A DNA stretch of 64,000 bases from Natronorubrum sediminis (lineage in GTDB: Archaea; Halobacteriota; Halobacteria; Halobacteriales; Natrialbaceae): NCBI RefSeq assembly GCF_900108095.1, contig NZ_FNWL01000005.1:124001-188000 (forward strand). Direction: 5' to 3'. The position numbers and the translations under genes were made by a program. Position 1 is the first letter of the stretch; each line of letters starts with the position of its first letter. A model generated the notes under the pieces. That model had not been told where the DNA came from. It worked only from the letters and a program-made list of their open reading frames with translations, and did not search any database. Of the stretch, positions 1 to 64,000 are shown one piece after another.

Positions 1-1071
1 GACGTGACGTTCGCCTCGCTCGCCCCCTCCTCGAGCGTCGACCTCGAGCGACTCGAATCGCTCGCGGGCACCGACACTGCCGATGGAACGCAACACGAAA
101 CGGCGGAGAGCGAACTCGAGGCCGATGGCGAGCCCGACGCCGAGGTGGCCGTCGCCGGCGAGAGCGAGTCGATCGATTCCGGATCGGCCGCCGGCACAGC
201 AACCGCGACGGATCGGGAGGCTGCCTCTGAAACCGAATCCGACGCAGCCGACGAAGCTGCACTCGAGGCCGAATCCGACGCAGCCGACCCAGTCGAGGAG
301 GCGCCACTCGAAACGGACGCCGAGACGACCGACGATTCGATCGAGGGCGACGACACCGTCACGGCCGACTCGAGCGACCCGTCCTCGGAATCCGAACCCA
401 GCGATGCCGAGCCATCGAGCGGAGGTGCTGACGCTGAGGCGGATCCGGACGACGACCTCGGCGATTTCGACGCTGGCGACTCCGGAATGTACGAGATGGA
501 CGACGACGAGCGCGAACAACTCGAGGAGGAGTTCGGCACCGAGTTCACGACCGGCGGTGAGGTCGACGATCCCGGTGAGGCGGATATCGACGTCCCAGAA
601 CCCGAGGACGACGGGACTGACGACACATCCAGTGAATCCACTGCAGAGAGCGTCGACGCGTCGCCTGACGACGATGACGACATCGGCGAGCCACCGGAAT
701 CTGGACTCGAGACGGCGTCCGAACCCGAACCTGACCCAACGGACGAACTCGAGGAGGGAGCCGACGCTGCTGAGACCGAAGAAGAGACGGCGACGGACGC
801 AGCCGACGCTGCCGACGCTGATGAATCTGTGAGTGAGGACGAACTCGCTGGCGAGGACGACGACCCCGCCGACGACGTCGACCTGCAGACGGCCGTCGTC
901 GAGACGATGGAAGAACTCGACGACGGCGACGGTGCCGACCGATCGGAACTCGTCGAAACCGTCGCTGACGAGACGGGCGTCGCCGAAGGCGACGTCGAAG
1001 ACGCGATTCAGGACGCGCTCATGGGCGGGCAGTGTTACGAACCGGACGACGAGACGCTCAAGGCGATCTAA
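1..1071 (+). CDS. RPA-associated protein, C-terminal part (5' end outside window)
   Basis: The reading frame is open from the first base, so the gene begins upstream and its N-terminal part is missing. What remains is a long Asp/Glu/Ser/Ala-rich linker of about 290 residues, then a compact C-terminal domain of about 65 residues with alternating helices (from DLQTAVVETMEEL to GQCYEPDDETLKAI). That tail resembles the C-terminal winged-helix-like end of haloarchaeal RPA-associated proteins (COG3390), which are co-transcribed with replication protein A and help it bind single-stranded DNA. The next gene is the phosphoesterase that follows rpa1-rpap1 in other Halobacteria, which supports the call. 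The assignment is inferred from the tail and neighbour, since the OB fold is not in view. The acidic linker is unusually long. Confidence 0.62.
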   Translation, partial: DVTFASLAPSSSVDLERLESLAGTDTADGTQHETAESELEADGEPDAEVAVAGESESIDSGSAAGTATATDREAASETESDAADEAALEAESDAADPVEEAPLETDAETTDDSIEGDDTVTADSSDPSSESEPSDAEPSSGGADAEADPDDDLGDFDAGDSGMYEMDDDEREQLEEEFGTEFTTGGEVDDPGEADIDVPEPEDDGTDDTSSESTAESVDASPDDDDDIGEPPESGLETASEPEPDPTDELEEGADAAETEEETATDAADAADADESVSEDELAGEDDDPADDVDLQTAVVETMEELDDGDGADRSELVETVADETGVAEGDVEDAIQDALMGGQCYEPDDETLKAI

Positions 1072-1091
1072 CTCCGTTCTCGAGCTTACTC

Positions 1092-1922
1092 ATGTCCGAC
1101 GAGTCCCGTCGATCCGCCGTGGCCCGCGTCGAACCGGTTCCCGACGAACCGGCGGCGATTGCGACCGTCGGTGACAAACGCGCACTGCTCGTCGCCGACT
1201 ATCACGCTGGCTACGAAGCCGGATTGCGCTACGAACGCGGCGTCACGGTTCCGAGTCGGGCCACAGAGCGCCGCGAACGCCTTCTCACGCTCCTCGAGCG
1301 AACCGATCCCGACCGACTCGTCGTACTTGGCGATCTCATGCACTCGATTGGCGACCCAGGCGGGGCCGAACGCGGCGAACTCGAGGTCTTACTCGAGTCA
1401 GTTCCGCGGACGATTCCCGTCACGGTGGTGAAAGGCAACCACGACGGGGCAATCGAGACGTGGCTCACCGAGGACGAAGCTGAGATCGAGACGAGCGTGA
1501 CGGTCGTCTCCGGTGCCGGCATCGACCTGGGGGAGGGTACCGTCGGTGTCTGTCACGGTCACACCTGGCCCGCACCGGCCACGCTCGAGTGCGACGTGCT
1601 CTGTCTCGGCCACGAACACCCCTGCGTCCGCCTCGAGGACGACGTCGGCGGCAGCCGCGTCGAACGCACGTGGCTTCGCGGCGAACTCGACCCCAAGCCG
1701 TTCCGACCGCGACCCGAGTACGAGGGGCTCTCGTGGCTGAGCGACGAGGCTGTCGAGCCCCCTCGAGTCGTGGTTCTCCCGGCGTTCAACGACCTCGTCG
1801 GTGGAACCTGGATCAACGTCCCCGGCCAGTCGTTTCTCTCGCCGTTCTTGCCGGCCGGCATCGCCAGTGGCGAAGCCTATTTGCTCGACGGAACGCGACT
1901 CGGGCCGTACCAGTCGGTGTAG
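1092..1922 (+). CDS. rpe: Calcineurin-like metallophosphoesterase of the RPA operon
   Basis: A 276-residue protein with the full metallophosphoesterase signature in order: DYHAG (D-x-H), GDLMHS (GD), GNHDG (GNHD), GHTW and GHEHP. These residues bind two metal ions. It belongs to the ICC/YbbF-like group, cytosolic phosphoesterases of unknown substrate. In Haloferax a gene of this type, rpe, is co-transcribed with rpap1 and rpa1. Here it starts 20 bases after the putative RPA-associated gene, consistent with one operon. The ATG at 1092 was chosen because it follows the upstream stop; the frame is also open for 20 codons before it. Family call is secure; the role in DNA repair or replication is inferred from position. 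Confidence 0.85.
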   Translation: MSDESRRSAVARVEPVPDEPAAIATVGDKRALLVADYHAGYEAGLRYERGVTVPSRATERRERLLTLLERTDPDRLVVLGDLMHSIGDPGGAERGELEVLLESVPRTIPVTVVKGNHDGAIETWLTEDEAEIETSVTVVSGAGIDLGEGTVGVCHGHTWPAPATLECDVLCLGHEHPCVRLEDDVGGSRVERTWLRGELDPKPFRPRPEYEGLSWLSDEAVEPPRVVVLPAFNDLVGGTWINVPGQSFLSPFLPAGIASGEAYLLDGTRLGPYQSV

Positions 1923-1991
1923 CGTGGAAGCAATGCTGGTAGCTGCCCTCGAGTAAGATCGGACGGCACCGGGCACTGCCACGCCCGGCGG

Positions 1992-2321
1992 TTACCGCTG
2001 TACCGTCTTCGACTCGATTCGATCACTCTCTCGCCACTGATAGTAGTGATAGGTCGTCCCGGCGATTTCTTTGACCGAGACACTCGCTCGGTCTGGAACG
2101 TCCGCGGGATACTCGTCTGGATCGGGTTCGCCTTCACTCTGCTCGTCACAGCCCTCTTTTGAACTCGCTTCGGCCGTGGCCACCTTCCACGCCGCGAGTT
2201 CCTCGAGGTAGTCGCTGGCCACGCGAAGCGTCTCGACGTCGCTGGACTCGAGCGCTGCCAGTCGTTCCCGGACGTCCTGCTCGAGGGCAGACGGCGGGCG
2301 GGGTCGATCGTTCGTCGTCAT
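1992..2321 (-). CDS. Small acidic haloarchaeal hypothetical protein
   Basis: A 109-residue protein. The first half is predicted helical (LEQDVRERLAALES, then ASDYLEELAAWKVATAEA), followed by an acidic Ser/Glu stretch. The end contains YHYYQWRESDRIESKTVQR, an Arg/Lys-rich motif resembling the 'YYYLQWRE' ending of small haloarchaeal proteins often found with transposons and plasmids. I do not recognise a function. The frame extends 50 codons upstream, but that part has unusual composition, so the ATG at 2321 is preferred. It is convergent with the phosphoesterase gene and divergent from the winged-helix gene at 2532. Confidence 0.6.
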   Translation of the reverse strand: MTTNDRPRPPSALEQDVRERLAALESSDVETLRVASDYLEELAAWKVATAEASSKEGCDEQSEGEPDPDEYPADVPDRASVSVKEIAGTTYHYYQWRESDRIESKTVQR

Positions 2322-2505
2322 CTTGTCGTCGACGTTGTGTCCCAGGGCCCAAACCGTCGGCGATCCGTGGGTGTGCTCGTTCGACGGAGTGACTGAAGTC
2401 GACACCACGCCCGTACTCACAACTCGGTGACGATCACGAGTCGACGATTGTCCTGAAAATACCCTACTCAACCCGTTAATCGAATATATACACTGTCGAC
2501 GTGTG

Positions 2506-2526
2506 ATTTATATACCCGAATCGGGT
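2506..2526 (+). promoter_or_regulatory. TATA box plus palindromic operator of the winged-helix gene
   Basis: An ATTTATATA box at 2506-2514 lies about 22-26 bases before the ATG at 2532, the spacing of a leaderless haloarchaeal transcript. Directly after it, bases 2514-2526 form ACCCGA-A-TCGGGT, a perfect 6+1+6 inverted repeat. A site between TATA box and start is where a repressor would block initiation, so autoregulation by the downstream winged-helix protein is a reasonable inference. Confidence 0.55.
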
Positions 2527-2531
2527 CAGTG

Positions 2532-2768
2532 ATGACAATAAGTTCACAAGAACACCGACCCGCTCCGCTCATCGATCCAATTCCAAGCGATCTCGATTCG
2601 ACCCAGGCCAAACTGGTGTATCTCTATCTCGAGGCGACCGACGGCGCGACCATCGACGACCTCGGCGCGACGCTCTCGATGTCCAAGCTGTCCATTCTGA
2701 GCATCCTGAACACGCTCTCGAGTGCTGGCTACGTTAACCGAACCGACGGCGAGTACGTCGTCTCGTAA
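2532..2768 (+). CDS. Winged-helix DNA-binding protein (MarR/TrmB-like)
   Basis: A 78-residue protein that is essentially one winged helix-turn-helix: TQAKLVYLYLEAT, then TIDDLGATLSMSKLSILSILNTLSSAGYVNRTDGEYVV. The second part has the recognition helix and the beta wing. It resembles the small haloarchaeal winged-helix domains grouped with MarR and TrmB. No ligand or dimerisation domain is present. The ATG at 2532 is preferred over the adjacent GTG at 2529 because it fits the TATA spacing. The palindrome just upstream suggests it controls itself. It is followed by 325 bases without a gene that hold a palindromic repeat array, and then by glnA on the other strand. Confidence 0.72.
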   Translation: MTISSQEHRPAPLIDPIPSDLDSTQAKLVYLYLEATDGATIDDLGATLSMSKLSILSILNTLSSAGYVNRTDGEYVVS

Positions 2769-2881
2769 TCCTCGTTCTGGGGCCCGAGTTCGACTCGCTC
2801 CTGTCCATCCGTTGGCGTCCAGCGAAGTTCCTCAGCGTGGCGTTTCAGGTTCGTCGACCAGTATAACCCTCTCGATTACTG

Positions 2882-2941
2882 TACTCCAGAGTACGGTACT
2901 ACAGAGTATGATATTCTAAAGTATGATACTTCAAAGTATCA
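2882..2941. repeat. Four tandem 15-bp palindromic units in the 2769-3093 intergenic region
   Basis: Four consecutive 15-base units start at 2882, 2897, 2912 and 2927: TACTCCAGAGTACGG, TACTACAGAGTATGA, TATTCTAAAGTATGA and TACTTCAAAGTATCA. Three of them carry TACT-N4-AGTA, an imperfect palindrome; the third starts TATT. A further TACT half-site sits at 2877-2880. The stretch is AT-rich inside a GC-rich region. It lies between the convergent ends of the winged-helix gene and glnA, so it is not an obvious promoter element for either. The rest of the 325-base gap shows no credible coding frame. Confidence 0.8.
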
Positions 2942-3093
2942 TTCGTTGGGTTTGGTGGCGAGGTAGCCCTCGAGTATCAGCTATCGATCTGTTCCAACGA
3001 GTGAGATAGCCGACCGAATCGCGTGAGTGACCAGTGAGCGACGACCGAGCGAAACGCGAGCAAAATCGAAACCTGCGGTGAGCCGGGACGCCG

Positions 3094-4449
3094 TTAGAAC
3101 GTCTCGAGGTAGCGATCGAGTTCCCACTCGGAGACGTCGATGAGGTACTCTTCGAACTCCTGTGATTTGGCCTCGACGAACTTCTCGCCGATGTGTTCGC
3201 CGAGTGCGTCGTAGATAACCTCGTCTTCCTTGAGGGCGTCGACTGCCTTTCCGAGATTCGAGGGGAGCGTCTCGATGCCGTACTCTTCGCGCTTTGCCTC
3301 GTCGAACTCGTAGATGTTCTCTCGAACCGGATCCGGCGCCTCGAGTCCCTGCTCGATGCCCTCGAGTCCAGCCTGAATCATGACCGCGAGCGCGAGGTAG
3401 GGGTTACACGAGGGGTCGGGCGAGCGGAGTTCGACACGGGAGGCCGCGGGTACACGGGCGGCCGGTTTGCGGATTAGCGCCGAGCGGTTGCGATCGGACC
3501 AGGCCACGTAGACGGGTGCCTCGTAGCCGGGGACGAGTCGCTTGTAGCTGTTGACCGTCGGGTTCGCGACTGCCGTAATCGCCGGCGCGTGCTCGAGGAT
3601 GCCCGCGAGGAACGAGTGGGCGGTGTCGCTGAGGTTGAACTCGTCGTCCTCGTCGTGGAAGGCGTTCTCGCCGCCCTCGGTCATCAGCGAGAGGTGTGTG
3701 TGCATGCCCGAGCCGTTGATCTTCGGGATCGGCTTTGGCATGAACGTCGCGTGTAGGTCGTGTTGGGCGGCGATGGCCCGGACGACGGTGCGGAACGTGC
3801 CGACGTTGTCGGCCGTCGCGAGGGCGTCGTCGTACTCGAAGTTGATCTCGTACTGCCCGCGGGCGACCTCGTGGTGGCTCGCCTCGATTTCGAAGCCCAT
3901 GTCCTCGAGGCCGTAGATGATGTCGCGGCGCACGTCGGCGGCGAGGTCTTTCGGTGCGAGGTCGAAGTAGCCGCCGTGGTCTGCGGTTTCGGTCGTCGCG
4001 TGGCCGTCTTCATCCTCCTCGAACATGAAGAACTCCGGTTCGGGGGCGGCGTTGACCGTGTAGCCCATCTCGTCGGCGCGCTCGAGTGCGTTCTTGAGCA
4101 CGCGTCGTGGATCTCCCTCGAACGGTTCGCCAGTCGACGTGTTGTAGACGTCACAGATCATTCTGGCGGACGATCCCCCCTCGCTCTGCCTCCACGGGAG
4201 GACGGCGAACGTGTCCGGATCCGGAACCAGACGCATGTCCGACTCCTGAATGCGAACGAAGCCTTCGATCGACGAGCCGTCGAAATAGATTCCCTCTGCG
4301 AACGCCTTTTCGGCCTGTCGAGCCGGAACTGAGACGTTCTTTACCGTCCCCAGAATGTCGGTGAACTGCAATCGAAGGAAATCGATGTCCTTCTCCTCAA
4401 TTTCGTCCAGTACGGTTTCTTCTGCCGTGGTCAGACTTCCACTTGTCAT
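3094..4449 (-). CDS. glnA: Glutamine synthetase, type I
   Basis: A 451-residue enzyme catalysing ATP-dependent amidation of glutamate, the ammonium-assimilation step. Visible signatures are the N-terminal grasp domain ([15 protein letters not shown]), [10 protein letters not shown], the catalytic [11 protein letters not shown], the ATP-binding [13 protein letters not shown] and the C-terminal [19 protein letters not shown]. Length and motifs fit GS type I. The region equivalent to the enterobacterial adenylylation loop reads [15 protein letters not shown] rather than NLYDLPPEE, as in the alpha subgroup that is not controlled by adenylylation. It is transcribed alone, with a TATA box and a palindrome upstream. 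No Lrp or GlnK gene is adjacent. Confidence 0.97.
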
Positions 4450-4480
4450 CTTCTACTCGATTAGGACATCGGAATCTACT

Positions 4481-4540
4481 ATTAAAGCTCTACTGTTGTG
4501 GGCGAATATACCTAAATTAGAATAAAGGTGGACATATGTC
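4481..4540 (-). promoter_or_regulatory. glnA promoter region with GACATATGTC palindrome
   Basis: On the minus strand a TATA-like GCTTTAAT (4481-4488) lies about 32-39 bases before the glnA start. Further upstream, 4531-4540 is GACATATGTC, a perfect 10-base palindrome inside an AT-rich stretch. A closely similar but longer palindrome, GACATATATGTC, occurs upstream of the gene at 45577. Whether either binds a regulator is unknown. Confidence 0.4.
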
Positions 4541-4712
4541 GATCAACACTCTTTGATCGGATCAGGCGGGCTGACATCGCCCGTAAAATATCGAGAGAAA
4601 GTGGATGTTCGTCTGGGTGATGACGTATCGGTGTGACTGCCTCGGGAGCAAATCGTTCGTCTCGTCGACGAATTAGTACTGTTCCTCGAGTCAGTTTGCC
4701 GTCGCCGTCGCG

Positions 4713-5045
4713 TCACCGACGGCCACTCCGGTTGGATGCCGTTGCTCGATGACTCGTGAGTCCGATACCGACGGTCACTCGCCAGATGTGAAGCGTCGCC
4801 CTGAGCGCGTGGTGCCAGGTGAGCGGTGACTGCGTCGAGGATGGGTCGATCGACTGGTGCTCTCGACGCGACCGTTTCATGATCGTCGTCTCGCAGACGG
4901 GACAGACGAACTCGAAGTGGTGGGGTCGCGTCCACTGATCCCAGTCGCCGTCGACCGGACTCACGTGATCGCAGCCCCAACAGAACAGGGTTGATTTTCG
5001 CGTCGCTGGTCCGCGCTCGTCGGGCGTCGGTGCGGGCCGGGTCAT
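4713..5045 (-). CDS. Small zinc-ribbon protein
   Basis: A 110-residue basic protein with two CxxC pairs, FCWGCDHVSP and CPVCETTIM, spaced about 26 residues apart, a probable single zinc ribbon. The core (STLFCWGC, then PHHFEFVCPVCE) resembles small haloarchaeal zinc-ribbon proteins of unknown function. The C-terminal 50 residues have no recognisable fold and may be lineage-specific. A larger overlapping frame (4543-5103) has the wrong composition and was discarded. Upstream lies a 230-base non-coding stretch before the thioredoxin remnant; the transcript probably runs alone. Confidence 0.6.
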   Translation of the reverse strand: MTRPAPTPDERGPATRKSTLFCWGCDHVSPVDGDWDQWTRPHHFEFVCPVCETTIMKRSRREHQSIDPSSTQSPLTWHHALRATLHIWRVTVGIGLTSHRATASNRSGRR

Positions 5046-5334
5046 CGCTCGACCGTACCGGTTTGGGGTACAAATTCACCGGCCACACTTCAGTACCTTC
5101 CACAGGGTATCCACCGAATTACGCGTGAAACGAGCCGAAACGAAGCGGCGAACGACTACTGAGCTACCCGCAGCCGTTGTCCGCGAGACGCGACCGAACC
5201 GATCATCGCTTCCGAGACTCGAGCGCGCTTTCGACGGATTCACGCGAACAACTCGCGTGAACGGTCAGCGACGAGACCGGATTTCGTCGACTCCCGGTCG
5301 CTACCGATTTCACGTTTCGCGTGCGAAGGCGTGT

Positions 5335-5661
5335 ATGAACGAGACGCCACCCCCGATGCACCTCGAGGACGGTGACGCGCTCGATCGATTTCTCGAGAGA
5401 CACGACGTCGCTCTAATCGAGTTGTACACCAGCGGGTGTGGGAAGTGCCAGGCGATGGAACCCGTATTGTGAAACGTCGCGCGTGAAACCGGCGTTCCGA
5501 TCGGACTGGTCAATCCCGGGGATGACCTCGCCCTGCTCGAGCGATTCGACCTCGAGTCGGTTCCGACGCTGTGTTGTTTCGAAGACGGAACGGAAGTTGG
5601 ACGGATCGCCGACGGCTTCCTCGCTACTGCGGAGGTCGTCTCCTTTCTCGAGAGCAACTTC
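5335..5661 (+). pseudogene. Thioredoxin-like gene with an in-frame TGA
   Basis: From ATG 5335 the frame encodes a thioredoxin start (DRFLERHDVALIELYTSGCGKCQAMEPVL) with the redox pair CGKC. It then meets TGA at 5470-5472. The same frame continues with the rest of the fold: NVARETGVPIGLVNPGDD, FDLESVPTLCCFEDGTE with the conserved cis-Pro, and ADGFLATAEVVSFLESNF. Relatives have Gly at the stop position, so one GGA to TGA change explains the break. Haloarchaea are not known to use TGA as a sense codon, and the position is not a cysteine, so recoding is unlikely. After about 5661 the frame stays open into the opposite-strand gene but no longer resembles thioredoxin. Sequencing error cannot be excluded. 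Confidence 0.8.
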
Positions 5662-5755
5662 CAGAAGCCGTCGACTCTTCGTGAACGAAGCTGGCGGCTC
5701 AAATCGTGGTGTTCGTCGTGCGGGGATGCTCGGGTCCAGTTCTGCCGGAGAGTCG

Positions 5756-6160
5756 TTACCCGGTTGGGTCTGCGTCGTCTGCGTCGTCTGCGTCGTCTTC
5801 GCTGCCTTCGCTGTCTTCGCCATCGTCAGCGTTCTCGTCCGCGTCTTCGCCCTCGTCCTCGAGTGCGAGCTCGCTCGGGTGGACCTCGCCTGCGAGGAAC
5901 TGCTCGCCGAGGTCCGTAATCTCGTACATGCCGATCGCTTGTCGCTCTAGCAGGCCTCGTTTCGTGAGTTCCCGACATCGATACGCCGCGTCCGGGCCGC
6001 GACAGAGCCCTTCCTGTTCGATGTGTTTGGGTGCGTAGATGTAGCTCTCTTGCATTAACTCGAGGATGTCGTCGTCGACGGGGGTGAGCCATCCCTCGTC
6101 GTCGTCCCAGTCGTCGGTGTCGTCCGGTCGGTCGCCGTCGGGTGGATTCGTGTCGTCCAT
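5756..6160 (-). CDS. Winged-helix regulator (phage PhiH1 repressor-like) with acidic tail
   Basis: A 134-residue protein. After an acidic Asp/Trp N-terminus, residues about 28-95 form a winged helix: TPVDDDILELMQES, then PKHIEQEGLCRGPDAAYRCRELTKRGLLERQAIGMYEITDLGEQFL. That arrangement is common in haloarchaeal regulators named after the PhiH1 phage repressor. The tail is almost all Asp, Glu, Ala and Ser and ends in DADDADDADP, encoded by a 9-base DNA repeat around 5767-5800. The ATG at 6160 is preferred to one nine codons upstream because homology starts after it. It is convergent with the thioredoxin remnant. Confidence 0.72.
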   Translation of the reverse strand: MDDTNPPDGDRPDDTDDWDDDEGWLTPVDDDILELMQESYIYAPKHIEQEGLCRGPDAAYRCRELTKRGLLERQAIGMYEITDLGEQFLAGEVHPSELALEDEGEDADENADDGEDSEGSEDDADDADDADPTG

Positions 6161-6321
6161 ACTCTCCGAGTTACGTCGTGTCCTCACCGAACCCGAAGCA
6201 ATCGTGCTACAAGATCCTGTTGGATCCGTTCACCGCGTTCTCGTACGGTCTGTCGTGATTCTGTCCCGGTGATCGCTCGACCAGGGTAGCGATCACTGGT
6301 AACACGGCACACCGATCCGTG

Positions 6322-6753
6322 TCACGGCCGCGATTCCGGCGGGGCGGCGTAGTCGAGGTGCACGTTCGGCGCAGTTGCGGGTGAGACGCCCGTAATCTGC
6401 TGATCCACGAACGTCACGTCGGTGAGTTCCCCCGTGAACTCGAAGCGAATCGTCCCCTGTTCGATCGTTCCTTCGACGGCCGAACCGGAGATGATCGTGA
6501 CGTTGGTGTCGCCGTGTTCGTCCCGAAGGTGAATTTCGCCGTCGACGGTCAACTCGAAACTCGAGGGTGTGCCGTGACCGATGATCGTGAGCGTGTTCGT
6601 CGCTCGATCGGTCGCTTCTCGATTCGATCCCGTTGCGGCGATGGTTACCGTCGGTTTTCCCGGTAACGGGGCGACGACCTCGGCACCCACCGTCGCGGGT
6701 TCCTCGCTCGTGTTCGATTCTCCGTCCGCAGGGGGATCCTGATTGGGTTCCAT
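6322..6753 (-). CDS. Hypothetical beta-rich haloarchaeal protein
   Basis: A 143-residue protein with a disordered start (QDPPADGESNTSEEPATVG) and then a regular alternation of short hydrophobic and polar stretches suggesting a beta sandwich: TVTIAATG, TNTLTIIGHGTPSSFELTVDG, TNVTIISGSAVEGTIEQGTIRFEFTGELTDVTFVDQQITG. No signal peptide, lipobox or metal motif is visible. I do not recognise the family. It begins in an AT-rich upstream stretch (6754-6790) that could hold its promoter. Confidence 0.6.
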   Translation of the reverse strand: MEPNQDPPADGESNTSEEPATVGAEVVAPLPGKPTVTIAATGSNREATDRATNTLTIIGHGTPSSFELTVDGEIHLRDEHGDTNVTIISGSAVEGTIEQGTIRFEFTGELTDVTFVDQQITGVSPATAPNVHLDYAAPPESRP

Positions 6754-7062
6754 ATACTGGGACCACCCGAGTATATCTTCATAAGCCTTCTCACTGAACT
6801 AATGGTCGGGGCCGTTGAAATACACGATGTCGTGGTTGTCAGTTGTTCCCACGAACTGGTACCGTTCCGTCGTGACTCGAGGACTCCTTCGAGTCGCTCG
6901 CTCCGACCTCGAGTCAGCAATTTCATCGTAGCAGCCGTCGCTACCGTTTTATTCGACGAAAAAATGCTATATATGTATGAATTTTCTCACAAACGACATT
7001 CGGGATAAACGAACACGAAACACTTATGGATGAATCAGTAAAATAATCGGTATCACTAGCCG
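6754..7062. other. Divergent intergenic region
   Basis: About 309 bases between the divergent genes starting at 6753 and 7063. The part from 6940 to 7050 is AT-rich, with TATA-like ATGCTATATATG (about 6963-6974) and ACACTTATGG (about 7020-7029). The second is probably the promoter of the zinc-ribbon gene at 7063, leaving a short leader. No credible small gene was seen. Confidence 0.5.
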
Positions 7063-7281
7063 ATGAGTCTCTCTCGCTTACTATCTGATCTCTTTACCGG
7101 ATCGGAGACGAGTACCGACTCGCCCGCATCGACGCAGGATTCCGACGCGAGCGAGTCGACGCCAGAGAGCGAGACGACTATTATCTACGAGTGTCGAAAC
7201 TGCGGGACGAACGTCTCAGCGGAAACGACGTGTTGTCCAGCGTGTGAGAGCGACGATATCGTCCGCTACACGATCGATTAA
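7063..7281 (+). CDS. Small zinc-ribbon protein
   Basis: A 72-residue protein. The first 45 residues are Ser/Thr/Asp-rich and probably unfolded. The last 30 form a zinc ribbon: YECRNCGTNV, then CCPACESDDIVRY. Such proteins are abundant in Halobacteria and mostly uncharacterised; partner binding or single-domain regulation has been proposed for some. It is followed, after 69 bases, by the long inverted repeat that ends at the stop codon of the opposite-strand glycosyltransferase gene. Confidence 0.7.
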   Translation: MSLSRLLSDLFTGSETSTDSPASTQDSDASESTPESETTIIYECRNCGTNVSAETTCCPACESDDIVRYTID

Positions 7282-7350
7282 TATTCGTCGGCATCGCATT
7301 CGGCCGGCACGTGATTCGAGAAGCGACAAAACCGCCATATACTCGAGTTG

Positions 7351-7430
7351 TACGGACTGCTGTGACGAGTTATCGGCACGACCACGACCCGTCCTGCGGT
7401 TGCGTCGGAACTGACTCACAGCAGTCCGTA
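7351..7430. repeat. 15-bp perfect inverted repeats enclosing 50 bp
   Basis: TACGGACTGCTGTGA at 7351-7365 and its exact reverse complement TCACAGCAGTCCGTA at 7416-7430 enclose 50 bases. The right arm touches the stop codon (7431-7433) of the glycosyltransferase gene. The element could be a bidirectional termination hairpin for the convergent genes or a miniature transposable element with terminal repeats. The immediate flanks (GAGTTG and TCAGGG) show no target-site duplication. Confidence 0.65.
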
Positions 7431-8486
7431 TCAGGGTGCTTCTCGATACTGTTCCGTGTTCGTTGGTGACTCGGTGTACTCGTACTCCGTCACCTCGAGG
7501 TCGGCGCTCTCTTCGGCGTCGAACCAGATCCCGAGTCCGAGTGCGATTATCCCGAGCACCAACGCGACGAAGGAGCCAATCGCTCCGGCGAAGCCGTCGT
7601 TGCCGCGCAGCGTCCGCACGACCGATCCGACCAATCCGGCGCTTCCACCGGCCACCCCGATCGATCCCGCGCCGTACATGACGACGGCTGGGTGAAACTC
7701 GGAGACGACGTACTTGGTTTTCAGTCGCCAGAGGAAGTTTCGAAGCAACAACATCGAGACGAACCGGATGAACGGAACGTAACGAATGCTGCTCTCTTCG
7801 TCCCCGTAGATCGCCGTCATCGGTACGTCAGCGACGCGGCGTTCGTGGACGTTCAAGTGCGCGAGGAGGTGATTGAGGAAGCCGTGCTCGTCCGTGATCC
7901 CATCGAGGTCCAGTGATTCGACCGTTTCGCTCGAGATTGCCGTGTAGCCGTTCTGGGGGTCGCCGATGGCCCAGTAGCCGGAGGCGAACTTCGAGAGCCC
8001 GGTGAGCAGGGCATTGCCGAAGAACCTGAACGCCGACATATCCTCGCGGTCGTCAGGATGGAGGAGTCGGTTGCCTTTCGCGTAGTCGGCGTCGCCGTCG
8101 ACGACGGGGTCGATGATCCGATGGAGGATGTCGGGGTCCATCTGGCCGTCGCCGTTCATCACGGCGATGACGTCCATGCCGTCGTCGACGGCGTTTCTGT
8201 AGCCCGTCTTGACGGCTGCGCCGTAGCCGCGATTTTCCTCGTGTTGGATCGGAACGACTCGCTGTCCGTCACCGCCGTCGGTAACGGCCGGCTCGAGGTC
8301 CCTGGCGGCGGTGTCGTTGAGTCTCGAGGCGACCTGCTGGATAACGCTCCAGCTATCGTCCGGCGAATCGTCGTCGATCACGTAAATTCGGTCGACGAAA
8401 TCGGGAACCGTCTCGATGACGGTCCCGACGAACGGCGCTTCGTTGTACGCCGTGACGACGACGCCGATTCGACTTCCCTTATACAT
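7431..8486 (-). CDS. Glycosyltransferase family 2, membrane-anchored
   Basis: A 351-residue enzyme expected to transfer a nucleotide-activated sugar to a lipid (dolichol-type) carrier at the inner membrane face. The N-terminal GT-A domain has VVVTAYNEAPFV, YVIDDDSPDDS and AVMNGDGQMDPD, the last two being acidic metal/nucleotide motifs. The C-terminus (about residues 240-330) has hydrophobic spans around HPAVVMYGAGSIGVAGG and GAIGSFVALVLGIIALGLGI. It resembles DPM1/AglD-type transferases. It is the last gene of the operon and overlaps the dehydrogenase gene by 8 bases. ATG 8486 is chosen because homology begins there; an open extension upstream lies inside the neighbour. Donor sugar is inferred to be the product of the upstream genes. 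Confidence 0.88.
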   Translation of the reverse strand: MYKGSRIGVVVTAYNEAPFVGTVIETVPDFVDRIYVIDDDSPDDSWSVIQQVASRLNDTAARDLEPAVTDGGDGQRVVPIQHEENRGYGAAVKTGYRNAVDDGMDVIAVMNGDGQMDPDILHRIIDPVVDGDADYAKGNRLLHPDDREDMSAFRFFGNALLTGLSKFASGYWAIGDPQNGYTAISSETVESLDLDGITDEHGFLNHLLAHLNVHERRVADVPMTAIYGDEESSIRYVPFIRFVSMLLLRNFLWRLKTKYVVSEFHPAVVMYGAGSIGVAGGSAGLVGSVVRTLRGNDGFAGAIGSFVALVLGIIALGLGIWFDAEESADLEVTEYEYTESPTNTEQYREAP

Positions 8487-10059
8487 CGTCCCCTCCGTGT
8501 CGGCCGTCGGTCGTCGGCTCGTCGGCCGAGGAAACGCTGGTCGTCGTTCGATCACCAGCCCGTTCGCTCACGCCACCGTCTGCCGTGAGCGATCGCTCGC
8601 CACCTAATTTCAGCTCGTCGCCCGCGAGGCCACCCGCCGGTGACTGTCCGTCGACTTTCCCCGCGAGCGTGTACACACGGTGGTCGGTCTCCGCCAGATC
8701 GAGGGCGTCTCGGCCGTCGACGATCACCATCGGCTCGAGGTCGTCCCACGAAATCGCGTCGAACTCGTCGTGTGGGGTGACGAGCACGGCGGCGTCGAAC
8801 GATTCGTTCGAAAGCTCGTCGATTTCGAGCGCTCGAGCGCCGTACGCTTCTGGATCGACGAGCGGATCGATTCCGGCGACGTCGGCTCCGCGCTCCTCGA
8901 GCGCGTCGATCACGCCCAGTGCCGGCGAGGCTCGCGTTTCCTCGATGCCTGGCCGGTAGGTCACGCCCAGCACGAGGACGGATGCTCCGTCGAGATCGGC
9001 GTCCTCGGCTGTGAGCACTCGCTCGAGGCGGTCGACGACGACCGTCGGCATCTCGTCGTTGAGTTCCCGGGCGGTCTGGGTCACGGCCATCGGCTCGTCG
9101 TTCTGAGCCAGCAGGAAGTGGGGGTAGTAGGGGATGCAGTGGCCACCGACTCCAGGGCCGGGGTCGTGGAGCTGACACATCGGCAGGTCGTTCGCCGTTT
9201 GAATCGCTTCGCGAACCGAAATGCCGAGTTCGTCCGCGAGTCGGCCCAACTCGTTCGCCAGCCCGATGTTGACGTCGCGGTAGATCCCCTCGAACACTTT
9301 GACGGCTTCGGCCGTCGTCGCGTCGGAGACGGGGTGTACTTCGTTGCTCGAGAGTTCGTCGTAGAGGAGGGCGGCCGCGCGGGTGCTCTCGTCGTCGATG
9401 CCGCCGACGACCTTCGGGTACTCCCCGCGGATGTCCCGGAGCGCCGTCGTGGACGACGTTCGCTCGGGACAGAACGCGAGGCCGAACTCGTCGCCCGACA
9501 GGCCGCTCTTTTGCTCGAGGTGGGGCTGGATGACGTCACGACAACTCGTCGGCGGCAGCGTCGATTCGGCGACGACGAGATCCCCCGGCTCGAGGCCGGC
9601 GGCGATGTCGTCGACGACCGACTCGACCGTCGTCAAATCCGGCTGCTGATCGTCGTCTAGCAGCGTCGGGACGATGATGACGTGAATTCGGGCCATCGAG
9701 GCTGCCCGCTGGCCGTCCGTGGTCGCCTCGAGTCGGCCGGCGTCGACCTGGTCGGCGATCAGCGTCTCGAGACCCGGTTCGCCGACGATGTGGCTCTCGC
9801 CGTCCGCGATCCGCTCGACGACGGCTGGGTCGATGTCGACGCCGGTGACGTTTCCGAACCGTTCGGCGTAGACGCCAGCGAGGGGGAGCCCCATCTTCCC
9901 GAGGCCGTAGACGGCCACTGGAGTCTCGCCCGACGTGAGCAACTCGCGCTGTCGGTCGCTCGAACACGAGGCTCGATAGAGGCCGATCGCCGAGTCGTCG
10001 CCGTTCGTTCCGCTTTCGGCCGATCCGGTCGTTTCCTGCTCGGCCGTCTCTCGGCTCAT
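8479..10059 (-). CDS. UDP-sugar 6-dehydrogenase (WecC/WbpA type)
   Basis: A 526-residue member of the UDP-glucose/GDP-mannose dehydrogenase family, oxidising C6 of a UDP-acetamido sugar to the uronic acid with NAD+. Seen are the Rossmann motif VAVYGLGKMGLPLAGVYAER, AESTLPPTSCRDVI, FCPERTSS, KVFEGIYRDVNIGLANEL and the catalytic-cysteine region PGVGGHCIPYYPHF. The third domain has VLVLGVTYRPGIEETRASP. About 40 residues at the N-terminus and 70 at the C-terminus are Asp/Ser/Gly-rich extensions beyond the family core. It overlaps the oxidoreductase gene by 4 bases (ATGA). UDP-GlcNAc or UDP-ManNAc is the likely substrate; the sequence does not decide which. Confidence 0.9.
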   Translation of the reverse strand: MSRETAEQETTGSAESGTNGDDSAIGLYRASCSSDRQRELLTSGETPVAVYGLGKMGLPLAGVYAERFGNVTGVDIDPAVVERIADGESHIVGEPGLETLIADQVDAGRLEATTDGQRAASMARIHVIIVPTLLDDDQQPDLTTVESVVDDIAAGLEPGDLVVAESTLPPTSCRDVIQPHLEQKSGLSGDEFGLAFCPERTSSTTALRDIRGEYPKVVGGIDDESTRAAALLYDELSSNEVHPVSDATTAEAVKVFEGIYRDVNIGLANELGRLADELGISVREAIQTANDLPMCQLHDPGPGVGGHCIPYYPHFLLAQNDEPMAVTQTARELNDEMPTVVVDRLERVLTAEDADLDGASVLVLGVTYRPGIEETRASPALGVIDALEERGADVAGIDPLVDPEAYGARALEIDELSNESFDAAVLVTPHDEFDAISWDDLEPMVIVDGRDALDLAETDHRVYTLAGKVDGQSPAGGLAGDELKLGGERSLTADGGVSERAGDRTTTSVSSADEPTTDGRHGGDDV

Positions 10060-11045
10060 TGCGCTTGCACCTCCCGTTTGGGAGTCTCGTCGTCGACGAG
10101 TGCAGAGATCGTCTGGACCGTCTCGAGGGCGGCGATCCCGTCTTCGGCCGTCACGACCGGTTCGGAATCGGTTCTGACGGCCTCGAGAAAGGCCTCGAGT
10201 TCGTGACGAAGCGGTTCGCCGTTGTCGACTCGTGGGCGTTCGATGACGCTCTCGTGGCGATAGCGTCGTTTCCCATCGTCGACGACGTACTCGGGGTAGG
10301 AGTTTCGGTGAATCAAGACGGATTGTTGGAGGTAATCGACCTCGAGAAGGCACTCTCGAGCGGTTACGGTGAGCCGACGGACTTTCTTTTGCGTGACGCG
10401 ACTCGCCGTCAGCGAGGCCACCACGTCGTCGTACTGGAGTGTGGCGGTGGTGTACTGGCCGTCGTCGGTCCCCATCGCGGTCATGGCGTCAGGCTGGCCG
10501 TCGAGAATGGCTCTGACGATGTCGATATCGTGGACCATCAGGTCCGAGACGACGTTCCCGAGCGAGGTTCGCTCGAGTGGCGGGCCGAGGCGTTCGGCCT
10601 CGAGGCTGATGACCTCGAGGTCGTCGATCAACTCTGAGACCGTCTGGACGGCCGGATTGAACCGTTCGATGTGACCGACTTGCAAGACGAGTCCGGCGTC
10701 GGCTGCCTGTTCAGCCAGCGCTCGGCCTTCCTCGACGGTCTCGGCGATCGGCTTTTCGACTAACACGTGGACGCCCGCGTCGAGACACTTCGAGACGACG
10801 TCGTAGTGGACGCTCGTCGGCACGGCGACCGTGACGACGTCACAGCGCTCGAGGACGGTATCGAACGCGACGGCGTCGGTGTCGTACTCGCGGGCGACTC
10901 GCTGGGCGACCTCGTCGTCGTTGTCGCTGACGCACGCGAGGTCGACCGATCGCAGTTCACTGTAGACGCGCGCGTGGTTTTCGCCCATCGAGCCGACGCC
11001 GATGACGCCGGCGCTGATCGGTCGTGCGGAGGGTGTTCGGTTCAT
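10056..11045 (-). CDS. Gfo/Idh/MocA oxidoreductase (WbpB/WlbA type)
   Basis: A 329-residue NAD-dependent oxidoreductase. The N-terminal Rossmann fold starts AGVIGVGSMGENHARVYSEL and the conserved VLVEKPIAETVEEG carries the EKP motif. The C-terminal domain includes VGHIERFNPAVQ and NVVSDLMVHDIDIV. Within this operon it most likely oxidises C3 of a UDP-2-acetamido uronic acid to the 3-keto form, as WbpB/WlbA do. Start ATG 11045 overlaps the aminotransferase stop by 4 bases, and its end overlaps the dehydrogenase start by 4, so translation is probably coupled. The family is certain; substrate follows from gene order. Confidence 0.88.
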   Translation of the reverse strand: MNRTPSARPISAGVIGVGSMGENHARVYSELRSVDLACVSDNDDEVAQRVAREYDTDAVAFDTVLERCDVVTVAVPTSVHYDVVSKCLDAGVHVLVEKPIAETVEEGRALAEQAADAGLVLQVGHIERFNPAVQTVSELIDDLEVISLEAERLGPPLERTSLGNVVSDLMVHDIDIVRAILDGQPDAMTAMGTDDGQYTTATLQYDDVVASLTASRVTQKKVRRLTVTARECLLEVDYLQQSVLIHRNSYPEYVVDDGKRRYRHESVIERPRVDNGEPLRHELEAFLEAVRTDSEPVVTAEDGIAALETVQTISALVDDETPKREVQAQ

Positions 11046-12322
11046 GAGTGGAAGTGGTCGTAAATCGCGTCGACGACGGTTCGTCGATCGGCCGCCGTAA
11101 GATCGGGATGGACGGGCAACGAGAGGACGCTCTCGCTCGCCCGTTCGGTCTGCGGAAGCGTCGCTGCGGCCGTACTCACCGTCTCGTAGGCGGGCTGTCG
11201 ATGAATCGGCGTTCCGTAGTAGACGCCGGTGTCGACATCGTGGTCCGCCAGCGTCGACGCGAGGGCGTCTCGCTCGTCCGTCGAAATCGTGTACTGGTGG
11301 TAGACGTGACGGTAGCCCGCCGGTTCCGTCGGCGTCTCGAGTGCCAGCGATGCCAACTCGTCGTTGTAGTAAGCCGCGTGTTCCCTGCGGGCGCGGTTGA
11401 ACTCGGGGAGTCGCTCGAGTTGGGCGCGGCCGATCGCGCCGGCCATGCTCGTCAGTCGGTAGTTGTGGCCGAGACGGACGTGGTCGTAGTTGCCGTCGGA
11501 GCCGACGTCTCGCCCGTGATTGACGAAACTCGCGGCGCGGTCGGCGACGTCGGCTCGATCGGTGGTGATCACGCCGCCTTCGCCGGTCGTCATGTTCTTC
11601 GTCGGATAGAACGAGAAACACGCCGCGTCGCCGAACCCGCCGACGCGCTCGCCGTCGATCGCCGCCCCGTGGGCCTGACAGGCGTCTTCGACGACGAACA
11701 GGTCGTGTTCGTCCGCGATCGCACAGAGGTCGTCCATCGGTGCGGCGAGCCCGTAGAGGTGGACCGGCATGATCCCGACGACATCGTCTCGGTCCTCGAG
11801 CACTCGCTCGACGGCAGCGGGATCGAGGGTGTACGTTTCGGGGTCGATATCGGCGAAGATCGGCGTTCCGCCGGCGAGTCTGATCGCGTTCGCGCTCGCG
11901 ACGAACGAGAACGACGACGTGATGACGCCGTCACCCGCTTCGAGGCCGAGCGCCTCGAGCGCCGTGTGGAGGGCCGTTGTCCCGTTCGAGGTGGCGACGG
12001 CACGATCCGTGCCACAGTAGTCGGCGAACTCGTCTTCGAAGGCTCTGACTTCCGGGCCGTCGGCGAGCATCCCGCTCTCGAGGACGGATTCGACTCGCTC
12101 GAGGGCGTCCGATCCCAGGTCGGGGGCCGCGATCGAAACGGATTTCGTCGACTCGTCGGCCGGCGGATTCGCGTCACTCGAGCGGCCAGCGGCATCGTCA
12201 GCATCACCAGAAGCGTCGGATTCTGCGACGCCGCCGTCCGCTCGAGCGTTCGATCGGGCCTCACTCGTCTGCTCCGTTCGCTCGGGGTAGTCACCCCCTG
12301 AGCCGGGGTTCGTCCCGGTCAT
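11042..12322 (-). CDS. DegT/DnrJ/EryC1 sugar aminotransferase (WbpE type)
   Basis: A 426-residue PLP enzyme. Key features are TSNGTTALHTALEALGL (phosphate cup), VEDACQAHGA with the PLP-binding Asp, FSFYPTKNMTTGEGG with the Schiff-base Lys, and a C-terminal domain ending HPDLTAADRRTVVDAIYDHF. It should transfer an amino group from glutamate to the 3-keto sugar made by the adjacent oxidoreductase. The first 60 residues are an Asp/Ser/Ala-rich extension not found in typical members. No internal ATG lies before the fold, and the 4-base overlap with the upstream stop supports the long start. Confidence 0.9.
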   Translation of the reverse strand: MTGTNPGSGGDYPERTEQTSEARSNARADGGVAESDASGDADDAAGRSSDANPPADESTKSVSIAAPDLGSDALERVESVLESGMLADGPEVRAFEDEFADYCGTDRAVATSNGTTALHTALEALGLEAGDGVITSSFSFVASANAIRLAGGTPIFADIDPETYTLDPAAVERVLEDRDDVVGIMPVHLYGLAAPMDDLCAIADEHDLFVVEDACQAHGAAIDGERVGGFGDAACFSFYPTKNMTTGEGGVITTDRADVADRAASFVNHGRDVGSDGNYDHVRLGHNYRLTSMAGAIGRAQLERLPEFNRARREHAAYYNDELASLALETPTEPAGYRHVYHQYTISTDERDALASTLADHDVDTGVYYGTPIHRQPAYETVSTAAATLPQTERASESVLSLPVHPDLTAADRRTVVDAIYDHFHS

Positions 12323-12897
12323 ACGAGTTGGTTCGCCCCCTCGAGTGGCTTCGGTAGTGGACGTTCTTTCGCGGGCGTCCCGACGGCGAGCGTGTTCGGC
12401 GGAACGTCTTCCGTAACGACGGAGCCGGCGGCGACGAACGCGTTTTCACCGATCGTCACGCCGGGCAACAGCGTCGCGTTCGCGCCGATCGACGCGCCGT
12501 CTTCGATCGTCGGTCCCTCGAGGCCGTTGTCCGTTCTGATCGGGTACTCGTCGTTCGTCAAGGCGGCGCTCGGGCCGATGAAGACGTTGTCGCCGATCGT
12601 CGTCTCGGTCGGAATGTAGACGTTCGTTTGCAAACTGACATGGGAGCCGATCGTCGTTTGGCCGTCGATAACCGTCTTGGTCCCCACGAGCACGTCGTCA
12701 CCGATCGTCGTCGCTTCTCTGACCAAAATGTCGTGTCCCGTCGTAAATTCGTCGCCGATAGTGACGTCTCCGTAGAGAATCGACCCGGCTCTGATGGTCG
12801 CGTCGTCGCCGACTCTCGTCGGCTCCTCGAACTCACCGTGACCGAGCGTCGTCTCGTCGTCGACCGTACAGTTCTCGCCACAGACGAACCGACTCAT
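12319..12897 (-). CDS. Left-handed beta-helix acetyltransferase (WbpD/WlbB type)
   Basis: A 192-residue hexapeptide-repeat protein. Repeats such as VTIGDEFTTGHD, TTIGDDVLVGTK, TTIGSHVSLQTN and TTIGDNVFIGPS form the helix. They are followed by IEDGASIGANATLLPGVTIGENAFVAAGSVVTEDVPPNTLAVGTPAK, the usual acetyl-CoA/trimer end of this family. It should N-acetylate the 3-amino group installed by the aminotransferase. It is the first gene of the operon, with a strong ribosome-binding site. The family call is firm, the acceptor inferred. Confidence 0.88.
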   Translation of the reverse strand: MSRFVCGENCTVDDETTLGHGEFEEPTRVGDDATIRAGSILYGDVTIGDEFTTGHDILVREATTIGDDVLVGTKTVIDGQTTIGSHVSLQTNVYIPTETTIGDNVFIGPSAALTNDEYPIRTDNGLEGPTIEDGASIGANATLLPGVTIGENAFVAAGSVVTEDVPPNTLAVGTPAKERPLPKPLEGANQLV

Positions 12898-12903
12898 TGG
12901 CGT

Positions 12904-12911
12904 TCACCTCC
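12904..12911 (-). promoter_or_regulatory. Shine-Dalgarno site of the sugar operon
   Basis: Minus-strand GGAGGTGA, ending six bases before the ATG of the acetyltransferase gene, is a near-perfect anti-16S match. It fixes the start at 12897. It also implies a leadered transcript, in contrast to the leaderless promoters that dominate this window. Confidence 0.6.
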
Positions 12912-13318
12912 GCCACTGTTCGTCGAGCCCGTCGCATCCTGTCGACTTGCTACGCATCGTAGATATCTCATTGATTCACCGATACCCGCGTGGGCAATCG
13001 TCCAAATACAGCCGGGAATACGGCTTTGTTATCCCCGGCCTGCGACGGCTGTAACCACCAACTATACCGATCTCACGCCGCAGTGTCTGTAACCCCCCTC
13101 GAGACAGCCCAAAATCGCCGCGTTCGGCCACTCGAGTTGGATACTCGAAAAGAAATATTGGATTATTCGTCAATCACGAGTCCCGACTGGTACATCTCCC
13201 TTTCGTCCGGGTAGACGAGAGATAGTAAAGTGCCATAGTCTGGCATTCGGTGTCGTGAGGTATCCAAACAGACCCGGGATGCGGGAATGGGAGTCATTTG
13301 GGAACCGCGAGGACGCTC
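12912..13318. other. Intergenic region with a 10-bp stem-loop
   Basis: About 400 bases between the divergent sugar operon and the gene at 13319. GCCGGGAATA (13011-13020) and TATCCCCGGC (13030-13039) pair with one mismatch around a 9-base loop. AT-rich bases around 12960-12975 (GATATCTC on either strand) may hold the operon promoter. No credible coding frame is seen. Confidence 0.45.
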
Positions 13319-13846
13319 ATGTCTGAACACGAATTGTCACAAGCGCAGTTGTTCGACGTCTTTAGCAACGCCCGGCGACGCCGAACCGTCCAGTATCTCA
13401 AGCAACAGGGTCGACAATGTGATCTCGCACCGCTCGTCGAGCAGGTTGCCGCCTGGGAGAACGATGTCGACCCGAGCGAGGTCACGCGAACCCAACGCCG
13501 ACGCGTGTACATCTCGCTCTATCAAACCCACCTTCCGATGCTCGAGGAACACGGGATCGTCGACTGGAACCCCGACGAACACGTCATCAGGCTCCTCCCG
13601 GGCGACGAGGTCTTCGATCCGTACCTCGACCACCGCCTCGAGAGTCAGCGACCGTGGCATCGCTTCTACGCGGTCGTCACGTCACTCGGCGTGATCGCGT
13701 TCGCACTCACCGTCTTCTCGGTCGGGCCACTGACGGTGACGGCCGCGCCGCTCGTCGCATTAGTCCTCTGTGTGCTCGTCCTCGCTGTCTCGGTCGTCCA
13801 GCACCTTTCCCGGCGACCGAAACTCGACCCACCACTGGCACTGTAA
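13319..13846 (+). CDS. Winged-helix membrane protein (DUF7344-like)
   Basis: A 175-residue protein. Residues 1-100 are a winged helix: LFDVFSNARRRRTVQYLKQ, VEQVAAWENDV, then RRVYISLYQTHLPMLEEHGIVDW. The end holds two probable membrane spans (FYAVVTSLGVIAFALTVFSV and APLVALVLCVLVLAVSVV). This domain order is widespread in Halobacteria and is usually called DUF7344; its function is unknown, but a membrane-tethered regulator is plausible. A second member lies at 17492-17995. The ATG at 13319 is preferred over an in-frame start seven codons earlier. Confidence 0.8.
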   Translation: MSEHELSQAQLFDVFSNARRRRTVQYLKQQGRQCDLAPLVEQVAAWENDVDPSEVTRTQRRRVYISLYQTHLPMLEEHGIVDWNPDEHVIRLLPGDEVFDPYLDHRLESQRPWHRFYAVVTSLGVIAFALTVFSVGPLTVTAAPLVALVLCVLVLAVSVVQHLSRRPKLDPPLAL

Positions 13847-14205
13847 GTCCGAGCGAACCGACGACCCGTCCGACTGCCCTCGAGATACCACCGCTCCATT
13901 CTCCGTCCACAGTCGTCGATGCGACGAGTTTCCGTCTGAGTTACTCCTCTGGATTCGACTTCGGTTCGATTCCGGTTCGACTTCAGCGGTTCTTCGTGCC
14001 CTCCGCGTCGACCGCCACCAGCTTCGTCGAGAGTCACGTGAACGTCGCGATCAGCCTTCGTCTCCGAGTGGCCCGAGCGTCCGGTAGTCGCTGTTGCTAG
14101 GGAGTTGCCGTCGCTAGGGGCGTCGAAATTGCACGGACAGACGAACGCGAACCAAGAAGATGAACGCCGCGGGGCTCACGCGAGTCGCGAGCGCCTATCG
14201 AGCGA
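13847..14205. other. Intergenic region, nothing recognised
   Basis: About 359 bases between the convergent genes ending at 13846 and 14206. Open frames here have the wrong composition for this genome and no recognisable motifs. A repeated TTCGGTTCGATT-like direct repeat near 13959-13980 is short and probably incidental. Confidence 0.4.
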
Positions 14206-15213
14206 TCACTCGAGCGTGACCCAGAAGTACGTGTCCTCGTCGGCGTTCTCGTTCGTCGGTTCGTCGGGCACCTCGTCGGCGTACAACAGGACGCTCATCC
14301 GGACCGTCTCACCTTCGTCCGCGGTCGGCGTCACGGTGAGTTCGTCCGTCCCGGTCGTTCCGTCGTCGAGGGTCGTCTCGAGTTCCTCGAGATCGCTTCG
14401 CTCTTCGACGCTGTCGTCTTCGACGACTTGCTCCTGGATCACGACCGTGTAGTCGGTCTCTTCGCCTTCCTGGTTGTCGATCGAGACGGTCGCCGTCACC
14501 GACTCGCCCGCCTCGATCTCGTCGTCGATCTCCCCTGCGACGAGGTCGCCGTCGTCGTCCTCGCCGTAGAGAGCTAACTCGGTGAATCCGCCCGTCGATA
14601 ATGGGGCGAGGAAGGCAACGAGGAGGGCTCCCGCCGCCAGCCCGACTGCGAGAACGAGCACGATCGACGACGCCGTCGCAACGGCGCTCTCGTCTCGTCG
14701 AAGCTGTGAGAACGACTCGAGTGGCGAGCCGATAAATCGCTCCGGCTTCGGCGTTCGCAGTCGGCGGACGACGCCCAGTTGCGCCAGCACGACCGTGATG
14801 ATCACGAGGCTTGCGGCGATCGGTTCGGTCGTGAGTCCCCACTGCGTAAACGGTAATGCGATGGCGACGAGCGGGACGATCGCGAGCGAGATCGCGAACG
14901 ATAGCCCGAGTCGCTCGAGCCAATCGATTCCGCGGACGTAGCCTGACGGTCGGTGGGGGTCGGTTGGGTCGCCGCCCGCCGTCCTCGGCTGTCTCGACGT
15001 TCGCTCGGCGGCTGGAAAGAGCACCGAGACCAGCGCGTATCCCGGCAGGAACAAGGCGAGTGGGAAGGTTGCGAGTAGCCTGAGAACGCTCCCTTCGGCG
15101 TAGGAGGTGACGAGTACGTACGCTATCACGGCGACGATCGAGACCGCCGCCAGATCGATCGGGTACTGTCGGACTGCGCTGAACCGCGTCGGCGTCGTGG
15201 TTTCGTGACTCAT
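14206..15213 (-). CDS. DUF1616 family membrane protein
   Basis: A 335-residue protein. It opens with paired spans (LAAVSIVAVIAYVLVTSYA and LRLLATFPLALFLPGYALVSVLFP) characteristic of DUF1616. These are followed by LGLSFAISLAIVPLVAIALPF, a fourth span near residue 140 and a fifth near 190. Residues about 220-335 form an outward beta domain with SVTATVSIDNQEGEETDYTV, resembling the CARDB-like tail of these proteins. Function is not established; members often lie near S-layer and glycosylation loci, as here about 1.3 kb from a sugar operon. The alternative frames over this span are shadows. Confidence 0.85.
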   Translation of the reverse strand: MSHETTTPTRFSAVRQYPIDLAAVSIVAVIAYVLVTSYAEGSVLRLLATFPLALFLPGYALVSVLFPAAERTSRQPRTAGGDPTDPHRPSGYVRGIDWLERLGLSFAISLAIVPLVAIALPFTQWGLTTEPIAASLVIITVVLAQLGVVRRLRTPKPERFIGSPLESFSQLRRDESAVATASSIVLVLAVGLAAGALLVAFLAPLSTGGFTELALYGEDDDGDLVAGEIDDEIEAGESVTATVSIDNQEGEETDYTVVIQEQVVEDDSVEERSDLEELETTLDDGTTGTDELTVTPTADEGETVRMSVLLYADEVPDEPTNENADEDTYFWVTLE

Positions 15214-15394
15214 CGCTTGACTCGGTAGTGATACTGGTCAGTTCGCCGCTTCGCCGGTGACAGGACGCCTCTCATTCTCGAATCGTTGGCTCAATGCACG
15301 CTCTCGGGTTTTGTTATGCCCGTATTACCGCGGATCCATCTCTCGATTGCCACTTCCCACAGCAGCGAGGCTCTTCCGGCAACCCACGAGTGAC

Positions 15395-15670
15395 CTAGAA
15401 GTCGAGATACTGTTCTTCCCATTCACGACGCTCGTCGATTCGTTCACGACCACTGTCAGTGATCGCATAATAGTTCGTTCGCCGATCGAGTTGGCCCTTT
15501 TCGACCAGCTCTTTGTTGACGAGCGTATCCAGATTCGGGTACAACCTCCCGTGATTTATTTCCGAGCTATAGTACTTCTCAACCTCGTCTTTGACGGTCT
15601 GTCCTGACGGTTGATCAGCACCTGCGATTACGTATAGGAGGTCTCGTTGGAAGCCGGTCAGATCGTGCAT
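15395..15670 (-). CDS. PadR-family transcriptional regulator
   Basis: A 91-residue winged helix. GFQRDLLYVIAG and the recognition segment VEKYYSSEINHGRLYPNLDTLVNKELVEKG are followed by the wing DRRTNYYAITDSGRERI. This is the PadR pattern found in small haloarchaeal regulators. It lacks the long C-terminal dimerisation helices of bacterial PadR and ends soon after the wing. It appears to be monocistronic. An AT-rich AACAAATATC about 30 bases upstream on its strand may be its promoter. Confidence 0.82.
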   Translation of the reverse strand: MHDLTGFQRDLLYVIAGADQPSGQTVKDEVEKYYSSEINHGRLYPNLDTLVNKELVEKGQLDRRTNYYAITDSGRERIDERREWEEQYLDF

Positions 15671-15906
15671 TGCTCAATCACAAAGACCATTCCCCTGAGT
15701 AGATATTTGTTATCCGTATCATACAGCAGCGTTAGAACTCCTTTCAAAAGATGTTTCACGAATTAAAGTGGGTATTCGAGCGACTGTGTCTCGAACCAGT
15801 GGGTCCACTCGGTCCTGACAGTCGACTCACCCATTACGTTCGTGTACTCCGCTTTCGCTACAGATAGAGACAGGCTACGGCCGTGATACGCACTCGAGTC
15901 TCGAAA

Positions 15907-16239
15907 TCAGTCGTCGATTTCCGACACCGAGACGTTGATCCCATCCCCACCGATCTGTACTTGAAGCGTGTCGATCGTCGCCTCGTACGCCGTCGTGTGT
16001 GAGCCATCGTCGTCGAACCGAACGCACTCGGCTAAGAGATTGCTCTCGAGAAGGTTGTTGATTCGTCTGTACACCGTTGCTGAGGAACTGTCCGTCCGTT
16101 TGGTGAGTTCTTTTGCTGTTTTCGGCCCATCTCGTGTCGCGACGAGGATTGTTCGCGCACACTCGTCCCCGAGGACGTCGAGCTGGGCGGACGGTTCTGG
16201 CGTCGATTCGGAAGGCGTGTTACTCGCTTGCATTGACAT
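15907..16239 (-). CDS. Winged-helix regulator (ArsR/HTH_20-like)
   Basis: A 110-residue protein. An unfolded Ser/Pro start precedes the DNA-binding domain: QLDVLGDECARTILVATRDGPKTAKELTKRTDSSSATVYRRINNLLESNLL. That is the ArsR-like 'HTH_20' layout typical of Halobacteria. The last 35 residues form short beta strands (TLQVQIGGDGINVSV) resembling the C-terminal part of regulators such as the one at 50704. Two close ATGs, at 16239 and 16233, are both possible; 16239 was chosen. No paired membrane gene follows here. Confidence 0.75.
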   Translation of the reverse strand: MSMQASNTPSESTPEPSAQLDVLGDECARTILVATRDGPKTAKELTKRTDSSSATVYRRINNLLESNLLAECVRFDDDGSHTTAYEATIDTLQVQIGGDGINVSVSEIDD

Positions 16240-16887
16240 CGTCGAAATCACTCGGTTGTCGCAGATTGTCGCCGTCCACTCCTGTGAGCGGTGGCCTCGG
16301 CTCGGACCGACTGGCAGACCGACTGATTCTTTCGGCCGTTCCAGTACGTTCCAACACGACGATGAGTAAGCGATAGTGGTATTTTATAACGATGTACCTT
16401 ATATCCCGAAATAAGATCATTCTCGACCGAAATTCTCCGTTTCTAGCTGGAAATGGGTGCTTTCGGACCGTCCCAATAGCGCTAATCGACTGTTTGATCG
16501 TGAACTGCACGAAAAGACACGTGAAGTCACCCAGAGGTTCACACTGTTCGCTCTCCCAACACGTCCCCACTTTCACGTCAGTGAAGGGGAGCGAGTCTCA
16601 TCCGCAGGCGTGTCGTCGTCGCCAAATCGGCGACACTCGAGGGTCGGGTGAATCACTGGTTATCTCGGGATACAGACTGGAAAACCGCTATTTCGCGACA
16701 CTCACCGAGACGTTTGAAGTGAACGGTCGTCGTCCTTTATTCGCGTTTACACTCGCTGTTGGAGTGACGCCCGGGCGAGGTCGGTTGCGGGACGCGACTC
16801 GTCTGGCCGCGACTCGATGGAGCGGCCGTCGCAGGTCACGGCCAGCCGAAACTCGTCGCCGTCACTCGTCCGAGTTCACTCCCAACC
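16240..16887. other. Long intergenic region, no gene assigned
   Basis: About 650 bases. From 16370 to 16460 it is AT-rich, with little GC bias at third positions in any frame. On the minus strand 16747-16872 is an open frame with haloarchaeal-like codon use (DEFRLAVTCDGRSIESRP and following), but it has no ATG or well-placed GTG and is preceded by a stop. It may be the tail of a decayed gene. No RNA gene was recognised. Confidence 0.4.
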
Positions 16888-17079
16888 ATGAAAACCCCCC
16901 AACACGACTGGAAACCGATGGAATCGTCGACTGCAGGTGCACGCTGTCGGAACTGCGGAACTCACGTCACCCAGCAGTTTGCCCGCGTCTTCGGTGACAA
17001 CGGCGATGTGGTCCACGGCTGTCCGGGCTGTACGACCTATCGAGAAATGCAATCGGGCGGCCACCTCCCGCGTGAGTAG
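16888..17079 (+). CDS. Small zinc-finger protein (DUF7563-like)
   Basis: A 63-residue protein dominated by one zinc-binding unit. CRNCGTHVTQQFARVFGDNGDVVHGCPGC has two CxxC pairs around a conserved FxRVFGDN segment, the pattern of a haloarchaeal small-protein family known as DUF7563. Function is unknown. The ATG at 16918 is an alternative start that would remove ten residues with no family resemblance. It stands alone, in the same direction as the gene at 17492. Confidence 0.75.
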   Translation: MKTPQHDWKPMESSTAGARCRNCGTHVTQQFARVFGDNGDVVHGCPGCTTYREMQSGGHLPRE

Positions 17080-17491
17080 TTTACGTACACCCCCTCGAGT
17101 CGTTCCCGTTCCGTTCCATTCGTACCGGTTTCTCGCGTAACCCACGACGGTAGGGCTGGCTCTCACTCGTCGACGAGCTACCGCTCCTAGACGGCTAACC
17201 ACCGTCCGAAACGAGCCACCAGACGAACCGTCTACCTTCGTCGGTGTACGGGTCCAATAGCGTACACCGCACGTCCGTTCCAGTCCGCTCGAATTCCGGC
17301 CTGAATGATTCCACATCGAACGAACAGCAGTGTATCCTCAGCTTACTTCGACCATCGCAGCGGTGGCTGTGACGGCTGGTGAATTCCCGAGACCTAGTCT
17401 GCAAAAGTTAAAGTTAGTGGTCTACGAACGAGCGAGGTGTATGGTAGCTGGTGGTGGACACTTCGTCAAAAATACGCGCTCTTCTTGATCG
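17080..17491. other. Intergenic region with one possible minus-strand mini-gene
   Basis: About 410 bases between two plus-strand genes. Apart from the weak candidate at 17195-17314, no coding frame stands out. An AT-richer stretch near 17405-17420 (CAAAAGTTAAAGTTAG) lies about 75 bases before the gene at 17492 and may be part of its promoter. Confidence 0.4.
17195..17314 (-). CDS. Possible very small protein
   Basis: A GTG-started frame of 39 residues (FERTGTDVRCTLLDPYTDEG, then RRFVWWLVSDGG). Codon third positions are GC-biased and the sequence has the polar/aromatic mix of short haloarchaeal proteins. I know no family for it, and no ribosome-binding site or TATA box fixes the start; the frame is open for 30 more codons upstream. 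Treat as tentative. Confidence 0.25.
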   Translation of the reverse strand: MESFRPEFERTGTDVRCTLLDPYTDEGRRFVWWLVSDGG

Positions 17492-17995
17492 ATGTCTGTT
17501 CAGACTAACCGCAGTGAGTCACTCGCAGAAAGCGAGGTGTTCCACATCCTCGGAAACGATAGACGTCGGGCTATCGTTCAACTGCTCGCCGAAGACGGTG
17601 GACAGGTCGACGTTTCCGACGTCGCCTCCGAGATCGCTGCAACCGAGACCGACACGACGCCAGTCCCGAACAATCTCTACAAGAGCGTCTACGTCTCCTT
17701 ACAACAGACTCACCTCCCCCAACTGCAAGAAGACGACGTTATCGAGTACGACTCCGAGGCGAAGACGATCCAACCGGGCCCACACTTCGAGGACGTATTA
17801 CAGTACATCAACGGCCACGGTGCAAGCGGCCCGACCGTCCTCCAGTTACACTTCGCCATCTGCGTCATCGGACTCGCCGTCATCGCGTTCGCCGGAATCG
17901 GTGCACCGGTCGTCTCGAGTATCGATCCCGTCTTCGCGAGCGTGATCGTCCTGTTAGTCGTCGCTGCCAGCAGTCTCTACCGATTACTGGCGTAA
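17492..17995 (+). CDS. Winged-helix membrane protein (DUF7344-like), second copy
   Basis: A 167-residue paralogue of the protein at 13319-13846. The DNA-binding part has VFHILGNDRRRAIVQLLAED, VSDVASEIAATETD and YKSVYVSLQQTHLPQLQEDDVIEYD. Two hydrophobic spans follow (HFAICVIGLAVIAFAGIGAP and FASVIVLLVVAASSLYRLL). Presence of two copies 4 kb apart suggests duplication or independent membrane-linked regulators. Targets and signals are unknown. The start ATG 17492 is supported by the beginning of similarity. Confidence 0.8.
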   Translation: MSVQTNRSESLAESEVFHILGNDRRRAIVQLLAEDGGQVDVSDVASEIAATETDTTPVPNNLYKSVYVSLQQTHLPQLQEDDVIEYDSEAKTIQPGPHFEDVLQYINGHGASGPTVLQLHFAICVIGLAVIAFAGIGAPVVSSIDPVFASVIVLLVVAASSLYRLLA

Positions 17996-18101
17996 GGACA
18001 GTCGACCGTTCTCTCTCGTTCTAGTGTGCCCGCGACTTCTAGAGCGTCTCGTTCGGCGGCGAAAAAGGGGTGAATCGTCTGGTTAGCCAAGGGTCGGCTG
18101 C

Positions 18102-20435
18102 TTAGCTCGTTGCAACGACTGCTGGCTGTGGCTCGGCATAGTCATCGTCCGCAGGCCCGTCATCGACGGGCTCGTCCGCAGCGTCGACATCGTCTTCGAC
18201 GCCATCGTCAGCGGGCTCATCGTCGACAGCATCATCTTCAGGGGCATCATCGACCGGGTCGTCGTCAGGCGCATCATCGACTGGATCGTCATCAGGTGCG
18301 TCCTCGAGCATCTCGTCGGCGTCGGAGATGAAGACGAAGAGCGTCGCCTGCTCGATCACGATGTCGTAGTCGTCGTCATCGACTTCGGGCGTCGACTCGT
18401 CGTCAGCCGGGCCGTCGTCGGCTGGTGCGTCATCGTCGTCCATCGGTGGGCCGTTCGGACCGTCCTCACCTGGCGGACCGTCATCGTCGTCCATTGGTGG
18501 TCCGTTTGGACCGTTATCGGCTGGTGGTCCGTCCTCACCTGGTGGGCCATCATCGTCGTCCATTGGTGGGCCGTCTGGACCGTTATCGGCTGGTGCGTCG
18601 TCATCCATCGCTGGACCGTTTGGTCCGTCGTCAGCCGGAGCATCGTCATCGGCTGGCGCGTCGTCGTCAGTTGGCGTGTCCGCTGGTGAGTCCATGCCGT
18701 TCGCCACGTCCTCATCGGTCACCGGAATGATCGTCACTTCGTCGATAGTCACGGTGAGTTCGACATCAGTGAGCGTGTAGCCGGCATCCTCGAGTTCGTC
18801 GGTCACGGCATCTTCAGGGACGTCGTCAGCGGCGGGGTCGTCGCTGTCGATTTCGACGTCGTTTGCGTCGTCCGCGCCGTTGTAGTCGTCGTTGTCGTCG
18901 ACGCCGTTGTGGTCGTTGTCAGTGTCGTACTCGTTGTCAACGTCGTTATCGTCGACTCCGTTTACGTCGACGTCGTTGTCGTCGACATCGTTCATGTCCA
19001 CGTCGTCACCGTTGGTTGGCATCTCGTCGACGTAGACGAAGACGAGAAGCTCTTCGACGAGCACGTCGATCGTGTCGTCGGGTGCGTCATCGGGGTCTTC
19101 TTCGACAGCATCGTCATCCGGGTCGTCGACCGGAGCGTCGTCGTCAGGGTCGTCTGCATCAGGTCCGTCCGCTACAGGTGGTTCTTCAGCAGGGTCGTCG
19201 ACCTCAGGAGCGTCATCATCTACCGGTTTGTCGTCGTCATCGTCCGCTTTGTCATCATCGGGCTTCTCTTCGGCAGGTTCGTCGTCCTCAGGCGCATCGT
19301 CTACCGGTTTGTCGTCGTCATCTGCCTTATCGTCGTCATCTACCGGTTTGTCGTCATCGTCTGCCTTGTCGTCGTCATCTACCTTGTCATCATCTGCTTT
19401 ATCGTCATCGGGCTTCTCTTCGGCAGGTTCGTCATCGTCAGGCGCATCGTCTACTTTGTCGTCATCATCTGCCTTGTCGTCTTCAGGCGCATCGTCTACC
19501 GGTCTGTCGTCGTCATCGACTTCGTCATCATCGACGTCCGCTGGTCGATCGTCATCGTCTGGCCGGTCTTCAACTGGGTCGTCGTCAGGGGCCTCGTCAT
19601 CAGGGACCTCGTCGTCATCTACTTCGTCATCATCGACGTCCGCTGGTCGATCGTCATCGTCGACCGGATCGTCGGCTGGTGCATCCTCAGGGGCATCGTC
19701 CACAGGAGCGTCGTCATCGACTGGTGCATCATCGTCGTTCGGATCGACATCGTCACCGACTGAGACGACTGCCTGGTCAGCGATTGGCTCGCCATCCTCG
19801 GTAACGTACGGGCCGTCTTCGTCTCCGTCACTTTCGACGTAGTCGAACTCCTGGTTGTCGTTCGTATCGTGGTGGGCCATCGCGACGAGCGTCTCGTCCT
19901 CCTCGAGTGACTCGTCGAGGGTTACTTCGACGTCATCGTGCGTTCCCTCCTCAAGGTACTCCGAGGAGCCGATAACGCTATCGAGGACGTTTCCTGCGAG
20001 TACGCTGCTGTCGTGAATCGCGACGAAGCCACCGTCTTCGAGGGCGACCTCGTCGACGACGACCGTGTCGTCCTCGAGTTCTTGGTCGCTGAACGTCACG
20101 GCTGCGTCGGCATCGTCGTCAGGTGCCTCGTCGTCGAGGGCGTCGTCAGGCGCGTCATCGTCATCGACGTCGTCGACGTCGTCATCGTCAGGCGCATCGG
20201 GATCGTCGGCGTCGTCGTCGTCAGGCGGTCCGACCTCGTCCGCGTCGTCATCTGCGTCCGGTGGTGCATCGTCGGGTTCGTCGTCCGGTGCTATGTCCTC
20301 GCCCGCTTCTGAGTCGTCGTACCCATCGTCTTGCTCGTCGACGGTTGCAGGTGTGGCACCTGCGACCATCGCCCCGCTCGAGCAAATCATCATCAAGACG
20401 GTGAGTACCACGAGTAGCTGATTACGTGTAGTCAT
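18102..20435 (-). CDS. Giant Asp-rich secreted repeat protein with DUF7282-like domain
   Basis: About 777 residues. A signal peptide (NQLLVVLTVLMMICSSGAMVAGA) is followed by an Asp/Pro-rich stretch. A folded domain follows at about 113-225, with VVVDEVALEDGGFVAIHDSS, VIGSSEYLEEGTHDDVEVTL and LVAMAHHDTND, matching the DUF7282 pattern of haloarchaeal surface proteins. The remainder is Asp/Ala/Pro repeats (DDDKADDDDKPVDDAPEDD; GPNGPPMDDDDGPPGEDG). It is broken by three short hydrophobic motifs, at about 19020-19072, 18713-18765 and 18317-18372. It is probably exported and may bind cations; function is unknown. The ATG six codons upstream is possible. The antisense frames are shadows of the repeats. 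Confidence 0.8.
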   Translation of the reverse strand: MTTRNQLLVVLTVLMMICSSGAMVAGATPATVDEQDDGYDDSEAGEDIAPDDEPDDAPPDADDDADEVGPPDDDDADDPDAPDDDDVDDVDDDDAPDDALDDEAPDDDADAAVTFSDQELEDDTVVVDEVALEDGGFVAIHDSSVLAGNVLDSVIGSSEYLEEGTHDDVEVTLDESLEEDETLVAMAHHDTNDNQEFDYVESDGDEDGPYVTEDGEPIADQAVVSVGDDVDPNDDDAPVDDDAPVDDAPEDAPADDPVDDDDRPADVDDDEVDDDEVPDDEAPDDDPVEDRPDDDDRPADVDDDEVDDDDRPVDDAPEDDKADDDDKVDDAPDDDEPAEEKPDDDKADDDKVDDDDKADDDDKPVDDDDKADDDDKPVDDAPEDDEPAEEKPDDDKADDDDDKPVDDDAPEVDDPAEEPPVADGPDADDPDDDAPVDDPDDDAVEEDPDDAPDDTIDVLVEELLVFVYVDEMPTNGDDVDMNDVDDNDVDVNGVDDNDVDNEYDTDNDHNGVDDNDDYNGADDANDVEIDSDDPAADDVPEDAVTDELEDAGYTLTDVELTVTIDEVTIIPVTDEDVANGMDSPADTPTDDDAPADDDAPADDGPNGPAMDDDAPADNGPDGPPMDDDDGPPGEDGPPADNGPNGPPMDDDDGPPGEDGPNGPPMDDDDAPADDGPADDESTPEVDDDDYDIVIEQATLFVFISDADEMLEDAPDDDPVDDAPDDDPVDDAPEDDAVDDEPADDGVEDDVDAADEPVDDGPADDDYAEPQPAVVATS

Positions 20436-20649
20436 GTCTGTGCCGGAAGGCATCGGCTAATGGCTGGAGGCTCGCTTAAACCGGCACAACCATTGCGAGT
20501 CGAAATCGGATACTACGGGCCAGCAGGCGCGGTTCGAGTTCCCGTTTGACGCTCGAAATCAACGATTGCTGATACGGTTCGGGCCAACGGTGTATCGGTG
20601 TAACAACAGGACGGTCGGTGTGGTTCCTGAACCGAGTCACCACAGGCCG

Positions 20650-21153
20650 TCACTCGCTCGTCGGTCGCTCGGGTGATTGTGACGCTGTCGGCTCGTGTCC
20701 GGGCAAGCAGACGAGGTTCTCTCTGCCGAGTCGGAGCTTCGTAATGCGTCCTTCCTCCTCGAGTTCGGCGAGTAATCTGCTGACTTTGGCCTTCGACCAG
20801 TCGACGGAGTCGACGATCCGAGATTGCTTCATTCGGCCGCCGTTGTCCTGAATTAGCTGTTGAACCTGTTCTCGATCGGTCAGGAACTCTTCGGTGTGCG
20901 TACTCGAGTCGGCTGAGAACGAGTCGCGACTACCCAGTCGGTTGCGGACGACGAGAACACCACCGAGGAGTGCGAGACCGAGGATGCCAAGGAGCGCAGC
21001 GATGTGTGGACTCCACTCGAGTTGCGCTGGGTGGCCGACGCCGGCGGCCACGAACGGCGCGGACCAGATGGAGATGTCGGTGGTTACTGATTCGATGCCT
21101 GCTGTCTCAGGAGAGACGAGTGTCGTGGCGGATCCGTGGAACTGACTGGTCAT
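20650..21153 (-). CDS. Membrane-anchored helix-turn-helix protein (DUF7343-like)
   Basis: A 167-residue protein. The N-terminal 40 residues look extracytoplasmic. A single membrane span follows (PHIAALLGILGLALLGGVLVVRNR), then a linker, then a winged helix: DREQVQQLIQDNGGRMKQSRIVDSV, DWSKAKVSRLLAELEEEGRITKLRLGRENLVCL. The HTH part matches the haloarchaeal DUF7343/MarR-like pattern, usually placed at the C-terminus of membrane sensors. It may relay a surface signal to DNA. It lies upstream of, and in the same direction as, the Asp-rich secreted protein, with a 214-base gap. Confidence 0.8.
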   Translation of the reverse strand: MTSQFHGSATTLVSPETAGIESVTTDISIWSAPFVAAGVGHPAQLEWSPHIAALLGILGLALLGGVLVVRNRLGSRDSFSADSSTHTEEFLTDREQVQQLIQDNGGRMKQSRIVDSVDWSKAKVSRLLAELEEEGRITKLRLGRENLVCLPGHEPTASQSPERPTSE

Positions 21154-21548
21154 GTGAGATAGACTGGTCTGGCTTCACTCACGCTTCTCTATACCGTCGA
21201 TACCGCTTCTCAAATCATTTTTCATCGTGTTTTTATTCGTATTATTTCATATTTCATGATGGTTGATAGCTCCTCGATAGTGCGATTGAACGCAACTCAG
21301 GGAATGGCGCGCGTGGCACGTGAGGAGGCGAGGCGATGATCGGCTTCCAACCACGCTCGTGGCGTGGGTCAGGAACGCGAGTGTGCGACGTGTGGCCTCG
21401 AGTCGACAGCCTGTGCTGTCCCGGCGAGCACACGCCAATACGTGGACGACGCGAGTACCATGCGAGCAGTGTCGCGGTGGAGTGGGGTAGGTTCACGCCT
21501 TGAATACCCACGGTCGGTTGCTCGAGGTGCTCGTGAATCAGCGAAAAA
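21154..21548. other. Intergenic region, AT-rich promoter side
   Basis: About 395 bases. The part from 21205 to 21260 is strongly AT-rich (TTTTTATTCGTATTATTTCATATTTC is split here as TTTTTATTCG and TATTATTTCAT) and probably carries the promoter of the minus-strand gene at 21153. The remaining 290 bases hold overlapping open frames without recognisable motifs or family features; none was accepted as a gene. Confidence 0.4.
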
Positions 21549-21902
21549 TCACACGCCGGGGACGCCGACGGCGTCGAATCCCGTGACGCCGATGAGCGCC
21601 AGCACGTAGAGGACGATCAGGACCGATAGCCACGCGACGATCGTGATCGCGGCGGCATCGACCCAGCCGCCTGGATAGCGTGCGTTGACGACTGCGAGGT
21701 ACGCGAGCAGTACCAGGAGCGGACCGAGTAGTGGGATCCAACCGAAGAAGAATCCAACGACGGCCCAGATAACGGCACCTAACAGTGCCGTGATGAGCGC
21801 ATACGTGTAGTCTTCGGCGTCGACGACCACCTTCGCGCCGGCGTAAATGCCAACGGCACCGATGAGCAGGCTCACGACGAAGACGATGAGGCTTTCGATC
21901 AT
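21549..21902 (-). CDS. Small integral membrane protein, unknown function
   Basis: A 117-residue protein that is mostly membrane. Four hydrophobic spans are visible: IESLIVFVVSLLIGAVGIYAG, ALITALLGAVIWAVVGFFFG, LLGPLLVLLAYLAVV and AAAITIVAWLSVLIVLYVLALI. No motif indicates transport or enzymatic function. Similar four-span proteins are common and uncharacterised in Halobacteria. ATG 21902 begins the first span directly; an ATG six codons upstream would add charged residues. It is monocistronic. Confidence 0.72.
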   Translation of the reverse strand: MIESLIVFVVSLLIGAVGIYAGAKVVVDAEDYTYALITALLGAVIWAVVGFFFGWIPLLGPLLVLLAYLAVVNARYPGGWVDAAAITIVAWLSVLIVLYVLALIGVTGFDAVGVPGV

Positions 21903-22040
21903 ACATTCTTTCGAGGCCACGACTACCGTTAGTTATCTTTCACCTACACTCACGAAAAGAGCAGTGTACCGCGACGAAACGTCGGTTTTCGACATCGTTT
22001 CCGCCAGAAATTTCGTCGTCGTTTCGTCGGACACTCGCGG

Positions 22041-23009
22041 TTAGGCCGACCGTTCGAGGAATTCCGGTTCGCTCCCGGTCGGCGCGAGTCGCGTTTCCTC
22101 GACGAGCGAGTGAATTCCACGCTCGAGGTCGACTCGAGATTCGAAGCCGAGCGTCTGGGCCGCCTTCGAGACGTCGGCACGGCTGTGTCTGATGTCACCG
22201 GGACGGGGGTCGCGGTGAACGATCGACGAGGACGACCCCGTCGCGGTTCGGATGGTCTCGGCGAGGTCCGTAATCGACGTTTTGGCACCCGTGCCGATGT
22301 TGTACGCCTCCCCGACGTCGTCGGTCGTCGCGGCGTATAGATTCGCGCGAACGATATCGCTCACGTGGACGAAATCTCGGGTTTGTTCCCCGTCGCCTTC
22401 GATCGTGATCGGCTCGTCGGCTCGGGCCTGCTCGAGAAACGTCGAAATAACGCCACTGTAGGGCCCCTGCTGGCGGGGACCGTACGCGTTGAAGTATCGC
22501 AACGACACCGTCGGCAGGTCGTACAACTCGGCGTAACGTCGCGTGTACTGATCGAGTGCGAGCTTCTGGATGCCGTAGGGCGACATCGGTTCGGTCGCCG
22601 ACGCTTCCGTCACCGGCAACTCGTCGGGATGGCCGTACACCGCAGCGCTCGAGGCGACGACGACTCGCGCATCTTCCTGTCGGGCCTGTTCGAGGACTAA
22701 GAGACTCGCCTCGAGGTTCGTCTCGTTGCTTCGGCGCGGGTCGTCGACGCTTCGCGAGACGCTGACGATCGCCGCGTGGTGGAAGATGATGTCGACGCCG
22801 CGAGCGGCCTGCTGGAGCGCGATCGGATCACCGACGTCGCCGTCGATGACGGTCACATCTTCTGGGACGTTCGCTGCGTCCCCCGTCGAAAAGTTATCGA
22901 GGATTCGCACGTCGTTGTGTGGCGTCAACGCCTCCACCAGGTGACTGCCGATAAAGCCTGCCCCACCGGTCACGAGTACCGTCTGATCGCGAATCGCTGA
23001 CGAGTCCAT
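22041..23009 (-). CDS. NAD-dependent sugar epimerase/dehydratase (GalE-like)
   Basis: A 322-residue extended short-chain dehydrogenase. VLVTGGAGFIGSHLVEAL binds NAD, and MSPYGIQKLALDQY holds the catalytic YxxxK with SSAAVYG before it. RYFNAYGPRQ and HVSDIVRANLYA follow, as in UDP-glucose 4-epimerases. It probably interconverts UDP-hexoses for surface glycans. It stands alone in this window, 9 kb from the uronic-acid operon and divergent from dihydroorotase. Exact substrate cannot be read from sequence. The Gly-rich motif and catalytic pair are intact. Confidence 0.9.
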   Translation of the reverse strand: MDSSAIRDQTVLVTGGAGFIGSHLVEALTPHNDVRILDNFSTGDAANVPEDVTVIDGDVGDPIALQQAARGVDIIFHHAAIVSVSRSVDDPRRSNETNLEASLLVLEQARQEDARVVVASSAAVYGHPDELPVTEASATEPMSPYGIQKLALDQYTRRYAELYDLPTVSLRYFNAYGPRQQGPYSGVISTFLEQARADEPITIEGDGEQTRDFVHVSDIVRANLYAATTDDVGEAYNIGTGAKTSITDLAETIRTATGSSSSIVHRDPRPGDIRHSRADVSKAAQTLGFESRVDLERGIHSLVEETRLAPTGSEPEFLERSA

Positions 23010-23221
23010 CTACTCGCTGGAGCACCTCTCCACCGTTTAGTATACGATTCGTACGCTGGCGTATTCACGCCCTACGAATCGGGAAATACGTCGTGTCTCG
23101 CCAATCCTGATGCAGGTCTCGAGCAGTACGACGCTGTTTCTCGGCCGGTGTGAGAGCATTCGAGTGTCCGTCGAGATCGAAACCGAATGCGCGGAATGAT
23201 GCCACCAAATCGGCCAACAGA

Positions 23222-23232
23222 AGCTATATGCG
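23222..23232 (+). promoter_or_regulatory. TATA box of the dihydroorotase gene
   Basis: AGCTATATGCGG is centred about 28 bases before the ATG at 23255, which fits a leaderless transcript. No inverted repeat is apparent near it. Confidence 0.45.
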
Positions 23233-23254
23233 GCCCCCGTGACAACCCCCGTCA

Positions 23255-24622
23255 ATGACCGTCGACCTCGTCGTGAGCAACTGTACCGTCGTCACGCCGG
23301 CCGGGCGAACGCCCGACGCGGGTGTCGCCGTCGAGGACGGTGAGATCGTCGCCGTCAGCCGCAGTGACCAACTCCCCGACGCCGACCGGGAACTCGACGG
23401 CGACGGGAACGTACTCGTTCCGGGGCCCATCGACTGTCACATTCACAACCGGGAACCCGGCCTCGAGTACAAGGAAGACTGGGAGTCAGCGACGCGGGCG
23501 GCCGCCGCCGGGGGCGTGACGACCGTCGTCGGCATGCCCAATACGGACCCCGTCATCGACCGCCCCGAACACCTCGAGCTCAAGTTCGACCGCGGCGAGG
23601 CTTCGGCGCACGTCGACTTTCAAAGTTACGTCGTCGTCACTTCGGAGAACCTCAAGTTGATTCCCGACCTCGACGACGCCGGTGCACTCGGGTTCAAAAT
23701 CTTCCTCGGTTCGACCGTCGGCGACGTGCCACCGCCGAACGACGGCGAGATTCTCGAGGCGATGGAAGCGATCCGAGAGACGGGCAAGCGTCTCGGCTTC
23801 CACGAGGAAAACGGCGAGGTTATCGATCACTACACGGCGCAGTTTAAAGCAGCGGGAAAGAACGACCCGATTCACCACTCTCACTCCCGGCCCGTCATCG
23901 CCGAACGCGAGGCCGTCGAGCGGATGATCACATTCGCCGAGGAGACGGGCGTGAAGATCCACATGTACCACGTTTCCTCGGGTTCGGCGGCCGAAGCCGT
24001 CGCACGCGGCAAGGATCGCGGCGTCGACGTCACCGCCGAGACGACGCCCCACTACCTCTGGTTCACGGAGGAAGTCATGCGAGAGAAGGGGAACCCGGCC
24101 CGCATTCAGCCGCCGATCCGCGATGCCGAAGAACGCGAGAAACTGTGGAACGTCGGTATCGACGACGGCGTGATCGATTGCATCGCCACTGATCACGCCC
24201 CCCACACCCCCGAGGAGAAGAAAGTCGACGACCCCTTTGGCAACACGTGGGACGCGATTTCCGGCTTCGTCGGCCTCGAGACCGAGATTCCAGCCATGCT
24301 CACCTTCGTCGATCAGGGCCGACTCACGCTCGAGGAGTGGGTTCGTCGCCACGCCGCCCGACCCGCCCAGGTCTGGGGGATGTACCCACAGAAGGGCTCC
24401 TTGCAGGTCGGGACCGACGCTGACTTCACGATCGTGGATCCGGACGAGGAGTGGACCCTCGAGGACGCGTCGGCGCTTCACTCGAAAAACTGCGTGACGC
24501 CGTTCGAAGGCGAGTCCTTCACCGGAAACGTGGTGTCGACCGTCGTCCGCGGCGAAGTCGTCTACGAGGACGGATCCGTCGTCGGCGACTCCGGGCACGG
24601 AACGCGAGTCACACTCGAGTAG
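23255..24622 (+). CDS. pyrC: Dihydroorotase
   Basis: A 455-residue amidohydrolase that cyclises carbamoyl-aspartate to dihydroorotate in pyrimidine synthesis. Metal and substrate motifs are intact: DCHIHNREPG (HxH and Arg), MPNTDPV, GFKIFLGSTVG with the probable carbamylated Lys, HHSHSRP, HMYHVSSG, and the catalytic CIATDHAPHTPEEK. Length and layout suit the class I dihydroorotase/allantoinase group. Allantoinase is the alternative, but pyrD lies only 3.3 kb away, and dihydroorotase is the usual haloarchaeal assignment. It appears to be a single-gene unit. Confidence 0.92.
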   Translation: MTVDLVVSNCTVVTPAGRTPDAGVAVEDGEIVAVSRSDQLPDADRELDGDGNVLVPGPIDCHIHNREPGLEYKEDWESATRAAAAGGVTTVVGMPNTDPVIDRPEHLELKFDRGEASAHVDFQSYVVVTSENLKLIPDLDDAGALGFKIFLGSTVGDVPPPNDGEILEAMEAIRETGKRLGFHEENGEVIDHYTAQFKAAGKNDPIHHSHSRPVIAEREAVERMITFAEETGVKIHMYHVSSGSAAEAVARGKDRGVDVTAETTPHYLWFTEEVMREKGNPARIQPPIRDAEEREKLWNVGIDDGVIDCIATDHAPHTPEEKKVDDPFGNTWDAISGFVGLETEIPAMLTFVDQGRLTLEEWVRRHAARPAQVWGMYPQKGSLQVGTDADFTIVDPDEEWTLEDASALHSKNCVTPFEGESFTGNVVSTVVRGEVVYEDGSVVGDSGHGTRVTLE

Positions 24623-24734
24623 CGACCGTTCCCGACGCAAACTGTCGTTTGCCGCGAGGATTATCAGAACCTGAAATCAGCAATCGGTTTATAAGCAATA
24701 TCCAACCCTCCGCCACGGATGAGGACCTCCCGCA

Positions 24735-24962
24735 ATGTCAGATTCCGACTCCGATGCGGACGACGCCGACGCCCAGCAGGCGAAACGACTCCGGTCAGTC
24801 TACCTCTCGGTAACGGACGGCGATACGGACCCAGTCGTCGAACCCCAGCAAGAAGACTCGAAAAACCGAGAAATTAGCGAAGATCGCGTGAACGAAGCCG
24901 TCGGTCCCGCGGAGTTACACGGACTCGACGATGCGATCGACGACCCGGAACCAGCGGACTAA
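24735..24962 (+). CDS. Small acidic hypothetical protein
   Basis: A 75-residue, strongly acidic protein. It has a central segment KRLRSVYLSVTDGD, a charged middle (EDSKNREISEDRVNEAVG) and a short helix (PAELHGLDDAIDD). No metal, membrane or DNA-binding motif is seen. A TTTATAA box at 24688-24694 lies about 45 bases before the ATG, giving a short leader, which supports expression. It converges with tuf, and a T6 run follows 17 bases after its stop. Confidence 0.6.
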   Translation: MSDSDSDADDADAQQAKRLRSVYLSVTDGDTDPVVEPQQEDSKNREISEDRVNEAVGPAELHGLDDAIDDPEPAD

Positions 24963-24979
24963 CGCTCACCTGCCACGTA

Positions 24980-25033
24980 TTTTTTCACTGCGTCTCTCGA
25001 GTTGCCGGAGCGAGCGCTTCGAAGCGCTCGCTC
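24980..25033. terminator. Perfect 26-bp palindrome and T-run between convergent genes
   Basis: GAGCGAGCGCTTC (25008-25020) is followed directly by its exact reverse complement (25021-25033), a 26-base perfect palindrome that includes the first bases of the tuf stop codon. A T6 run on the plus strand (24980-24985) lies 23 bases away and serves the gene at 24735. For tuf, read leftward, the hairpin forms at the end of the coding sequence. It is probably a transcription-end or RNA-stability element for one or both genes. Confidence 0.65.
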
Positions 25034-26300
25034 ACTCTCGCTCGTTGATCTCGAGGACCTTGCCGGCCGCGATGGTCTGACCCATGTCACGGATGGCAAA
25101 GCTCCCGAGTTCTGGGATCTCGCTCGAGGGCTCGATGCTGAGTGGCTTTTGTGGTCGGATGGTGACCACAGCAGCGTCACCAGACTGGATGAAGTCGGGG
25201 TCTTCTTCGGCGACTTCGCCGCTTGCGGGGTCCATCTTCTTGTCGATAGACTCGATCGTACACGCGACCTGTGCCGTGTGGGCGTGGAAGACCGGGGTGT
25301 AGCCAGCCGTGATGACCGATGGGTGTTGCATGACGACGACCTGGGCCTGGAACGTCTCGGCGACGCTCGGTGGGTCGTCGGCCGGGCCACAGACGTCACC
25401 GCGGCGGATGTCGTCCTTGCCGATTCCGCGGACGTTGAATCCAACGTTGTCACCCGGCGCTGCTTTTGGCACCTCTTCGTGGTGCATTTCGATCGTCTTC
25501 ACTTCGCCGCCCACGTCGCTGGGCTGGAAGGAGACGGTGTCGCCGATGTTCATGACACCGGTCTCGATTCGGCCGACTGGGACGGTCCCGATACCCGAAA
25601 TCGTGTACACGTCCTGAATTGGGAGCCGAAGCGGCGCATCTGTGGGGGGCTGTGGCTCGGGGAGATCGTTGAGTGCCTCGAGCAACGTCTCGTCGCCGTA
25701 CCAGTCCGTCTCGTCCGACGACTCGGCGACGTTGTCGCCCTCGAACGCCGAAATCGGGATGAACGAGGCGTCGTCGGTGTTGAATTGCACCTGTTTGAGC
25801 AGTTGTGTGACTTCCTCGAGGACCTCGTCGTACGTCGATTCCTCGTAGTCGACGACGTCCATCTTGTTGACGGCGACGATGAGTTCGTCGATACCGAGGG
25901 TCCGAGCTAGGAAGACGTGCTCCTGGGTCTGGGGCGCGACACCGTCGTCGGCGGCGACGACGAGTACGGCGTGATCGGCCTGAGACGCCCCGGTGATCAT
26001 GTTCTTGACGAAGTCGCGGTGTCCGGGCGTATCGACGATTGTGAAGTCGTACTCGTCGGTGTCGAACTCCTGATGGGCGATGTCGATGGTGACGCCCCGC
26101 TCTCGCTCTTCGGCGAGGTTGTCCATGACGTAGGCGAACTCGAAGCCGCCTTTGCCCTTCTCTTCGGCCTCCTCGCGGTGTTGCTCGATGACGTGTTCGG
26201 GGATGTTCCCCGTCTCGTAGAGGAGTCGCCCGACCAGCGTGCTCTTCCCGTGGTCGACGTGTCCGATGATGGCCAGATTTTGGTGGGGTTTGTCACTCAT
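25032..26300 (-). CDS. tuf: Translation elongation factor 1-alpha (aEF1A)
   Basis: A 422-residue GTPase that delivers aminoacyl-tRNA to the ribosome. GTPase motifs are complete: GHVDHGKST (G1), [10 protein letters not shown] (G2), DTPGH (G3), NKMD (G4) and SAFEGDN (G5). Domains 2 and 3 follow without gaps ([27 protein letters not shown]). The usual archaeal neighbours, rps10 and homoserine dehydrogenase, are absent here. This may be a second tuf copy, as occurs in some Halobacteria. ATG 26300 was chosen because aEF1A homology begins at [10 protein letters not shown]. Confidence 0.96.
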
Positions 26301-26572
26301 AGTGTGTCTCGCACCCACGTACTACGGTCGCCGGACGTAAAAACGACTACGTATGCTCTCTCGAGTGAACTACCGGCTGTGGTAGTACTACGCGGGATTC
26401 GCTGATGCGCCACGTACCGCGAGAACCGTCGACAACGCCACCTGTAGCGTGCTACACACATCTCGAATGTCACGAAATCGTCCATCGGTGCGCAGTACTG
26501 ACCGCGCGTCAGCGTTCACCTCTCCCCTTCGAAACTCGCGTCGACAGGGATTCCCGAGCGGGCTCGCGGTCG

Positions 26573-27844
26573 CTAGAAGCCGCCACCGAAGAGTACCTCG
26601 AGGAAGTCCTGGACCGCGAAGACGGCGAGGACGAACGCTAGCAACACGAGAAACGCGTTGACGACGTTCAGCGCCGTCGTGTTCCGGTGTTGTCCCATCG
26701 TCTCGCGGTCGTTAACTGCCCAGTACAACAACAACGCCGCGAGCGGTAGGCCGAAGATGCCGTTGTACGTCGGGAACAGGATGACCATGTCGACGACCTG
26801 CAGGTCCAGGAGGTGACTGACCAGCGGCGAAGCGAAACCTGTCGCGGTGACGGCGACGAAAACGAGTTTGAAGGCGCGAGTGCCCTGGTCGACGTCGATG
26901 TCCATCGCCTGTGGAACGATGTACGCCGGGGTCCACATAATCGGGATGATACTATTGAACGCCGCGACGGTGACGCCCGCGACGAACAGCACCATCGCCC
27001 ACGTACCGAACACTTCGACGAGCGCCTCACCCGGCGTGATGAAGGACTCGAGTTCGGTGTACCCCATCGGCCGCAGTATCGCGGCGGCCACGATCAGGAT
27101 CGCGACCGTGGTAATCCCGCCGACGGTGAATCCGATCGTCAGGTCCCGACGGGCGTTCGAGACGTCGCTCTCGTCGGCCCACCCCTTCTCCTCGACGAGG
27201 ATCGACTCGAGGAAGAAGTTGGGCCATAGCGCGGTCGTCCCGAGCAGGCCGGCGGCGATCGTCAATGCGCCGAGCGTGTCCGACGTCGGAACGAATCCGA
27301 GCGCCACAGCACCCAGGTCGGGATTGCTCGGTCCCGCAACGACGAGGTAGAGCACCATCAGCGACAGCATCATCACGACCATCAACTGTTCGATCCGCTG
27401 GTAGTCCAGCAAGCCGACGCCGATGGCGAGGACGGTCGTCACGATTGCGACCGGCTGCCAGGCGATGGCGCCGCCGGTCAGAAAGGAGACGCCGGCGCCG
27501 ACGGCGGCGACGAGGCCGAGACACCAGGCGATGCAGCCAATCGAGAGAAAGACTGCAATCCCCGTCGCGAGGACGCGTCCCAGTTTTCGTCGGACGAAGA
27601 CCATGAGCGGTTCGCCGTGGATCCCCAGGCGCGCGCTCATGTCTTGGGCCATGATGCCGAGCAGTACCGCGCCAACGACGGCCCACAGGAGCGTGTAGCC
27701 GTGCATTACGCCGGCCTGACTCGCGATGAAGACCGATCCCGAGCCGAAGTAGCTGGCGACCATAACGAACGCCAGTCCGTACTCTCCAATCGCTTTCGAC
27801 AGCTCGTCAGCGAGCTGTTCCGGAACGGATTTTGTTGCGCCCAT
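26573..27844 (-). CDS. Nramp-family divalent-metal transporter relative, atypical
   Basis: A 423-residue protein with about 11 membrane spans and an Nramp-like arrangement. The first span reads SYFGSGSVFIASQAG where true Nramp proteins have DPGN. The sixth reads TTALWPNFFLES where they have MPH before NLFLHS. The metal-coordinating Asp, Asn and Met are therefore not evident. Transport of Mn2+ or Fe2+ cannot be assumed; a different ion, as in Nramp-related Mg2+ or Al3+ transporters, is possible. A TCGTAT/ATACGA inverted repeat lies 9-24 bases upstream of the start. It is not in an operon with either neighbour. Confidence 0.85.
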   Translation of the reverse strand: MGATKSVPEQLADELSKAIGEYGLAFVMVASYFGSGSVFIASQAGVMHGYTLLWAVVGAVLLGIMAQDMSARLGIHGEPLMVFVRRKLGRVLATGIAVFLSIGCIAWCLGLVAAVGAGVSFLTGGAIAWQPVAIVTTVLAIGVGLLDYQRIEQLMVVMMLSLMVLYLVVAGPSNPDLGAVALGFVPTSDTLGALTIAAGLLGTTALWPNFFLESILVEEKGWADESDVSNARRDLTIGFTVGGITTVAILIVAAAILRPMGYTELESFITPGEALVEVFGTWAMVLFVAGVTVAAFNSIIPIMWTPAYIVPQAMDIDVDQGTRAFKLVFVAVTATGFASPLVSHLLDLQVVDMVILFPTYNGIFGLPLAALLLYWAVNDRETMGQHRNTTALNVVNAFLVLLAFVLAVFAVQDFLEVLFGGGF

Positions 27845-27852
27845 TGGTTATT

Positions 27853-27868
27853 CGTATCGATATACGAT
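27853..27868 (-). promoter_or_regulatory. Inverted repeat upstream of the Nramp-like gene
   Basis: TCGTAT (27853-27858), spacer CGAT, ATACGA (27863-27868): a 6+4+6 inverted repeat beginning nine bases upstream of the ATG at 27844 and partly overlapping an AT-rich TATA-like region. A metal-dependent repressor site is one possibility, not shown by the sequence. Confidence 0.4.
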
Positions 27869-27961
27869 ATGCGAGCAATACGAGAGACAGACGATACCGT
27901 GCACGTAACTGAATATATTCACCGCTCGGAAAAGGGTCAGCGCTTCAACTGCACGGTCGGT

Positions 27962-29032
27962 TTACTCGAGGCCGGCACCGACGGCGTCTTCGACCGTGTC
28001 GAAGCCGTCGCGCTCGAGTAACTGGACGAGTCCGCGATTGATCCGCTTCGCCGTCGACGGGCCCTCGTAGACGAAGCCGGTGTACAACTGGACGAGGGAC
28101 GCGCCGGCTCGAATCTTCGCGTACGCACTCGTCGGCGAATCGACCCCTCCGACGCCGATAATCGGCAGGTCGCCGTCGGTGTGTTTCGCGATCGATCGGA
28201 TGACTGCCGTCGACCGATTTTCGATCGGCGCGCCGCTGAGCCCGCCCCACTCGCTTCGTTCCGGGGACTCGAGTCCCTCGCGACTCGTCGACGTGTTTGT
28301 CGCGACAATGCCGTCGAGGTCGAATTGCCGGACGATATCGACTAACTCGAGCACCGACTCCTCGGGTTCGTCGGGGCCGATCTTCACCAGCATCGGGACG
28401 TCTCCGTCGTTTTCGGCCTCGAGCGTCTCGAAAATCGCACGAAGATGCTCGGGCGAGGCCTCGTCGAACTCGTCGGGCGTGTTCGGACAGGAGACGTTGA
28501 CGACGACGTAGTCGGCGAAGGGCGAGAGTCGGTCGAAGACGCGCCGGTAGTCCTCGATCGCTTCGTCCTCGCTCGAGGAGTTCATCTTCCCGATGTTGAC
28601 CCCGAGTGGGAAGCCCGGAGTGCCGTCGGCCTCGAGTCGGTCGCGAACGCGGTCCATTCCCTGACCGTTGAATCCCATTCGGTTGACCATCGCCTCGTCC
28701 TCTCGGAGACGGAACAGCCGCGGCCTGTCGTTGCCCTCCTGAGAGTAGGGCGTAACGGTCCCGATTTCGACGAATCCGAACCCGAGCGCCTCGAGCGCGT
28801 GTGTTACTTCGGCGTTCTTGTCGAAGCCGGCCGCCACGCCCACCGGGTTTGAAAACGTGGTTCCGAACAGGTCGACCTCGAGTGCCGGGTGTTCGTACTG
28901 GTAGGCACTCGAGAGCGCCGTCCGCGTCGGCCACGTGGATTGGGCGGCCCGGAGCGTCCGTTTGCCGAGGTCGTGTGCCGTCTCGGCGGGGAGTGTGAAC
29001 GCGAGGGGCCGAACCCGCGAGTACAGCGTCAT
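27962..29032 (-). CDS. pyrD: Dihydroorotate dehydrogenase, quinone-type (class 2)
   Basis: A 356-residue FMN enzyme that oxidises dihydroorotate to orotate at the membrane with quinone as acceptor. The N-terminal helix pair RPLAFTLPAETAHDLGKRTL is the class 2 membrane/quinone extension. FDKNAEV, VEIGTVTPYSQEGNDRPRLFRL and MGFNGQG follow. The active-site stretch is VNVSCPNTPDEF. Class 2 enzymes use Ser at the position where Cys stands here, while class 1 enzymes use Cys. FMN-phosphate motif GVGGVDS is present near the end. It is oriented alone, 0.1 kb from the Nramp-like gene. Confidence 0.93.
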   Translation of the reverse strand: MTLYSRVRPLAFTLPAETAHDLGKRTLRAAQSTWPTRTALSSAYQYEHPALEVDLFGTTFSNPVGVAAGFDKNAEVTHALEALGFGFVEIGTVTPYSQEGNDRPRLFRLREDEAMVNRMGFNGQGMDRVRDRLEADGTPGFPLGVNIGKMNSSSEDEAIEDYRRVFDRLSPFADYVVVNVSCPNTPDEFDEASPEHLRAIFETLEAENDGDVPMLVKIGPDEPEESVLELVDIVRQFDLDGIVATNTSTSREGLESPERSEWGGLSGAPIENRSTAVIRSIAKHTDGDLPIIGVGGVDSPTSAYAKIRAGASLVQLYTGFVYEGPSTAKRINRGLVQLLERDGFDTVEDAVGAGLE

Positions 29033-29121
29033 TGCCCGAACACTCGAATCGCTGGTACCTAAACGTCCCGAAGCCGCGACGGAGTCGAGCGCGTCTCCAC
29101 TCTCACCCCGTGGCGACGCTA

Positions 29122-30825
29122 TCAGGAGTCGAACCGATCTCGAACGCGCTCGCGCAACGTTCCCTTCTGGACTTTCTCCCCGTTCGGTCCCGGCGTCGTC
29201 GGGAACGCCTCGACGAACTCGAACGCGGCCGGAACCTTGTAGTCCGCGACTCGGTCGTCGAGAAACGTCTCGAGGCTGTTGGCGGAAACCCCACCCTCAC
29301 TCTCGCCGGCCTCGCGGTTACTCTCCCCGACCTTGCCGTTGCTCTTCCCAACCTCGCCGTTACTCTCGAGGATGACGAACGCGACCGGCACCTCGCCGTG
29401 GCGTGGATGGGGTGCACCGACGACCTCACAGGAACGGACGGCAGCATGCTCCTCGACGGCGGCTCCGATCTCTCTGGGCGCGACGAGGAAGCCCCGCGTT
29501 CGCAGCGCGTCGTCGAGCCTCGAGCGGTAGTAGACCGAACCGTCGGCCTCCCGAACGCAGAGGTCGCCGGTGTAGAACCACCCCGACTCGTCGAACGCCT
29601 CGGCAGTCGCGTCGGGCTTGCCGAGGTAGCCGTCCGCAACCGGATAGCCGCGAAGGGCGAGTTCGCCCGCCTCGCCCGCTGGGCGTTCCGCTCTCGACTC
29701 CGGATCGACGATCCGAACGTCTATCTCGGGGTGAATCGGTGGCCCGCCGACTCGTTTTCGTTTCGCCATCGGCGCTGCCGGATCGCCGACGAAGAGTTGG
29801 CTGTTCGCCTCCGAGAGGCCGTAGGGTTGGACCACCGGAAAACCGAACGCGTCTTCGATACGTTCGAACAGCGGTTCGTCGAACCCCTTGCTGATGAACC
29901 CGACGACGCCGCGCTCGAGCGTGTCGACGCGCGAGCGAGCGAAGTCCGCAATTGCGAGCATTCGTTCGAACATCACGCCCAACCCGGAGAGGGAGGTCGC
30001 ATCGTGGCCGTCGACCAGGTCGATTGTCCGCTCGGGGTCGAAGTGCGTCTGCGTGACGAGCGTCGCGCCCAAAAGGAGGTGTGCGAACACCGTGTTGTAC
30101 CCCCAGATGCCACAGAACGGCAGCGTCGCGACGCCTACGTCGGATTCGTTAATCTCGAGGTGGGCTGCGACGTGTGCGCTATGGTTCACCAGCGAGCGAT
30201 TCGACTGGAGACAGCCCTTCGGGTCGCTCGTCGTCCCGCTCGTGTAGAAAATCGCCGCCGTCGCAGCGGGGTCGCTCGCTGGCTCGAGGTCGGCGTTCGA
30301 TACTCGACTCCGTCCCTCCTCGACCACGTCCTCGTAGTCGCGAATGGCTGGTCGTCGTGGATCCGACTCGAGGCTCACGACGGCATCGAGCGTCGGAATC
30401 GAGTCCGGGTCGAACGTCGATGGCGACTGCGTGGCGACTTCCGGCACGATCGATTCGACCATCTCGTGGTAGTTCCGTCCGAGTAGTGACTCTTCGGTCA
30501 CGAGGACGCTCGCGCTCGAGTCGGTGAGCATGTACTCGAGTTCGTGGGTTCGATAGCGGGTGTTGACGGCGACCATCGCGGCCCCGAGAACCGAGGTCGC
30601 GAGCTGGCAGGCGACCCACTCGGGTCGGTTCCCGAGCCAGACCGCGACGACGTCGCCCGCACCGACGCCGAGGTCCGCTAGCCCGGCGGCGAGCGATCGA
30701 CTTTCCTCGAGGAGAGTTGCGTACGTCCAGTCGGTGTCGGGACCGACGACGGCCGACTTTTCTGGGTGCGTCGATGCGACCGTCTCGAGTGCCTCGTATA
30801 TCGTCTTCTCCGGCCATGCGAGCAT
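29122..30825 (-). CDS. AMP-dependent acyl-CoA synthetase/ligase
   Basis: A 567-residue adenylate-forming enzyme that should activate a carboxylic acid through an acyl-AMP intermediate, then CoA. Signatures in order are IFYTSGTTSDPKGC (P-loop), QPYGLSEAN (A5), GWFYTGDL (A7) and YRSRLDDALRTRG (A8). The C-terminal catalytic-Lys region is GPNGEKVQKGTLRER. Substrate is not readable; fatty and aromatic acids are both possible. About residues 488-515, encoded at 29280-29370, form an inserted repeat (SNGEVGK, SNGKVGE, SNREAGE, SEGGV). A8 has RG-FLVAPREI instead of the usual SGGENV-type sequence. No pathway neighbours are visible. Confidence 0.88.
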   Translation of the reverse strand: MLAWPEKTIYEALETVASTHPEKSAVVGPDTDWTYATLLEESRSLAAGLADLGVGAGDVVAVWLGNRPEWVACQLATSVLGAAMVAVNTRYRTHELEYMLTDSSASVLVTEESLLGRNYHEMVESIVPEVATQSPSTFDPDSIPTLDAVVSLESDPRRPAIRDYEDVVEEGRSRVSNADLEPASDPAATAAIFYTSGTTSDPKGCLQSNRSLVNHSAHVAAHLEINESDVGVATLPFCGIWGYNTVFAHLLLGATLVTQTHFDPERTIDLVDGHDATSLSGLGVMFERMLAIADFARSRVDTLERGVVGFISKGFDEPLFERIEDAFGFPVVQPYGLSEANSQLFVGDPAAPMAKRKRVGGPPIHPEIDVRIVDPESRAERPAGEAGELALRGYPVADGYLGKPDATAEAFDESGWFYTGDLCVREADGSVYYRSRLDDALRTRGFLVAPREIGAAVEEHAAVRSCEVVGAPHPRHGEVPVAFVILESNGEVGKSNGKVGESNREAGESEGGVSANSLETFLDDRVADYKVPAAFEFVEAFPTTPGPNGEKVQKGTLRERVRDRFDS

Positions 30826-30920
30826 TTTTCCTATCCCAGCAGTCGGAATCCGTCGATAAAATCGTTGTGCCGTGTGGGCATTTCACAACTCGTGTGGCTG
30901 CTCGGGTCGCTCGAGCAGGA

Positions 30921-31292
30921 CTACTCGGCGGCCGTCGTGTCGTCCGTTGGAGCGTGGCGCTCTGACTCTCGGCTGACTCGTTGGGCATCGGGGCCGAACT
31001 CGTTTTCGAGAAGGGTGGGCACGTCCTCGGGTGTCACGTCCGAATACCACTCGTTTCGAGGGTGGATCGCGATTGCGGTTCCCTCCTCGCTACAGAGGCC
31101 GAGACAGCCGGTTTCCGTCACGGAGATCGGACTCCAGAACGCGTTGCGTTCGCGGAGCCACGATTTGACGGCCTCGAGCGTCTCCTGCCCGCCGACGTCG
31201 GCACAACAGGCGTACTCGGAGTCTCGAGCATTGGTGCAGACGAACACCTGTGCGGCGAGGCGGTCGCGTTGTCGGTCAGTTTGTCGTTGCAT
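30921..31292 (-). CDS. Thioredoxin-like [2Fe-2S] ferredoxin
   Basis: A 123-residue protein with the thioredoxin-like ferredoxin pattern. VFVCTNARDSEYACCADVGG supplies the first cysteines and TETGCLGLCSEEGTAIAIHP the last two, spaced as CxxxC. It should carry one [2Fe-2S] cluster and transfer electrons. It starts three bases after cbtA ends, in an operon with the CbtA/CbtB cobalt transporter. Halobacterial cobalamin-synthesis loci often encode such a ferredoxin, so a role in corrin ring biosynthesis is likely by context. Its C-terminal 25 residues are charged and unfolded. Confidence 0.85.
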   Translation of the reverse strand: MQRQTDRQRDRLAAQVFVCTNARDSEYACCADVGGQETLEAVKSWLRERNAFWSPISVTETGCLGLCSEEGTAIAIHPRNEWYSDVTPEDVPTLLENEFGPDAQRVSRESERHAPTDDTTAAE

Positions 31293-31295
31293 TCG

Positions 31296-32051
31296 TTATG
31301 GGTTCGCGGTGAGTGGGTCGTTCGATCCGCTGGCAGTTGTCTCGCCAGTGGGGGCCGTTCGCCGTCGAAGTGCGTTGAACGTCCCTGCGAGCAGCACCCA
31401 AATTGCGGCCTGGCTGAGTGCGGCGAGCGCCTGGTACGTCGAGACCAGGTCGCCGGAGAGGTCGGGGTGGGTAATCACCGTCGGCGTCGCGAGCGGGACG
31501 ATGGTGACGACTGCTGCAATCGGCACTGCGGCGACGAGGAGGCCGACGACCGGATGTCGCGGTGCGCCTCGCTTGTACGCGGCGATCGACGCGGCCGCCA
31601 CGAGTGCGCCGAGTGCGATCAAGCCGACGTAGACCGCTAGCCGGCCATTGATCGTGTACAACTGCTCGGCACCCGGAGCTGCGGGTGGCAGAACGAGCCA
31701 CGGTGAGAGCGAGACGGCGAAGAATCCGGCTCCGGCGAGCACGTACGCTTTCACGCTCTCAGAACCGGGGAGTGCTGGCTCGAGGAAGTAGAGCGCGATC
31801 GCGAAGAGGCCGCCGAGGAAGATTGCCCAGAGGACGCCGCTCCCGGCACTGACGATGGCTGTCGTGGTTTCGGAGACGGCGTGTTCGTGGCCGTGGTCGC
31901 CGTGTCCGTGCCCGTGATCGTGGCCGTGGTCGTGTTGTGCGTCGTGAAGGTAGTCGCCGAGTGGATTGCCGACGAGCACCATGTACATGCCGTAGGCGAG
32001 TCCGGCGACGACGCCGGCGAGAATTCCTCGTTGGAGGTAGTCAGCGATCAT
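31296..32051 (-). CDS. cbtA: CbtA family cobalt transporter subunit
   Basis: A 251-residue membrane protein with about six spans, starting QRGILAGVVAGLAYGMYMVL. Between the first and second span is a His/Asp loop, HDHGHDHGHGHGDHGHEHA, likely to bind Co2+ or Ni2+. Further spans are GVLWAIFLGGLFAIALYF, AYVLAGAGFFAVSLSPW and others. CbtA and CbtB form predicted cobalt uptake systems associated with B12. ATG 32051 leaves a 2-base gap after cbtB; a GTG at 32063 would overlap it. The operon order is cbtB-cbtA-ferredoxin. Confidence 0.88.
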   Translation of the reverse strand: MIADYLQRGILAGVVAGLAYGMYMVLVGNPLGDYLHDAQHDHGHDHGHGHGDHGHEHAVSETTTAIVSAGSGVLWAIFLGGLFAIALYFLEPALPGSESVKAYVLAGAGFFAVSLSPWLVLPPAAPGAEQLYTINGRLAVYVGLIALGALVAAASIAAYKRGAPRHPVVGLLVAAVPIAAVVTIVPLATPTVITHPDLSGDLVSTYQALAALSQAAIWVLLAGTFNALRRRTAPTGETTASGSNDPLTANP

Positions 32052-32053
32052 CG

Positions 32054-32242
32054 TTAGTGACACGCGATTCCCGCAGCGTGGCGGAAGTTGTGCATTGCGT
32101 CGTGAGCGAGGGGCTCTTGCAGGAAGACGAGCGTGAACGCAATTGCTGCACCGAACAACAGTCCGCTCGCGATCTGCAACGGAGAGAGTTGATTCTGTGC
32201 CGATTCGAGTCGATTGTGAACGCTATCGTTCGTCGCAGCCAT
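32054..32242 (-). CDS. cbtB: CbtB family cobalt transporter subunit
   Basis: A 62-residue protein with one membrane span (LQIASGLLFGAAIAFTLVFLQ). Its end, EPLAHDAMHNFRHAAGIACH, has the conserved His pattern of CbtB, proposed to bind cobalt. It is the first gene of the cbtB-cbtA-ferredoxin operon. The start ATG 32242 is placed about 27 bases from a TATA-like site, consistent with a leaderless message; a start three codons upstream is less likely. Confidence 0.85.
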   Translation of the reverse strand: MAATNDSVHNRLESAQNQLSPLQIASGLLFGAAIAFTLVFLQEPLAHDAMHNFRHAAGIACH

Positions 32243-32264
32243 GCAATTCAATTTGGACTAACGA

Positions 32265-32274
32265 AAGTATACTT
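32265..32274 (-). promoter_or_regulatory. Palindromic TATA-like site of the cbt operon
   Basis: AAGTATACTT is a perfect 10-base palindrome lying 23-32 bases before the cbtB ATG, at the TATA position. The symmetric form may be coincidental or mark a regulator that competes with TBP. No cobalamin riboswitch is recognisable in the 244 bases between cbtB and mrpE. Confidence 0.4.
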
Positions 32275-32486
32275 GTAAATGTACCGGTCGGCGCTACTGA
32301 ATTGAATACAAACCGGAACACTCGCTCGAAAGAGCCCGTTGCAACCATCACGAATAATGTAAAAATATAGGCTCGATGGACGGTCACGCCGTCGGATAAC
32401 GAAATTGTTTTCCTACGTCTGCCGCTTGACTCGACTAACGACGAGCGATATGACTATTCAACGACGGTTACCTGGAGGGTTGTTCC

Positions 32487-33524
32487 GTGGCGGTTGAACG
32501 AGTGCTCGTACCGCTGTCGGATACGGTGACCGTTCGACAGACGGTCGAGTACGCTGTGCGCTCGAGTCTCGAAGACGCGACCGACCTCGAGGTCCACCTG
32601 GTGGTTGCCCTGCCACACGAAGCGAAACACCTCGAAGGGCAAGCGAAGACCGACGAGGCTGAAACGCTGCTGGCGAAGGCCGAAAATTGGGTTAGTGAGG
32701 ACGCTGGCGACAACGCCGTGACGACCGAAACGTCCTTACTCGGCACCGAGGAGTACCTCTTCGGCCCTCGAGACTTCGCAGAGACGTTCGAACGCTACGC
32801 GGACGATCACGACATCGACAGGGTGGTTCTCGACCCGGAGTACCAACCCGGCGCGACAGCACAGATGCTCCAGTCGATCGAGCGCGAGCTCGATGCGGTT
32901 GGGCTGGCCTACGACGAGGCGCCAGTTGAACGACCAGCACGACACGAACGACTCGTTGGAAGCGGTTCCGAACGATTCGATCGCCTGTTCGCGATGTTCT
33001 GGATTTCCTATGGTTTCTACCTGATCCTCGGCGATCCGACCTACTGGTTCGACCTCGTGACGGGTGCCGCAGTTGCCGGCATCGTCTCCGTTTCACTCGC
33101 GCACGTGACGTTTACGTTTCCGCTCGACCGAATTGGCTCCCCCCTTCGGACGCTTCGCTTTGCGGTCTACGTGCCCTATCTGATCCTCGAAATTATCAAG
33201 GCGAATCTCGCTATCTCGATCGTCATCCTCCGACCGTCGATGCCGATCGATCCCACGATGACGCGGGTCAATGCACGCGTCAGAAGTGGTCTCCCACTGC
33301 TCGCGTTAGCGAACAGTATCACGCTCACACCGGGGACGCTGACCGTCCGAGCGAACGATCAGCGACTGCTCATTCACACGCTGATCCCGACGGCCCGCGA
33401 CGACCTCTTCGACGGCTCACTCGAGCGAGCCGTTCGGTTCGTCTTCCACGGTCGTGAAGGGGCCAACATTCCGACGCCCCGCGAGCGCGGTGACACCGAA
33501 ATTCTGGGAGGTGAGGACGGATGA
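32487..33524 (+). CDS. mrpE: Mrp antiporter subunit E with N-terminal USP-like domain
   Basis: A 345-residue fusion. Residues 1-160 resemble the universal stress protein fold (ERVLVPLSDTVTVRQTVEYAV, DRVVLDPEYQPGA). The remainder is MrpE, with spans MFWISYGFYLILGDPTYW and AVAGIVSVSLAHVTFTFPL and the conserved LANSITLTPGTLTVRAND. This is the usual haloarchaeal form. It initiates the nine-gene Mrp operon. GTG 32487 is the start: GGAGG at 32474-32478 lies eight bases before it. MrpE is needed for assembly or activity of the Na+/H+ antiporter; the USP part may sense a nucleotide. Confidence 0.9.
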   Translation: MAVERVLVPLSDTVTVRQTVEYAVRSSLEDATDLEVHLVVALPHEAKHLEGQAKTDEAETLLAKAENWVSEDAGDNAVTTETSLLGTEEYLFGPRDFAETFERYADDHDIDRVVLDPEYQPGATAQMLQSIERELDAVGLAYDEAPVERPARHERLVGSGSERFDRLFAMFWISYGFYLILGDPTYWFDLVTGAAVAGIVSVSLAHVTFTFPLDRIGSPLRTLRFAVYVPYLILEIIKANLAISIVILRPSMPIDPTMTRVNARVRSGLPLLALANSITLTPGTLTVRANDQRLLIHTLIPTARDDLFDGSLERAVRFVFHGREGANIPTPRERGDTEILGGEDG

Positions 33525-33808
33525 TTCCGAGTGGCGTGACGATCGAGGACATCTTCCTCGCCGCGGCGGCGCTGTTCATCGTCCTCGCGATTATGATGTT
33601 CTATCGCGCCGTTGCCGGTCCGACGACGCAGGATCGCCTGCTCGCGGTGAACGTTCTCGGGACGAACACGGTCGTGATTCTCGCCTTGCTCGCGGCGGGA
33701 CTCGACGAGCCGTGGTTCCTCGACGTGGCCCTCATCTACGCCCTGCTCAACTTCCTGATGGCGATCGCCATCTCGAAGTTCACGGTCGAGCGAGGTGGTG
33801 TACTGTGA
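33521..33808 (+). CDS. mrpF: Mrp antiporter subunit F
   Basis: A 95-residue protein with three membrane spans: IFLAAAALFIVLAIMMFYRA, LGTNTVVILALLAAGLD and LDVALIYALLNFLMAIAISK. The motif GPTTQDRLLAVN is characteristic of MrpF/MnhF. It overlaps mrpE by four bases (ATGA). It is a small structural subunit of the hetero-oligomeric antiporter. Confidence 0.93.
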   Translation: MIPSGVTIEDIFLAAAALFIVLAIMMFYRAVAGPTTQDRLLAVNVLGTNTVVILALLAAGLDEPWFLDVALIYALLNFLMAIAISKFTVERGGVL

Positions 33809-34137
33809 TCGAAGCGATTCGCTTCTGGGCCATCGTCGTCCTCATCGCGTTCGGACTGTTCTTTACGTTCGTCTCCGCGGTGGGGGTGCTTCGACTGCCG
33901 GACATCTACGCACGTGCACACACCGCCTCCCAGACGGACACGCTCGGTGCGGGACTCGCACTGGCGGCCGTTGCGATCGCCCTCGGCTGGGACAGTATGA
34001 CGATCTACGCCGTTTTGTTGCTGTTCTTCGTGTTCATCACGAACCCGACCGCTGCCCACGCGATCGCTCGCTCGGCGGCCGAGACCGGAATCGATCCGTG
34101 GACGACGGACTCCGACGAGGAGGGTGAGTCGAAATGA
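33805..34137 (+). CDS. mrpG: Mrp antiporter subunit G
   Basis: A 110-residue protein with three spans. VGVLRLPDIYARAHTASQTDTLG is the family signature (quoted here in two parts: VGVLRLPDIYARAH and TASQTDTLG). The start is GTG 33805, overlapping the mrpF stop by GTGA; the frame is open upstream, but that part is out of family. The tail is acidic (WTTDSDEEGESK). It is the third gene of the Mrp operon. Confidence 0.93.
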   Translation: MIEAIRFWAIVVLIAFGLFFTFVSAVGVLRLPDIYARAHTASQTDTLGAGLALAAVAIALGWDSMTIYAVLLLFFVFITNPTAAHAIARSAAETGIDPWTTDSDEEGESK

Positions 34138-34682
34138 GCGCCATCGCGTACACGCTGACGGTGTTCATCTTGCTCGCCGCGATTTTCACGGCGCTATTCC
34201 GTGACGTGCTCTCCGCGATCGTCGTCTTCGGCTCCTACAGCCTCGGGATGGCGATCCTCTACACCTATCTGCTCGCACCCGACGTCGCGATGACCGAAGC
34301 CGCGATCGGTGCCGGCGTGACGACCATTCTGCTCCTGTTGACCATCGCGCGCACGACCCGTCCGCCGACGGATCGCGTGTTCGAACGGATCAACGTGGCG
34401 GCCGTCGTCGTCGTCGGCGCGTTCGTCCTCGTCCTTCTGACGTTGCTTCCGGATATGTACGCCGTCGGGACCGCGGACGCACCGATCTGGGGCGAGGGCG
34501 TCCTCGCCGAGACGCCGTCGCTGTACTACCTGCAAGAAACCTACGCCGACACCGGCGCACAAAACGCAGTGAGCGCCGTCTTGGCCTCCTACCGTGGGTT
34601 CGACACCTTCGGTGAGGCCGTCGTCGTCTTCGCGGCCGGATTGGCCGTTCTTCTCGTCTTGAAACGGGAGGTGTTCACATAA
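34134..34682 (+). CDS. Mrp operon DUF4040/MbhB-like membrane subunit
   Basis: A 182-residue protein with four or five spans: TLTVFILLAAIFTALF, SAIVVFGSYSLGMAILYTYLL, APDVAMTEAAIGAGVTTILL and VVVVGAFVLVLLTLLPD. The APDVAMTEAAIGAG motif marks the DUF4040 domain, equivalent to the C-terminal part of bacterial MrpA. In archaea that part is encoded separately. It overlaps mrpG by four bases and mrpB by one. It likely lies at the interface between antiporter-like and MrpB/MrpC subunits. Confidence 0.9.
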   Translation: MSAIAYTLTVFILLAAIFTALFRDVLSAIVVFGSYSLGMAILYTYLLAPDVAMTEAAIGAGVTTILLLLTIARTTRPPTDRVFERINVAAVVVVGAFVLVLLTLLPDMYAVGTADAPIWGEGVLAETPSLYYLQETYADTGAQNAVSAVLASYRGFDTFGEAVVVFAAGLAVLLVLKREVFT

Positions 34683-35188
34683 TGTCGAACGCAGATTCCT
34701 ACGACGATACGTACACCGAGAGCCAGGTGATCATGACCTCGGTCAAGATCATCGCACCGTTTATTCTCACCTACGGGATGTTCATGAGTCTCCACGGTGC
34801 CGACACGCCCGGCGGCAGTTTTCAGGGTGGCGCGATCATCGGCGTCACCGTCCTCATGCTCGCCTTCGCGTTCGGCATCGAACCGACCCGTCGGTGGCTG
34901 AAAAACTCCTTCGTCGTCGGCCTCGTCACCGGTGGCGTCGCCATCTTCATCGGAACCGGGTTCGCCACGATGGCACTCGGCGGAAACTTCCTCGAGTACG
35001 ACGCTATCGCCGACACCTTCGGCATCGCTCACTACTGGGGGATGGAACTGATCGAGGTCGGCGGCGTCGCGTTGATCGTCGCCGGCGTCGTCATCACGCT
35101 CTTTTTCGCCACCGCGGCTGGCTTTACGCCAGACCGCCAGGTTGGCGGAGAGGACTCCCTCGAGTCGGAGGTGAGCGACGATGATTGA
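34682..35188 (+). CDS. mrpB: Mrp antiporter subunit B
   Basis: A 168-residue protein with four spans. The MnhB signature is clear: FILTYGMFMSLHGADTPGGS followed by FQGGAIIGVTVLMLAFAFG. The C-terminal spans are VGGVALIVAGVVITLFFAT with a soluble acidic tail. Start ATG 34682 shares its A with the preceding stop. It is part of the Mrp operon. Confidence 0.94.
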   Translation: MSNADSYDDTYTESQVIMTSVKIIAPFILTYGMFMSLHGADTPGGSFQGGAIIGVTVLMLAFAFGIEPTRRWLKNSFVVGLVTGGVAIFIGTGFATMALGGNFLEYDAIADTFGIAHYWGMELIEVGGVALIVAGVVITLFFATAAGFTPDRQVGGEDSLESEVSDDD

Positions 35189-35564
35189 AGGCGCTGTTGA
35201 CGTGCTCGCGACGCGCTACGCGTACGCGTTGATGTTCGTCGTGATGGGGATCGGGATGTACATGATGATCGCGAACGAGAATCTCGTAAAGAAGCTGATC
35301 GGGGTCAACCTCTTCCAGACCGCGATCTTCCTGTTCTTCGTCGCGGTCGCGTTCGTCGAGGGCGGCTCCTCACCGATCGTCCCTGCGACGGAGAATCCCG
35401 GCGAACTCGCGATGGCGAGTCCGCTCCCCCACGTGATCGTGCTGACGGCGATTGTCGTCGGCATCGCGTTGACTGCCGTGGGACTCGCACTGATCGTCCG
35501 GATTTACGCGGAGTACGGAACGCTCCGCGAGGACACCCTTCGGGAGGTGCGTGCCGATGAGTGA
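35181..35564 (+). CDS. mrpC: Mrp antiporter subunit C (NuoK-like)
   Basis: A 127-residue protein homologous to complex I subunit NuoK. Three spans are seen: YALMFVVMGIGMYMMIANEN, LIGVNLFQTAIFLFFVAVAF and LPHVIVLTAIVVGIALTAVG. NLVKKLIGVNLFQTA and PLPHVIVLTAIVVG are typical MrpC motifs. It overlaps mrpB by 8 bases and the next gene by 8. Confidence 0.94.
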   Translation: MIEGAVDVLATRYAYALMFVVMGIGMYMMIANENLVKKLIGVNLFQTAIFLFFVAVAFVEGGSSPIVPATENPGELAMASPLPHVIVLTAIVVGIALTAVGLALIVRIYAEYGTLREDTLREVRADE

Positions 35565-37128
35565 ACTCGCCGAAATGCTGCCGGCCCTACTGGTCGCCGT
35601 CCCGATCTTGCTCGCGGCCGTACCCATCGTCCTCGGATTGCGATTCGAGCGGACGGGCTGGTCCGTCGCCGCGATTACGACAACCGCCCTGACCGCCGCG
35701 ACCGTCTACCTCGCCACAGCCGTCTACGAGACCGGACGCGTGGTCCACGTGCTCGGCGGCTGGGGTGAAACCGAAAACCGTCCACAGGGTGTCGGAATCG
35801 AACTCGTCGCCGACGAGTTCTCCGTGCTGATCGCCTTACTCGTGACTATCACTGCCGCTGGTGCCCTCGCGTACATGCGTGCCGGTGGCCCGCGCGGGAA
35901 CACGTTCTACGGCGGCTACCTGCTGCTCGTGGGGGGGCTGCTCGGCCTCTCGCTGACCGGCGACGTGTTCAACATGTTCGTCTTCCTCGAGATCGTGGGG
36001 CTGGCGACGTACGCGATGATCGCCGCTGGCGACGGTCCCGAGTCGGCCGTCGCCGCCCTCAAGTACCTCATTCTGGGGACTGTCGGCGCGTCGTTGTACC
36101 TCATCGGCGTCGGATTCCTGTTCATGGCTACCGGAGCGTTGAACATGGAGGTCCTCGGCGAGGCGATCCCACAGATCGCCGAAGAGGGCGGAAGCGACCT
36201 AACGCTCCTGCACGCGGCCTTCGCGTTCATCTTCGTCGGCTTCGCGCTGAAGGTGGCCCAATGGCCCCTGCACACGTGGCAGCCAGACGCCTATCAGCAC
36301 GCCCCTGACGGCGTGACGCCCGTGATCGCGGCGCTCGTCTCGACCGTCTCCGCGTACGCGCTCGGTCGAATCATGTACAACGTCTTCGGCCCCGAGTTCC
36401 TCACGGCCACGCCGTACCTCACCGAAATCGTGGTCGCCGTGGGCGCTGTGAGCGTCGTCGCCGGAAGTACGCTCGCGGTCATCCAGCGCGACGTCAAACG
36501 GATGTTCGCGTACTCCTCGGTCTCGCAGTTCGGCCTCGTCGTCGCCGCCTACGGTCTCGTCACGCAGACGGCGTTCGTCGGCGCGGTGATCCACCTGATC
36601 GGCCACGGCGTCATGAAAGCCGGGCTGTTCATCGCCGCCGGACTCATCGCCATCGGCTACGGCGCTCGCACGGTCGACGAGTACGCCGGCCTGGCGAAGA
36701 GCCGCCCGTTCGCAGCCGGCGCGACGGCCTTACTCTTGATCGCACTGATCGGAATTCCGCCGTCCGCCGGCTTCATCGGCAAGTGGTACATCGCCGTCGG
36801 TGCCGTACAGGCTGAAGCCTGGACCGTCGCCGCCGTGATCTTCCTGAGCACGATGTTCACGCTCGCCTACGCCGCTCGCTTGCTCGAGAAGATGTACTTC
36901 ACGCCGGCGACGCCCGTCGAATCGCCACACCCACCGGGGCCGGTCGCGGCCGACGGTGGCGAACCAGCCGGTCGCGATTCGATCCGTCGGGGCTCCCCCG
37001 AGGCCGTCTCGTTCGGCATGCTCGCCATCCTCGTCACCATCGCACTCTCCGCCGTCGTCATCGGCTTCGCCGGTGGTACGTTCTTCGAGTGGCTCGAGCC
37101 GTTTACCTCGGAGGTGTTTACTGAATGA
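35557..37128 (+). CDS. mrpD: Mrp antiporter subunit D (NuoL/M/N-like), first of three
   Basis: A 523-residue protein with about 14 spans, related to the proton-pumping subunits of complex I. Landmarks are FNMFVFLEIVGLATYAMIA with the key Glu, ALKYLILGTVGASLYLIG, FALKVAQWPLHTWQPDAYQHAP with the conserved Lys, IQRDVKRMFAYSSVSQFGL and GIPPSAGFIGKWYIA. It should conduct H+ in exchange with Na+. ATG 35557 was chosen over GTG 35551. It overlaps the following gene by 4 bases. Confidence 0.95.
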   Translation: MSELAEMLPALLVAVPILLAAVPIVLGLRFERTGWSVAAITTTALTAATVYLATAVYETGRVVHVLGGWGETENRPQGVGIELVADEFSVLIALLVTITAAGALAYMRAGGPRGNTFYGGYLLLVGGLLGLSLTGDVFNMFVFLEIVGLATYAMIAAGDGPESAVAALKYLILGTVGASLYLIGVGFLFMATGALNMEVLGEAIPQIAEEGGSDLTLLHAAFAFIFVGFALKVAQWPLHTWQPDAYQHAPDGVTPVIAALVSTVSAYALGRIMYNVFGPEFLTATPYLTEIVVAVGAVSVVAGSTLAVIQRDVKRMFAYSSVSQFGLVVAAYGLVTQTAFVGAVIHLIGHGVMKAGLFIAAGLIAIGYGARTVDEYAGLAKSRPFAAGATALLLIALIGIPPSAGFIGKWYIAVGAVQAEAWTVAAVIFLSTMFTLAYAARLLEKMYFTPATPVESPHPPGPVAADGGEPAGRDSIRRGSPEAVSFGMLAILVTIALSAVVIGFAGGTFFEWLEPFTSEVFTE

Positions 37129-39119
37129 CTGAAGTTGCCGATCCACGTCCGTTAGCCGCCATACTCGTTTCGGCGGTCGCGATGTGTCTGATCATCGCGT
37201 CGTATCGCTATCCGAACGTCCGCGAGGGCTGGTCCGTCGTCGCCGCGGTGGCGAAGTTCGGGATCGTCGCGAGTATGATCCCCGGTGTGATGGACGGCAC
37301 CGTCTACGAGTGGAGTCTCGCGGACTCTCTCGGCGTCGAGTTCCTCGCCGGAATCGACTTCGTCCTGCGAGCCGACCCGCTCGGCTTGCTGTTTGCCCTG
37401 CTCGCGAGTTTCCTCTGGATCTTCACGTCCTTCTACGCCGCGGGCTACATGCGCGGACTCGACGAACACGCACAGACGCGGTTCTTCGCGTCCTTCGCGG
37501 CCAGTCTCTCGACCGCACTGGGGATCGCGTTCGCCGGGAACCTGGTGACGATCTTCATCTTCTACGAACTGCTGAGTCTCGTCACCTACCCGCTGGTCGC
37601 CCACAACGAGGACGACGAAGCCCGAATCGCGGGCCGCAAGTACCTCGCGTACACGTTCTTCGGTGGCGGGGTCTTCTTGCTCGCCGGGACGGTCCTCACC
37701 TACTGGCTGACCGGACTGGTCGGCGATCCGACCACCGCGTTCGAAACGGGCGGCATCGGCGCGCTCGCCGAGGCCGCACAGGTCGAACCGGTGTTCGCAC
37801 AGGCTGCCTTCTTCCTGCTGATCGCCGGCTTCGGCGTCAAGGCGGCCGTCATGCCACTTCACTCGTGGCTCGCCGACGCGATGGTCGCGCCGACGCCCGT
37901 CTCCGGACTGCTCCACGCCGTGGCAGTCGTCAAATCCGGTGCCTTCGGCGTCGCTCGAGTCATCCTCGAGGTGTTCGGTCCCGGTCTGATCCACGATCTG
38001 CCGTTGAATGTGCCCGGAATCGGCGAGGTGGGGCTGAACGTTCCCGTCGCGATTCTCGCGGCGTTCACGCTGACGGCGGCGAGTATCATCGCGCTACGAA
38101 AGGACCACCTCAAACGCCGACTGGCGTTCTCGACGACGGCCCAGCTTTCCTACATCGTGTTAGGGCTCTCGATGCTCCATCCCTTCGCGATTCTCGGGGC
38201 GCTGTTTCACATCCCCGCCCACGCGTTCGGGAAGCTCACCCTGTTCTTCTGTGCGGGGGCGGTCCACGTCGAGACCCACACCGACTACGTCAGCGAGATG
38301 GCCGGTATCGGCAAGCGGATGCCGCTGACGATGTCCGCCTTCGCCGTCGGTGCGGCCGGCATGGCCGGGATTCCGCTCATCGCCGGCTTCGTCAGTAAGT
38401 TCTACATGCTGATCGGCTCCGGTTCCGTCGGTGGCGGCTACTGGATTTTCGCGACGGCGCTGATCGTCTCTGGCGTCCTCAACATCGCCTACCTCTGGCC
38501 CGTGGTCTACACGGCCTTTTTCGAGAGCGAGGACCGCCACGACGCGAAACCACTCCTCGAGTTCCCGCCAGGTGGCAAACGAGAGTCCTACTTCGGTGAC
38601 GAGGAACTTCGAGCCGACGGTGGTGAGCCAGAGGACGACCAGCCCGAAAGCGGCCAGCCCCAGCCGACCGACGACGAAGGCGAGGCCAAGGGGGCCGGCA
38701 CGCCGACGGAGGCTGAGGAGGCGACTGCAGACGACGAACCTGAGTACGCCGTCGACAAGTACCCGAGCGACCACACCATCCCGGAGGAGACAGAGCCAGC
38801 TGACGATGACATCGACGACGGACACACTGATGATCACGACGACCACGCCGACGAGCACCACGACCACGGCGATCACCACCACGGCGGCCCGCCGGCCGGC
38901 GGCTGGGAACGTCACTCGCCGTTCAGCGAGAGCACGTGGCTCATGATCGTCCCGATCAGCATCATCGCGACCGGTGCGATCACGCTCGGCGTGATCCCCG
39001 ATTACGCCATCTTCCTCGAGCTCGCGATGTACATCGTCGAGGGCGTCTTCGGCGTCGAGTCCTTCGGTGAACTACACGACCTCTCTCTCGAGGAGGCCAT
39101 GGAGGTGATGGACGAATGA
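37125..39119 (+). CDS. Mrp antiporter subunit D-like protein, second, with His/Asp-rich loop
   Basis: A 664-residue NuoL/M/N-like protein. It has FIFYELLSLVTYPLVAHNED with the key Glu, GVKAAVMPLHSWLADAMVAP with its Lys, LRKDHLKRRLAFSTTAQLSY and GIPLIAGFVSKFYM. Between the last two membrane regions, about residues 470-600, is a hydrophilic insert with acidic stretches. It ends in a His run, DDHADEHHDHGDHHHGG, unusual for this family and possibly metal-binding. The tail returns to membrane (WLMIVPISIIATGAITLGV). It overlaps both flanking genes by 4 bases. Confidence 0.92.
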   Translation: MTEVADPRPLAAILVSAVAMCLIIASYRYPNVREGWSVVAAVAKFGIVASMIPGVMDGTVYEWSLADSLGVEFLAGIDFVLRADPLGLLFALLASFLWIFTSFYAAGYMRGLDEHAQTRFFASFAASLSTALGIAFAGNLVTIFIFYELLSLVTYPLVAHNEDDEARIAGRKYLAYTFFGGGVFLLAGTVLTYWLTGLVGDPTTAFETGGIGALAEAAQVEPVFAQAAFFLLIAGFGVKAAVMPLHSWLADAMVAPTPVSGLLHAVAVVKSGAFGVARVILEVFGPGLIHDLPLNVPGIGEVGLNVPVAILAAFTLTAASIIALRKDHLKRRLAFSTTAQLSYIVLGLSMLHPFAILGALFHIPAHAFGKLTLFFCAGAVHVETHTDYVSEMAGIGKRMPLTMSAFAVGAAGMAGIPLIAGFVSKFYMLIGSGSVGGGYWIFATALIVSGVLNIAYLWPVVYTAFFESEDRHDAKPLLEFPPGGKRESYFGDEELRADGGEPEDDQPESGQPQPTDDEGEAKGAGTPTEAEEATADDEPEYAVDKYPSDHTIPEETEPADDDIDDGHTDDHDDHADEHHDHGDHHHGGPPAGGWERHSPFSESTWLMIVPISIIATGAITLGVIPDYAIFLELAMYIVEGVFGVESFGELHDLSLEEAMEVMDE

Positions 39120-40972
39120 TCGAAGCGGACCTCCTGACGATAGCGTACCCGCCGCTGCTGGTCTTCGTCGCAGCGCTGCTCGTCCTCGTCTTACCGCGCA
39201 CCCTCGGCTTCGCCGTCGGCGCGCTCAGTCTCGCAGCCGTCGTCGCCGTCGCTGCGTTCGCCCCCGAGGGTGCCCACCTCACCGGCACGTTCCTCGGATT
39301 CAGCGACGTCAGGCCGTTCTACATCGACGAGTTCACCCGAATGATGGGGATCGCCCTCGGCTTCCTCGGCACCTTCGCCGTGATCTACGCCTACTCGAGT
39401 GAGGCCTCGAAGACGATGGCCGCATTCGCCCTCGCGTACGTCGCGTCGGCGATCGGTGCCGCGTTCGCGGGCGACTGGCTCGTGCTCGTCTTCATGTGGG
39501 AGATCATGGCCATCACGAGCACGCTGCTCGTCTGGCACTACGGCGGCGACGCCGTCCGGGCGGGGTATCGCTACGCCATCGCACACGGTATCGGTGGCAG
39601 CCTCGTCCTCTTCGCGGTGATCGCCCACTACGCGCAGGTCGGGACGTTCGTCTACGGCGAGGGCGTCGACTATCCGAACGCGCTGCTCGCTGGCGGATTC
39701 GCGGAGGGGCTGCCGATGTTGCTCGCGATTCTCGGTATCGGCGTCAACGTCGCGTTCGTCGGCTTCCACACCTGGCTGCCCGACACCTACCCGCGACCCC
39801 ACTTCGCGGCCTCGGTGTTCCTCGCAGCGTTCACGACGAAGACGAGCGCGTACATTCTCCTGCGAGCAGTGCCAGAGGGCAACATCTACCTCGCGTACAT
39901 GGGCGGTCTGATGGCCGTCTACGGCGTCGTCTTCGCGCTGCTCCAACACGATATGCGCGCGCTGTTGTCCTATCACATCCAGGCCCAGCTGGGCTACATG
40001 GTCGCCGGGATCGGTATCGGGACGACGATCGGTGCCGCCGGCGCGATGGGACACCTGTTCAACAACGTTCTCTACAAGAGCCTGCTGTTCATGGCCGTCG
40101 GGGTCGTCATCTACCGCACTCGAGAGAACGACCTCTACAAGCTCGGCGGACTCTGGCGCGAGATGCCCCTGACCGCCATCGCCTTCTTCATCGGCGCGCT
40201 CTCGATTACCGCCGTTCCCGGATTCAGTGGCTTCATCAGCAAGGGGATGGTGCTCGACGCCGCCGATCCGAGCTACTACGGCGGCTCGGAGTACCAGGCG
40301 CTGTACTGGTTGCTCTTCATCGGTGCGATCGGGACCTTCCTCTCGTTCATTAAGCTCGGCTTCTACGTCTTCTTCCACGGCGAGAGCGACCGATCGGTTC
40401 GAGACTCCAAGCCCGGTCAGACGATGGCGATGCTCTCCGTCGGTGGGGCCTGTGTCGTCCTCGGACTACCTGCGATCGGATGGCCCGTCTTCACGGACCT
40501 GCTGCCACTGATCGACGGCACCGAGTTCCTCGGTCCCGGCGGCGACGAACACACGCTCACGCCATACAGCACCGGCCACCTGCTCGATGCGCTCATCCTC
40601 ATCACGGTGTCCGCAGTCGGCTTCAAACTCATCCGCAAGCCGCTCTCGAAGATGGACTACTCCGACCCGGCACTCGTGGTCAACCCGGCGTCCTACCACA
40701 TCGGCCGCGGATCGATGCGCGCCGTCACCGCGACGTACGCAGCCGTCGACAACGCCGTCGTCGGTCTCGTCAAACGCAGCTACTGGGTCGGCAATAATCC
40801 CGTACTGGCGGTCGATGCCGCGGCTCGGCGAGTACCAGTTCTCGAGGTCGAAGAACAACGACCCGCCGACGGTGGCCGCCCGTCGACGATCCACCTGCGC
40901 ACGAGCATCGGGACGACCGTGCTCTTGCTCACGATCGTGCTAACGGTTATCGTCTGGTTGCTCATCAGCTGA
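39116..40972 (+). CDS. Mrp antiporter subunit D-like protein, third
   Basis: A 618-residue NuoL/M/N-like protein closing the operon. Landmarks are VLVFMWEIMAITSTLLVWH with the key Glu, VNVAFVGFHTWLPDTYPRPH, TTKTSAYILLRA, LQHDMRALLSYHIQAQLGYM and AVPGFSGFISKGMVLDA. The C-terminus carries an extra soluble part with PADGGRPSTIHLRTS and a last span VLLLTIVLTVIVWLLIS. Three such subunits in tandem are normal for haloarchaeal Mrp. After its stop, 152 bases separate it from the convergent recombinase-like gene. Confidence 0.93.
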   Translation: MIEADLLTIAYPPLLVFVAALLVLVLPRTLGFAVGALSLAAVVAVAAFAPEGAHLTGTFLGFSDVRPFYIDEFTRMMGIALGFLGTFAVIYAYSSEASKTMAAFALAYVASAIGAAFAGDWLVLVFMWEIMAITSTLLVWHYGGDAVRAGYRYAIAHGIGGSLVLFAVIAHYAQVGTFVYGEGVDYPNALLAGGFAEGLPMLLAILGIGVNVAFVGFHTWLPDTYPRPHFAASVFLAAFTTKTSAYILLRAVPEGNIYLAYMGGLMAVYGVVFALLQHDMRALLSYHIQAQLGYMVAGIGIGTTIGAAGAMGHLFNNVLYKSLLFMAVGVVIYRTRENDLYKLGGLWREMPLTAIAFFIGALSITAVPGFSGFISKGMVLDAADPSYYGGSEYQALYWLLFIGAIGTFLSFIKLGFYVFFHGESDRSVRDSKPGQTMAMLSVGGACVVLGLPAIGWPVFTDLLPLIDGTEFLGPGGDEHTLTPYSTGHLLDALILITVSAVGFKLIRKPLSKMDYSDPALVVNPASYHIGRGSMRAVTATYAAVDNAVVGLVKRSYWVGNNPVLAVDAAARRVPVLEVEEQRPADGGRPSTIHLRTSIGTTVLLLTIVLTVIVWLLIS

Positions 40973-41124
40973 GACGCGTTTTTTCTCTTCGTGGCGAGAA
41001 CCGTCCTCCGGACACCCTGTGGACTGTTGGTACCGGGTAGTGAATCCGAGCACTGCGTCGTGACGTTTTCCGCTCTCGCCGGTCACTCGTCGAAAAGAGA
41101 AACGGGAGTGACGGCAGTACCCAA

Positions 41125-42255
41125 TTAGTCGTCTCGCTCGCTCGAGTCCACGTCGATGACCGGCTGGGACTCGGGAACGGCGATCGTCCGTTCGAAGATG
41201 GACGCGCGTAACGTGGACTTCGTCGTCGACGCCTCGCGTCTGAACTGGCTGTCGGTGTCGTCGACGTTGCCACGCACGCCTCGAGGCGTGAGGTACTCGC
41301 CGTCGACGTCGACGTTCGCTTCCGCACAGAGGCGTTTGAGGACCGAACGCGCACCTTCGGTCGTGATCGCCGGCGGCGCGATGTCGCGTTCGCGGGCGAG
41401 TTCGACCGACGTCGCGTCCGCGAACATCGCGTCGATCTCTTCGTCCGTGTGGCCACGCTCGGCGAGCGTCGTTCGCACTTGCGCGGCGATCGACGGCGCG
41501 TGACGAGTCGGAAACAACGGCCACTCGTTCGACGGCGGATCGAGCACGACGCGGTAGCGCCGCAGCGGCGTTCGGGCCGGGGCCGGAAGCGGCACCTCCT
41601 CGAGTCGCTGGGATTTTCCGAGGACCCGAATCGTTCCCGTGTAGAAGTCGACGTCGTCCCAGGTCGCCCCGCTGCGTCGCTCGTCGTCGGGAACGCGAAA
41701 TAGTTCTGAGCCCCGGACGTCTGAGTGCGCCAGCAATGCGACGATCGCGTACTCTCGGAGACGATTGCGTCGTTCAGCGTCGCTGGATTCCGTGCTGGTC
41801 GCCTCGAGTGCGCGCTCGCGGATGGTCGTCACGAGTCGCCGTCGCTGCGTCGGCGACCAAAATTCGGAGTTCGCCGTCGACTCAGCGGTGGGGAGTGCGG
41901 ATTCTGCTCGCTCGCTGGCGGCTGGATTTGCCTCGATGATCCCCCCACGGACACACCACGAACAGAACGCGCGGACGACGGCGTAGTACGTACTCGCCGT
42001 CGAAGCCGTGTACTCGCCACGATCAGTACGTGTGCGAAGCTCTGTCGCGTACGCCCGGAGAGCCGTTTCGTCCAGCGTCGCAAACGTCGTGACGTCGTGG
42101 GTGTGCTCGAGCCATTCGGCCCAGCGGCGAAGTATCGACTCCGCGTTCGACGCGTACGTTCCCGCACCGGGGCCGTCGGGGTCGCCGACGGCTTTTCGCT
42201 GGAGATAGGCGTCGACTGCGTCGGCGATCGTGACGCGGTTCCCGTCCGTGCTCAT
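41125..42255 (-). CDS. Tyrosine-recombinase-like protein lacking catalytic residues
   Basis: A 376-residue relative of phage-type integrases. The N-terminal SAM-like DNA-binding domain spans about 1-125 (SNAESILRRWAEWLEHTH, YYAVVRAFCSWCVRGGIIEANP). In the catalytic domain Arg181 (DVRGSELF) and Lys214 (VLGKSQ) are kept, as is Arg328. The His of HxxR is Arg325, the second His is Ala351, and the nucleophile Tyr position is Pro361 when aligned with the intact copy at 48082. The protein is therefore unlikely to cut DNA. The N-terminal frame and composition are normal, so it may act as a DNA-binding protein or be decaying. Confidence 0.82.
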   Translation of the reverse strand: MSTDGNRVTIADAVDAYLQRKAVGDPDGPGAGTYASNAESILRRWAEWLEHTHDVTTFATLDETALRAYATELRTRTDRGEYTASTASTYYAVVRAFCSWCVRGGIIEANPAASERAESALPTAESTANSEFWSPTQRRRLVTTIRERALEATSTESSDAERRNRLREYAIVALLAHSDVRGSELFRVPDDERRSGATWDDVDFYTGTIRVLGKSQRLEEVPLPAPARTPLRRYRVVLDPPSNEWPLFPTRHAPSIAAQVRTTLAERGHTDEEIDAMFADATSVELARERDIAPPAITTEGARSVLKRLCAEANVDVDGEYLTPRGVRGNVDDTDSQFRREASTTKSTLRASIFERTIAVPESQPVIDVDSSERDD

Positions 42256-42549
42256 CCCTCGATCACTCCATCCGCTTGGTGGTGTAGAGCGAATTCATAT
42301 TGGCGTCCCTCCGCCGGTTCCCGTCGTTCGCGGCTCTCGTGACGAATTCGTTCGACAGTCGTCTCGATACCGCGGTTCATCTACGTGTACGCTACTCCTC
42401 CACAACCCTAAATCTGTGTTTCGATCTCGAGCCTGCGGAAAGAAACGTGTAACTCACGGTAGGATACGCGAAACGGTTCGACGACTGGACTGTCATGGGT
42501 CTGTCACTGTCGGTAAAGGCCCAAGGCGACCGTCGTCGAATCTCGGTCC

Positions 42550-44640
42550 ATGATGGACCGATCGTTCGACCCGAATACACATTTCGAGGCGGTAGCCAAC
42601 TGCGCTCGAGATGCAATTATTATTCTATCTGCAGACAGCACGATTCAATACGCAAATCCCGCCGTCGAATCGATTTTCGGGTACGAACCGGAGAACGTGA
42701 TCGGTGAGTCCATCTCGGTACTGTTGTCCGAGGACGATGCCGAAACGTTGCTCGAGCGGTTCGACCAGTATCTCACGACCGGAGACCGATCGACGGACTG
42801 GGGTGATATTCGCCTGCAAGGAGTGTGTCGAAGTGGAGAGACGATTCCGTTGAGCATCTCGCTGAGTGACTTCACTCGAGACGAAACAACGTACTTCAGC
42901 GGCATCTTTCGCGACGTCTCCGAGCAACAACGACGCGAGATTCGACTCACCGAATTGAACCGCCTCGCACAGGATCTTACCAATGCGGAGTCGTTCCAAG
43001 ACATCTGTCAACGAACTGTCGACGCAGCACAAGCGATATTCGATCACCCGATCGCCTCGATCGAACTGTACGACGCCGACGATGGGCAACTCGTTCCGTG
43101 CGCGTGGACGTCCGATGTCGACGGACTGTCCGACGAAGAGCAGCTATTTGCCTCCGAACGGTCGGTGCCGTGGAACGCGTTCGTTACCCAGGAGCGAACC
43201 CTAATCCCCGACCTGGAGTCGGAACCGGACGTCGAGCGCGACGAGACGCCCCTTCGGAGTGTATACGTTCAACCGCTCGGCTCGTACGGCGTGTTTGTCG
43301 CCGGTGCAACTGAGACGAATGCGTTCGACGAGTCGACCGTCGACAGCGCGAACATCCTGGTTGGAAACGCGTATTCGTCGCTCGAGCGAGTCGACAGAGA
43401 GGAATCGCTGCGTGAACAACGAGACCAACTTGCAGACAAAACGGCCTCGATCGATCGCGTTCGACGGATCAACACCGTCATTCGAGATCTGACGAAAGCG
43501 CTTACGCAGGCGAGCAGTCGGAAGGAAATTCTCTCTGAAGTCTGCACCCGACTCGCAGCGTCTGAACCGTACCAGTTCGCGTGGTTCGGTTCTGTGGATC
43601 AGACGGACGCTGAGATCGTCTCCCAGGCGACGAGCGGCGGGGAAAATGGGTTTCTCGACGAGTTCGAAGGTACTGACAACGACGGATTCGATCACGGACT
43701 GATCGACCGAGTCGTCGACACCCGTTCACCACAGGTCCAGAACTCGATCTATCAGGATCCGCCGTTCGAACCGTGGCGACAGGCGGCAATCGAACGCGGC
43801 TACCGAGCAACGATCGGCGTTCCGGTCGTCCATCAGGATACCTTCTACGGTGTGATCAACCTGTACGCCGCGGAAGAGGACGTCTTCGAACAGATGGAAG
43901 TCACCGTACTGAAGGAACTCGGCGAGACGATCGGATACGCACTCAACGCCGACGAGCGAAAACAGGCGTTCACGAGCGACCGATCGGTCGAATTGGCCTT
44001 CGAAGTAACCAACTTCGGCGAGTCACTGCTCGGGCTGGGTCTCGATTCGGACGGCTCGTTCGAACTCGAGAACCTCGTCGAGCGCCGCGACGGGACAGTG
44101 ACAATGTTCTTTACGGCCGACGAACCGGAGCCAGACGATATCCTCGAGTGGCTGTCGAACCAGCCACAGGTCCTCGATTCGCGACTGGTTACCGATCGAA
44201 CTGACGACCGTCTGTTTGAGTCACGCCTCGAGCGGTCGACGATCTGGGCACAACTCCTCCAACGCGGCAGTATCGTGTGCGAGGCACAGGCGTCCGGCGA
44301 CTCGGCTCGACTGGTGATCCGAATCCCACGAAGCGCCGATCCGCGCTCTTACGATGCGTTGCTCGAAGAGTGGTTCGACGATGTCGAACTCGTTGCACGC
44401 CGAGAGTTCGACGAACCGGTGATGGCACCAGAGGAGTTCGAGGCGGAGCTTCACGATCGGTTGACCGAACGTCAAGAGGAGGTCCTCGAGACGGCGTACT
44501 ACGCTGGATACTTCGAGTGGCCTCGGGAGACGGACTCGAAAGAGTTGGCAGAGACGCTCGGAATCGCCCAGCCGACGATGAGTCGACACCTTCGCTCGAG
44601 CGAGCAGAAGTTCCTCTCGATGCTCTACGATGACACGTAG
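42550..44640 (+). CDS. PAS/GAF sensor with Bat-type HTH_10 output
   Basis: A 696-residue cytosolic sensor-regulator. A PAS domain covers about 8-125 (ILSADSTIQYANPAVESIFGY). GAF-like domains follow at about 150-275 (SFQDICQRTVDAAQAIFDHP) and 310-465 (EILSEVCTRLAASEPYQFAW, ATIGVPVVHQDTFYGVINLY). A bacterio-opsin-activator linker domain precedes the HTH_10 domain (LTERQEEVLETAYYAGYFEW, then ETLGIAQPTMSRHLRSSEQK). Such proteins activate transcription in response to oxygen, light or redox in Halobacteria; the signal here is unknown. ATG codons at 42550 and 42553 are adjacent. The HalOD1 gene lies 93 bases downstream. Confidence 0.9.
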   Translation: MMDRSFDPNTHFEAVANCARDAIIILSADSTIQYANPAVESIFGYEPENVIGESISVLLSEDDAETLLERFDQYLTTGDRSTDWGDIRLQGVCRSGETIPLSISLSDFTRDETTYFSGIFRDVSEQQRREIRLTELNRLAQDLTNAESFQDICQRTVDAAQAIFDHPIASIELYDADDGQLVPCAWTSDVDGLSDEEQLFASERSVPWNAFVTQERTLIPDLESEPDVERDETPLRSVYVQPLGSYGVFVAGATETNAFDESTVDSANILVGNAYSSLERVDREESLREQRDQLADKTASIDRVRRINTVIRDLTKALTQASSRKEILSEVCTRLAASEPYQFAWFGSVDQTDAEIVSQATSGGENGFLDEFEGTDNDGFDHGLIDRVVDTRSPQVQNSIYQDPPFEPWRQAAIERGYRATIGVPVVHQDTFYGVINLYAAEEDVFEQMEVTVLKELGETIGYALNADERKQAFTSDRSVELAFEVTNFGESLLGLGLDSDGSFELENLVERRDGTVTMFFTADEPEPDDILEWLSNQPQVLDSRLVTDRTDDRLFESRLERSTIWAQLLQRGSIVCEAQASGDSARLVIRIPRSADPRSYDALLEEWFDDVELVARREFDEPVMAPEEFEAELHDRLTERQEEVLETAYYAGYFEWPRETDSKELAETLGIAQPTMSRHLRSSEQKFLSMLYDDT

Positions 44641-44733
44641 GCCCCGGTGCTAGAATGATAGCAACGCGTTCGACAGGGGGATAGCCTGATACTCGTAATA
44701 CCTACCCGGCGGGGGCCGCTTTAGGCTAGTGTA

Positions 44734-45033
44734 ATGACTTCCTCCAATCTCACGCTACCAGACTCCGCGCCAGTAAGCCAGCGCGTCGTGTCCGCAGTTG
44801 CAGACGCGACAGACACGGATCCCTGTGAACTCGAGCCGATCTTCAACGCGATCAATCCGGAGAGCCTGGATTCCCTCTTCGAACCGACGAACGGTGGGGC
44901 GTCTCGATCCAGCGGGACGATAGCGTTCGAATACGCGGGCTGTGACGTTACGGTCTCCGCCGATGGCGCTATCGACGTCTCGGTCCGAACGCCACGAACG
45001 ACGCCCCAGGCCGAGTCGATCAGCACGGACTAA
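44734..45033 (+). CDS. HalOD1 output-domain protein
   Basis: A 99-residue protein with the HalOD1 pattern: APVSQRVVSAVADATDTDPCELEPIFNAIN, quoted here as SQRVVSAVADATDTDPCEL and EPIFNAINPESL. A strand pair follows: GTIAFEYAGCDVTVSADGAI. HalOD1 is a haloarchaea-specific domain often following receiver domains or standing alone; its molecular role is not settled. It is downstream of and in the same direction as the Bat-type regulator, which suggests a link. Confidence 0.85.
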   Translation: MTSSNLTLPDSAPVSQRVVSAVADATDTDPCELEPIFNAINPESLDSLFEPTNGGASRSSGTIAFEYAGCDVTVSADGAIDVSVRTPRTTPQAESISTD

Positions 45034-45058
45034 TCAGATCGAGAGACGACATTCACTC

Positions 45059-45226
45059 ATGAGTCTCGATCAACGATCCACGTCCGATTCGCGGTGTCAC
45101 TACTGCGGAGACGAAATTGAGACGGACGAGTGGCACCCTGCAGTGATCGACAAAGACCGTGATCCGAAATTGTTCACTTTCTGTGAACAGTCCTGTAAAG
45201 AACAGTGGCAGTCGAACCACGAGTAA
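45059..45226 (+). CDS. Small zinc-finger protein (DUF7576-like)
   Basis: A 55-residue protein with CHYCGDEIETDEWHP and FTFCEQSCKEQW, giving C-x2-C and C-x3-C ligands. This layout resembles haloarchaeal DUF7576 and MYM-type zinc fingers. The ATG at 45059 lies 26 bases after the HalOD1 stop, so the genes are probably co-transcribed. It is followed after nine bases by a second small protein. Function unknown. Confidence 0.72.
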   Translation: MSLDQRSTSDSRCHYCGDEIETDEWHPAVIDKDRDPKLFTFCEQSCKEQWQSNHE

Positions 45227-45235
45227 TCGATCCGA

Positions 45236-45427
45236 ATGAAATACTGTCTTCACTGCGACTGGCAAACCCAACCCGGCATCGCGCGATTCGACCAATCCAA
45301 ATCCGCCGTCGAACACTTCGTCGAAACCGGCCACGCGATCGAAACGGTCGAAGCGGTATCGGTCGGAGAGACCACGGCCGCTTCAGACGCTGGAACTGAC
45401 GGATCAGACGGGCTCACGTCCGGTTAG
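45236..45427 (+). CDS. Small haloarchaeal Cys/His protein
   Basis: A 63-residue protein with MKYCLHCDWQTQPGIARFDQ and AVEHFVETGHAIETVE, giving CxxC and HxxxxxH, a likely single zinc site of C2H2 type. The rest is Ser/Ala/Thr/Asp-rich. Similar short proteins occur in many Halobacteria and have no known function. Nine bases separate it from the upstream zinc-finger gene, so they form a unit. Confidence 0.65.
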   Translation: MKYCLHCDWQTQPGIARFDQSKSAVEHFVETGHAIETVEAVSVGETTAASDAGTDGSDGLTSG

Positions 45428-45508
45428 TTCCTTGACGCGCCGCGTACGTTGTGTCTCTCGTTAGCAGGAACGCGATTCTAACGATGATTCTCAGAATATA
45501 ATAATAAT

Positions 45509-45554
45509 GACATATATGTCCAAACTACTTTCATCGTAGAATATAGATTTATTT
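45509..45554 (+). promoter_or_regulatory. Promoter with GACATATATGTC palindrome
   Basis: Bases 45509-45520 form a perfect 12-base palindrome, GACATATATGTC. A TTTATTT box at 45548-45554 lies about 26 bases before ATG 45577, fitting a leaderless transcript. The surrounding 70 bases are AT-rich against the GC-rich genome. The palindrome resembles the one upstream of glnA. Confidence 0.5.
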
Positions 45555-45576
45555 GATATGGTGCTCACATGGCCGT

Positions 45577-45882
45577 ATGAACGTTGAACACGCAACAGAA
45601 CAGGTTCGGGATGCGCTTCAACGGTTTGGCATGAATCCGGACGAGATACGGTATGCCGAGTCGCGAAATCTCTTTTATGTACGTATCGGCGTCAACGGGA
45701 CCGCGGAGCGGTACTTTGCCGATGTGGGCGAATTGGGCGGTTCGGATGCGGTCAGTGCGGTCGTAGACCCGACTCGCCTCCAATCGGCAGTGCGACAGAT
45801 CGATGGGACGGAGGTATCTGACGGCCGTATTCATATCGACGGGTCGACGCGCGAGGCCCACTTTCAGATCCGTATCGAGTAA
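45577..45882 (+). CDS. Hypothetical haloarchaeal protein
   Basis: A 101-residue protein with mixed alpha/beta character: VEHATEQVRDALQRFGMNP, then NLFYVRIGVNGTAERYFADV, VVDPTRLQSAVRQIDGTEV and TREAHFQIRIE. The frame extends eight codons upstream of ATG 45577, but the promoter spacing favours this start. No conserved catalytic or metal residues are evident, and I do not recognise the family. It has its own promoter, with a palindromic element, and faces the convergent amidase gene. Confidence 0.62.
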   Translation: MNVEHATEQVRDALQRFGMNPDEIRYAESRNLFYVRIGVNGTAERYFADVGELGGSDAVSAVVDPTRLQSAVRQIDGTEVSDGRIHIDGSTREAHFQIRIE

Positions 45883-45922
45883 TCGCTCTACTGGGACGGG
45901 TGTGGGTACGGGCTGTGTTCTG

Positions 45923-47578
45923 TTATTTCGCGTGTTTTACTGGCGGAAAATCGGTCGGTGGTCGTCGATGCTGTGTGTGCTGTTCGTAGGAGTACGCGAG
46001 TTCGAAGAGCTTCGGTTCGGCGAACGATCGCCCGAGGAGTTCGAGACCGACGGGCAACCCGTCGGGGGTGAAACCCGCTGGGAGCGCGATCGCAGGAAAC
46101 CCGGTGTGCGCGGCTAATTCACACGGTAGCTCCTCGAACGGTTGGTTCTCAGACATCGGAACTGGCGGCACCGTCGATGGTGGATAGAGTAGCGCATCGA
46201 GGTCGTGTTCGGCCATTTGCTGTAGCGTGTACTCTCTGATCACCTTCCGCTTTTGTAGCCGTTGGAGGTAGTCAACGTTCTCATCTAACCCCTCTGCATT
46301 GATGTCGAGTGCACCCTGGTCTAGGATTCGCTCTTTCACTTCGGGGGCAACCTCGCTCGAGTCGACGACCGCTTCGAGCGAACTGTACGGTGCCGCATCT
46401 CCTAACTCCGCTAGATATCGATCGAAATCCCGTTTGAACTCATGTTCGGTAACGCGGGCGTCGGCTACAAATTCCGTCTCGATCATGTCGACCGGATCCA
46501 CGATTTCAGCTCCTGCCGCTTTCATCTCGTCAATTTCTCGATCTATAATTTCGGTAATGGTGTCGGCCGCCGCTTTCGGCACGCTCTCGACTTCTTGTCG
46601 GCCGAAAAACGCTCGAACGACGCCGATTCGGGCACCCTCGAGCCCGTCCGGATCGAGGTGAGAAACGTAACCCGATTCGGGAACGTGTTCGACACCCGTT
46701 GCCGTGACCGGATCCCCCGGATCGTACCCCACCATGACGTCCATCATCCGTGCTGAATCCGCGACCGTTCGAGTGATCGGCCCGGCGGTGTCTTGAGTTT
46801 CGCTCAGCGGAACGATACCTGTTCGACTAATCAACCCGACGGTCGGTCGAAGGCCGACCAGATTGTTGAATGCTGGCGGCGATCGGTTCGACGAACACGT
46901 GTCCGAGCCTGTGCCGATCGCTCCGAGATTTGCAGCGATTGCCGCTGCAGTCCCTCCACTCGAACCCGACGGTCGGCGATCGGATGAGTACGCATTTCGC
47001 GTTTCACCGCCCATTGAGCTGAGCGTATCGACTCCGTAGGAGAATTCGTGCAGATTCGCCTTCGCGAGGATGATCCCGCCGGCATCGCGAAGGGCTTTGA
47101 CAAGAAACGCGTCTCGGGGCGGAACCGAGTCCGCCAACGCCTTCGAACCCGCCGTCGTCGGCATATCGTGCGTGTCCTGATTATCCTTGAGAATAATTGG
47201 AACCCCGTGAAGCGGACCGGCGAAACCACCCGATTCAAACTGCCGATCTAACTCTCGGGCGCGTTCTCGAGCGTCAGCGTTGACCGTGATAATCGACCGT
47301 AACACGTGGTCGTATGCGTCTATTCGTTTCAAATACTGACCGACGAGTGATACAGCCGTCACTTCTCCCGATTTCATCGCACTGTGAATGTCACCGATTG
47401 TCGCCTCACGCAACTCGAACGACGAGTCGTCGTTCCCTGCAACCGCTGCCTGTGAACTGACGATGGAAGCGACACCTAACGCGCCGAGGCCTTTGAGGAG
47501 CGGACGGCGGTCGAGCGATCGAACAGTGTTCTCGACTGTCCTCGGACAGTACTCGTACTGATTGTTATCGACTGGCAT
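45923..47578 (-). CDS. Tat-exported amidase-signature enzyme
   Basis: A 551-residue amidase. RRPLLKGLGALGVASIVSSQAAVA at residues 24-47 is a twin-arginine signal peptide. The amidase signature is complete: Lys in PIILKDNQDT, cis-Ser in SGSSGGTAAAIA and nucleophilic Ser in GTGSDTCSSNRSP. SSNRSP differs from the usual GGSIRNP around it. It should hydrolyse an amide bond outside the cell; the substrate is unknown. The gene sits between the two recombinase-like genes in a region with more AT, and uses less GC-biased codons than neighbours, hinting at transfer. Confidence 0.88.
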   Translation of the reverse strand: MPVDNNQYEYCPRTVENTVRSLDRRPLLKGLGALGVASIVSSQAAVAGNDDSSFELREATIGDIHSAMKSGEVTAVSLVGQYLKRIDAYDHVLRSIITVNADARERARELDRQFESGGFAGPLHGVPIILKDNQDTHDMPTTAGSKALADSVPPRDAFLVKALRDAGGIILAKANLHEFSYGVDTLSSMGGETRNAYSSDRRPSGSSGGTAAAIAANLGAIGTGSDTCSSNRSPPAFNNLVGLRPTVGLISRTGIVPLSETQDTAGPITRTVADSARMMDVMVGYDPGDPVTATGVEHVPESGYVSHLDPDGLEGARIGVVRAFFGRQEVESVPKAAADTITEIIDREIDEMKAAGAEIVDPVDMIETEFVADARVTEHEFKRDFDRYLAELGDAAPYSSLEAVVDSSEVAPEVKERILDQGALDINAEGLDENVDYLQRLQKRKVIREYTLQQMAEHDLDALLYPPSTVPPVPMSENQPFEELPCELAAHTGFPAIALPAGFTPDGLPVGLELLGRSFAEPKLFELAYSYEQHTQHRRPPTDFPPVKHAK

Positions 47579-48081
47579 ACGAACATCACTTTTCTAACTG
47601 TGTGTAAGAGTATTACTTAACCGACGCTGAGTATTATCAACTCGACAGTCTAATCATTGCAAGTACGAACGAGCGTATATTACAGGCGGTATCAGCGAGT
47701 ACGAACTTTTGAAGTCCGTCAAAAGGCGCTTTGAAGATATTCCCGATCAGACTGCTTTTTCCGTTCGTCGTCGCTGGATTGAGCGAGAAACCTTTGAGCG
47801 GAGCGATGCCATCTACGCAGGCGACTCGTTCAACGGTGAGTAAACTGCTCGGCCTCGACTCGTCCTCTGAGCCATCACGGCCCGTTTCACGGCGACCAGT
47901 ATACTTCCCGAACGACGATATTTCATATAGCAGTATAGGATTCATTAATCAGGGTCTCCTTTTCTCAATGGCTCTCGAGGCGAAAACCGGCGGAATCAGA
48001 GATAACCACATTCACTTTGCTAAATGCCAGTTTGACCAAGTAGATTTACCTGGGTCGGCGCCCTCCCCCACAGCAAAGATC
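47579..48081. other. AT-rich intergenic region with a possible gene remnant
   Basis: About 500 bases. On the plus strand a frame from about 47631 to 47849 has no ATG but reads like protein (ISEYELLKSVKRRF, SVRRRWIERETF, then SDAIYAGDSFNGE), ending at TAA. It may be the 3' end of a decayed gene. The recombinase frame is open 117 codons upstream of ATG 48082, but that extension is not family-like. No tRNA was found. Confidence 0.4.
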
Positions 48082-49170
48082 ATGCCAGGCGAAAACCCCA
48101 GGGGTACGACCGTCCACGAGGCCGTTGAGCGCTACCTCGAGAAAAAACTCGAGTCGGGCGGCAGTCGATCGACGATGAAACCCGTCCTCGAGTCGTTCGC
48201 CACGTTCTGCACTCGAGAGGATGTCGAATACGTCGGCGACCTGAACTCGAATGACTGTCGAGAGTTCGGACTCGAACTTCGCGAGCACTATATCGACGGT
48301 GAGATTGCCGGCTCGACCGCCAACACGTACTTCGCGTACGTGAGAGCGTTTCTCTCGTTTTGCGTCCGCGACGAACAACTGGACACAAACCCCGCAGCGA
48401 CCGAGAGTGCCGAGGAGTTCCTTCCTGAAGACAGGCCGTCCCGAGAGACGCAGTTCTGGGAGCCCACACAACGCGAGCGACTCCTCGAGTACGCCGACGA
48501 ACGTGTCCGCATGGCTCGCGAGGAGACCATCGATGTAACGGTCGAGCGCGCCTATCGCGACCGAACGATCGTCGTCCTCCTCGCCGAACTCGGGCTTCGC
48601 GGGGCCGAAATGTTCCGCGACACGACCGACGACGAACGGGAGGGGTTGCGATGGGCCGACGTCGATCTCGAACGCGGCCGTCTCGAGGTTCTGGGCAAGT
48701 CCCGCGACCGCGAACCCGTCGGACTCACGAAAGCCGCTCGCAACGCCCTCGAGCGCCTCGAGCGCGTACAGGACCCGCCGATCGACGACTGGCCACTGTT
48801 TCCGACCGGACACGCTGCGAGCAAGTACGCCGCCGTCGAGGAGGCGACCGGCGAGCGTCCCGAGTCCGGCAGCGACATCGACGCAATCTGTCGCGAAGCG
48901 GGGGTCTCACCCCCGTCGATCACCAAAGAAGCGGGTCGCCAGATCCTCAAACAACTCACGAACGAGGCAGGCATCGAACTCGAGGGCGACGCCGACTATC
49001 TCCAACCCCATGGGGCTCGGCGAGCACTCGGTGCCGAACTCTACGAAAAAGGCCACTCGGAACTGGCACAGAAAGCGCTGCGACACGCGTCCATCGAGAC
49101 GACTCACGAGGCGTACAGCGACATTCAGGCCGAAGATGTCGCAAAGACCATGGATAACATTCGCGAGTGA
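48082..49170 (+). CDS. Tyrosine recombinase/integrase
   Basis: A 362-residue site-specific recombinase. The N-terminal SAM-like domain covers about 1-120 (SRSTMKPVLESFATFCTRED, TYFAYVRAFLSFCVRD). All catalytic residues are present: Arg173 (GLRGAEMF), Lys206 (LGKSRD), His310 and Arg313 (PHGARR), His335 (RHASIE), Tyr345 (HEAYSDI). It cuts and rejoins DNA through a 3'-phosphotyrosine. ATG 48082 is chosen because homology starts there. It shares layout with the degenerate copy at 41125-42255, in opposite orientation. No att site or tRNA was recognised nearby, so target is unknown. Confidence 0.9.
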   Translation: MPGENPRGTTVHEAVERYLEKKLESGGSRSTMKPVLESFATFCTREDVEYVGDLNSNDCREFGLELREHYIDGEIAGSTANTYFAYVRAFLSFCVRDEQLDTNPAATESAEEFLPEDRPSRETQFWEPTQRERLLEYADERVRMAREETIDVTVERAYRDRTIVVLLAELGLRGAEMFRDTTDDEREGLRWADVDLERGRLEVLGKSRDREPVGLTKAARNALERLERVQDPPIDDWPLFPTGHAASKYAAVEEATGERPESGSDIDAICREAGVSPPSITKEAGRQILKQLTNEAGIELEGDADYLQPHGARRALGAELYEKGHSELAQKALRHASIETTHEAYSDIQAEDVAKTMDNIRE

Positions 49171-49194
49171 GTAGCGAGTAGCGCTGTAGCCGCC

Positions 49195-49470
49195 TCACTC
49201 GACACCGTTTTCGTCGTCTGAGTCGTCTGAGTCGTCTGAGTCGTCTGGGTGGCCACCGGTCGGCTCTTCAGCCTCGCTCGAGCCGCCTGCACCACCGCCG
49301 TCTTCGTCGTCGACTTCGTCGGGGTGTTCGGCCTGATCGTTCTCCTGGTCGTCTTCCTGATTCGGTTCCTCTTCACCCTCGTTGTCACTGCACCCGGCGA
49401 GTGCCGTCGTCGTTCCGACTGCCGCGATTCCGGTGAACTCGAGCAGTTGCCGTCGATTGTACTGGGTCAC
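49195..49470 (-). CDS. Small Tat lipoprotein with acidic repeat
   Basis: A 91-residue protein. NRRQLLEFTGIAAVGTTTALAGC is a twin-arginine signal with a lipobox ending at Cys26. The mature part has only Asp, Glu, Gly, Ser and Pro (DDEDGGGAGGSSEAEEPTGG) and ends DDSDDSDDSDDENGVE, encoded by a 9-base tandem repeat at 49209-49240. It is likely a disordered surface anchor. It overlaps no other gene and converges with the recombinase. The tail length may vary by slippage. Confidence 0.72.
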   Translation of the reverse strand: MTQYNRRQLLEFTGIAAVGTTTALAGCSDNEGEEEPNQEDDQENDQAEHPDEVDDEDGGGAGGSSEAEEPTGGHPDDSDDSDDSDDENGVE

Positions 49471-49554
49471 GGTATCGACCCGTAGATGAGACGACCGAAA
49501 ACCACTCGTGCTTGCAGGAGTGCGGACGGTGGGGTGCTTGAAGCCCAGCGGTGC

Positions 49555-49716
49555 CTACGAGGGGTGTTGATGGCGAATTCGTTCGGCTGTCATTCCGGGA
49601 ACTGGCGTTCCACACTCCCGGCACTTCCACGTCGGGGAGACGCCGGCGGATTCCTTCTCGAGGTCCTGGTTGAACTGGAGGAGCGCCCCACAGGTACATC
49701 GATGGGTCGTCGCCAT
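49555..49716 (-). CDS. Small zinc-ribbon protein, 53 residues
   Basis: A short gene within a longer open frame. CTCGALLQFNQDLE and CRECGTPVPGMT supply a CxC and CxxC pair around a 20-residue loop, a probable zinc ribbon. ATG 49716 is the only start that gives family-like sequence. Sequence is strongly haloarchaeal in character (ESAGVSPTWKCREC). It lies between the acidic lipoprotein and the alpha/beta hydrolase, on the lipoprotein's strand. Function unknown. Confidence 0.6.
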   Translation of the reverse strand: MATTHRCTCGALLQFNQDLEKESAGVSPTWKCRECGTPVPGMTAERIRHQHPS

Positions 49717-49812
49717 ACTGGGATACTGTACTCCCCTCACGGTAAACGCTGTGCTGGCTACCGAGTGGATAGCGGGGCAACGACTACGGTGGTACCGACG
49801 AACAGTGAGACA

Positions 49813-50526
49813 ATGTCCGAGACGACGCACCGAATTCCCGTCGCGAACGACGAATCGGTCGCCGCCGTCCACCACGAAACGACCGGAACCGACTGGATCG
49901 TTTTCTGTCACGGCTTTCTGAGCGACAAATCTGGGAGCTACGAACAGCGATGTCGCTACGCCCTCGAGCACGGGTACAACGCCGTTAGATTCGACTTTCG
50001 CGGCTGTGGCGAGTCGGACGGAACGTTTCTCGAGCAAACGCTCAGTTCGAAACTCGCGGATCTTCGGGCGGTCGTCGACTACTTCGATATTCCGTCGTAC
50101 GTCTGCTTTGGCTCGAGTTTCGGCGGCAAAGTCGCGTTCCACGCGGCAATTGACGACGAACGAATCGAGGCACTCGTGACGCGAGCGCCCGTAACGGCCA
50201 ACGAGGCGTTCGACAGCTACCGATCGTCGGTCGAGCGCGGCGGCGTCCTCGAGTTCGAAACGGGTGATCGAATCGACGGTCGGTTCTTCGACGACCTCGA
50301 GCGACACCGATTCGGTGCTGTCGTGGACGGCCTCTCGGTCCCCGTCGCGATTTTCCACGGGAGAGCGGACGACTCGGTCGGTATCGAACACAGTATCGAC
50401 GCAGTATGTCGTCTCGAGACGGACGTGCTGCTCGACGCGTTCGCTGGCGAAGGTCATCGATTTACTCGAGCGGGGGAGCGACGGCTTCGACAACGGATGA
50501 TCGACTGGCTCGATACCCTTGCGTGA
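49813..50526 (+). CDS. Alpha/beta hydrolase
   Basis: A 237-residue alpha/beta hydrolase. The oxyanion region is IVFCHGFLSDKSG; the nucleophile elbow GSSFGGK follows FRGCGESDGTFLE. The acid lies in IFHGRADDSVG and the catalytic His in FAGEGHRFT. Size and the SSFGG elbow place it with dienelactone-hydrolase or BEM46-like serine hydrolases; substrate is unknown. ATG 49813 is chosen because a longer open frame upstream has no homology-like sequence. The opposite strand holds a large shadow frame. Confidence 0.85.
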   Translation: MSETTHRIPVANDESVAAVHHETTGTDWIVFCHGFLSDKSGSYEQRCRYALEHGYNAVRFDFRGCGESDGTFLEQTLSSKLADLRAVVDYFDIPSYVCFGSSFGGKVAFHAAIDDERIEALVTRAPVTANEAFDSYRSSVERGGVLEFETGDRIDGRFFDDLERHRFGAVVDGLSVPVAIFHGRADDSVGIEHSIDAVCRLETDVLLDAFAGEGHRFTRAGERRLRQRMIDWLDTLA

Positions 50527-50703
50527 GTCGTGGGCGGTAAACCATATGACGATATACAAACTCGAAATTTCGCTGCTGTTGAGACGGTGGGGGCTATCGT
50601 AGCGCTGTGCCGGCGAACGGATACTTTGACTGTCGAATGCGTGTTCTCTCGTTCAGAAAAATCGGACTGTTTTTCATATTGTTGCCAGAACGATCAGCTA
50701 CCA

Positions 50704-51051
50704 GTGAGTGAGGATACCGATCTTTCGACAGTACTCGCGGTGCTCGACGACGAGTACGCACGTAAAATCCTCACCCATACGAGCATCGAACCCATGTCTG
50801 CCAGTACCCTGAGTGAGCGGTGTGATGCATCCCTGCCGACGATCTATCGCCGACTCGACCGCCTCGAGGAGTGCCAACTCGTCTCCGAGGAAACCGAACT
50901 CGCACCCGATGGTAATCACTACAGCGTCTACAGTGCGAACCTCGAGCACCTCGAACTCACCCTCGAAGACGGCTCGTTCGAACTCGAGATCACGTATCGC
51001 GAAGAGGACGTTGCCGACAAATTCACCCGGATGTGGGAGGGGATGCGATGA
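50704..51051 (+). CDS. Winged-helix regulator (ArsR/HTH_20-like)
   Basis: A 115-residue protein. The DNA-binding domain is VLAVLDDEYARKILTHTS, then MSASTLSERCDASLPTIYRRLDRLEECQLV; a beta-rich tail follows (SVYSANLEHLELTLEDGSFE). This is the haloarchaeal HTH_20 type. GTG 50704 is the preferred start; the frame is open 58 codons upstream but composition there is not family-like. It overlaps the membrane-protein gene by four bases (ATGA), a pairing common in Halobacteria where the membrane partner may control the regulator. Confidence 0.8.
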   Translation: MSEDTDLSTVLAVLDDEYARKILTHTSIEPMSASTLSERCDASLPTIYRRLDRLEECQLVSEETELAPDGNHYSVYSANLEHLELTLEDGSFELEITYREEDVADKFTRMWEGMR

Positions 51052-51359
51052 GCCAGGACGTCGTTCGAGTCGACGAAGCACCCCTGTTCGAACTGCTGAC
51101 TATCGCCAGTCTCTTTCTCGTCGCACTTCTCGGGACGATCATCGCGTATCAGGCCTACCGAGGCTACCGTCGAAACGGGACGCCGTCGATGCTCTATCTC
51201 GCTACTGGGTTACTGTTGTTGACGCTCTTTCCGTTCGTAATCAACGTCGTCGTGACGACGCTCACGAGCCCGGGACAGGTCGTGACGGTGTTTCTCGAGA
51301 ACGTGAGCCGATTGTGCGGGCTCGTCGCGATCATGTACTCGCTGTACGGTCGTCACTGA
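51048..51359 (+). CDS. Small membrane protein paired with HTH regulator (DUF7521-like)
   Basis: A 103-residue protein with three hydrophobic spans: LLTIASLFLVALLGTIIAYQAY, LYLATGLLLLTLFPFVINVVV and VSRLCGLVAIMYSLY. The pattern resembles haloarchaeal DUF7521 proteins, which follow HTH_20 regulators. It starts within the regulator stop codon, so translation is probably coupled. Role unknown; sensing or sequestering the regulator at the membrane is inferred from linkage. Confidence 0.78.
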   Translation: MSQDVVRVDEAPLFELLTIASLFLVALLGTIIAYQAYRGYRRNGTPSMLYLATGLLLLTLFPFVINVVVTTLTSPGQVVTVFLENVSRLCGLVAIMYSLYGRH

Positions 51360-51729
51360 GTCGAGTGTTGTCACTGCGGTCGGTGGATCAGTTGGCTACG
51401 ACGTTGAAGAGACAGCGCACACCTCGAGCCGAAGCGAAAGTGGGGACCGCGCTGAGGCAGGGTGAGTCGAACCGAGATGGGGCGGGGACCCAACTGGCTA
51501 TCGACTCGAACCCAAGTCAGCGATGTGGCGATGTCTGGATGACATGCGTGATGAAACAACACCAGCTAGCGACGGTGCATTTCATCACCTATGACTTTCT
51601 CCCGTTCACTAATAGTTTCACGAGTGGATTTTCCGAGTTGGAAAATCCGCTCGGAAACTGGGACGAGCCTGGCCGTGATATCCTTGCCCAAGAAGACAGC
51701 TATTCGGCGGCCGAACGAGTGGCTCTGGC
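51360..51729. other. Intergenic region with a 9-bp hairpin
   Basis: About 370 bases. GGATTTTCC (51626-51634) and GGAAAATCC (51640-51648) form a perfect 9-base stem with a GAGTT loop, 82 bases before the universal-stress gene. On the plus strand an open frame crosses it, but codon use is not genome-like. No RNA gene was recognised. Confidence 0.45.
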
Positions 51730-52119
51730 ATGCACTATTTGATCGTGACGATGGGTGTTCACGAAATGGCAGCGTGCTGTGATTACCTCGCCGAACGAGC
51801 GACGTCCGACGATACCGTTACAGTCGTTGGTCTCGCTCCCGGTGAAGAGACACACGCAACACGAGACGCACAGGAGGCACTGAACGTCGCAGCCGTTAGA
51901 CTCCCAGCAGTCGGTGACGTACAGACGACCCTGTTAACGGATGTTGACGACCCTGCCTCGTCGCTTCTCGAGACGGTAGCGACGGCCGACGCAAACGAAC
52001 TGCTCCTCTCTCCGAACGACGACCAGTCAGCAGGTCTCGCGACTACTGGTTCGGTCGTCCAGCGACTGCTCGAGCGATCACCGGTCCCCGTCGTCGTCGT
52101 TCCCCGAACCGATCTGTAA
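51730..52119 (+). CDS. Universal stress protein family, short
   Basis: A 129-residue UspA-like protein. It has MHYLIVTMGVHEMAACCDYL at the start, ANELLLSPNDDQSAGLATTG and the final strand RSPVPVVVVPRTDL. The ATP-binding Gly pattern (GxxGx9GS) is incomplete, so nucleotide binding is uncertain. Unlike the copy at 54509, the N-terminal helix is short. Role in stress response is inferred from family only. It converges with the lipoprotein gene at 52415. Confidence 0.75.
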   Translation: MHYLIVTMGVHEMAACCDYLAERATSDDTVTVVGLAPGEETHATRDAQEALNVAAVRLPAVGDVQTTLLTDVDDPASSLLETVATADANELLLSPNDDQSAGLATTGSVVQRLLERSPVPVVVVPRTDL

Positions 52120-52414
52120 CCGTTGTGCCACAACCATCGATTTTTGCTGTGTTCGGCGGTACGGTGTGCAAATCTGATCGCGTCGGCGACGTCGCGACGA
52201 ACCGCGTTGTTTGTCGTTTTGAACTGTCGGTCTGTAGGCGGTCATGGATTTTCCGTCGACAGCATGACGAATGCGCAAGCGAGCGCCGACAACTCACGAA
52301 GATCAGTTACCGTCACCGGCTTGTGATCGTCTCGCGCGGTGCCGAGAAATCGCTGGACTGGGCTCGAGAACGCTAACTACAATCACGACGGCAGTTATCT
52401 CGGGCGTTGGGCCG
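52120..52414. other. Convergent intergenic region, nothing recognised
   Basis: About 295 bases between two gene ends. Open frames are short and lack family-like sequence. No inverted repeat with a T-run is obvious. Confidence 0.35.
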
Positions 52415-54430
52415 TTAGACGTCCGGGAACGCCGATCCGATCACGTTGCCGTCGTAGCGCAGCGAGACCGACGGCGTCATCTGTTCTGTTTCGACGTTTT
52501 CCATCAGCGTGACACGCTCGCCTTCCTCGAACGTCTCGTCGACTTCCTCCTCGAGGTCGATTTCGGTCGTCTCGCCGTCCGCGAAGACGTCGATCTCGAG
52601 TGACGAAACGGGGAGTGATGGGCCGTCTTCGTACTCGAGAACGAGGGAATCGCCGTCGATTTCGGCGAGGATATCGACGTTCGGTACCGCAGAGCTGCCA
52701 CCGATACGGAAGTCTTCGTCCCAGAAAACACCGATCTGCGCACCGGTTTCCACGTCGTCCAATGTGAGCGTCGATCCGTCGGAGACCGTGTCACCGTCGT
52801 CGCTCCACTGGGTCGATGCGGGTTCGTCGTCGATCCGAAGTTCGTAGTCGTCCGCTGGCTCGGATTCGTCGTCTTCGAACGTCAGTTCGACGGTGAGCCT
52901 GTTCGCCTCGTACTCGTACTCGATCAGAGGCACGCCCGGCGGCTGGACCGTTCGTTGGGCGAGGGAGTTCTCGATCGTTGGTTCTTCCCAGCCGACGACG
53001 ACGGTCTGGCCGGGTTCGATCGAGTCGAGTGTGACCTCGGCACCCTCCTCGAGCGTGTCTCCCTCCCACGGCGTTTCGGACGTAACCGGGTCGTCTTCGC
53101 TGTCGAAGTTGAGTTCGTCGTCGTACACGCCGACGACGAGTTTGTCCCCGTCGAGTGCGTACTCGTCCTCGTAGCGAATCGTCATCGTTTCAGCATCCGC
53201 GTCGTACTGGAGGTCGAAGATGAAGTTGTTGAAGATCGTCGTCCCAAACGAGGATCCAAAGCCGTCGCCTTCGTGAGAGACCGTTACGGAAAGATTCGGC
53301 TCGAGGACGTCCATTTCGAAGCGAATCGTGTCGTCCTCGCCGACCTCGGTTTGACCGTCTGCCCAGATTTCGTCGTCGTACTCCTCGTCCTCGAGTTCGA
53401 TCGTCAGTTCATCGACGGGTGTTGGATCGCCGCTCGTGAACCGAACGTGGACGTACTCGTCGTCGGGATCGAACGATTCGACCTGTAGTCCGCTCGGACT
53501 GTCGTGATCTTCGGCCTGCCGTTGTGCCTCGAGGTCGGTCGTCCAGGAGAGCGTCACGACGTTGTCGTCCGTTTCGATCGTCGGCTCGTCTCCGAGATGT
53601 GCCGGTTCCTGTGCCAGTTCGTCTTCGAAAGCGGAAACGATCTCGTCGGTGACCAACGATTCGGACGCTAATCCGTACACGTACGTGTGCTCGAGCGTGT
53701 CGGCATCGACGACGGTCGTCGCAAACGCTACGTAGTCGATGTCGTCGCCATCGAGGTCGAATTCTGGCACCTCGTCGTCTACGTCCGTGATGGCCGTTCT
53801 CGTGTCGGCATCGGAAATGTAGTCGAGACCCTCGCTCAGTGCAGGCTCTTCGTCGAGTAGCGTCGGTTCGTCGTCACCGACGGTCTCGAGTGCAGCGTCG
53901 ATGGTCGACTCCGACTCGGCAAAGAGGGCAACGTCGTCGACGACGGCGACGGCGTCGTCGCTGTCGCCGTGCGTGGCGTACTCGTAAGAGACTCCGCTAT
54001 CGTGGTCTTTCGACTCGAGGGAGACGTCCGTCTCGAGGTCGAGCGTATCGAGATCACCGTCCTCGAGGGAGATGACGGTAAGCGGAACCGAAAAGTCGTC
54101 TGCGTCTTCGACGACGATGCCACTCGAGACGGCCTCGGCGTCGCCGCCCCACTCTTGTAGCGCGGCGGTTCCGAGGCCGAACGCGAGGCCGTATCCGTCC
54201 GGCGTGTCTGCCGTCTCGAGTCGGTCGATGTCTGCGGCCGTGAGTGTTATTTCGGTGTCGAAGGCGTCCGGTACGTATTCGAACAACGTCTCGACGTCGA
54301 CGTCGACATCGTCGTCAGAGCCGCCATCTGAGGGGGCTGAATCGTCAGTCAGCGAGAGGCAGCCAGCGGTCGTCGCCGCGACTGCCGCTCCGATCCCACC
54401 GAGTAGCGCTCTGCGGGGACAATCGTCCAT
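52415..54430 (-). CDS. Tat lipoprotein with four repeated beta domains
   Basis: A 671-residue surface lipoprotein. RRALLGGIGAAVAATTAGC is a Tat signal with a lipobox. Residues about 40-330 form a first region (FEYVPDAFDTEITLTAADID, YGLAFGLGTAALQEW) of unknown fold. From about 345 to 671 there are four repeats of roughly 80 residues, each with an exposed hydrophobic strand and a polar loop: VHVRFTSGDPTPVDELTIEL; MTIRYEDEYALDGDKLVVGV; LTVELTFEDDESEPADDYEL; LVLEYEDGPSLPVSSLEIDV. They resemble the Ig-like beta sandwich of archaeal pilins. It probably acts at the cell surface; no ligand motif is evident. Confidence 0.8.
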   Translation of the reverse strand: MDDCPRRALLGGIGAAVAATTAGCLSLTDDSAPSDGGSDDDVDVDVETLFEYVPDAFDTEITLTAADIDRLETADTPDGYGLAFGLGTAALQEWGGDAEAVSSGIVVEDADDFSVPLTVISLEDGDLDTLDLETDVSLESKDHDSGVSYEYATHGDSDDAVAVVDDVALFAESESTIDAALETVGDDEPTLLDEEPALSEGLDYISDADTRTAITDVDDEVPEFDLDGDDIDYVAFATTVVDADTLEHTYVYGLASESLVTDEIVSAFEDELAQEPAHLGDEPTIETDDNVVTLSWTTDLEAQRQAEDHDSPSGLQVESFDPDDEYVHVRFTSGDPTPVDELTIELEDEEYDDEIWADGQTEVGEDDTIRFEMDVLEPNLSVTVSHEGDGFGSSFGTTIFNNFIFDLQYDADAETMTIRYEDEYALDGDKLVVGVYDDELNFDSEDDPVTSETPWEGDTLEEGAEVTLDSIEPGQTVVVGWEEPTIENSLAQRTVQPPGVPLIEYEYEANRLTVELTFEDDESEPADDYELRIDDEPASTQWSDDGDTVSDGSTLTLDDVETGAQIGVFWDEDFRIGGSSAVPNVDILAEIDGDSLVLEYEDGPSLPVSSLEIDVFADGETTEIDLEEEVDETFEEGERVTLMENVETEQMTPSVSLRYDGNVIGSAFPDV

Positions 54431-54508
54431 ACCATCGTATGGTCCGATTCGATATAAGTATATTTTGATGACATTCTGGGTCAGTTATTTATCTCGCTAT
54501 TATTTTCC

Positions 54509-54910
54509 CTAGCCAACGATGAGGACCGGCACGGATGCATCCGGCGCGACTTGTTTCGTGAGACTCGGTCGGCGAAGTCGCTCGAGGCCGCGGTGTCGAC
54601 CCATGACGAGGAGGTCGACTTCGTGCTCCGACGCGTACTCGAGGATCGACCGCGCACGAAGGCCGTGTGTGACCGTCGTTCGAACGTCGTCGAGGCCGTT
54701 GTCCGCGGCGAGAGTTGCAACGTGATCGACGGCGTCCGTGCCGATCGTCTCGAGGTCCTCGAAGTCGATTCCTGGCGCGATTTCGGCGGAGTTGATGACG
54801 TAGAGCACGTGGAGCGTTGCGTCGTGGACGGCTGCCAACTCGAGTGCCTCCTCGATCGCTCGGTCGGTGTTTGGCCGCCCGTCGGTAGGGAGCAAAATCG
54901 CGTCGTACAT
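54509..54910 (-). CDS. Universal stress protein
   Basis: A 133-residue UspA domain. It begins YDAILLPTDGRPNTDRAIEEAL and has LHVLYVINSAE and the nucleotide-binding end MGRHRGLERLRRPSLTKQVA, then DASVPVLIV. The GxxG with Ser three turns later suggests ATP binding, though spacing is not ideal. Function is inferred from family: a stress-induced nucleotide-binding protein. It is monocistronic, in the same direction as the lipoprotein gene and separated from it by 78 bases. Confidence 0.88.
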   Translation of the reverse strand: MYDAILLPTDGRPNTDRAIEEALELAAVHDATLHVLYVINSAEIAPGIDFEDLETIGTDAVDHVATLAADNGLDDVRTTVTHGLRARSILEYASEHEVDLLVMGRHRGLERLRRPSLTKQVAPDASVPVLIVG

Positions 54911-55098
54911 ACGCGACGGTTACGGTAACGGGGGACAAAATGCCTGAGGAACGTCCCGCGATGTGAGACTGTGGCGCTGTTGTGTCATTCACGGAGTGCG
55001 ATGTGATCGGTTCGATCGGCTATCGGACGAGTGCGCACCCGAAAACATGTAGAACGGCCGAGTAGAAGGGGGTGATTTCGCTGTGGGTAGTAGACGGC

Positions 55099-55108
55099 TA
55101 CTTAATCC
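55099..55108 (+). promoter_or_regulatory. TATA box of the aminotransferase gene
   Basis: TACTTAATCC lies about 24-33 bases before the ATG at 55132, fitting a leaderless transcript. No inverted repeat is apparent. Confidence 0.4.
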
Positions 55109-55131
55109 ATAGTTTCGTGAACGATCGGTCG

Positions 55132-56262
55132 ATGAGCGACGAGATTCCGTTGTTCGAAATTCCGTGGGACGAGACCGATATCTCGAATGCGGTTGACTCG
55201 ATCTCGAGAGGTGCGTACTGGGCAAACGGACCGTACATCGACGCGTTCGAACGTGGACTCGAGGAGTACCTCGGCGTCGAGCACGCAGTGACGGTCAACT
55301 CGGGGACGACTGCGTTGGTCGCCGCGTTGAAGGCGTACGGAATCGGCGAGGGCGACGAAGTGATCGTCCCGTCGTTTACGTTCATCGCGACGGCGAATGC
55401 GGTCCGTCTCGTCGGGGCGACGCCGGTGTTTGCCGATATCGACCGACGGACGTACGGACTCGATCCCGAGCACGTCGAGACGCAGGTAACGGACGACACG
55501 GCGGCGCTCTTACCGATCCATCCCTTCGGTGCAGCCTGCGACGTCGATCCGTTGGCGGACATTGCAGCGGAGCTCGAGGTGCCGCTGATCGAGGACGCTG
55601 CCGAGGCGTTCGGTGGCGACTATCGCGGACGAACGCTGGGAACGATCGGCGACGCAGGGGTGTTTAGCTTCTGTCAGAACAAGGTCCTGCCCACGGGTGA
55701 AGGCGGCGCGGTCGTCACCGACGACGACGCCGTCGCACGACGACTCGAGCAGTTTCGGTCGCACGGTCGGTCGTCGTCGGATTACTTCGACTCGGCCAGC
55801 AGCGGCGAGTACACGGCCCTCGGGACGAATATTCGTATGTCCGATCTCGTTGCGAGTATCGGCTGTTCCCAACTCGAGCGAGTCGAGACGCACATCTCGA
55901 ATCGTCGTGCCGTCGCGGCGCAACTCTCCGAACAGCTACGTGCGCTCGAGGGCGTCGAGCCACACACTGCCGGCGGATACGGTCGGCACGTCTATCAGCT
56001 ATACACGGTGACACTCGAGCCGGAAATCGACCGAAAATCCATTATCGACGCCCTAGACCGTCGGGGAATCGCATCGAAGGTGTACTGGGATCCCGGCGTC
56101 CACCTCACCGAAGCCTACCGCGAGGAATACGGGTACGAGGCGGGAACGCTCCCGATAACGGAGGAGATTACGAGCCGAGTACTCTCGCTTCCGATGCACC
56201 CGGATCTGGAATCCCACGAGATCGATCGCATCGTCGAGGGTGTCGCAGCCGGCCTCGAGTAA
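55132..56262 (+). CDS. DegT/DnrJ/EryC1 sugar aminotransferase
   Basis: A 376-residue PLP enzyme. VNSGTTALVAALKAYGI binds phosphate, IEDAAEAFGGDYRG has the PLP-ring Asp, and FSFCQNKVLPTGEGGAVVT carries the Schiff-base Lys. C-terminal motifs are HPDLESHEIDRIVEGVAAGL. It should aminate a keto-sugar nucleotide, different from the one at 11042 because the partner genes differ. The next gene, 224 bases downstream, is a sugar epimerase fusion; the pair may serve one glycan. ATG 55132 is chosen over upstream codons by similarity and promoter spacing. Confidence 0.88.
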   Translation: MSDEIPLFEIPWDETDISNAVDSISRGAYWANGPYIDAFERGLEEYLGVEHAVTVNSGTTALVAALKAYGIGEGDEVIVPSFTFIATANAVRLVGATPVFADIDRRTYGLDPEHVETQVTDDTAALLPIHPFGAACDVDPLADIAAELEVPLIEDAAEAFGGDYRGRTLGTIGDAGVFSFCQNKVLPTGEGGAVVTDDDAVARRLEQFRSHGRSSSDYFDSASSGEYTALGTNIRMSDLVASIGCSQLERVETHISNRRAVAAQLSEQLRALEGVEPHTAGGYGRHVYQLYTVTLEPEIDRKSIIDALDRRGIASKVYWDPGVHLTEAYREEYGYEAGTLPITEEITSRVLSLPMHPDLESHEIDRIVEGVAAGLE

Positions 56263-56486
56263 GCGTCTAACGAAAACCGAGTAGACACTGTCATCTGATT
56301 GATTTTCACCATCGTCAGTATGTGTACCCCGTGTTTACCGCTGTCTCGAGCGTGTTCGGTCAGTGACCTCCCTCGAGTCGCCCAATCGATTCATAACAAA
56401 GGGGTGTCCGCCGGTTTGAGTGGGTAAGCCGCCCGTCGTCGGCTTCGCGGTCGACGATACGGGGCAGTTGGAGCCGATTTGTAATC

Positions 56487-57950
56487 ATGAAATGGCCAGT
56501 CACAGCCGATTCGCGTCTATCGATCCGTGAGGCGATCGGACGGATCGAACGATCTGAATCAGGGGGTATCGTACTCGTCGACGACGAACACCGACTCGTC
56601 GGGACCGCGACAGCGACCCGACTGAGACGGCAGTTGTTCGAGGGCGTTTCGCCAGACGCCGAGCTGTCTACCGTCGTGGATACGTCGCCGGTCGTCGTCG
56701 AGTCGGACGGAACGACACGCCCGTACGGAGACACCGATAACACCGACGAACGTGCGTATCAGACCCGACCGACTGTCGCTCCCGTCATCGACGACGACGA
56801 GCGAGTGGTCGACGTCACGATCGTTGGCGAGGCGAAGAATCGATCACAGCCGGTCGAACACGAATCCAACGGGGTCGAAACGGTACTCGTCGTCGGTGGC
56901 GCGGGCTACCTCGGCTCGGTTCTGTGCCGACAACTTCTCGCGGACGGATTCCACGTCCGGATCCTCGATCCGATGATGTACGGCGACGCTGGCATCGTCG
57001 ATCTCGTCGACTCCGAACGGTGTTCGGTCGTTCGAGACGACGCACGATCGGTCGAGACGGTACTCTCGGCGATCGACGGCGTCGACGCCGTCGTGCATCT
57101 CGGCGGAATCGTCGGCGATCCGGCCTCAGAAATTTCGCCGAAGAAGACCCTCGAGTACAATCTCCACTCGACGCAACTGCTCGCGTCGCTGTGTAAGTAC
57201 CACGGCATCGATCGATTCGTCTTCGCGTCGACGTGTAGCGTCTACGGACGTGCCAGCGCTGCCACGGGACGGTTGTCCGAGGAGTCAGCGCTGAACCCCG
57301 TCTCGTTGTACGCGCGCCTGAAGATCCAATCCGAACGTGTGCTCCGCGACCTCGCCGACGAGAACTTTTCGCCGACGATCCTCCGAATGGCGACGGTCTA
57401 CGGACAGTCGCCGCGGATGCGATTCGACCTCGTCGGTAACATTCTGCCAGCAAAGGCCTACACCACGGAGACGATACCCGTCTTCGGCGGCGAGCAGTAT
57501 CGCCCGAATGTCCACGTCGAAGACGCCGCTCGAGCGTACGTGACGTGCCTGAACGCTCCGCTCGACGCCGTCGCCGACACGGTGTACAACGTCGGCTCGA
57601 ACCAGCAAAATTACCGTATCGACGAACTCGCGACCATCGTGGCCGACTGTTTCCCCGACGCGTCGATCGAGTACCACGACAACCACACCGACGAGCGAAG
57701 TTACCGCGTCGAATTCGAGAAGATTCGGACCGAACTCGGCTTCGAGCCCGAGCGCTCGATTCGCGATCACTGTCTCGAGTTACGACGATCGTTCGAGGCT
57801 GGTGCCTACGACGAGTACACGAGCACCCGGTACAGCAACTACGAAACGCTCGCTCGAGCGCCGAGCTACGAGGAGACGGCGGCCGTCCTCGAACTCCCGT
57901 CGTCCGGACCCAACCGACCGGCGGAAGAGCTCCCGTCGAACGAGATCTGA
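56487..57950 (+). CDS. CBS-domain/extended SDR sugar epimerase fusion
   Basis: A 487-residue protein with two parts. Residues 1-125 look like a CBS pair: SIREAIGRIERSESGGIVLV, EHRLVGTATATRLRRQLFEG, then APVIDDDERVVDVTIVGE. From about 131 it is an extended short-chain dehydrogenase: VLVVGGAGYLGSVLCRQLL, FASTCSVYGRAS, YARLKIQSERVL (YxxxK) and FGGEQYRPNVHVEDAARAY. CBS domains bind adenine nucleotides and usually occur in front of sugar nucleotidyltransferases, so their fusion to an epimerase is unusual. Product is probably a nucleotide-sugar epimerase or dehydratase with nucleotide regulation. The aminotransferase gene precedes it. Confidence 0.82.
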   Translation: MKWPVTADSRLSIREAIGRIERSESGGIVLVDDEHRLVGTATATRLRRQLFEGVSPDAELSTVVDTSPVVVESDGTTRPYGDTDNTDERAYQTRPTVAPVIDDDERVVDVTIVGEAKNRSQPVEHESNGVETVLVVGGAGYLGSVLCRQLLADGFHVRILDPMMYGDAGIVDLVDSERCSVVRDDARSVETVLSAIDGVDAVVHLGGIVGDPASEISPKKTLEYNLHSTQLLASLCKYHGIDRFVFASTCSVYGRASAATGRLSEESALNPVSLYARLKIQSERVLRDLADENFSPTILRMATVYGQSPRMRFDLVGNILPAKAYTTETIPVFGGEQYRPNVHVEDAARAYVTCLNAPLDAVADTVYNVGSNQQNYRIDELATIVADCFPDASIEYHDNHTDERSYRVEFEKIRTELGFEPERSIRDHCLELRRSFEAGAYDEYTSTRYSNYETLARAPSYEETAAVLELPSSGPNRPAEELPSNEI

Positions 57951-58063
57951 GCGAAAGAGAGTACGAGAAAAACGAGTACGAAAGCGCGCGGGAACGGGGA
58001 GGAGACGAGAAAGACTATGTGGGTCCGTTGGCTTCATCGTGACAGTTCACTCTCCTGCGTAAT

Positions 58064-61000
58064 ATGCAGCCAACACGTCCCTATCGAACGAATCGCGATC
58101 TGTTTTCGAATCACTACCTCGACGAACAACTCCCCAAAACCGACGCGTGGCGTGACGTCGACGACGACGAGTTGCAAGCCGCGTTCGACGCCGTCTCCGA
58201 CCTGTGGGAACGCGAGCGAGCGACGGCCCCGAAACGCAACGAATCGCAACTCGAGGAGACGTTCATCCGGCCGATCTTTCGACTGCTGGGGATTCCATTC
58301 GAGGTCGAAGCGAAGACGGATCGGACCCGGAGACGCCCTGACTACGCGTTCTTCGACACCGAAGAAACCGCTCGAGACGCGTACGATCGACGAGCGGAAG
58401 GGGGAGATTTCTACGCGAACGCGCTCGCAGTCGCAGACGCCAAACGCTGGGGTCGGCCACTCGACACCCGCGGCAGCGGCGACCACCGGCGGGATTTCGA
58501 GAATCCGAGCTACCAGATCCACGTCTACTTACAGGAGACGCCGGCCGAGTGGGCCGTCCTCACCGACGGAAAGACGTGGCGACTCTACTACGGGCCGACG
58601 AGCCACCGACTCGACTCCTACTACGAGATCGACCTCCCGACGCTCCTCGAGTGCGGCGATCTTTCGGACTTCAAGTACTTCTACCTCTTCTTCCGCCACG
58701 AGGCATTCCGTGCGGACGGCCGCGGCGACCGGTTTCTCGACGACGTCTACGCAGAATCGAGCGTCTTCGCGCAGGAACTCGGTGCGGACCTCCAGGACAA
58801 CATCTACGAGGCGATTACGGTCCTCGCAGCGGGCTACCTCGAGTATCCCGAAAACGACGTCGGCGAGGCGGACCTCGAACTCGTCCACGACAGCTCGCTC
58901 ATCTATCTGTATCGCCTGATATTCGTCCTCTACGCGGAGAGCGACGGCCGCGACCTACTCGATACGTCCAACGAGATTTACGAACGATCGTACAGCCTCC
59001 ACTCGCTCAAACAGACCGTGGCCGCCGAACTCGACGGGGCGACGAACACGTATCACAGCTGGCAAAACACGCTCGAGTCGCGGCTAGCTGACCTGTTCGC
59101 GCTCGTCGATCGGGGTAGCGAATCGCAGGGAATTCCCCCCGGAGAGCTCTCCGTGCCGGCGTACAACGGTGGCCTGTTTCGCACCGATCCGGACGAGACC
59201 GATAGTCCGGAAGCCCGATTCCTCGCGGCGAACTCCATCGGCGATGAGCACCTCGCGACCGTCATCGATCTGCTCACGCGAAGCGAGGCAACCGAGGGCG
59301 ACGGGAAGACCTTCGTCGACTACTCCTCGCTCGACGTTCGCCATCTCGGCAGCATCTACGAGGGGTTGCTCGAGTACCAACTCTCGATTGCCGACGAACC
59401 GATGGCCCTCGAGGACGGCGAGTACGTCGTCGCCGAGGCGGACGCCCCAGCCGAGGAAATCGCCGTCGCTGCGGGCGAGGTGTACCTCTCGACCGACAGC
59501 GGCGAGCGCAAATCGACGGGATCGTACTACACCCCTGAACCGGTCGTCGAGTACATCGTCGAGGAGACACTCGAGCCCCTCGTCGCGGAGATTCGTCGGG
59601 ACCTCGTCGGCCAGAGCCCGCACGGAGGCAATCGAGGCTTTGCCGACGAGTTCGCCGAACGGGTGTTCGAACTGAACGTCCTCGATCCCGCAATGGGCAG
59701 CGGGCACTTCCTGACGAACGCCGTCGACTATCTCGCTCGAGAGATCGTCGACGCCCAGGAGCGCCAGGCGGGCCAGGACGGCCTCGAGACGGTCGACGAC
59801 GACCACGACATCAACTGGGCGCGCCGGCAGGTCGCCCAGCGGTGTATCTACGGCGTCGATCTCAACCCGCTCGCCGTCGAGTTGGCGAAGGTGTCGCTGT
59901 GGCTCCGAACGCTCGCTGCGGAGCAGCCACTGGCGTTTCTCGACCACCACCTGAAGGCCGGGAACTCACTGGTCGGAAGCGACATCGAGTCGATCGAGGG
60001 ACTGGAGTCAGCGGGCCCGGGCGATGGTCAAAACGCCACGTTAGCCGACTTCGGCATCGCACGAAAGGGGACGATCGAACAGTTACTCCACATCTATCAG
60101 GACTTCATCGCCATCGAGAACCGAGACCTCGCCGACGTCAAGCAGATGGAAGCCAAGTACGACGAGTTCGAGCGGAACAAACTTCGCCAGCGACTCGAAG
60201 CGATGGCACACGTCCAGACGGCGGCCGACGTTGGCCTGTCGGTCCCGGACGGAGCGTACGAGCGGATGGCCAGGGCGCTCGAGGACGACTCCCGCTGGGC
60301 CGACCTGGAGGGAACGGAGTGGTTCCGGACAGCACAGGAGTGGGCCGCTCGCGACCGGTACTTCCACTGGCGACTCGAGTACCCCGAAGTCTTCTACACC
60401 GACTCGGGAGCCGAACGCGAGTCCGGCGGATTCGACGCCGTCATCGGCAATCCGCCGTGGGTCAGGAGCATCACACTCAAGCGGGCCGATGTCGACCTTT
60501 GGAACTATTACGGAACGCAGTACGAGGCCGCCTCGAGCGGGGAGTTCGACAGCTATCTCTGTTTTATCGAACACGGACTCGAGTTACTCGCCGACGACGG
60601 CGAGTTCGGGTACATCGTCCCGAACAAGTGGCTCACGTCTCAGGCGGGCGAATCCCTCCGATCGTACATCGGCGAGCGAGGCGGCCTCGAGCAACTCGTC
60701 GACTTCGGCTCCTACCAGTTGTTCGACGGCATCACGACCTACTCCTGCGTGCTTTTGGCGAACGGCGACGAGACGCAAGGTGTCGATATCTGGCAGTTAG
60801 TGGCGCCCGCATCCGAAGGGGAGACGCCACTCCCCGACGACGACAGTGAGTGGCAAAACGGCACGGTCGACCACGAAACGCTCGACGGTAATCCGTGGTC
60901 GTTCGACATCGGCCCCGTCGGTGCACTCTTCGATCGACTATCCGAGAATCCGACGCTCGACGATATCGCGAGCGTTTTCAAAGGAATCGGCACGAACGCT

Positions 61001-62353
61001 GATCCGGTGTACCTGCTCGAGCGAACCGAGGAGGGCTACTACTCGAGCGAACTCGAGCGAGCCGTCGCTATCGAAGAGGAACTGCTCGAACCAGCGCTCA
61101 AGGGGTCGGATATCGATCGGTACGCATTCGATCGGGATCGCGTACTGCTGTTCCCATACGAGACGACCGAGGCGGGCGTCGAACTGTACTCGAAGGAGAC
61201 GCTCGAGACGGAGTTCCCCGAGGCCTGGTCGTATCTGCGTGAGGTGCGAGAGACGCTCGAGGACAGGGAGAGTGGCCGGTACCGCGACACGCCGGAGTGG
61301 TATCAGTTCGGTCGGCCACAGAATATGCGTCGGGCCCGGGAAGCCAAAGTCGTCGTCCCCGACGTGGTCGACGAGGGGACGGCAGCGATCGATACGGACG
61401 GCCGCGCGATTCTGGACACCGTCTACGGCATTCAATCCGAGGCGTACGACAGGCGGTTTCTCACCGCGTTGCTCAACTCGGATCTGTTGAGCGCGTTCTT
61501 GGCTCACGCCGGCACCGACCTTCGTGGCGGGTATGTCCGGATGAAAACCGCCTACCTCAACCCGTTTCCCGTGCCATCACTCGAGTTCGACGGGGCCATC
61601 GACTCGCTTTCGGCCGACCGTCTCACCGATCTCGAGGCGTACGCGACAGGAGAAACCGAGTCGTTGCCCCTCGAACGAGCACGGCCGCGAGACCTGTACG
61701 AAGTCGTCTGTGGCGCGGTTGACCGTCGCCAACAGTACACGGCGCAATTTCGCGAACTGAACCTGCGCCTGCGCGACTATCTCGGTCGGTACGACGACGG
61801 GAACGCGCTCGAGGAACTGCCCGAGTACCAGCCGCCGGCCGGCATCGCCGACTCGATCCTTTCCGAAACGACGGCGACCCGAGACGGGCTTCGATTCGGC
61901 TCCGTCGATATCGAGGAAGACGAGTCGACGCTGACCATTTACCTGAGCGCGAGGTACAAACCTGACGACGACGCGGCGTTCGACACCGACCGCTGGGGGT
62001 ACACGGAAACAGCGCTCGAGCCGGCGATTACGTTCGTCGGCCTCGACGACGTGACCCGGGTGCTGGTCCGAGAGTTCGTCCCAGTGGCGCTCGAGGAAGC
62101 CGGCGGATTCGCCAACGTCCGAGAAACGGCGACGAAGACGAACTCGCTGATCGACCGACTGAACGCGCTCACCCTCCCCGCTGTCGGGGACGTCGAAACC
62201 GGCCTCGAGCAGTTCCGGCAGACGAAGTCGGCCGCCGAAACACTCGAGTACCAAATCGAGCGAATCGATCACGGTATCGAAGACAGTTTGTACGACCTGT
62301 ACGGCCTTACGAACGAGGAAATCGCGGCGCTCGAGCAGGCCATCGGTGAGTGA
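58064..62353 (+). CDS. Type IIG-like restriction-modification enzyme (Eco57I/MmeI-type)
   Basis: A 1,429-residue single-chain enzyme. The nuclease-like N-terminus has Pro92-Asp93 (RRPDYAFFD) and Asp125-x-Lys127 (VADAKRW), a plausible PD-(D/E)xK core. The helical linker covers about 200-470. The methyltransferase has motif I DPAMGSGHFL near 541, VDLNPLAVELAKVSLWL and motif IV NPPWV near 796. A C-terminal part resembles target-recognition domains (GIGTNADPVYLLERTEEGYY, KMKTAYLNPFPVPSL-like region, here RMKTAYLNPFPVPSLEF). It should methylate adenine in, and cleave near, an unknown site. No separate specificity, protease or helicase gene adjoins it. Confidence 0.87.
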   Translation: MQPTRPYRTNRDLFSNHYLDEQLPKTDAWRDVDDDELQAAFDAVSDLWERERATAPKRNESQLEETFIRPIFRLLGIPFEVEAKTDRTRRRPDYAFFDTEETARDAYDRRAEGGDFYANALAVADAKRWGRPLDTRGSGDHRRDFENPSYQIHVYLQETPAEWAVLTDGKTWRLYYGPTSHRLDSYYEIDLPTLLECGDLSDFKYFYLFFRHEAFRADGRGDRFLDDVYAESSVFAQELGADLQDNIYEAITVLAAGYLEYPENDVGEADLELVHDSSLIYLYRLIFVLYAESDGRDLLDTSNEIYERSYSLHSLKQTVAAELDGATNTYHSWQNTLESRLADLFALVDRGSESQGIPPGELSVPAYNGGLFRTDPDETDSPEARFLAANSIGDEHLATVIDLLTRSEATEGDGKTFVDYSSLDVRHLGSIYEGLLEYQLSIADEPMALEDGEYVVAEADAPAEEIAVAAGEVYLSTDSGERKSTGSYYTPEPVVEYIVEETLEPLVAEIRRDLVGQSPHGGNRGFADEFAERVFELNVLDPAMGSGHFLTNAVDYLAREIVDAQERQAGQDGLETVDDDHDINWARRQVAQRCIYGVDLNPLAVELAKVSLWLRTLAAEQPLAFLDHHLKAGNSLVGSDIESIEGLESAGPGDGQNATLADFGIARKGTIEQLLHIYQDFIAIENRDLADVKQMEAKYDEFERNKLRQRLEAMAHVQTAADVGLSVPDGAYERMARALEDDSRWADLEGTEWFRTAQEWAARDRYFHWRLEYPEVFYTDSGAERESGGFDAVIGNPPWVRSITLKRADVDLWNYYGTQYEAASSGEFDSYLCFIEHGLELLADDGEFGYIVPNKWLTSQAGESLRSYIGERGGLEQLVDFGSYQLFDGITTYSCVLLANGDETQGVDIWQLVAPASEGETPLPDDDSEWQNGTVDHETLDGNPWSFDIGPVGALFDRLSENPTLDDIASVFKGIGTNADPVYLLERTEEGYYSSELERAVAIEEELLEPALKGSDIDRYAFDRDRVLLFPYETTEAGVELYSKETLETEFPEAWSYLREVRETLEDRESGRYRDTPEWYQFGRPQNMRRAREAKVVVPDVVDEGTAAIDTDGRAILDTVYGIQSEAYDRRFLTALLNSDLLSAFLAHAGTDLRGGYVRMKTAYLNPFPVPSLEFDGAIDSLSADRLTDLEAYATGETESLPLERARPRDLYEVVCGAVDRRQQYTAQFRELNLRLRDYLGRYDDGNALEELPEYQPPAGIADSILSETTATRDGLRFGSVDIEEDESTLTIYLSARYKPDDDAAFDTDRWGYTETALEPAITFVGLDDVTRVLVREFVPVALEEAGGFANVRETATKTNSLIDRLNALTLPAVGDVETGLEQFRQTKSAAETLEYQIERIDHGIEDSLYDLYGLTNEEIAALEQAIGE

Positions 62354-62433
62354 CGGTCACTACACGCAGAATACCATTCCACTATCTGATAGTTTGCGCT
62401 CTCCGATCAGTGGGTACGGATAGTGATCACGCG

Positions 62434-63429
62434 TCATCCTCTGCTACACAAGACAGCGGGATCGAACGGCCACCACTCCCGATTTTTGATCCCGATGTGA
62501 ATTTGGGCGATAATTCCTAAGAGTGGGAGCTCTAACAGCGGCCCGATGACCAGTGCCAGTGGAATGAGTGGTTCGTGTGGAAACGCGACAACCGCAATCG
62601 CAAGCGCTGTCGGGGAGTTTCGTGAGAGGATGGTGTTGTTGAAGCAGACCATTTCTTCGTAGGAGAACGACAACAAGCGACCCACGCCGAAACCGATCCC
62701 GAGGGTAATTGCATAGAAGGCGATCACGGGAACAGCAAGCAGTGCGAGCAGTCCGGGGTTTGCAAGGATAACTTCGCCCTGTGAGGCGAACATCGCCCCG
62801 ATAGCGAGGCTCAAGAAGACGATCTGGATCGGACTGAGTTTTGGAAGAAACCGTTGTGTGAACCACTGTTGTCCCTTTGTCCGAACCAATCCAATACGGG
62901 CAGTCCCACCGAAGACGAGTGGCACGACGAGGACGAGTAAGACGCTCTCTAGTAAGATATCCAACGGCAACGCAATCAGTTCTCCTGCGAATGCGTACAG
63001 GTAGATCGGAAGCAAAATCAGTTGGAGGACGAGATTATACGGGAGAACGGAGGTCGCTAGTGGAACGTCCCCATCGGCGATATCGGTGAAGATGAGATAC
63101 CAGTCCGTACATGGCGTGACCATCAACATGATGAGACCAACCCACAGTGCCGGATGGTCGCGAAGGAAAAGGGCCCCCAAACCAACGGCTAACAATGGAC
63201 TCCAGATGAAGTTAATCAGGAGGCTCGACCCGACGACACGCCGGTTTCTGAACGCCGACCGGAGTCGTGAAAGTGGAATCCCAGTGAACGCTGCAAACAG
63301 CATCACCATCAAAAACGGCAGAATCAGTTGATCTGCGACGGTAGGGACACCAGTCACTTGTCCGAGCACCAATCCACCAACGATGGCGACCAGAACAAAC
63401 ACCGACTGGTATTTTTCGACGTACTTCAT
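62434..63429 (-). CDS. Arsenite efflux transporter (ACR3/BASS family)
   Basis: A 331-residue membrane protein with about ten spans. The sequence GLIMLMVTPCTDWYLIFTDI contains the Cys found in this position in ACR3 arsenite permeases. CFNNTILSRNSPTALAIAVV near the end is another family motif. The likely function is export of arsenite. The gene is not accompanied by arsR, arsM or arsC. Sequence composition is somewhat less GC-rich than average, suggesting later acquisition. Bile-acid/Na+ symporter relatives are the alternative. Confidence 0.85.
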   Translation of the reverse strand: MKYVEKYQSVFVLVAIVGGLVLGQVTGVPTVADQLILPFLMVMLFAAFTGIPLSRLRSAFRNRRVVGSSLLINFIWSPLLAVGLGALFLRDHPALWVGLIMLMVTPCTDWYLIFTDIADGDVPLATSVLPYNLVLQLILLPIYLYAFAGELIALPLDILLESVLLVLVVPLVFGGTARIGLVRTKGQQWFTQRFLPKLSPIQIVFLSLAIGAMFASQGEVILANPGLLALLAVPVIAFYAITLGIGFGVGRLLSFSYEEMVCFNNTILSRNSPTALAIAVVAFPHEPLIPLALVIGPLLELPLLGIIAQIHIGIKNREWWPFDPAVLCSRG

Positions 63430-63834
63430 CTGATCAGAGATATCGTCTCTTGTGGCTTATGGGCTGTGTCTCCCGGAAAATCCGCTCTTCGGTAAATAAC
63501 TGTAGCCACGTGAAGACGAAGATGGATACACAGTGACAACGCCTGTGTTCGCGTGCGTTGGAAACGCTGGCGTCGGTGGTCGGTCACGGTTCATATCTTC
63601 AATACCAACCAACTGCTCAATAACCGGACGGTTCGGCGACAGCGGTGTTCTCAGCAATGTTGATTGCGGATCGCGCGATACACGCGCTCAAAATTCATGC
63701 CACCTATTCTCACGCTGCTCGGCCTTGTTCAAATAGACAATATCCAATGTGCGAACAGATAAAACACCAATAGCTATACCATTGGTTCTCTTATAGTGGT
63801 AAGATTCTTTTTCTATGGCACCATAGCCACAACT
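63430..63834. other. Intergenic region before the antitoxin gene
   Basis: About 405 bases. From 63457 to 63660 open frames exist on both strands with odd composition (HANTGVVTVYPSSSSRGYSY on the minus strand), possibly a degraded gene or element; no motif identifies it. From 63700 to 63830 it is AT-rich and contains the palindromes listed separately. Confidence 0.4.
63766..63826 (+). promoter_or_regulatory. Antitoxin-gene promoter with two inverted repeats
   Basis: ACCAAT (63766-63771) and ATTGGT (63781-63786) flank a 9-base spacer, and CTATGG-CA-CCATAG (63813-63826) is a perfect 6+2+6 palindrome eight bases before the ATG at 63835. TTATAG at 63791-63796 may be the TATA box. A palindrome between TATA box and start is what an AbrB-type antitoxin would bind for autoregulation. 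Confidence 0.5.
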
Positions 63835-64000
63835 ATGTCAGCAGAAACGGACGGGCAGGGGAGGTTGTACATCCCCAAAGATGTGCGAGAAAAATACGGG
63901 GAGAAGTACCACATCGTCACGTACGAGGATAGAATTGAACTCGTTCCGGTCGCGGACGACCCACTCGCTGCAGTCCGCGAAGCGGCAGGCGAGTTACGTG
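63835..64000 (+). CDS. AbrB/MazE-type DNA-binding protein, probable antitoxin (3' end outside window)
   Basis: The visible 55 codons encode an AbrB-fold start: TDGQGRLYIPKDVREKYGEKY, quoted here as GQGRLYIPKDVREKYGEK, then YHIVTYEDRIELVPVADDPL and AAVREAAGEL. The swapped-hairpin loop-hinge sequence is typical of VapB and PhoU-like antitoxins in Halobacteria. A PIN toxin gene would be expected just downstream, beyond the window. The 3' end is cut by the window edge. Confidence 0.78.
   Translation, partial: MSAETDGQGRLYIPKDVREKYGEKYHIVTYEDRIELVPVADDPLAAVREAAGELR

Follow-up and report, generated by a model that had tools for sequence, protein, structure and literature searches.

A tandem array of four palindromes in Natronorubrum sediminis is the orphaned promoter region and probable operator of a deleted ATPase_2/DUF234 gene, and has no evident link to the two convergent genes between which it now lies in the 64,000-nucleotide stretch of DNA analyzed here (hereafter, the window). 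We estimate a probability of roughly four in five that the array served as an operator of this lost gene, a member of the candidate defense family PDC-S27, whose intact protein most likely binds such arrays cooperatively and thereby represses its own synthesis. The cooperative repressor site that had originally been predicted here is close to this reading, with the amendments that the repressor would be the product of the adjoining gene itself and that the gene under control is a protein gene now deleted. Likewise, the alternative suggestion of a promoter remnant of an unannotated RNA was correct as to the promoter remnant, which belonged to a minus-strand gene for a protein with ATPase_2, winged-helix and DUF234 domains and not to an RNA.

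The array and the gene it has outlived

The operator array (positions 2882-2938, unstranded), defined by its sequence, its uniqueness in the genome and its alignment to the nearest relative, consists of four 12-bp palindromes of the form TACT-N4-AGTA, namely TACTCCAGAGTA (2882-2893), TACTACAGAGTA (2897-2908), TATTCTAAAGTA (2912-2923), whose left arm reads TATT, and TACTTCAAAGTA (2927-2938). The four units, their steps of exactly 15 bp and the deviating arm of the third unit are all as originally described, and a further TACT half-site does precede the array (2877-2880) but lies outside the 15-bp register. The convergent arrangement of the neighbors is also confirmed: the array is flanked by a small HTH-like ORF of 78 aa on the plus strand (2532-2768), which is conserved as a neighbor of glnA in 9 of 11 retrieved relatives, and by glnA itself, the glutamine synthetase gene, an ORF on the minus strand (3094-4449) identified from its sequence. 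Both stand outside the system described here. Since isolated palindromes are nothing unusual in the window (with one mismatch allowed, 8 vs. 4.5 expected), the signal is carried by their tandem arrangement. When searched with up to two mismatches, the two-unit pattern occurs only once in the 3.78-Mb genome, at the array, and the same pattern written backwards does not occur. The exact two-unit pattern is present in 59 of the 392 genomes of the order, whereas the backwards control is matched by one genome only (G269).

In the nearest relative (G001), both flanks of the locus match those of the window, and extra DNA is found exactly before the array. This DNA is a 464-codon gene, lying on what is the minus strand of the window, with the array placed between the flank and the start codon. 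Its protein comprises ATPase_2, winged-helix and DUF234 domains, with profile matches above cut-off to PF01637 (E 4.6e-25) and PF03008 (E 3.6e-15), as well as a match to PDC-S27 (E 1.5e-40), the PADLOC profile of a candidate system made up of a single gene. No intact PDC-S27/ATPase_2-DUF234 gene exists at the corresponding locus of the window, where only codons 404-425 are left as a 66-bp minus-strand remnant (2788-2853) that shares 64 of its 66 bases with G001 (97% identity). At the deletion junction (2853/2854), 1,224 bp are absent with respect to G001, a segment that runs from 14-15 nt ahead of the start codon into about codon 403. Another deletion (2769-2788), of about 160 bp, took the rest of the gene beyond about codon 425 and the downstream spacer, such that window positions of about 2759-2787 align against 178 bp of G001. 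Also shared with G001 is GTTATACT on the minus strand (2860-2867), which counts as a putative TATA-like box for the lost gene solely on the strength of its A+T content and position. Because G001 carries the intact gene and the array at the same site and the window retains a remnant, the array represents the surviving promoter region of a gene that has disappeared; in this window, it is a relic.

The search of relatives that the original prediction had called for found the array before the intact gene in G001 and no array where this position lacks the ATPase gene. In other genus members, the site contains neither, and the HTH-like ORF is separated from glnA by a short gap. The absence of the array in close relatives, which had been held to count against a function, tracks the absence of the ATPase gene, so this objection does not apply in the form in which it was framed. 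A role for the array in the two convergent genes was considered and rejected, as the array is missing from the site in the examined relatives that lack the ATPase gene here.

Tandem arrays before homologous genes and the residue that tracks them

The protein family is found in 187 of 293 genomes of the order (E 1e-60 or better), and the DNA preceding 30 close homologues contains the same TACT array in nearly all cases. Full-length homologues were then picked by protein and not by DNA, and loci fetched for their array were excluded. Of those with at least 66% identity, 27 of 28 had an upstream array with a 15-bp period, scored as such if above the 99th percentile of shuffles, as did 32 of 33 at 46-65%; below 46%, counted over the whole set, it was detectable in 7 of 24. 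A motif-free test, in which the best 26-base self-match was recorded for each shift from 8 to 30 in 100 upstream regions, returned 15 bp as the best shift in 81 of them, with a mean self-match at this shift of 17.9 vs. 10.5 in dinucleotide shuffles (z 39.5) and one other large peak, at a shift of 30. The position is constrained as well: the array stops 43-44 nt short of the ATG in 32 of 36 close homologues, and this close group also has an AT-rich region resembling a TATA box at about -30 to -22 relative to the start codon. Repeated promoter sites at a fixed place, as sought in an autoregulatory operator, are therefore a property of these genes.

The sequence of the half-sites changes with the subfamily, being TACTT..AAGTA, CTATTT..AAATAG, ACTATTATAGT, AACTACGATAGT or GATTTCCGAAATC at the same place, and distant subfamilies keep the 15-bp step with half-sites CTATTT/AAATAG, ACTAT/ATAGT, CTAC/GTAG or GATTTC/GAAATC. 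In homologues of 32-34% identity (L246, L248, L252 and L256), TACT is retained and the array lies over the start codon or just ahead of it, a repressor-like position at which bound protein would block the initiation of transcription. Other elements were observed elsewhere in the family. Contrary to what its LSKYL helix would lead one to expect, a 42%-identical haloarchaeal clade (L239-L241) has no 15-bp array and only a TTATC/GATAATC element near the start codon, and distant homologues with LSYYL, LSYYV or LPYYL helices (L253, L254, L258, L259 and L261) carry, between TATA and ATG, an element resembling ACGAAAC...ATGTTTCGTA, perhaps a wider inverted repeat. Searches of the open-access literature (DUF234, PF numbers, SSO1545, PDC-S27) returned nothing on upstream arrays and, although a description elsewhere is possible, a subfamily-specific 15-bp self-operator before a widespread candidate immune gene appears to be undescribed in the searchable part of that literature.

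In the alignment, the residue that follows LS in the LSKYL segment varies with the operator. Among the array-bearing homologues, 40 combine K271 with TACT/AGTA half-sites, 40 combine another residue with another half-site and one combines lysine with another half-site, i.e., 80 of 81 are concordant. Column 271 is the top predictor of operator type among 463 protein columns (balanced accuracy 0.988; next column, 0.913), and within the clade of at least 61% identity its prediction is perfect (next column, 0.917). An AlphaFold2 model built with 53 homologues (pLDDT 95) places K271 in the third wHTH helix (residues 266-278), which is predicted to be the DNA-recognition helix. The operator sequence was thus found to track a residue of this helix in the encoded protein, over three phylogenetically informative changes. 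Lysine and non-lysine states interchange about three times on the tree, and two to three of three independent pairs are concordant and none opposite (p 0.25), a number of changes so small that significance is unreachable after correction for phylogeny. Chemically, a lysine facing G:C and a threonine facing A:T would be an ordinary pairing, and the association yields a one-residue prediction of specificity, K271 with TACT/AGTA and T with TATT/AATA.

The genome itself encodes an intact paralogue (L045; G000 contig C6: 38982-40370, minus strand) that is 52% identical, carries tyrosine at the position of residue 271 and is preceded by palindromes of the ATTATAG/CTATAAT type, a combination that would keep paralogues of the same genome apart. 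A third member of the family (L046; G000 contig C6: 79221-79754, plus strand) is truncated to residues 279-461.

Orphaned arrays elsewhere and rival explanations

The loss of the gene with the array left behind is recurrent. By tblastn, 35 of the 59 array loci have a full gene adjoining, 10, including the window, have a remnant and 14 have neither; at least one of these 14 (L133) shows remnant sequence by eye, leaving 13-14 of the 59 loci without gene or remnant. Inspection by eye also showed that L121, L134 and L147 keep promoter-like sequence in register, of the TATTAT or TATC kind. In four species of one genus (L129, L131, L132 and L133), the array lies directly beside about codon 373 of a decayed gene and has outlived its 5' four fifths, truncations that may go back to one event. 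For orphan arrays at large, decay is the simplest view. Arrays with no trace of an ATPase gene nearby were observed at L145:2438-2480, L128:2510, L139:1743, L151:2517 and L154:2537, that of L145 standing shortly before a biotin synthase-like gene. At L127, L136, L141 and L147, truncated copies abut sequences that, by eye, resemble the ends of IS200/IS605-type transposons, and insertion may be a common way of breaking these genes.

Some of these observations would also suit a mobile cassette made up of gene and array, in which the array is an end or target site and orphan arrays are solo ends: gene and array are jointly absent from the other genus members, whose flanking genes are separated by a short gap, truncated copies retain the array with only a 3' or a 5' piece of the gene, and some of the breaks adjoin the transposon-like ends just mentioned. 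This explanation is nevertheless improbable, since none of 44 homologues has a matching palindrome within 150 bp downstream of its stop codon, the distance from array to ATG is fixed in a promoter-like manner and the half-site follows the recognition helix. Additionally, four of the truncated copies come from one genus, so that their repeatedness is at least partly a matter of inheritance. A MITE-like transposon derivative was suspected as well, as several loci keep the array and residues 373-461, but was dropped because four of these loci belong to one genus, the breakpoints vary among the others and the 3' end lacks a repeat beyond it. Virus-borne decoy arrays were sought in a strict scan of viral contigs, and none was found.

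The orphaned self-operator must further be weighed against the possibility that a nucleoid protein or an unlinked regulator of the host binds the array and controls the genes, with the winged helix of the encoded protein serving otherwise. It is common for upstream sites to be recognized by factors encoded elsewhere, and the 13-14 loci at which arrays persist without an ATPase gene could be understood in this way. We consider it unlikely, given that one array per genome is the rule, that half-sites differ among paralogues even within the same genome, as for L045, and that the residue that best predicts the operator sits in the recognition helix of the linked protein. The nucleoid-protein site of the original prediction is likewise unlikely, as arrays are generally limited to one per genome and their sequence varies with the subfamily of the linked gene. 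A Halobacterium regulator, TrmB, recognizes the motif TACT-N7/8-GAGTA, and this candidate was rejected because its spacing does not match that of the array. A promoter for a small RNA, or a structured RNA, is more doubtful still: although the surviving TATA-like box would drive a minus-strand transcript through the remnant and into the 3' end of the HTH-like ORF, the same promoter precedes a protein gene in G001, no terminator-like site was found and positions 2400-3300 match no Rfam family at E values of up to 1. Least credible, to the point of being negligible, is a functionless repeat produced by chance or replication slippage. Slippage does act on the array, which by alignment has one 15-bp unit more in the window than in G001 (four vs. 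three), and with the gene gone the array may have no present function here; however, the occurrence of the pattern in 59 of 392 genomes as opposed to one with the control, the 15-bp period (z 39.5) and the fixed place before the gene already contradict this explanation.

Proposed autorepression and its relation to known systems

The product of the deleted gene would be a single-chain PDC-S27 protein in which an AAA+/STAND-like ATPase_2 domain is followed by a winged helix and a PD-(D/E)XK-like DUF234 domain. According to the mechanism that we propose, the intact protein would bind the 15-bp tandem palindromes of its own promoter cooperatively through the winged helix, and the bound protein would hold its own transcription low until a change in ATP or ligand state, or an invader, alters binding and ends repression. 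We infer that the protein itself contacts the DNA, that the effect is repressive and what the trigger would be, and we infer a function in defense because of the PDC-S27 assignment. Repression is favored over activation, and autorepression is the most likely outcome, owing to the overlap of the arrays with promoter and start codon in distant members and to the analogy with other autoregulated effectors. More tentatively, the protein could be a one-polypeptide switch, in which the winged helix silences its own gene, the ATPase senses invasion and releases the DNA and the nuclease-like domain acts, while array and helix co-diverge, paralogues are insulated from one another and orphan arrays mark lost immune genes.

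The conserved array offers a directly testable regulatory handle on PDC-S27, both for the binder and for the signal that releases it. In addition, palindrome arrays between convergent genes that seem meaningless can be the scars of lost genes, and such scars could be used to trace the gain and loss of candidate defense genes.

All 53 of the aligned homologues match PDC-S27, which is described, in the passages of the source that deal with it, as an abundant family with 3503 archaeal instances in which an ATPase is fused to PD-(D/E)XK, most candidates of this kind still awaiting experimental validation (PMC12988326). The same passages mention neither the winged helix nor a conserved operator array, and of this system the window keeps only the operator and a fragment of the gene. 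No solved relative was found by sequence; by fold, the best Foldseek matches of the model (pLDDT 95) were SSO1545 (2FNA, E 3e-11) and PABY2304 (2QEN, E 6e-11), both with a probability of 1.00, followed by Orc/Cdc6 and then by plant NLRs. SSO1545 and PABY2304 are archaeal AAA+/STAND-like ATPases of the same fold as the modeled protein, but they are only 18-19% identical to it (TM-score 0.47-0.50), and their solved chains, of 350-352 residues, are more than 100 residues shorter.

The ATPase domain of the transcription factor IniR was modeled on SSO1545 (PMC5760070). Like the protein considered here, the STAND ATPase transcription factors IniR and MalT combine an ATPase with a DNA-binding domain that regulates a promoter, but they are sugar-sensing activators of other operons and lack a nuclease domain. 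We know of no 15-bp self-operator array for either of them. A parallel in regulatory logic is provided by the C proteins of restriction-modification systems and by toxin-antitoxin operators, where proteins that bind repeated palindromes in their own promoters limit the expression of a harmful effector. DNA binding in those systems is usually left to a small protein of its own, whereas in the present case the effector would include the DNA-binding domain.
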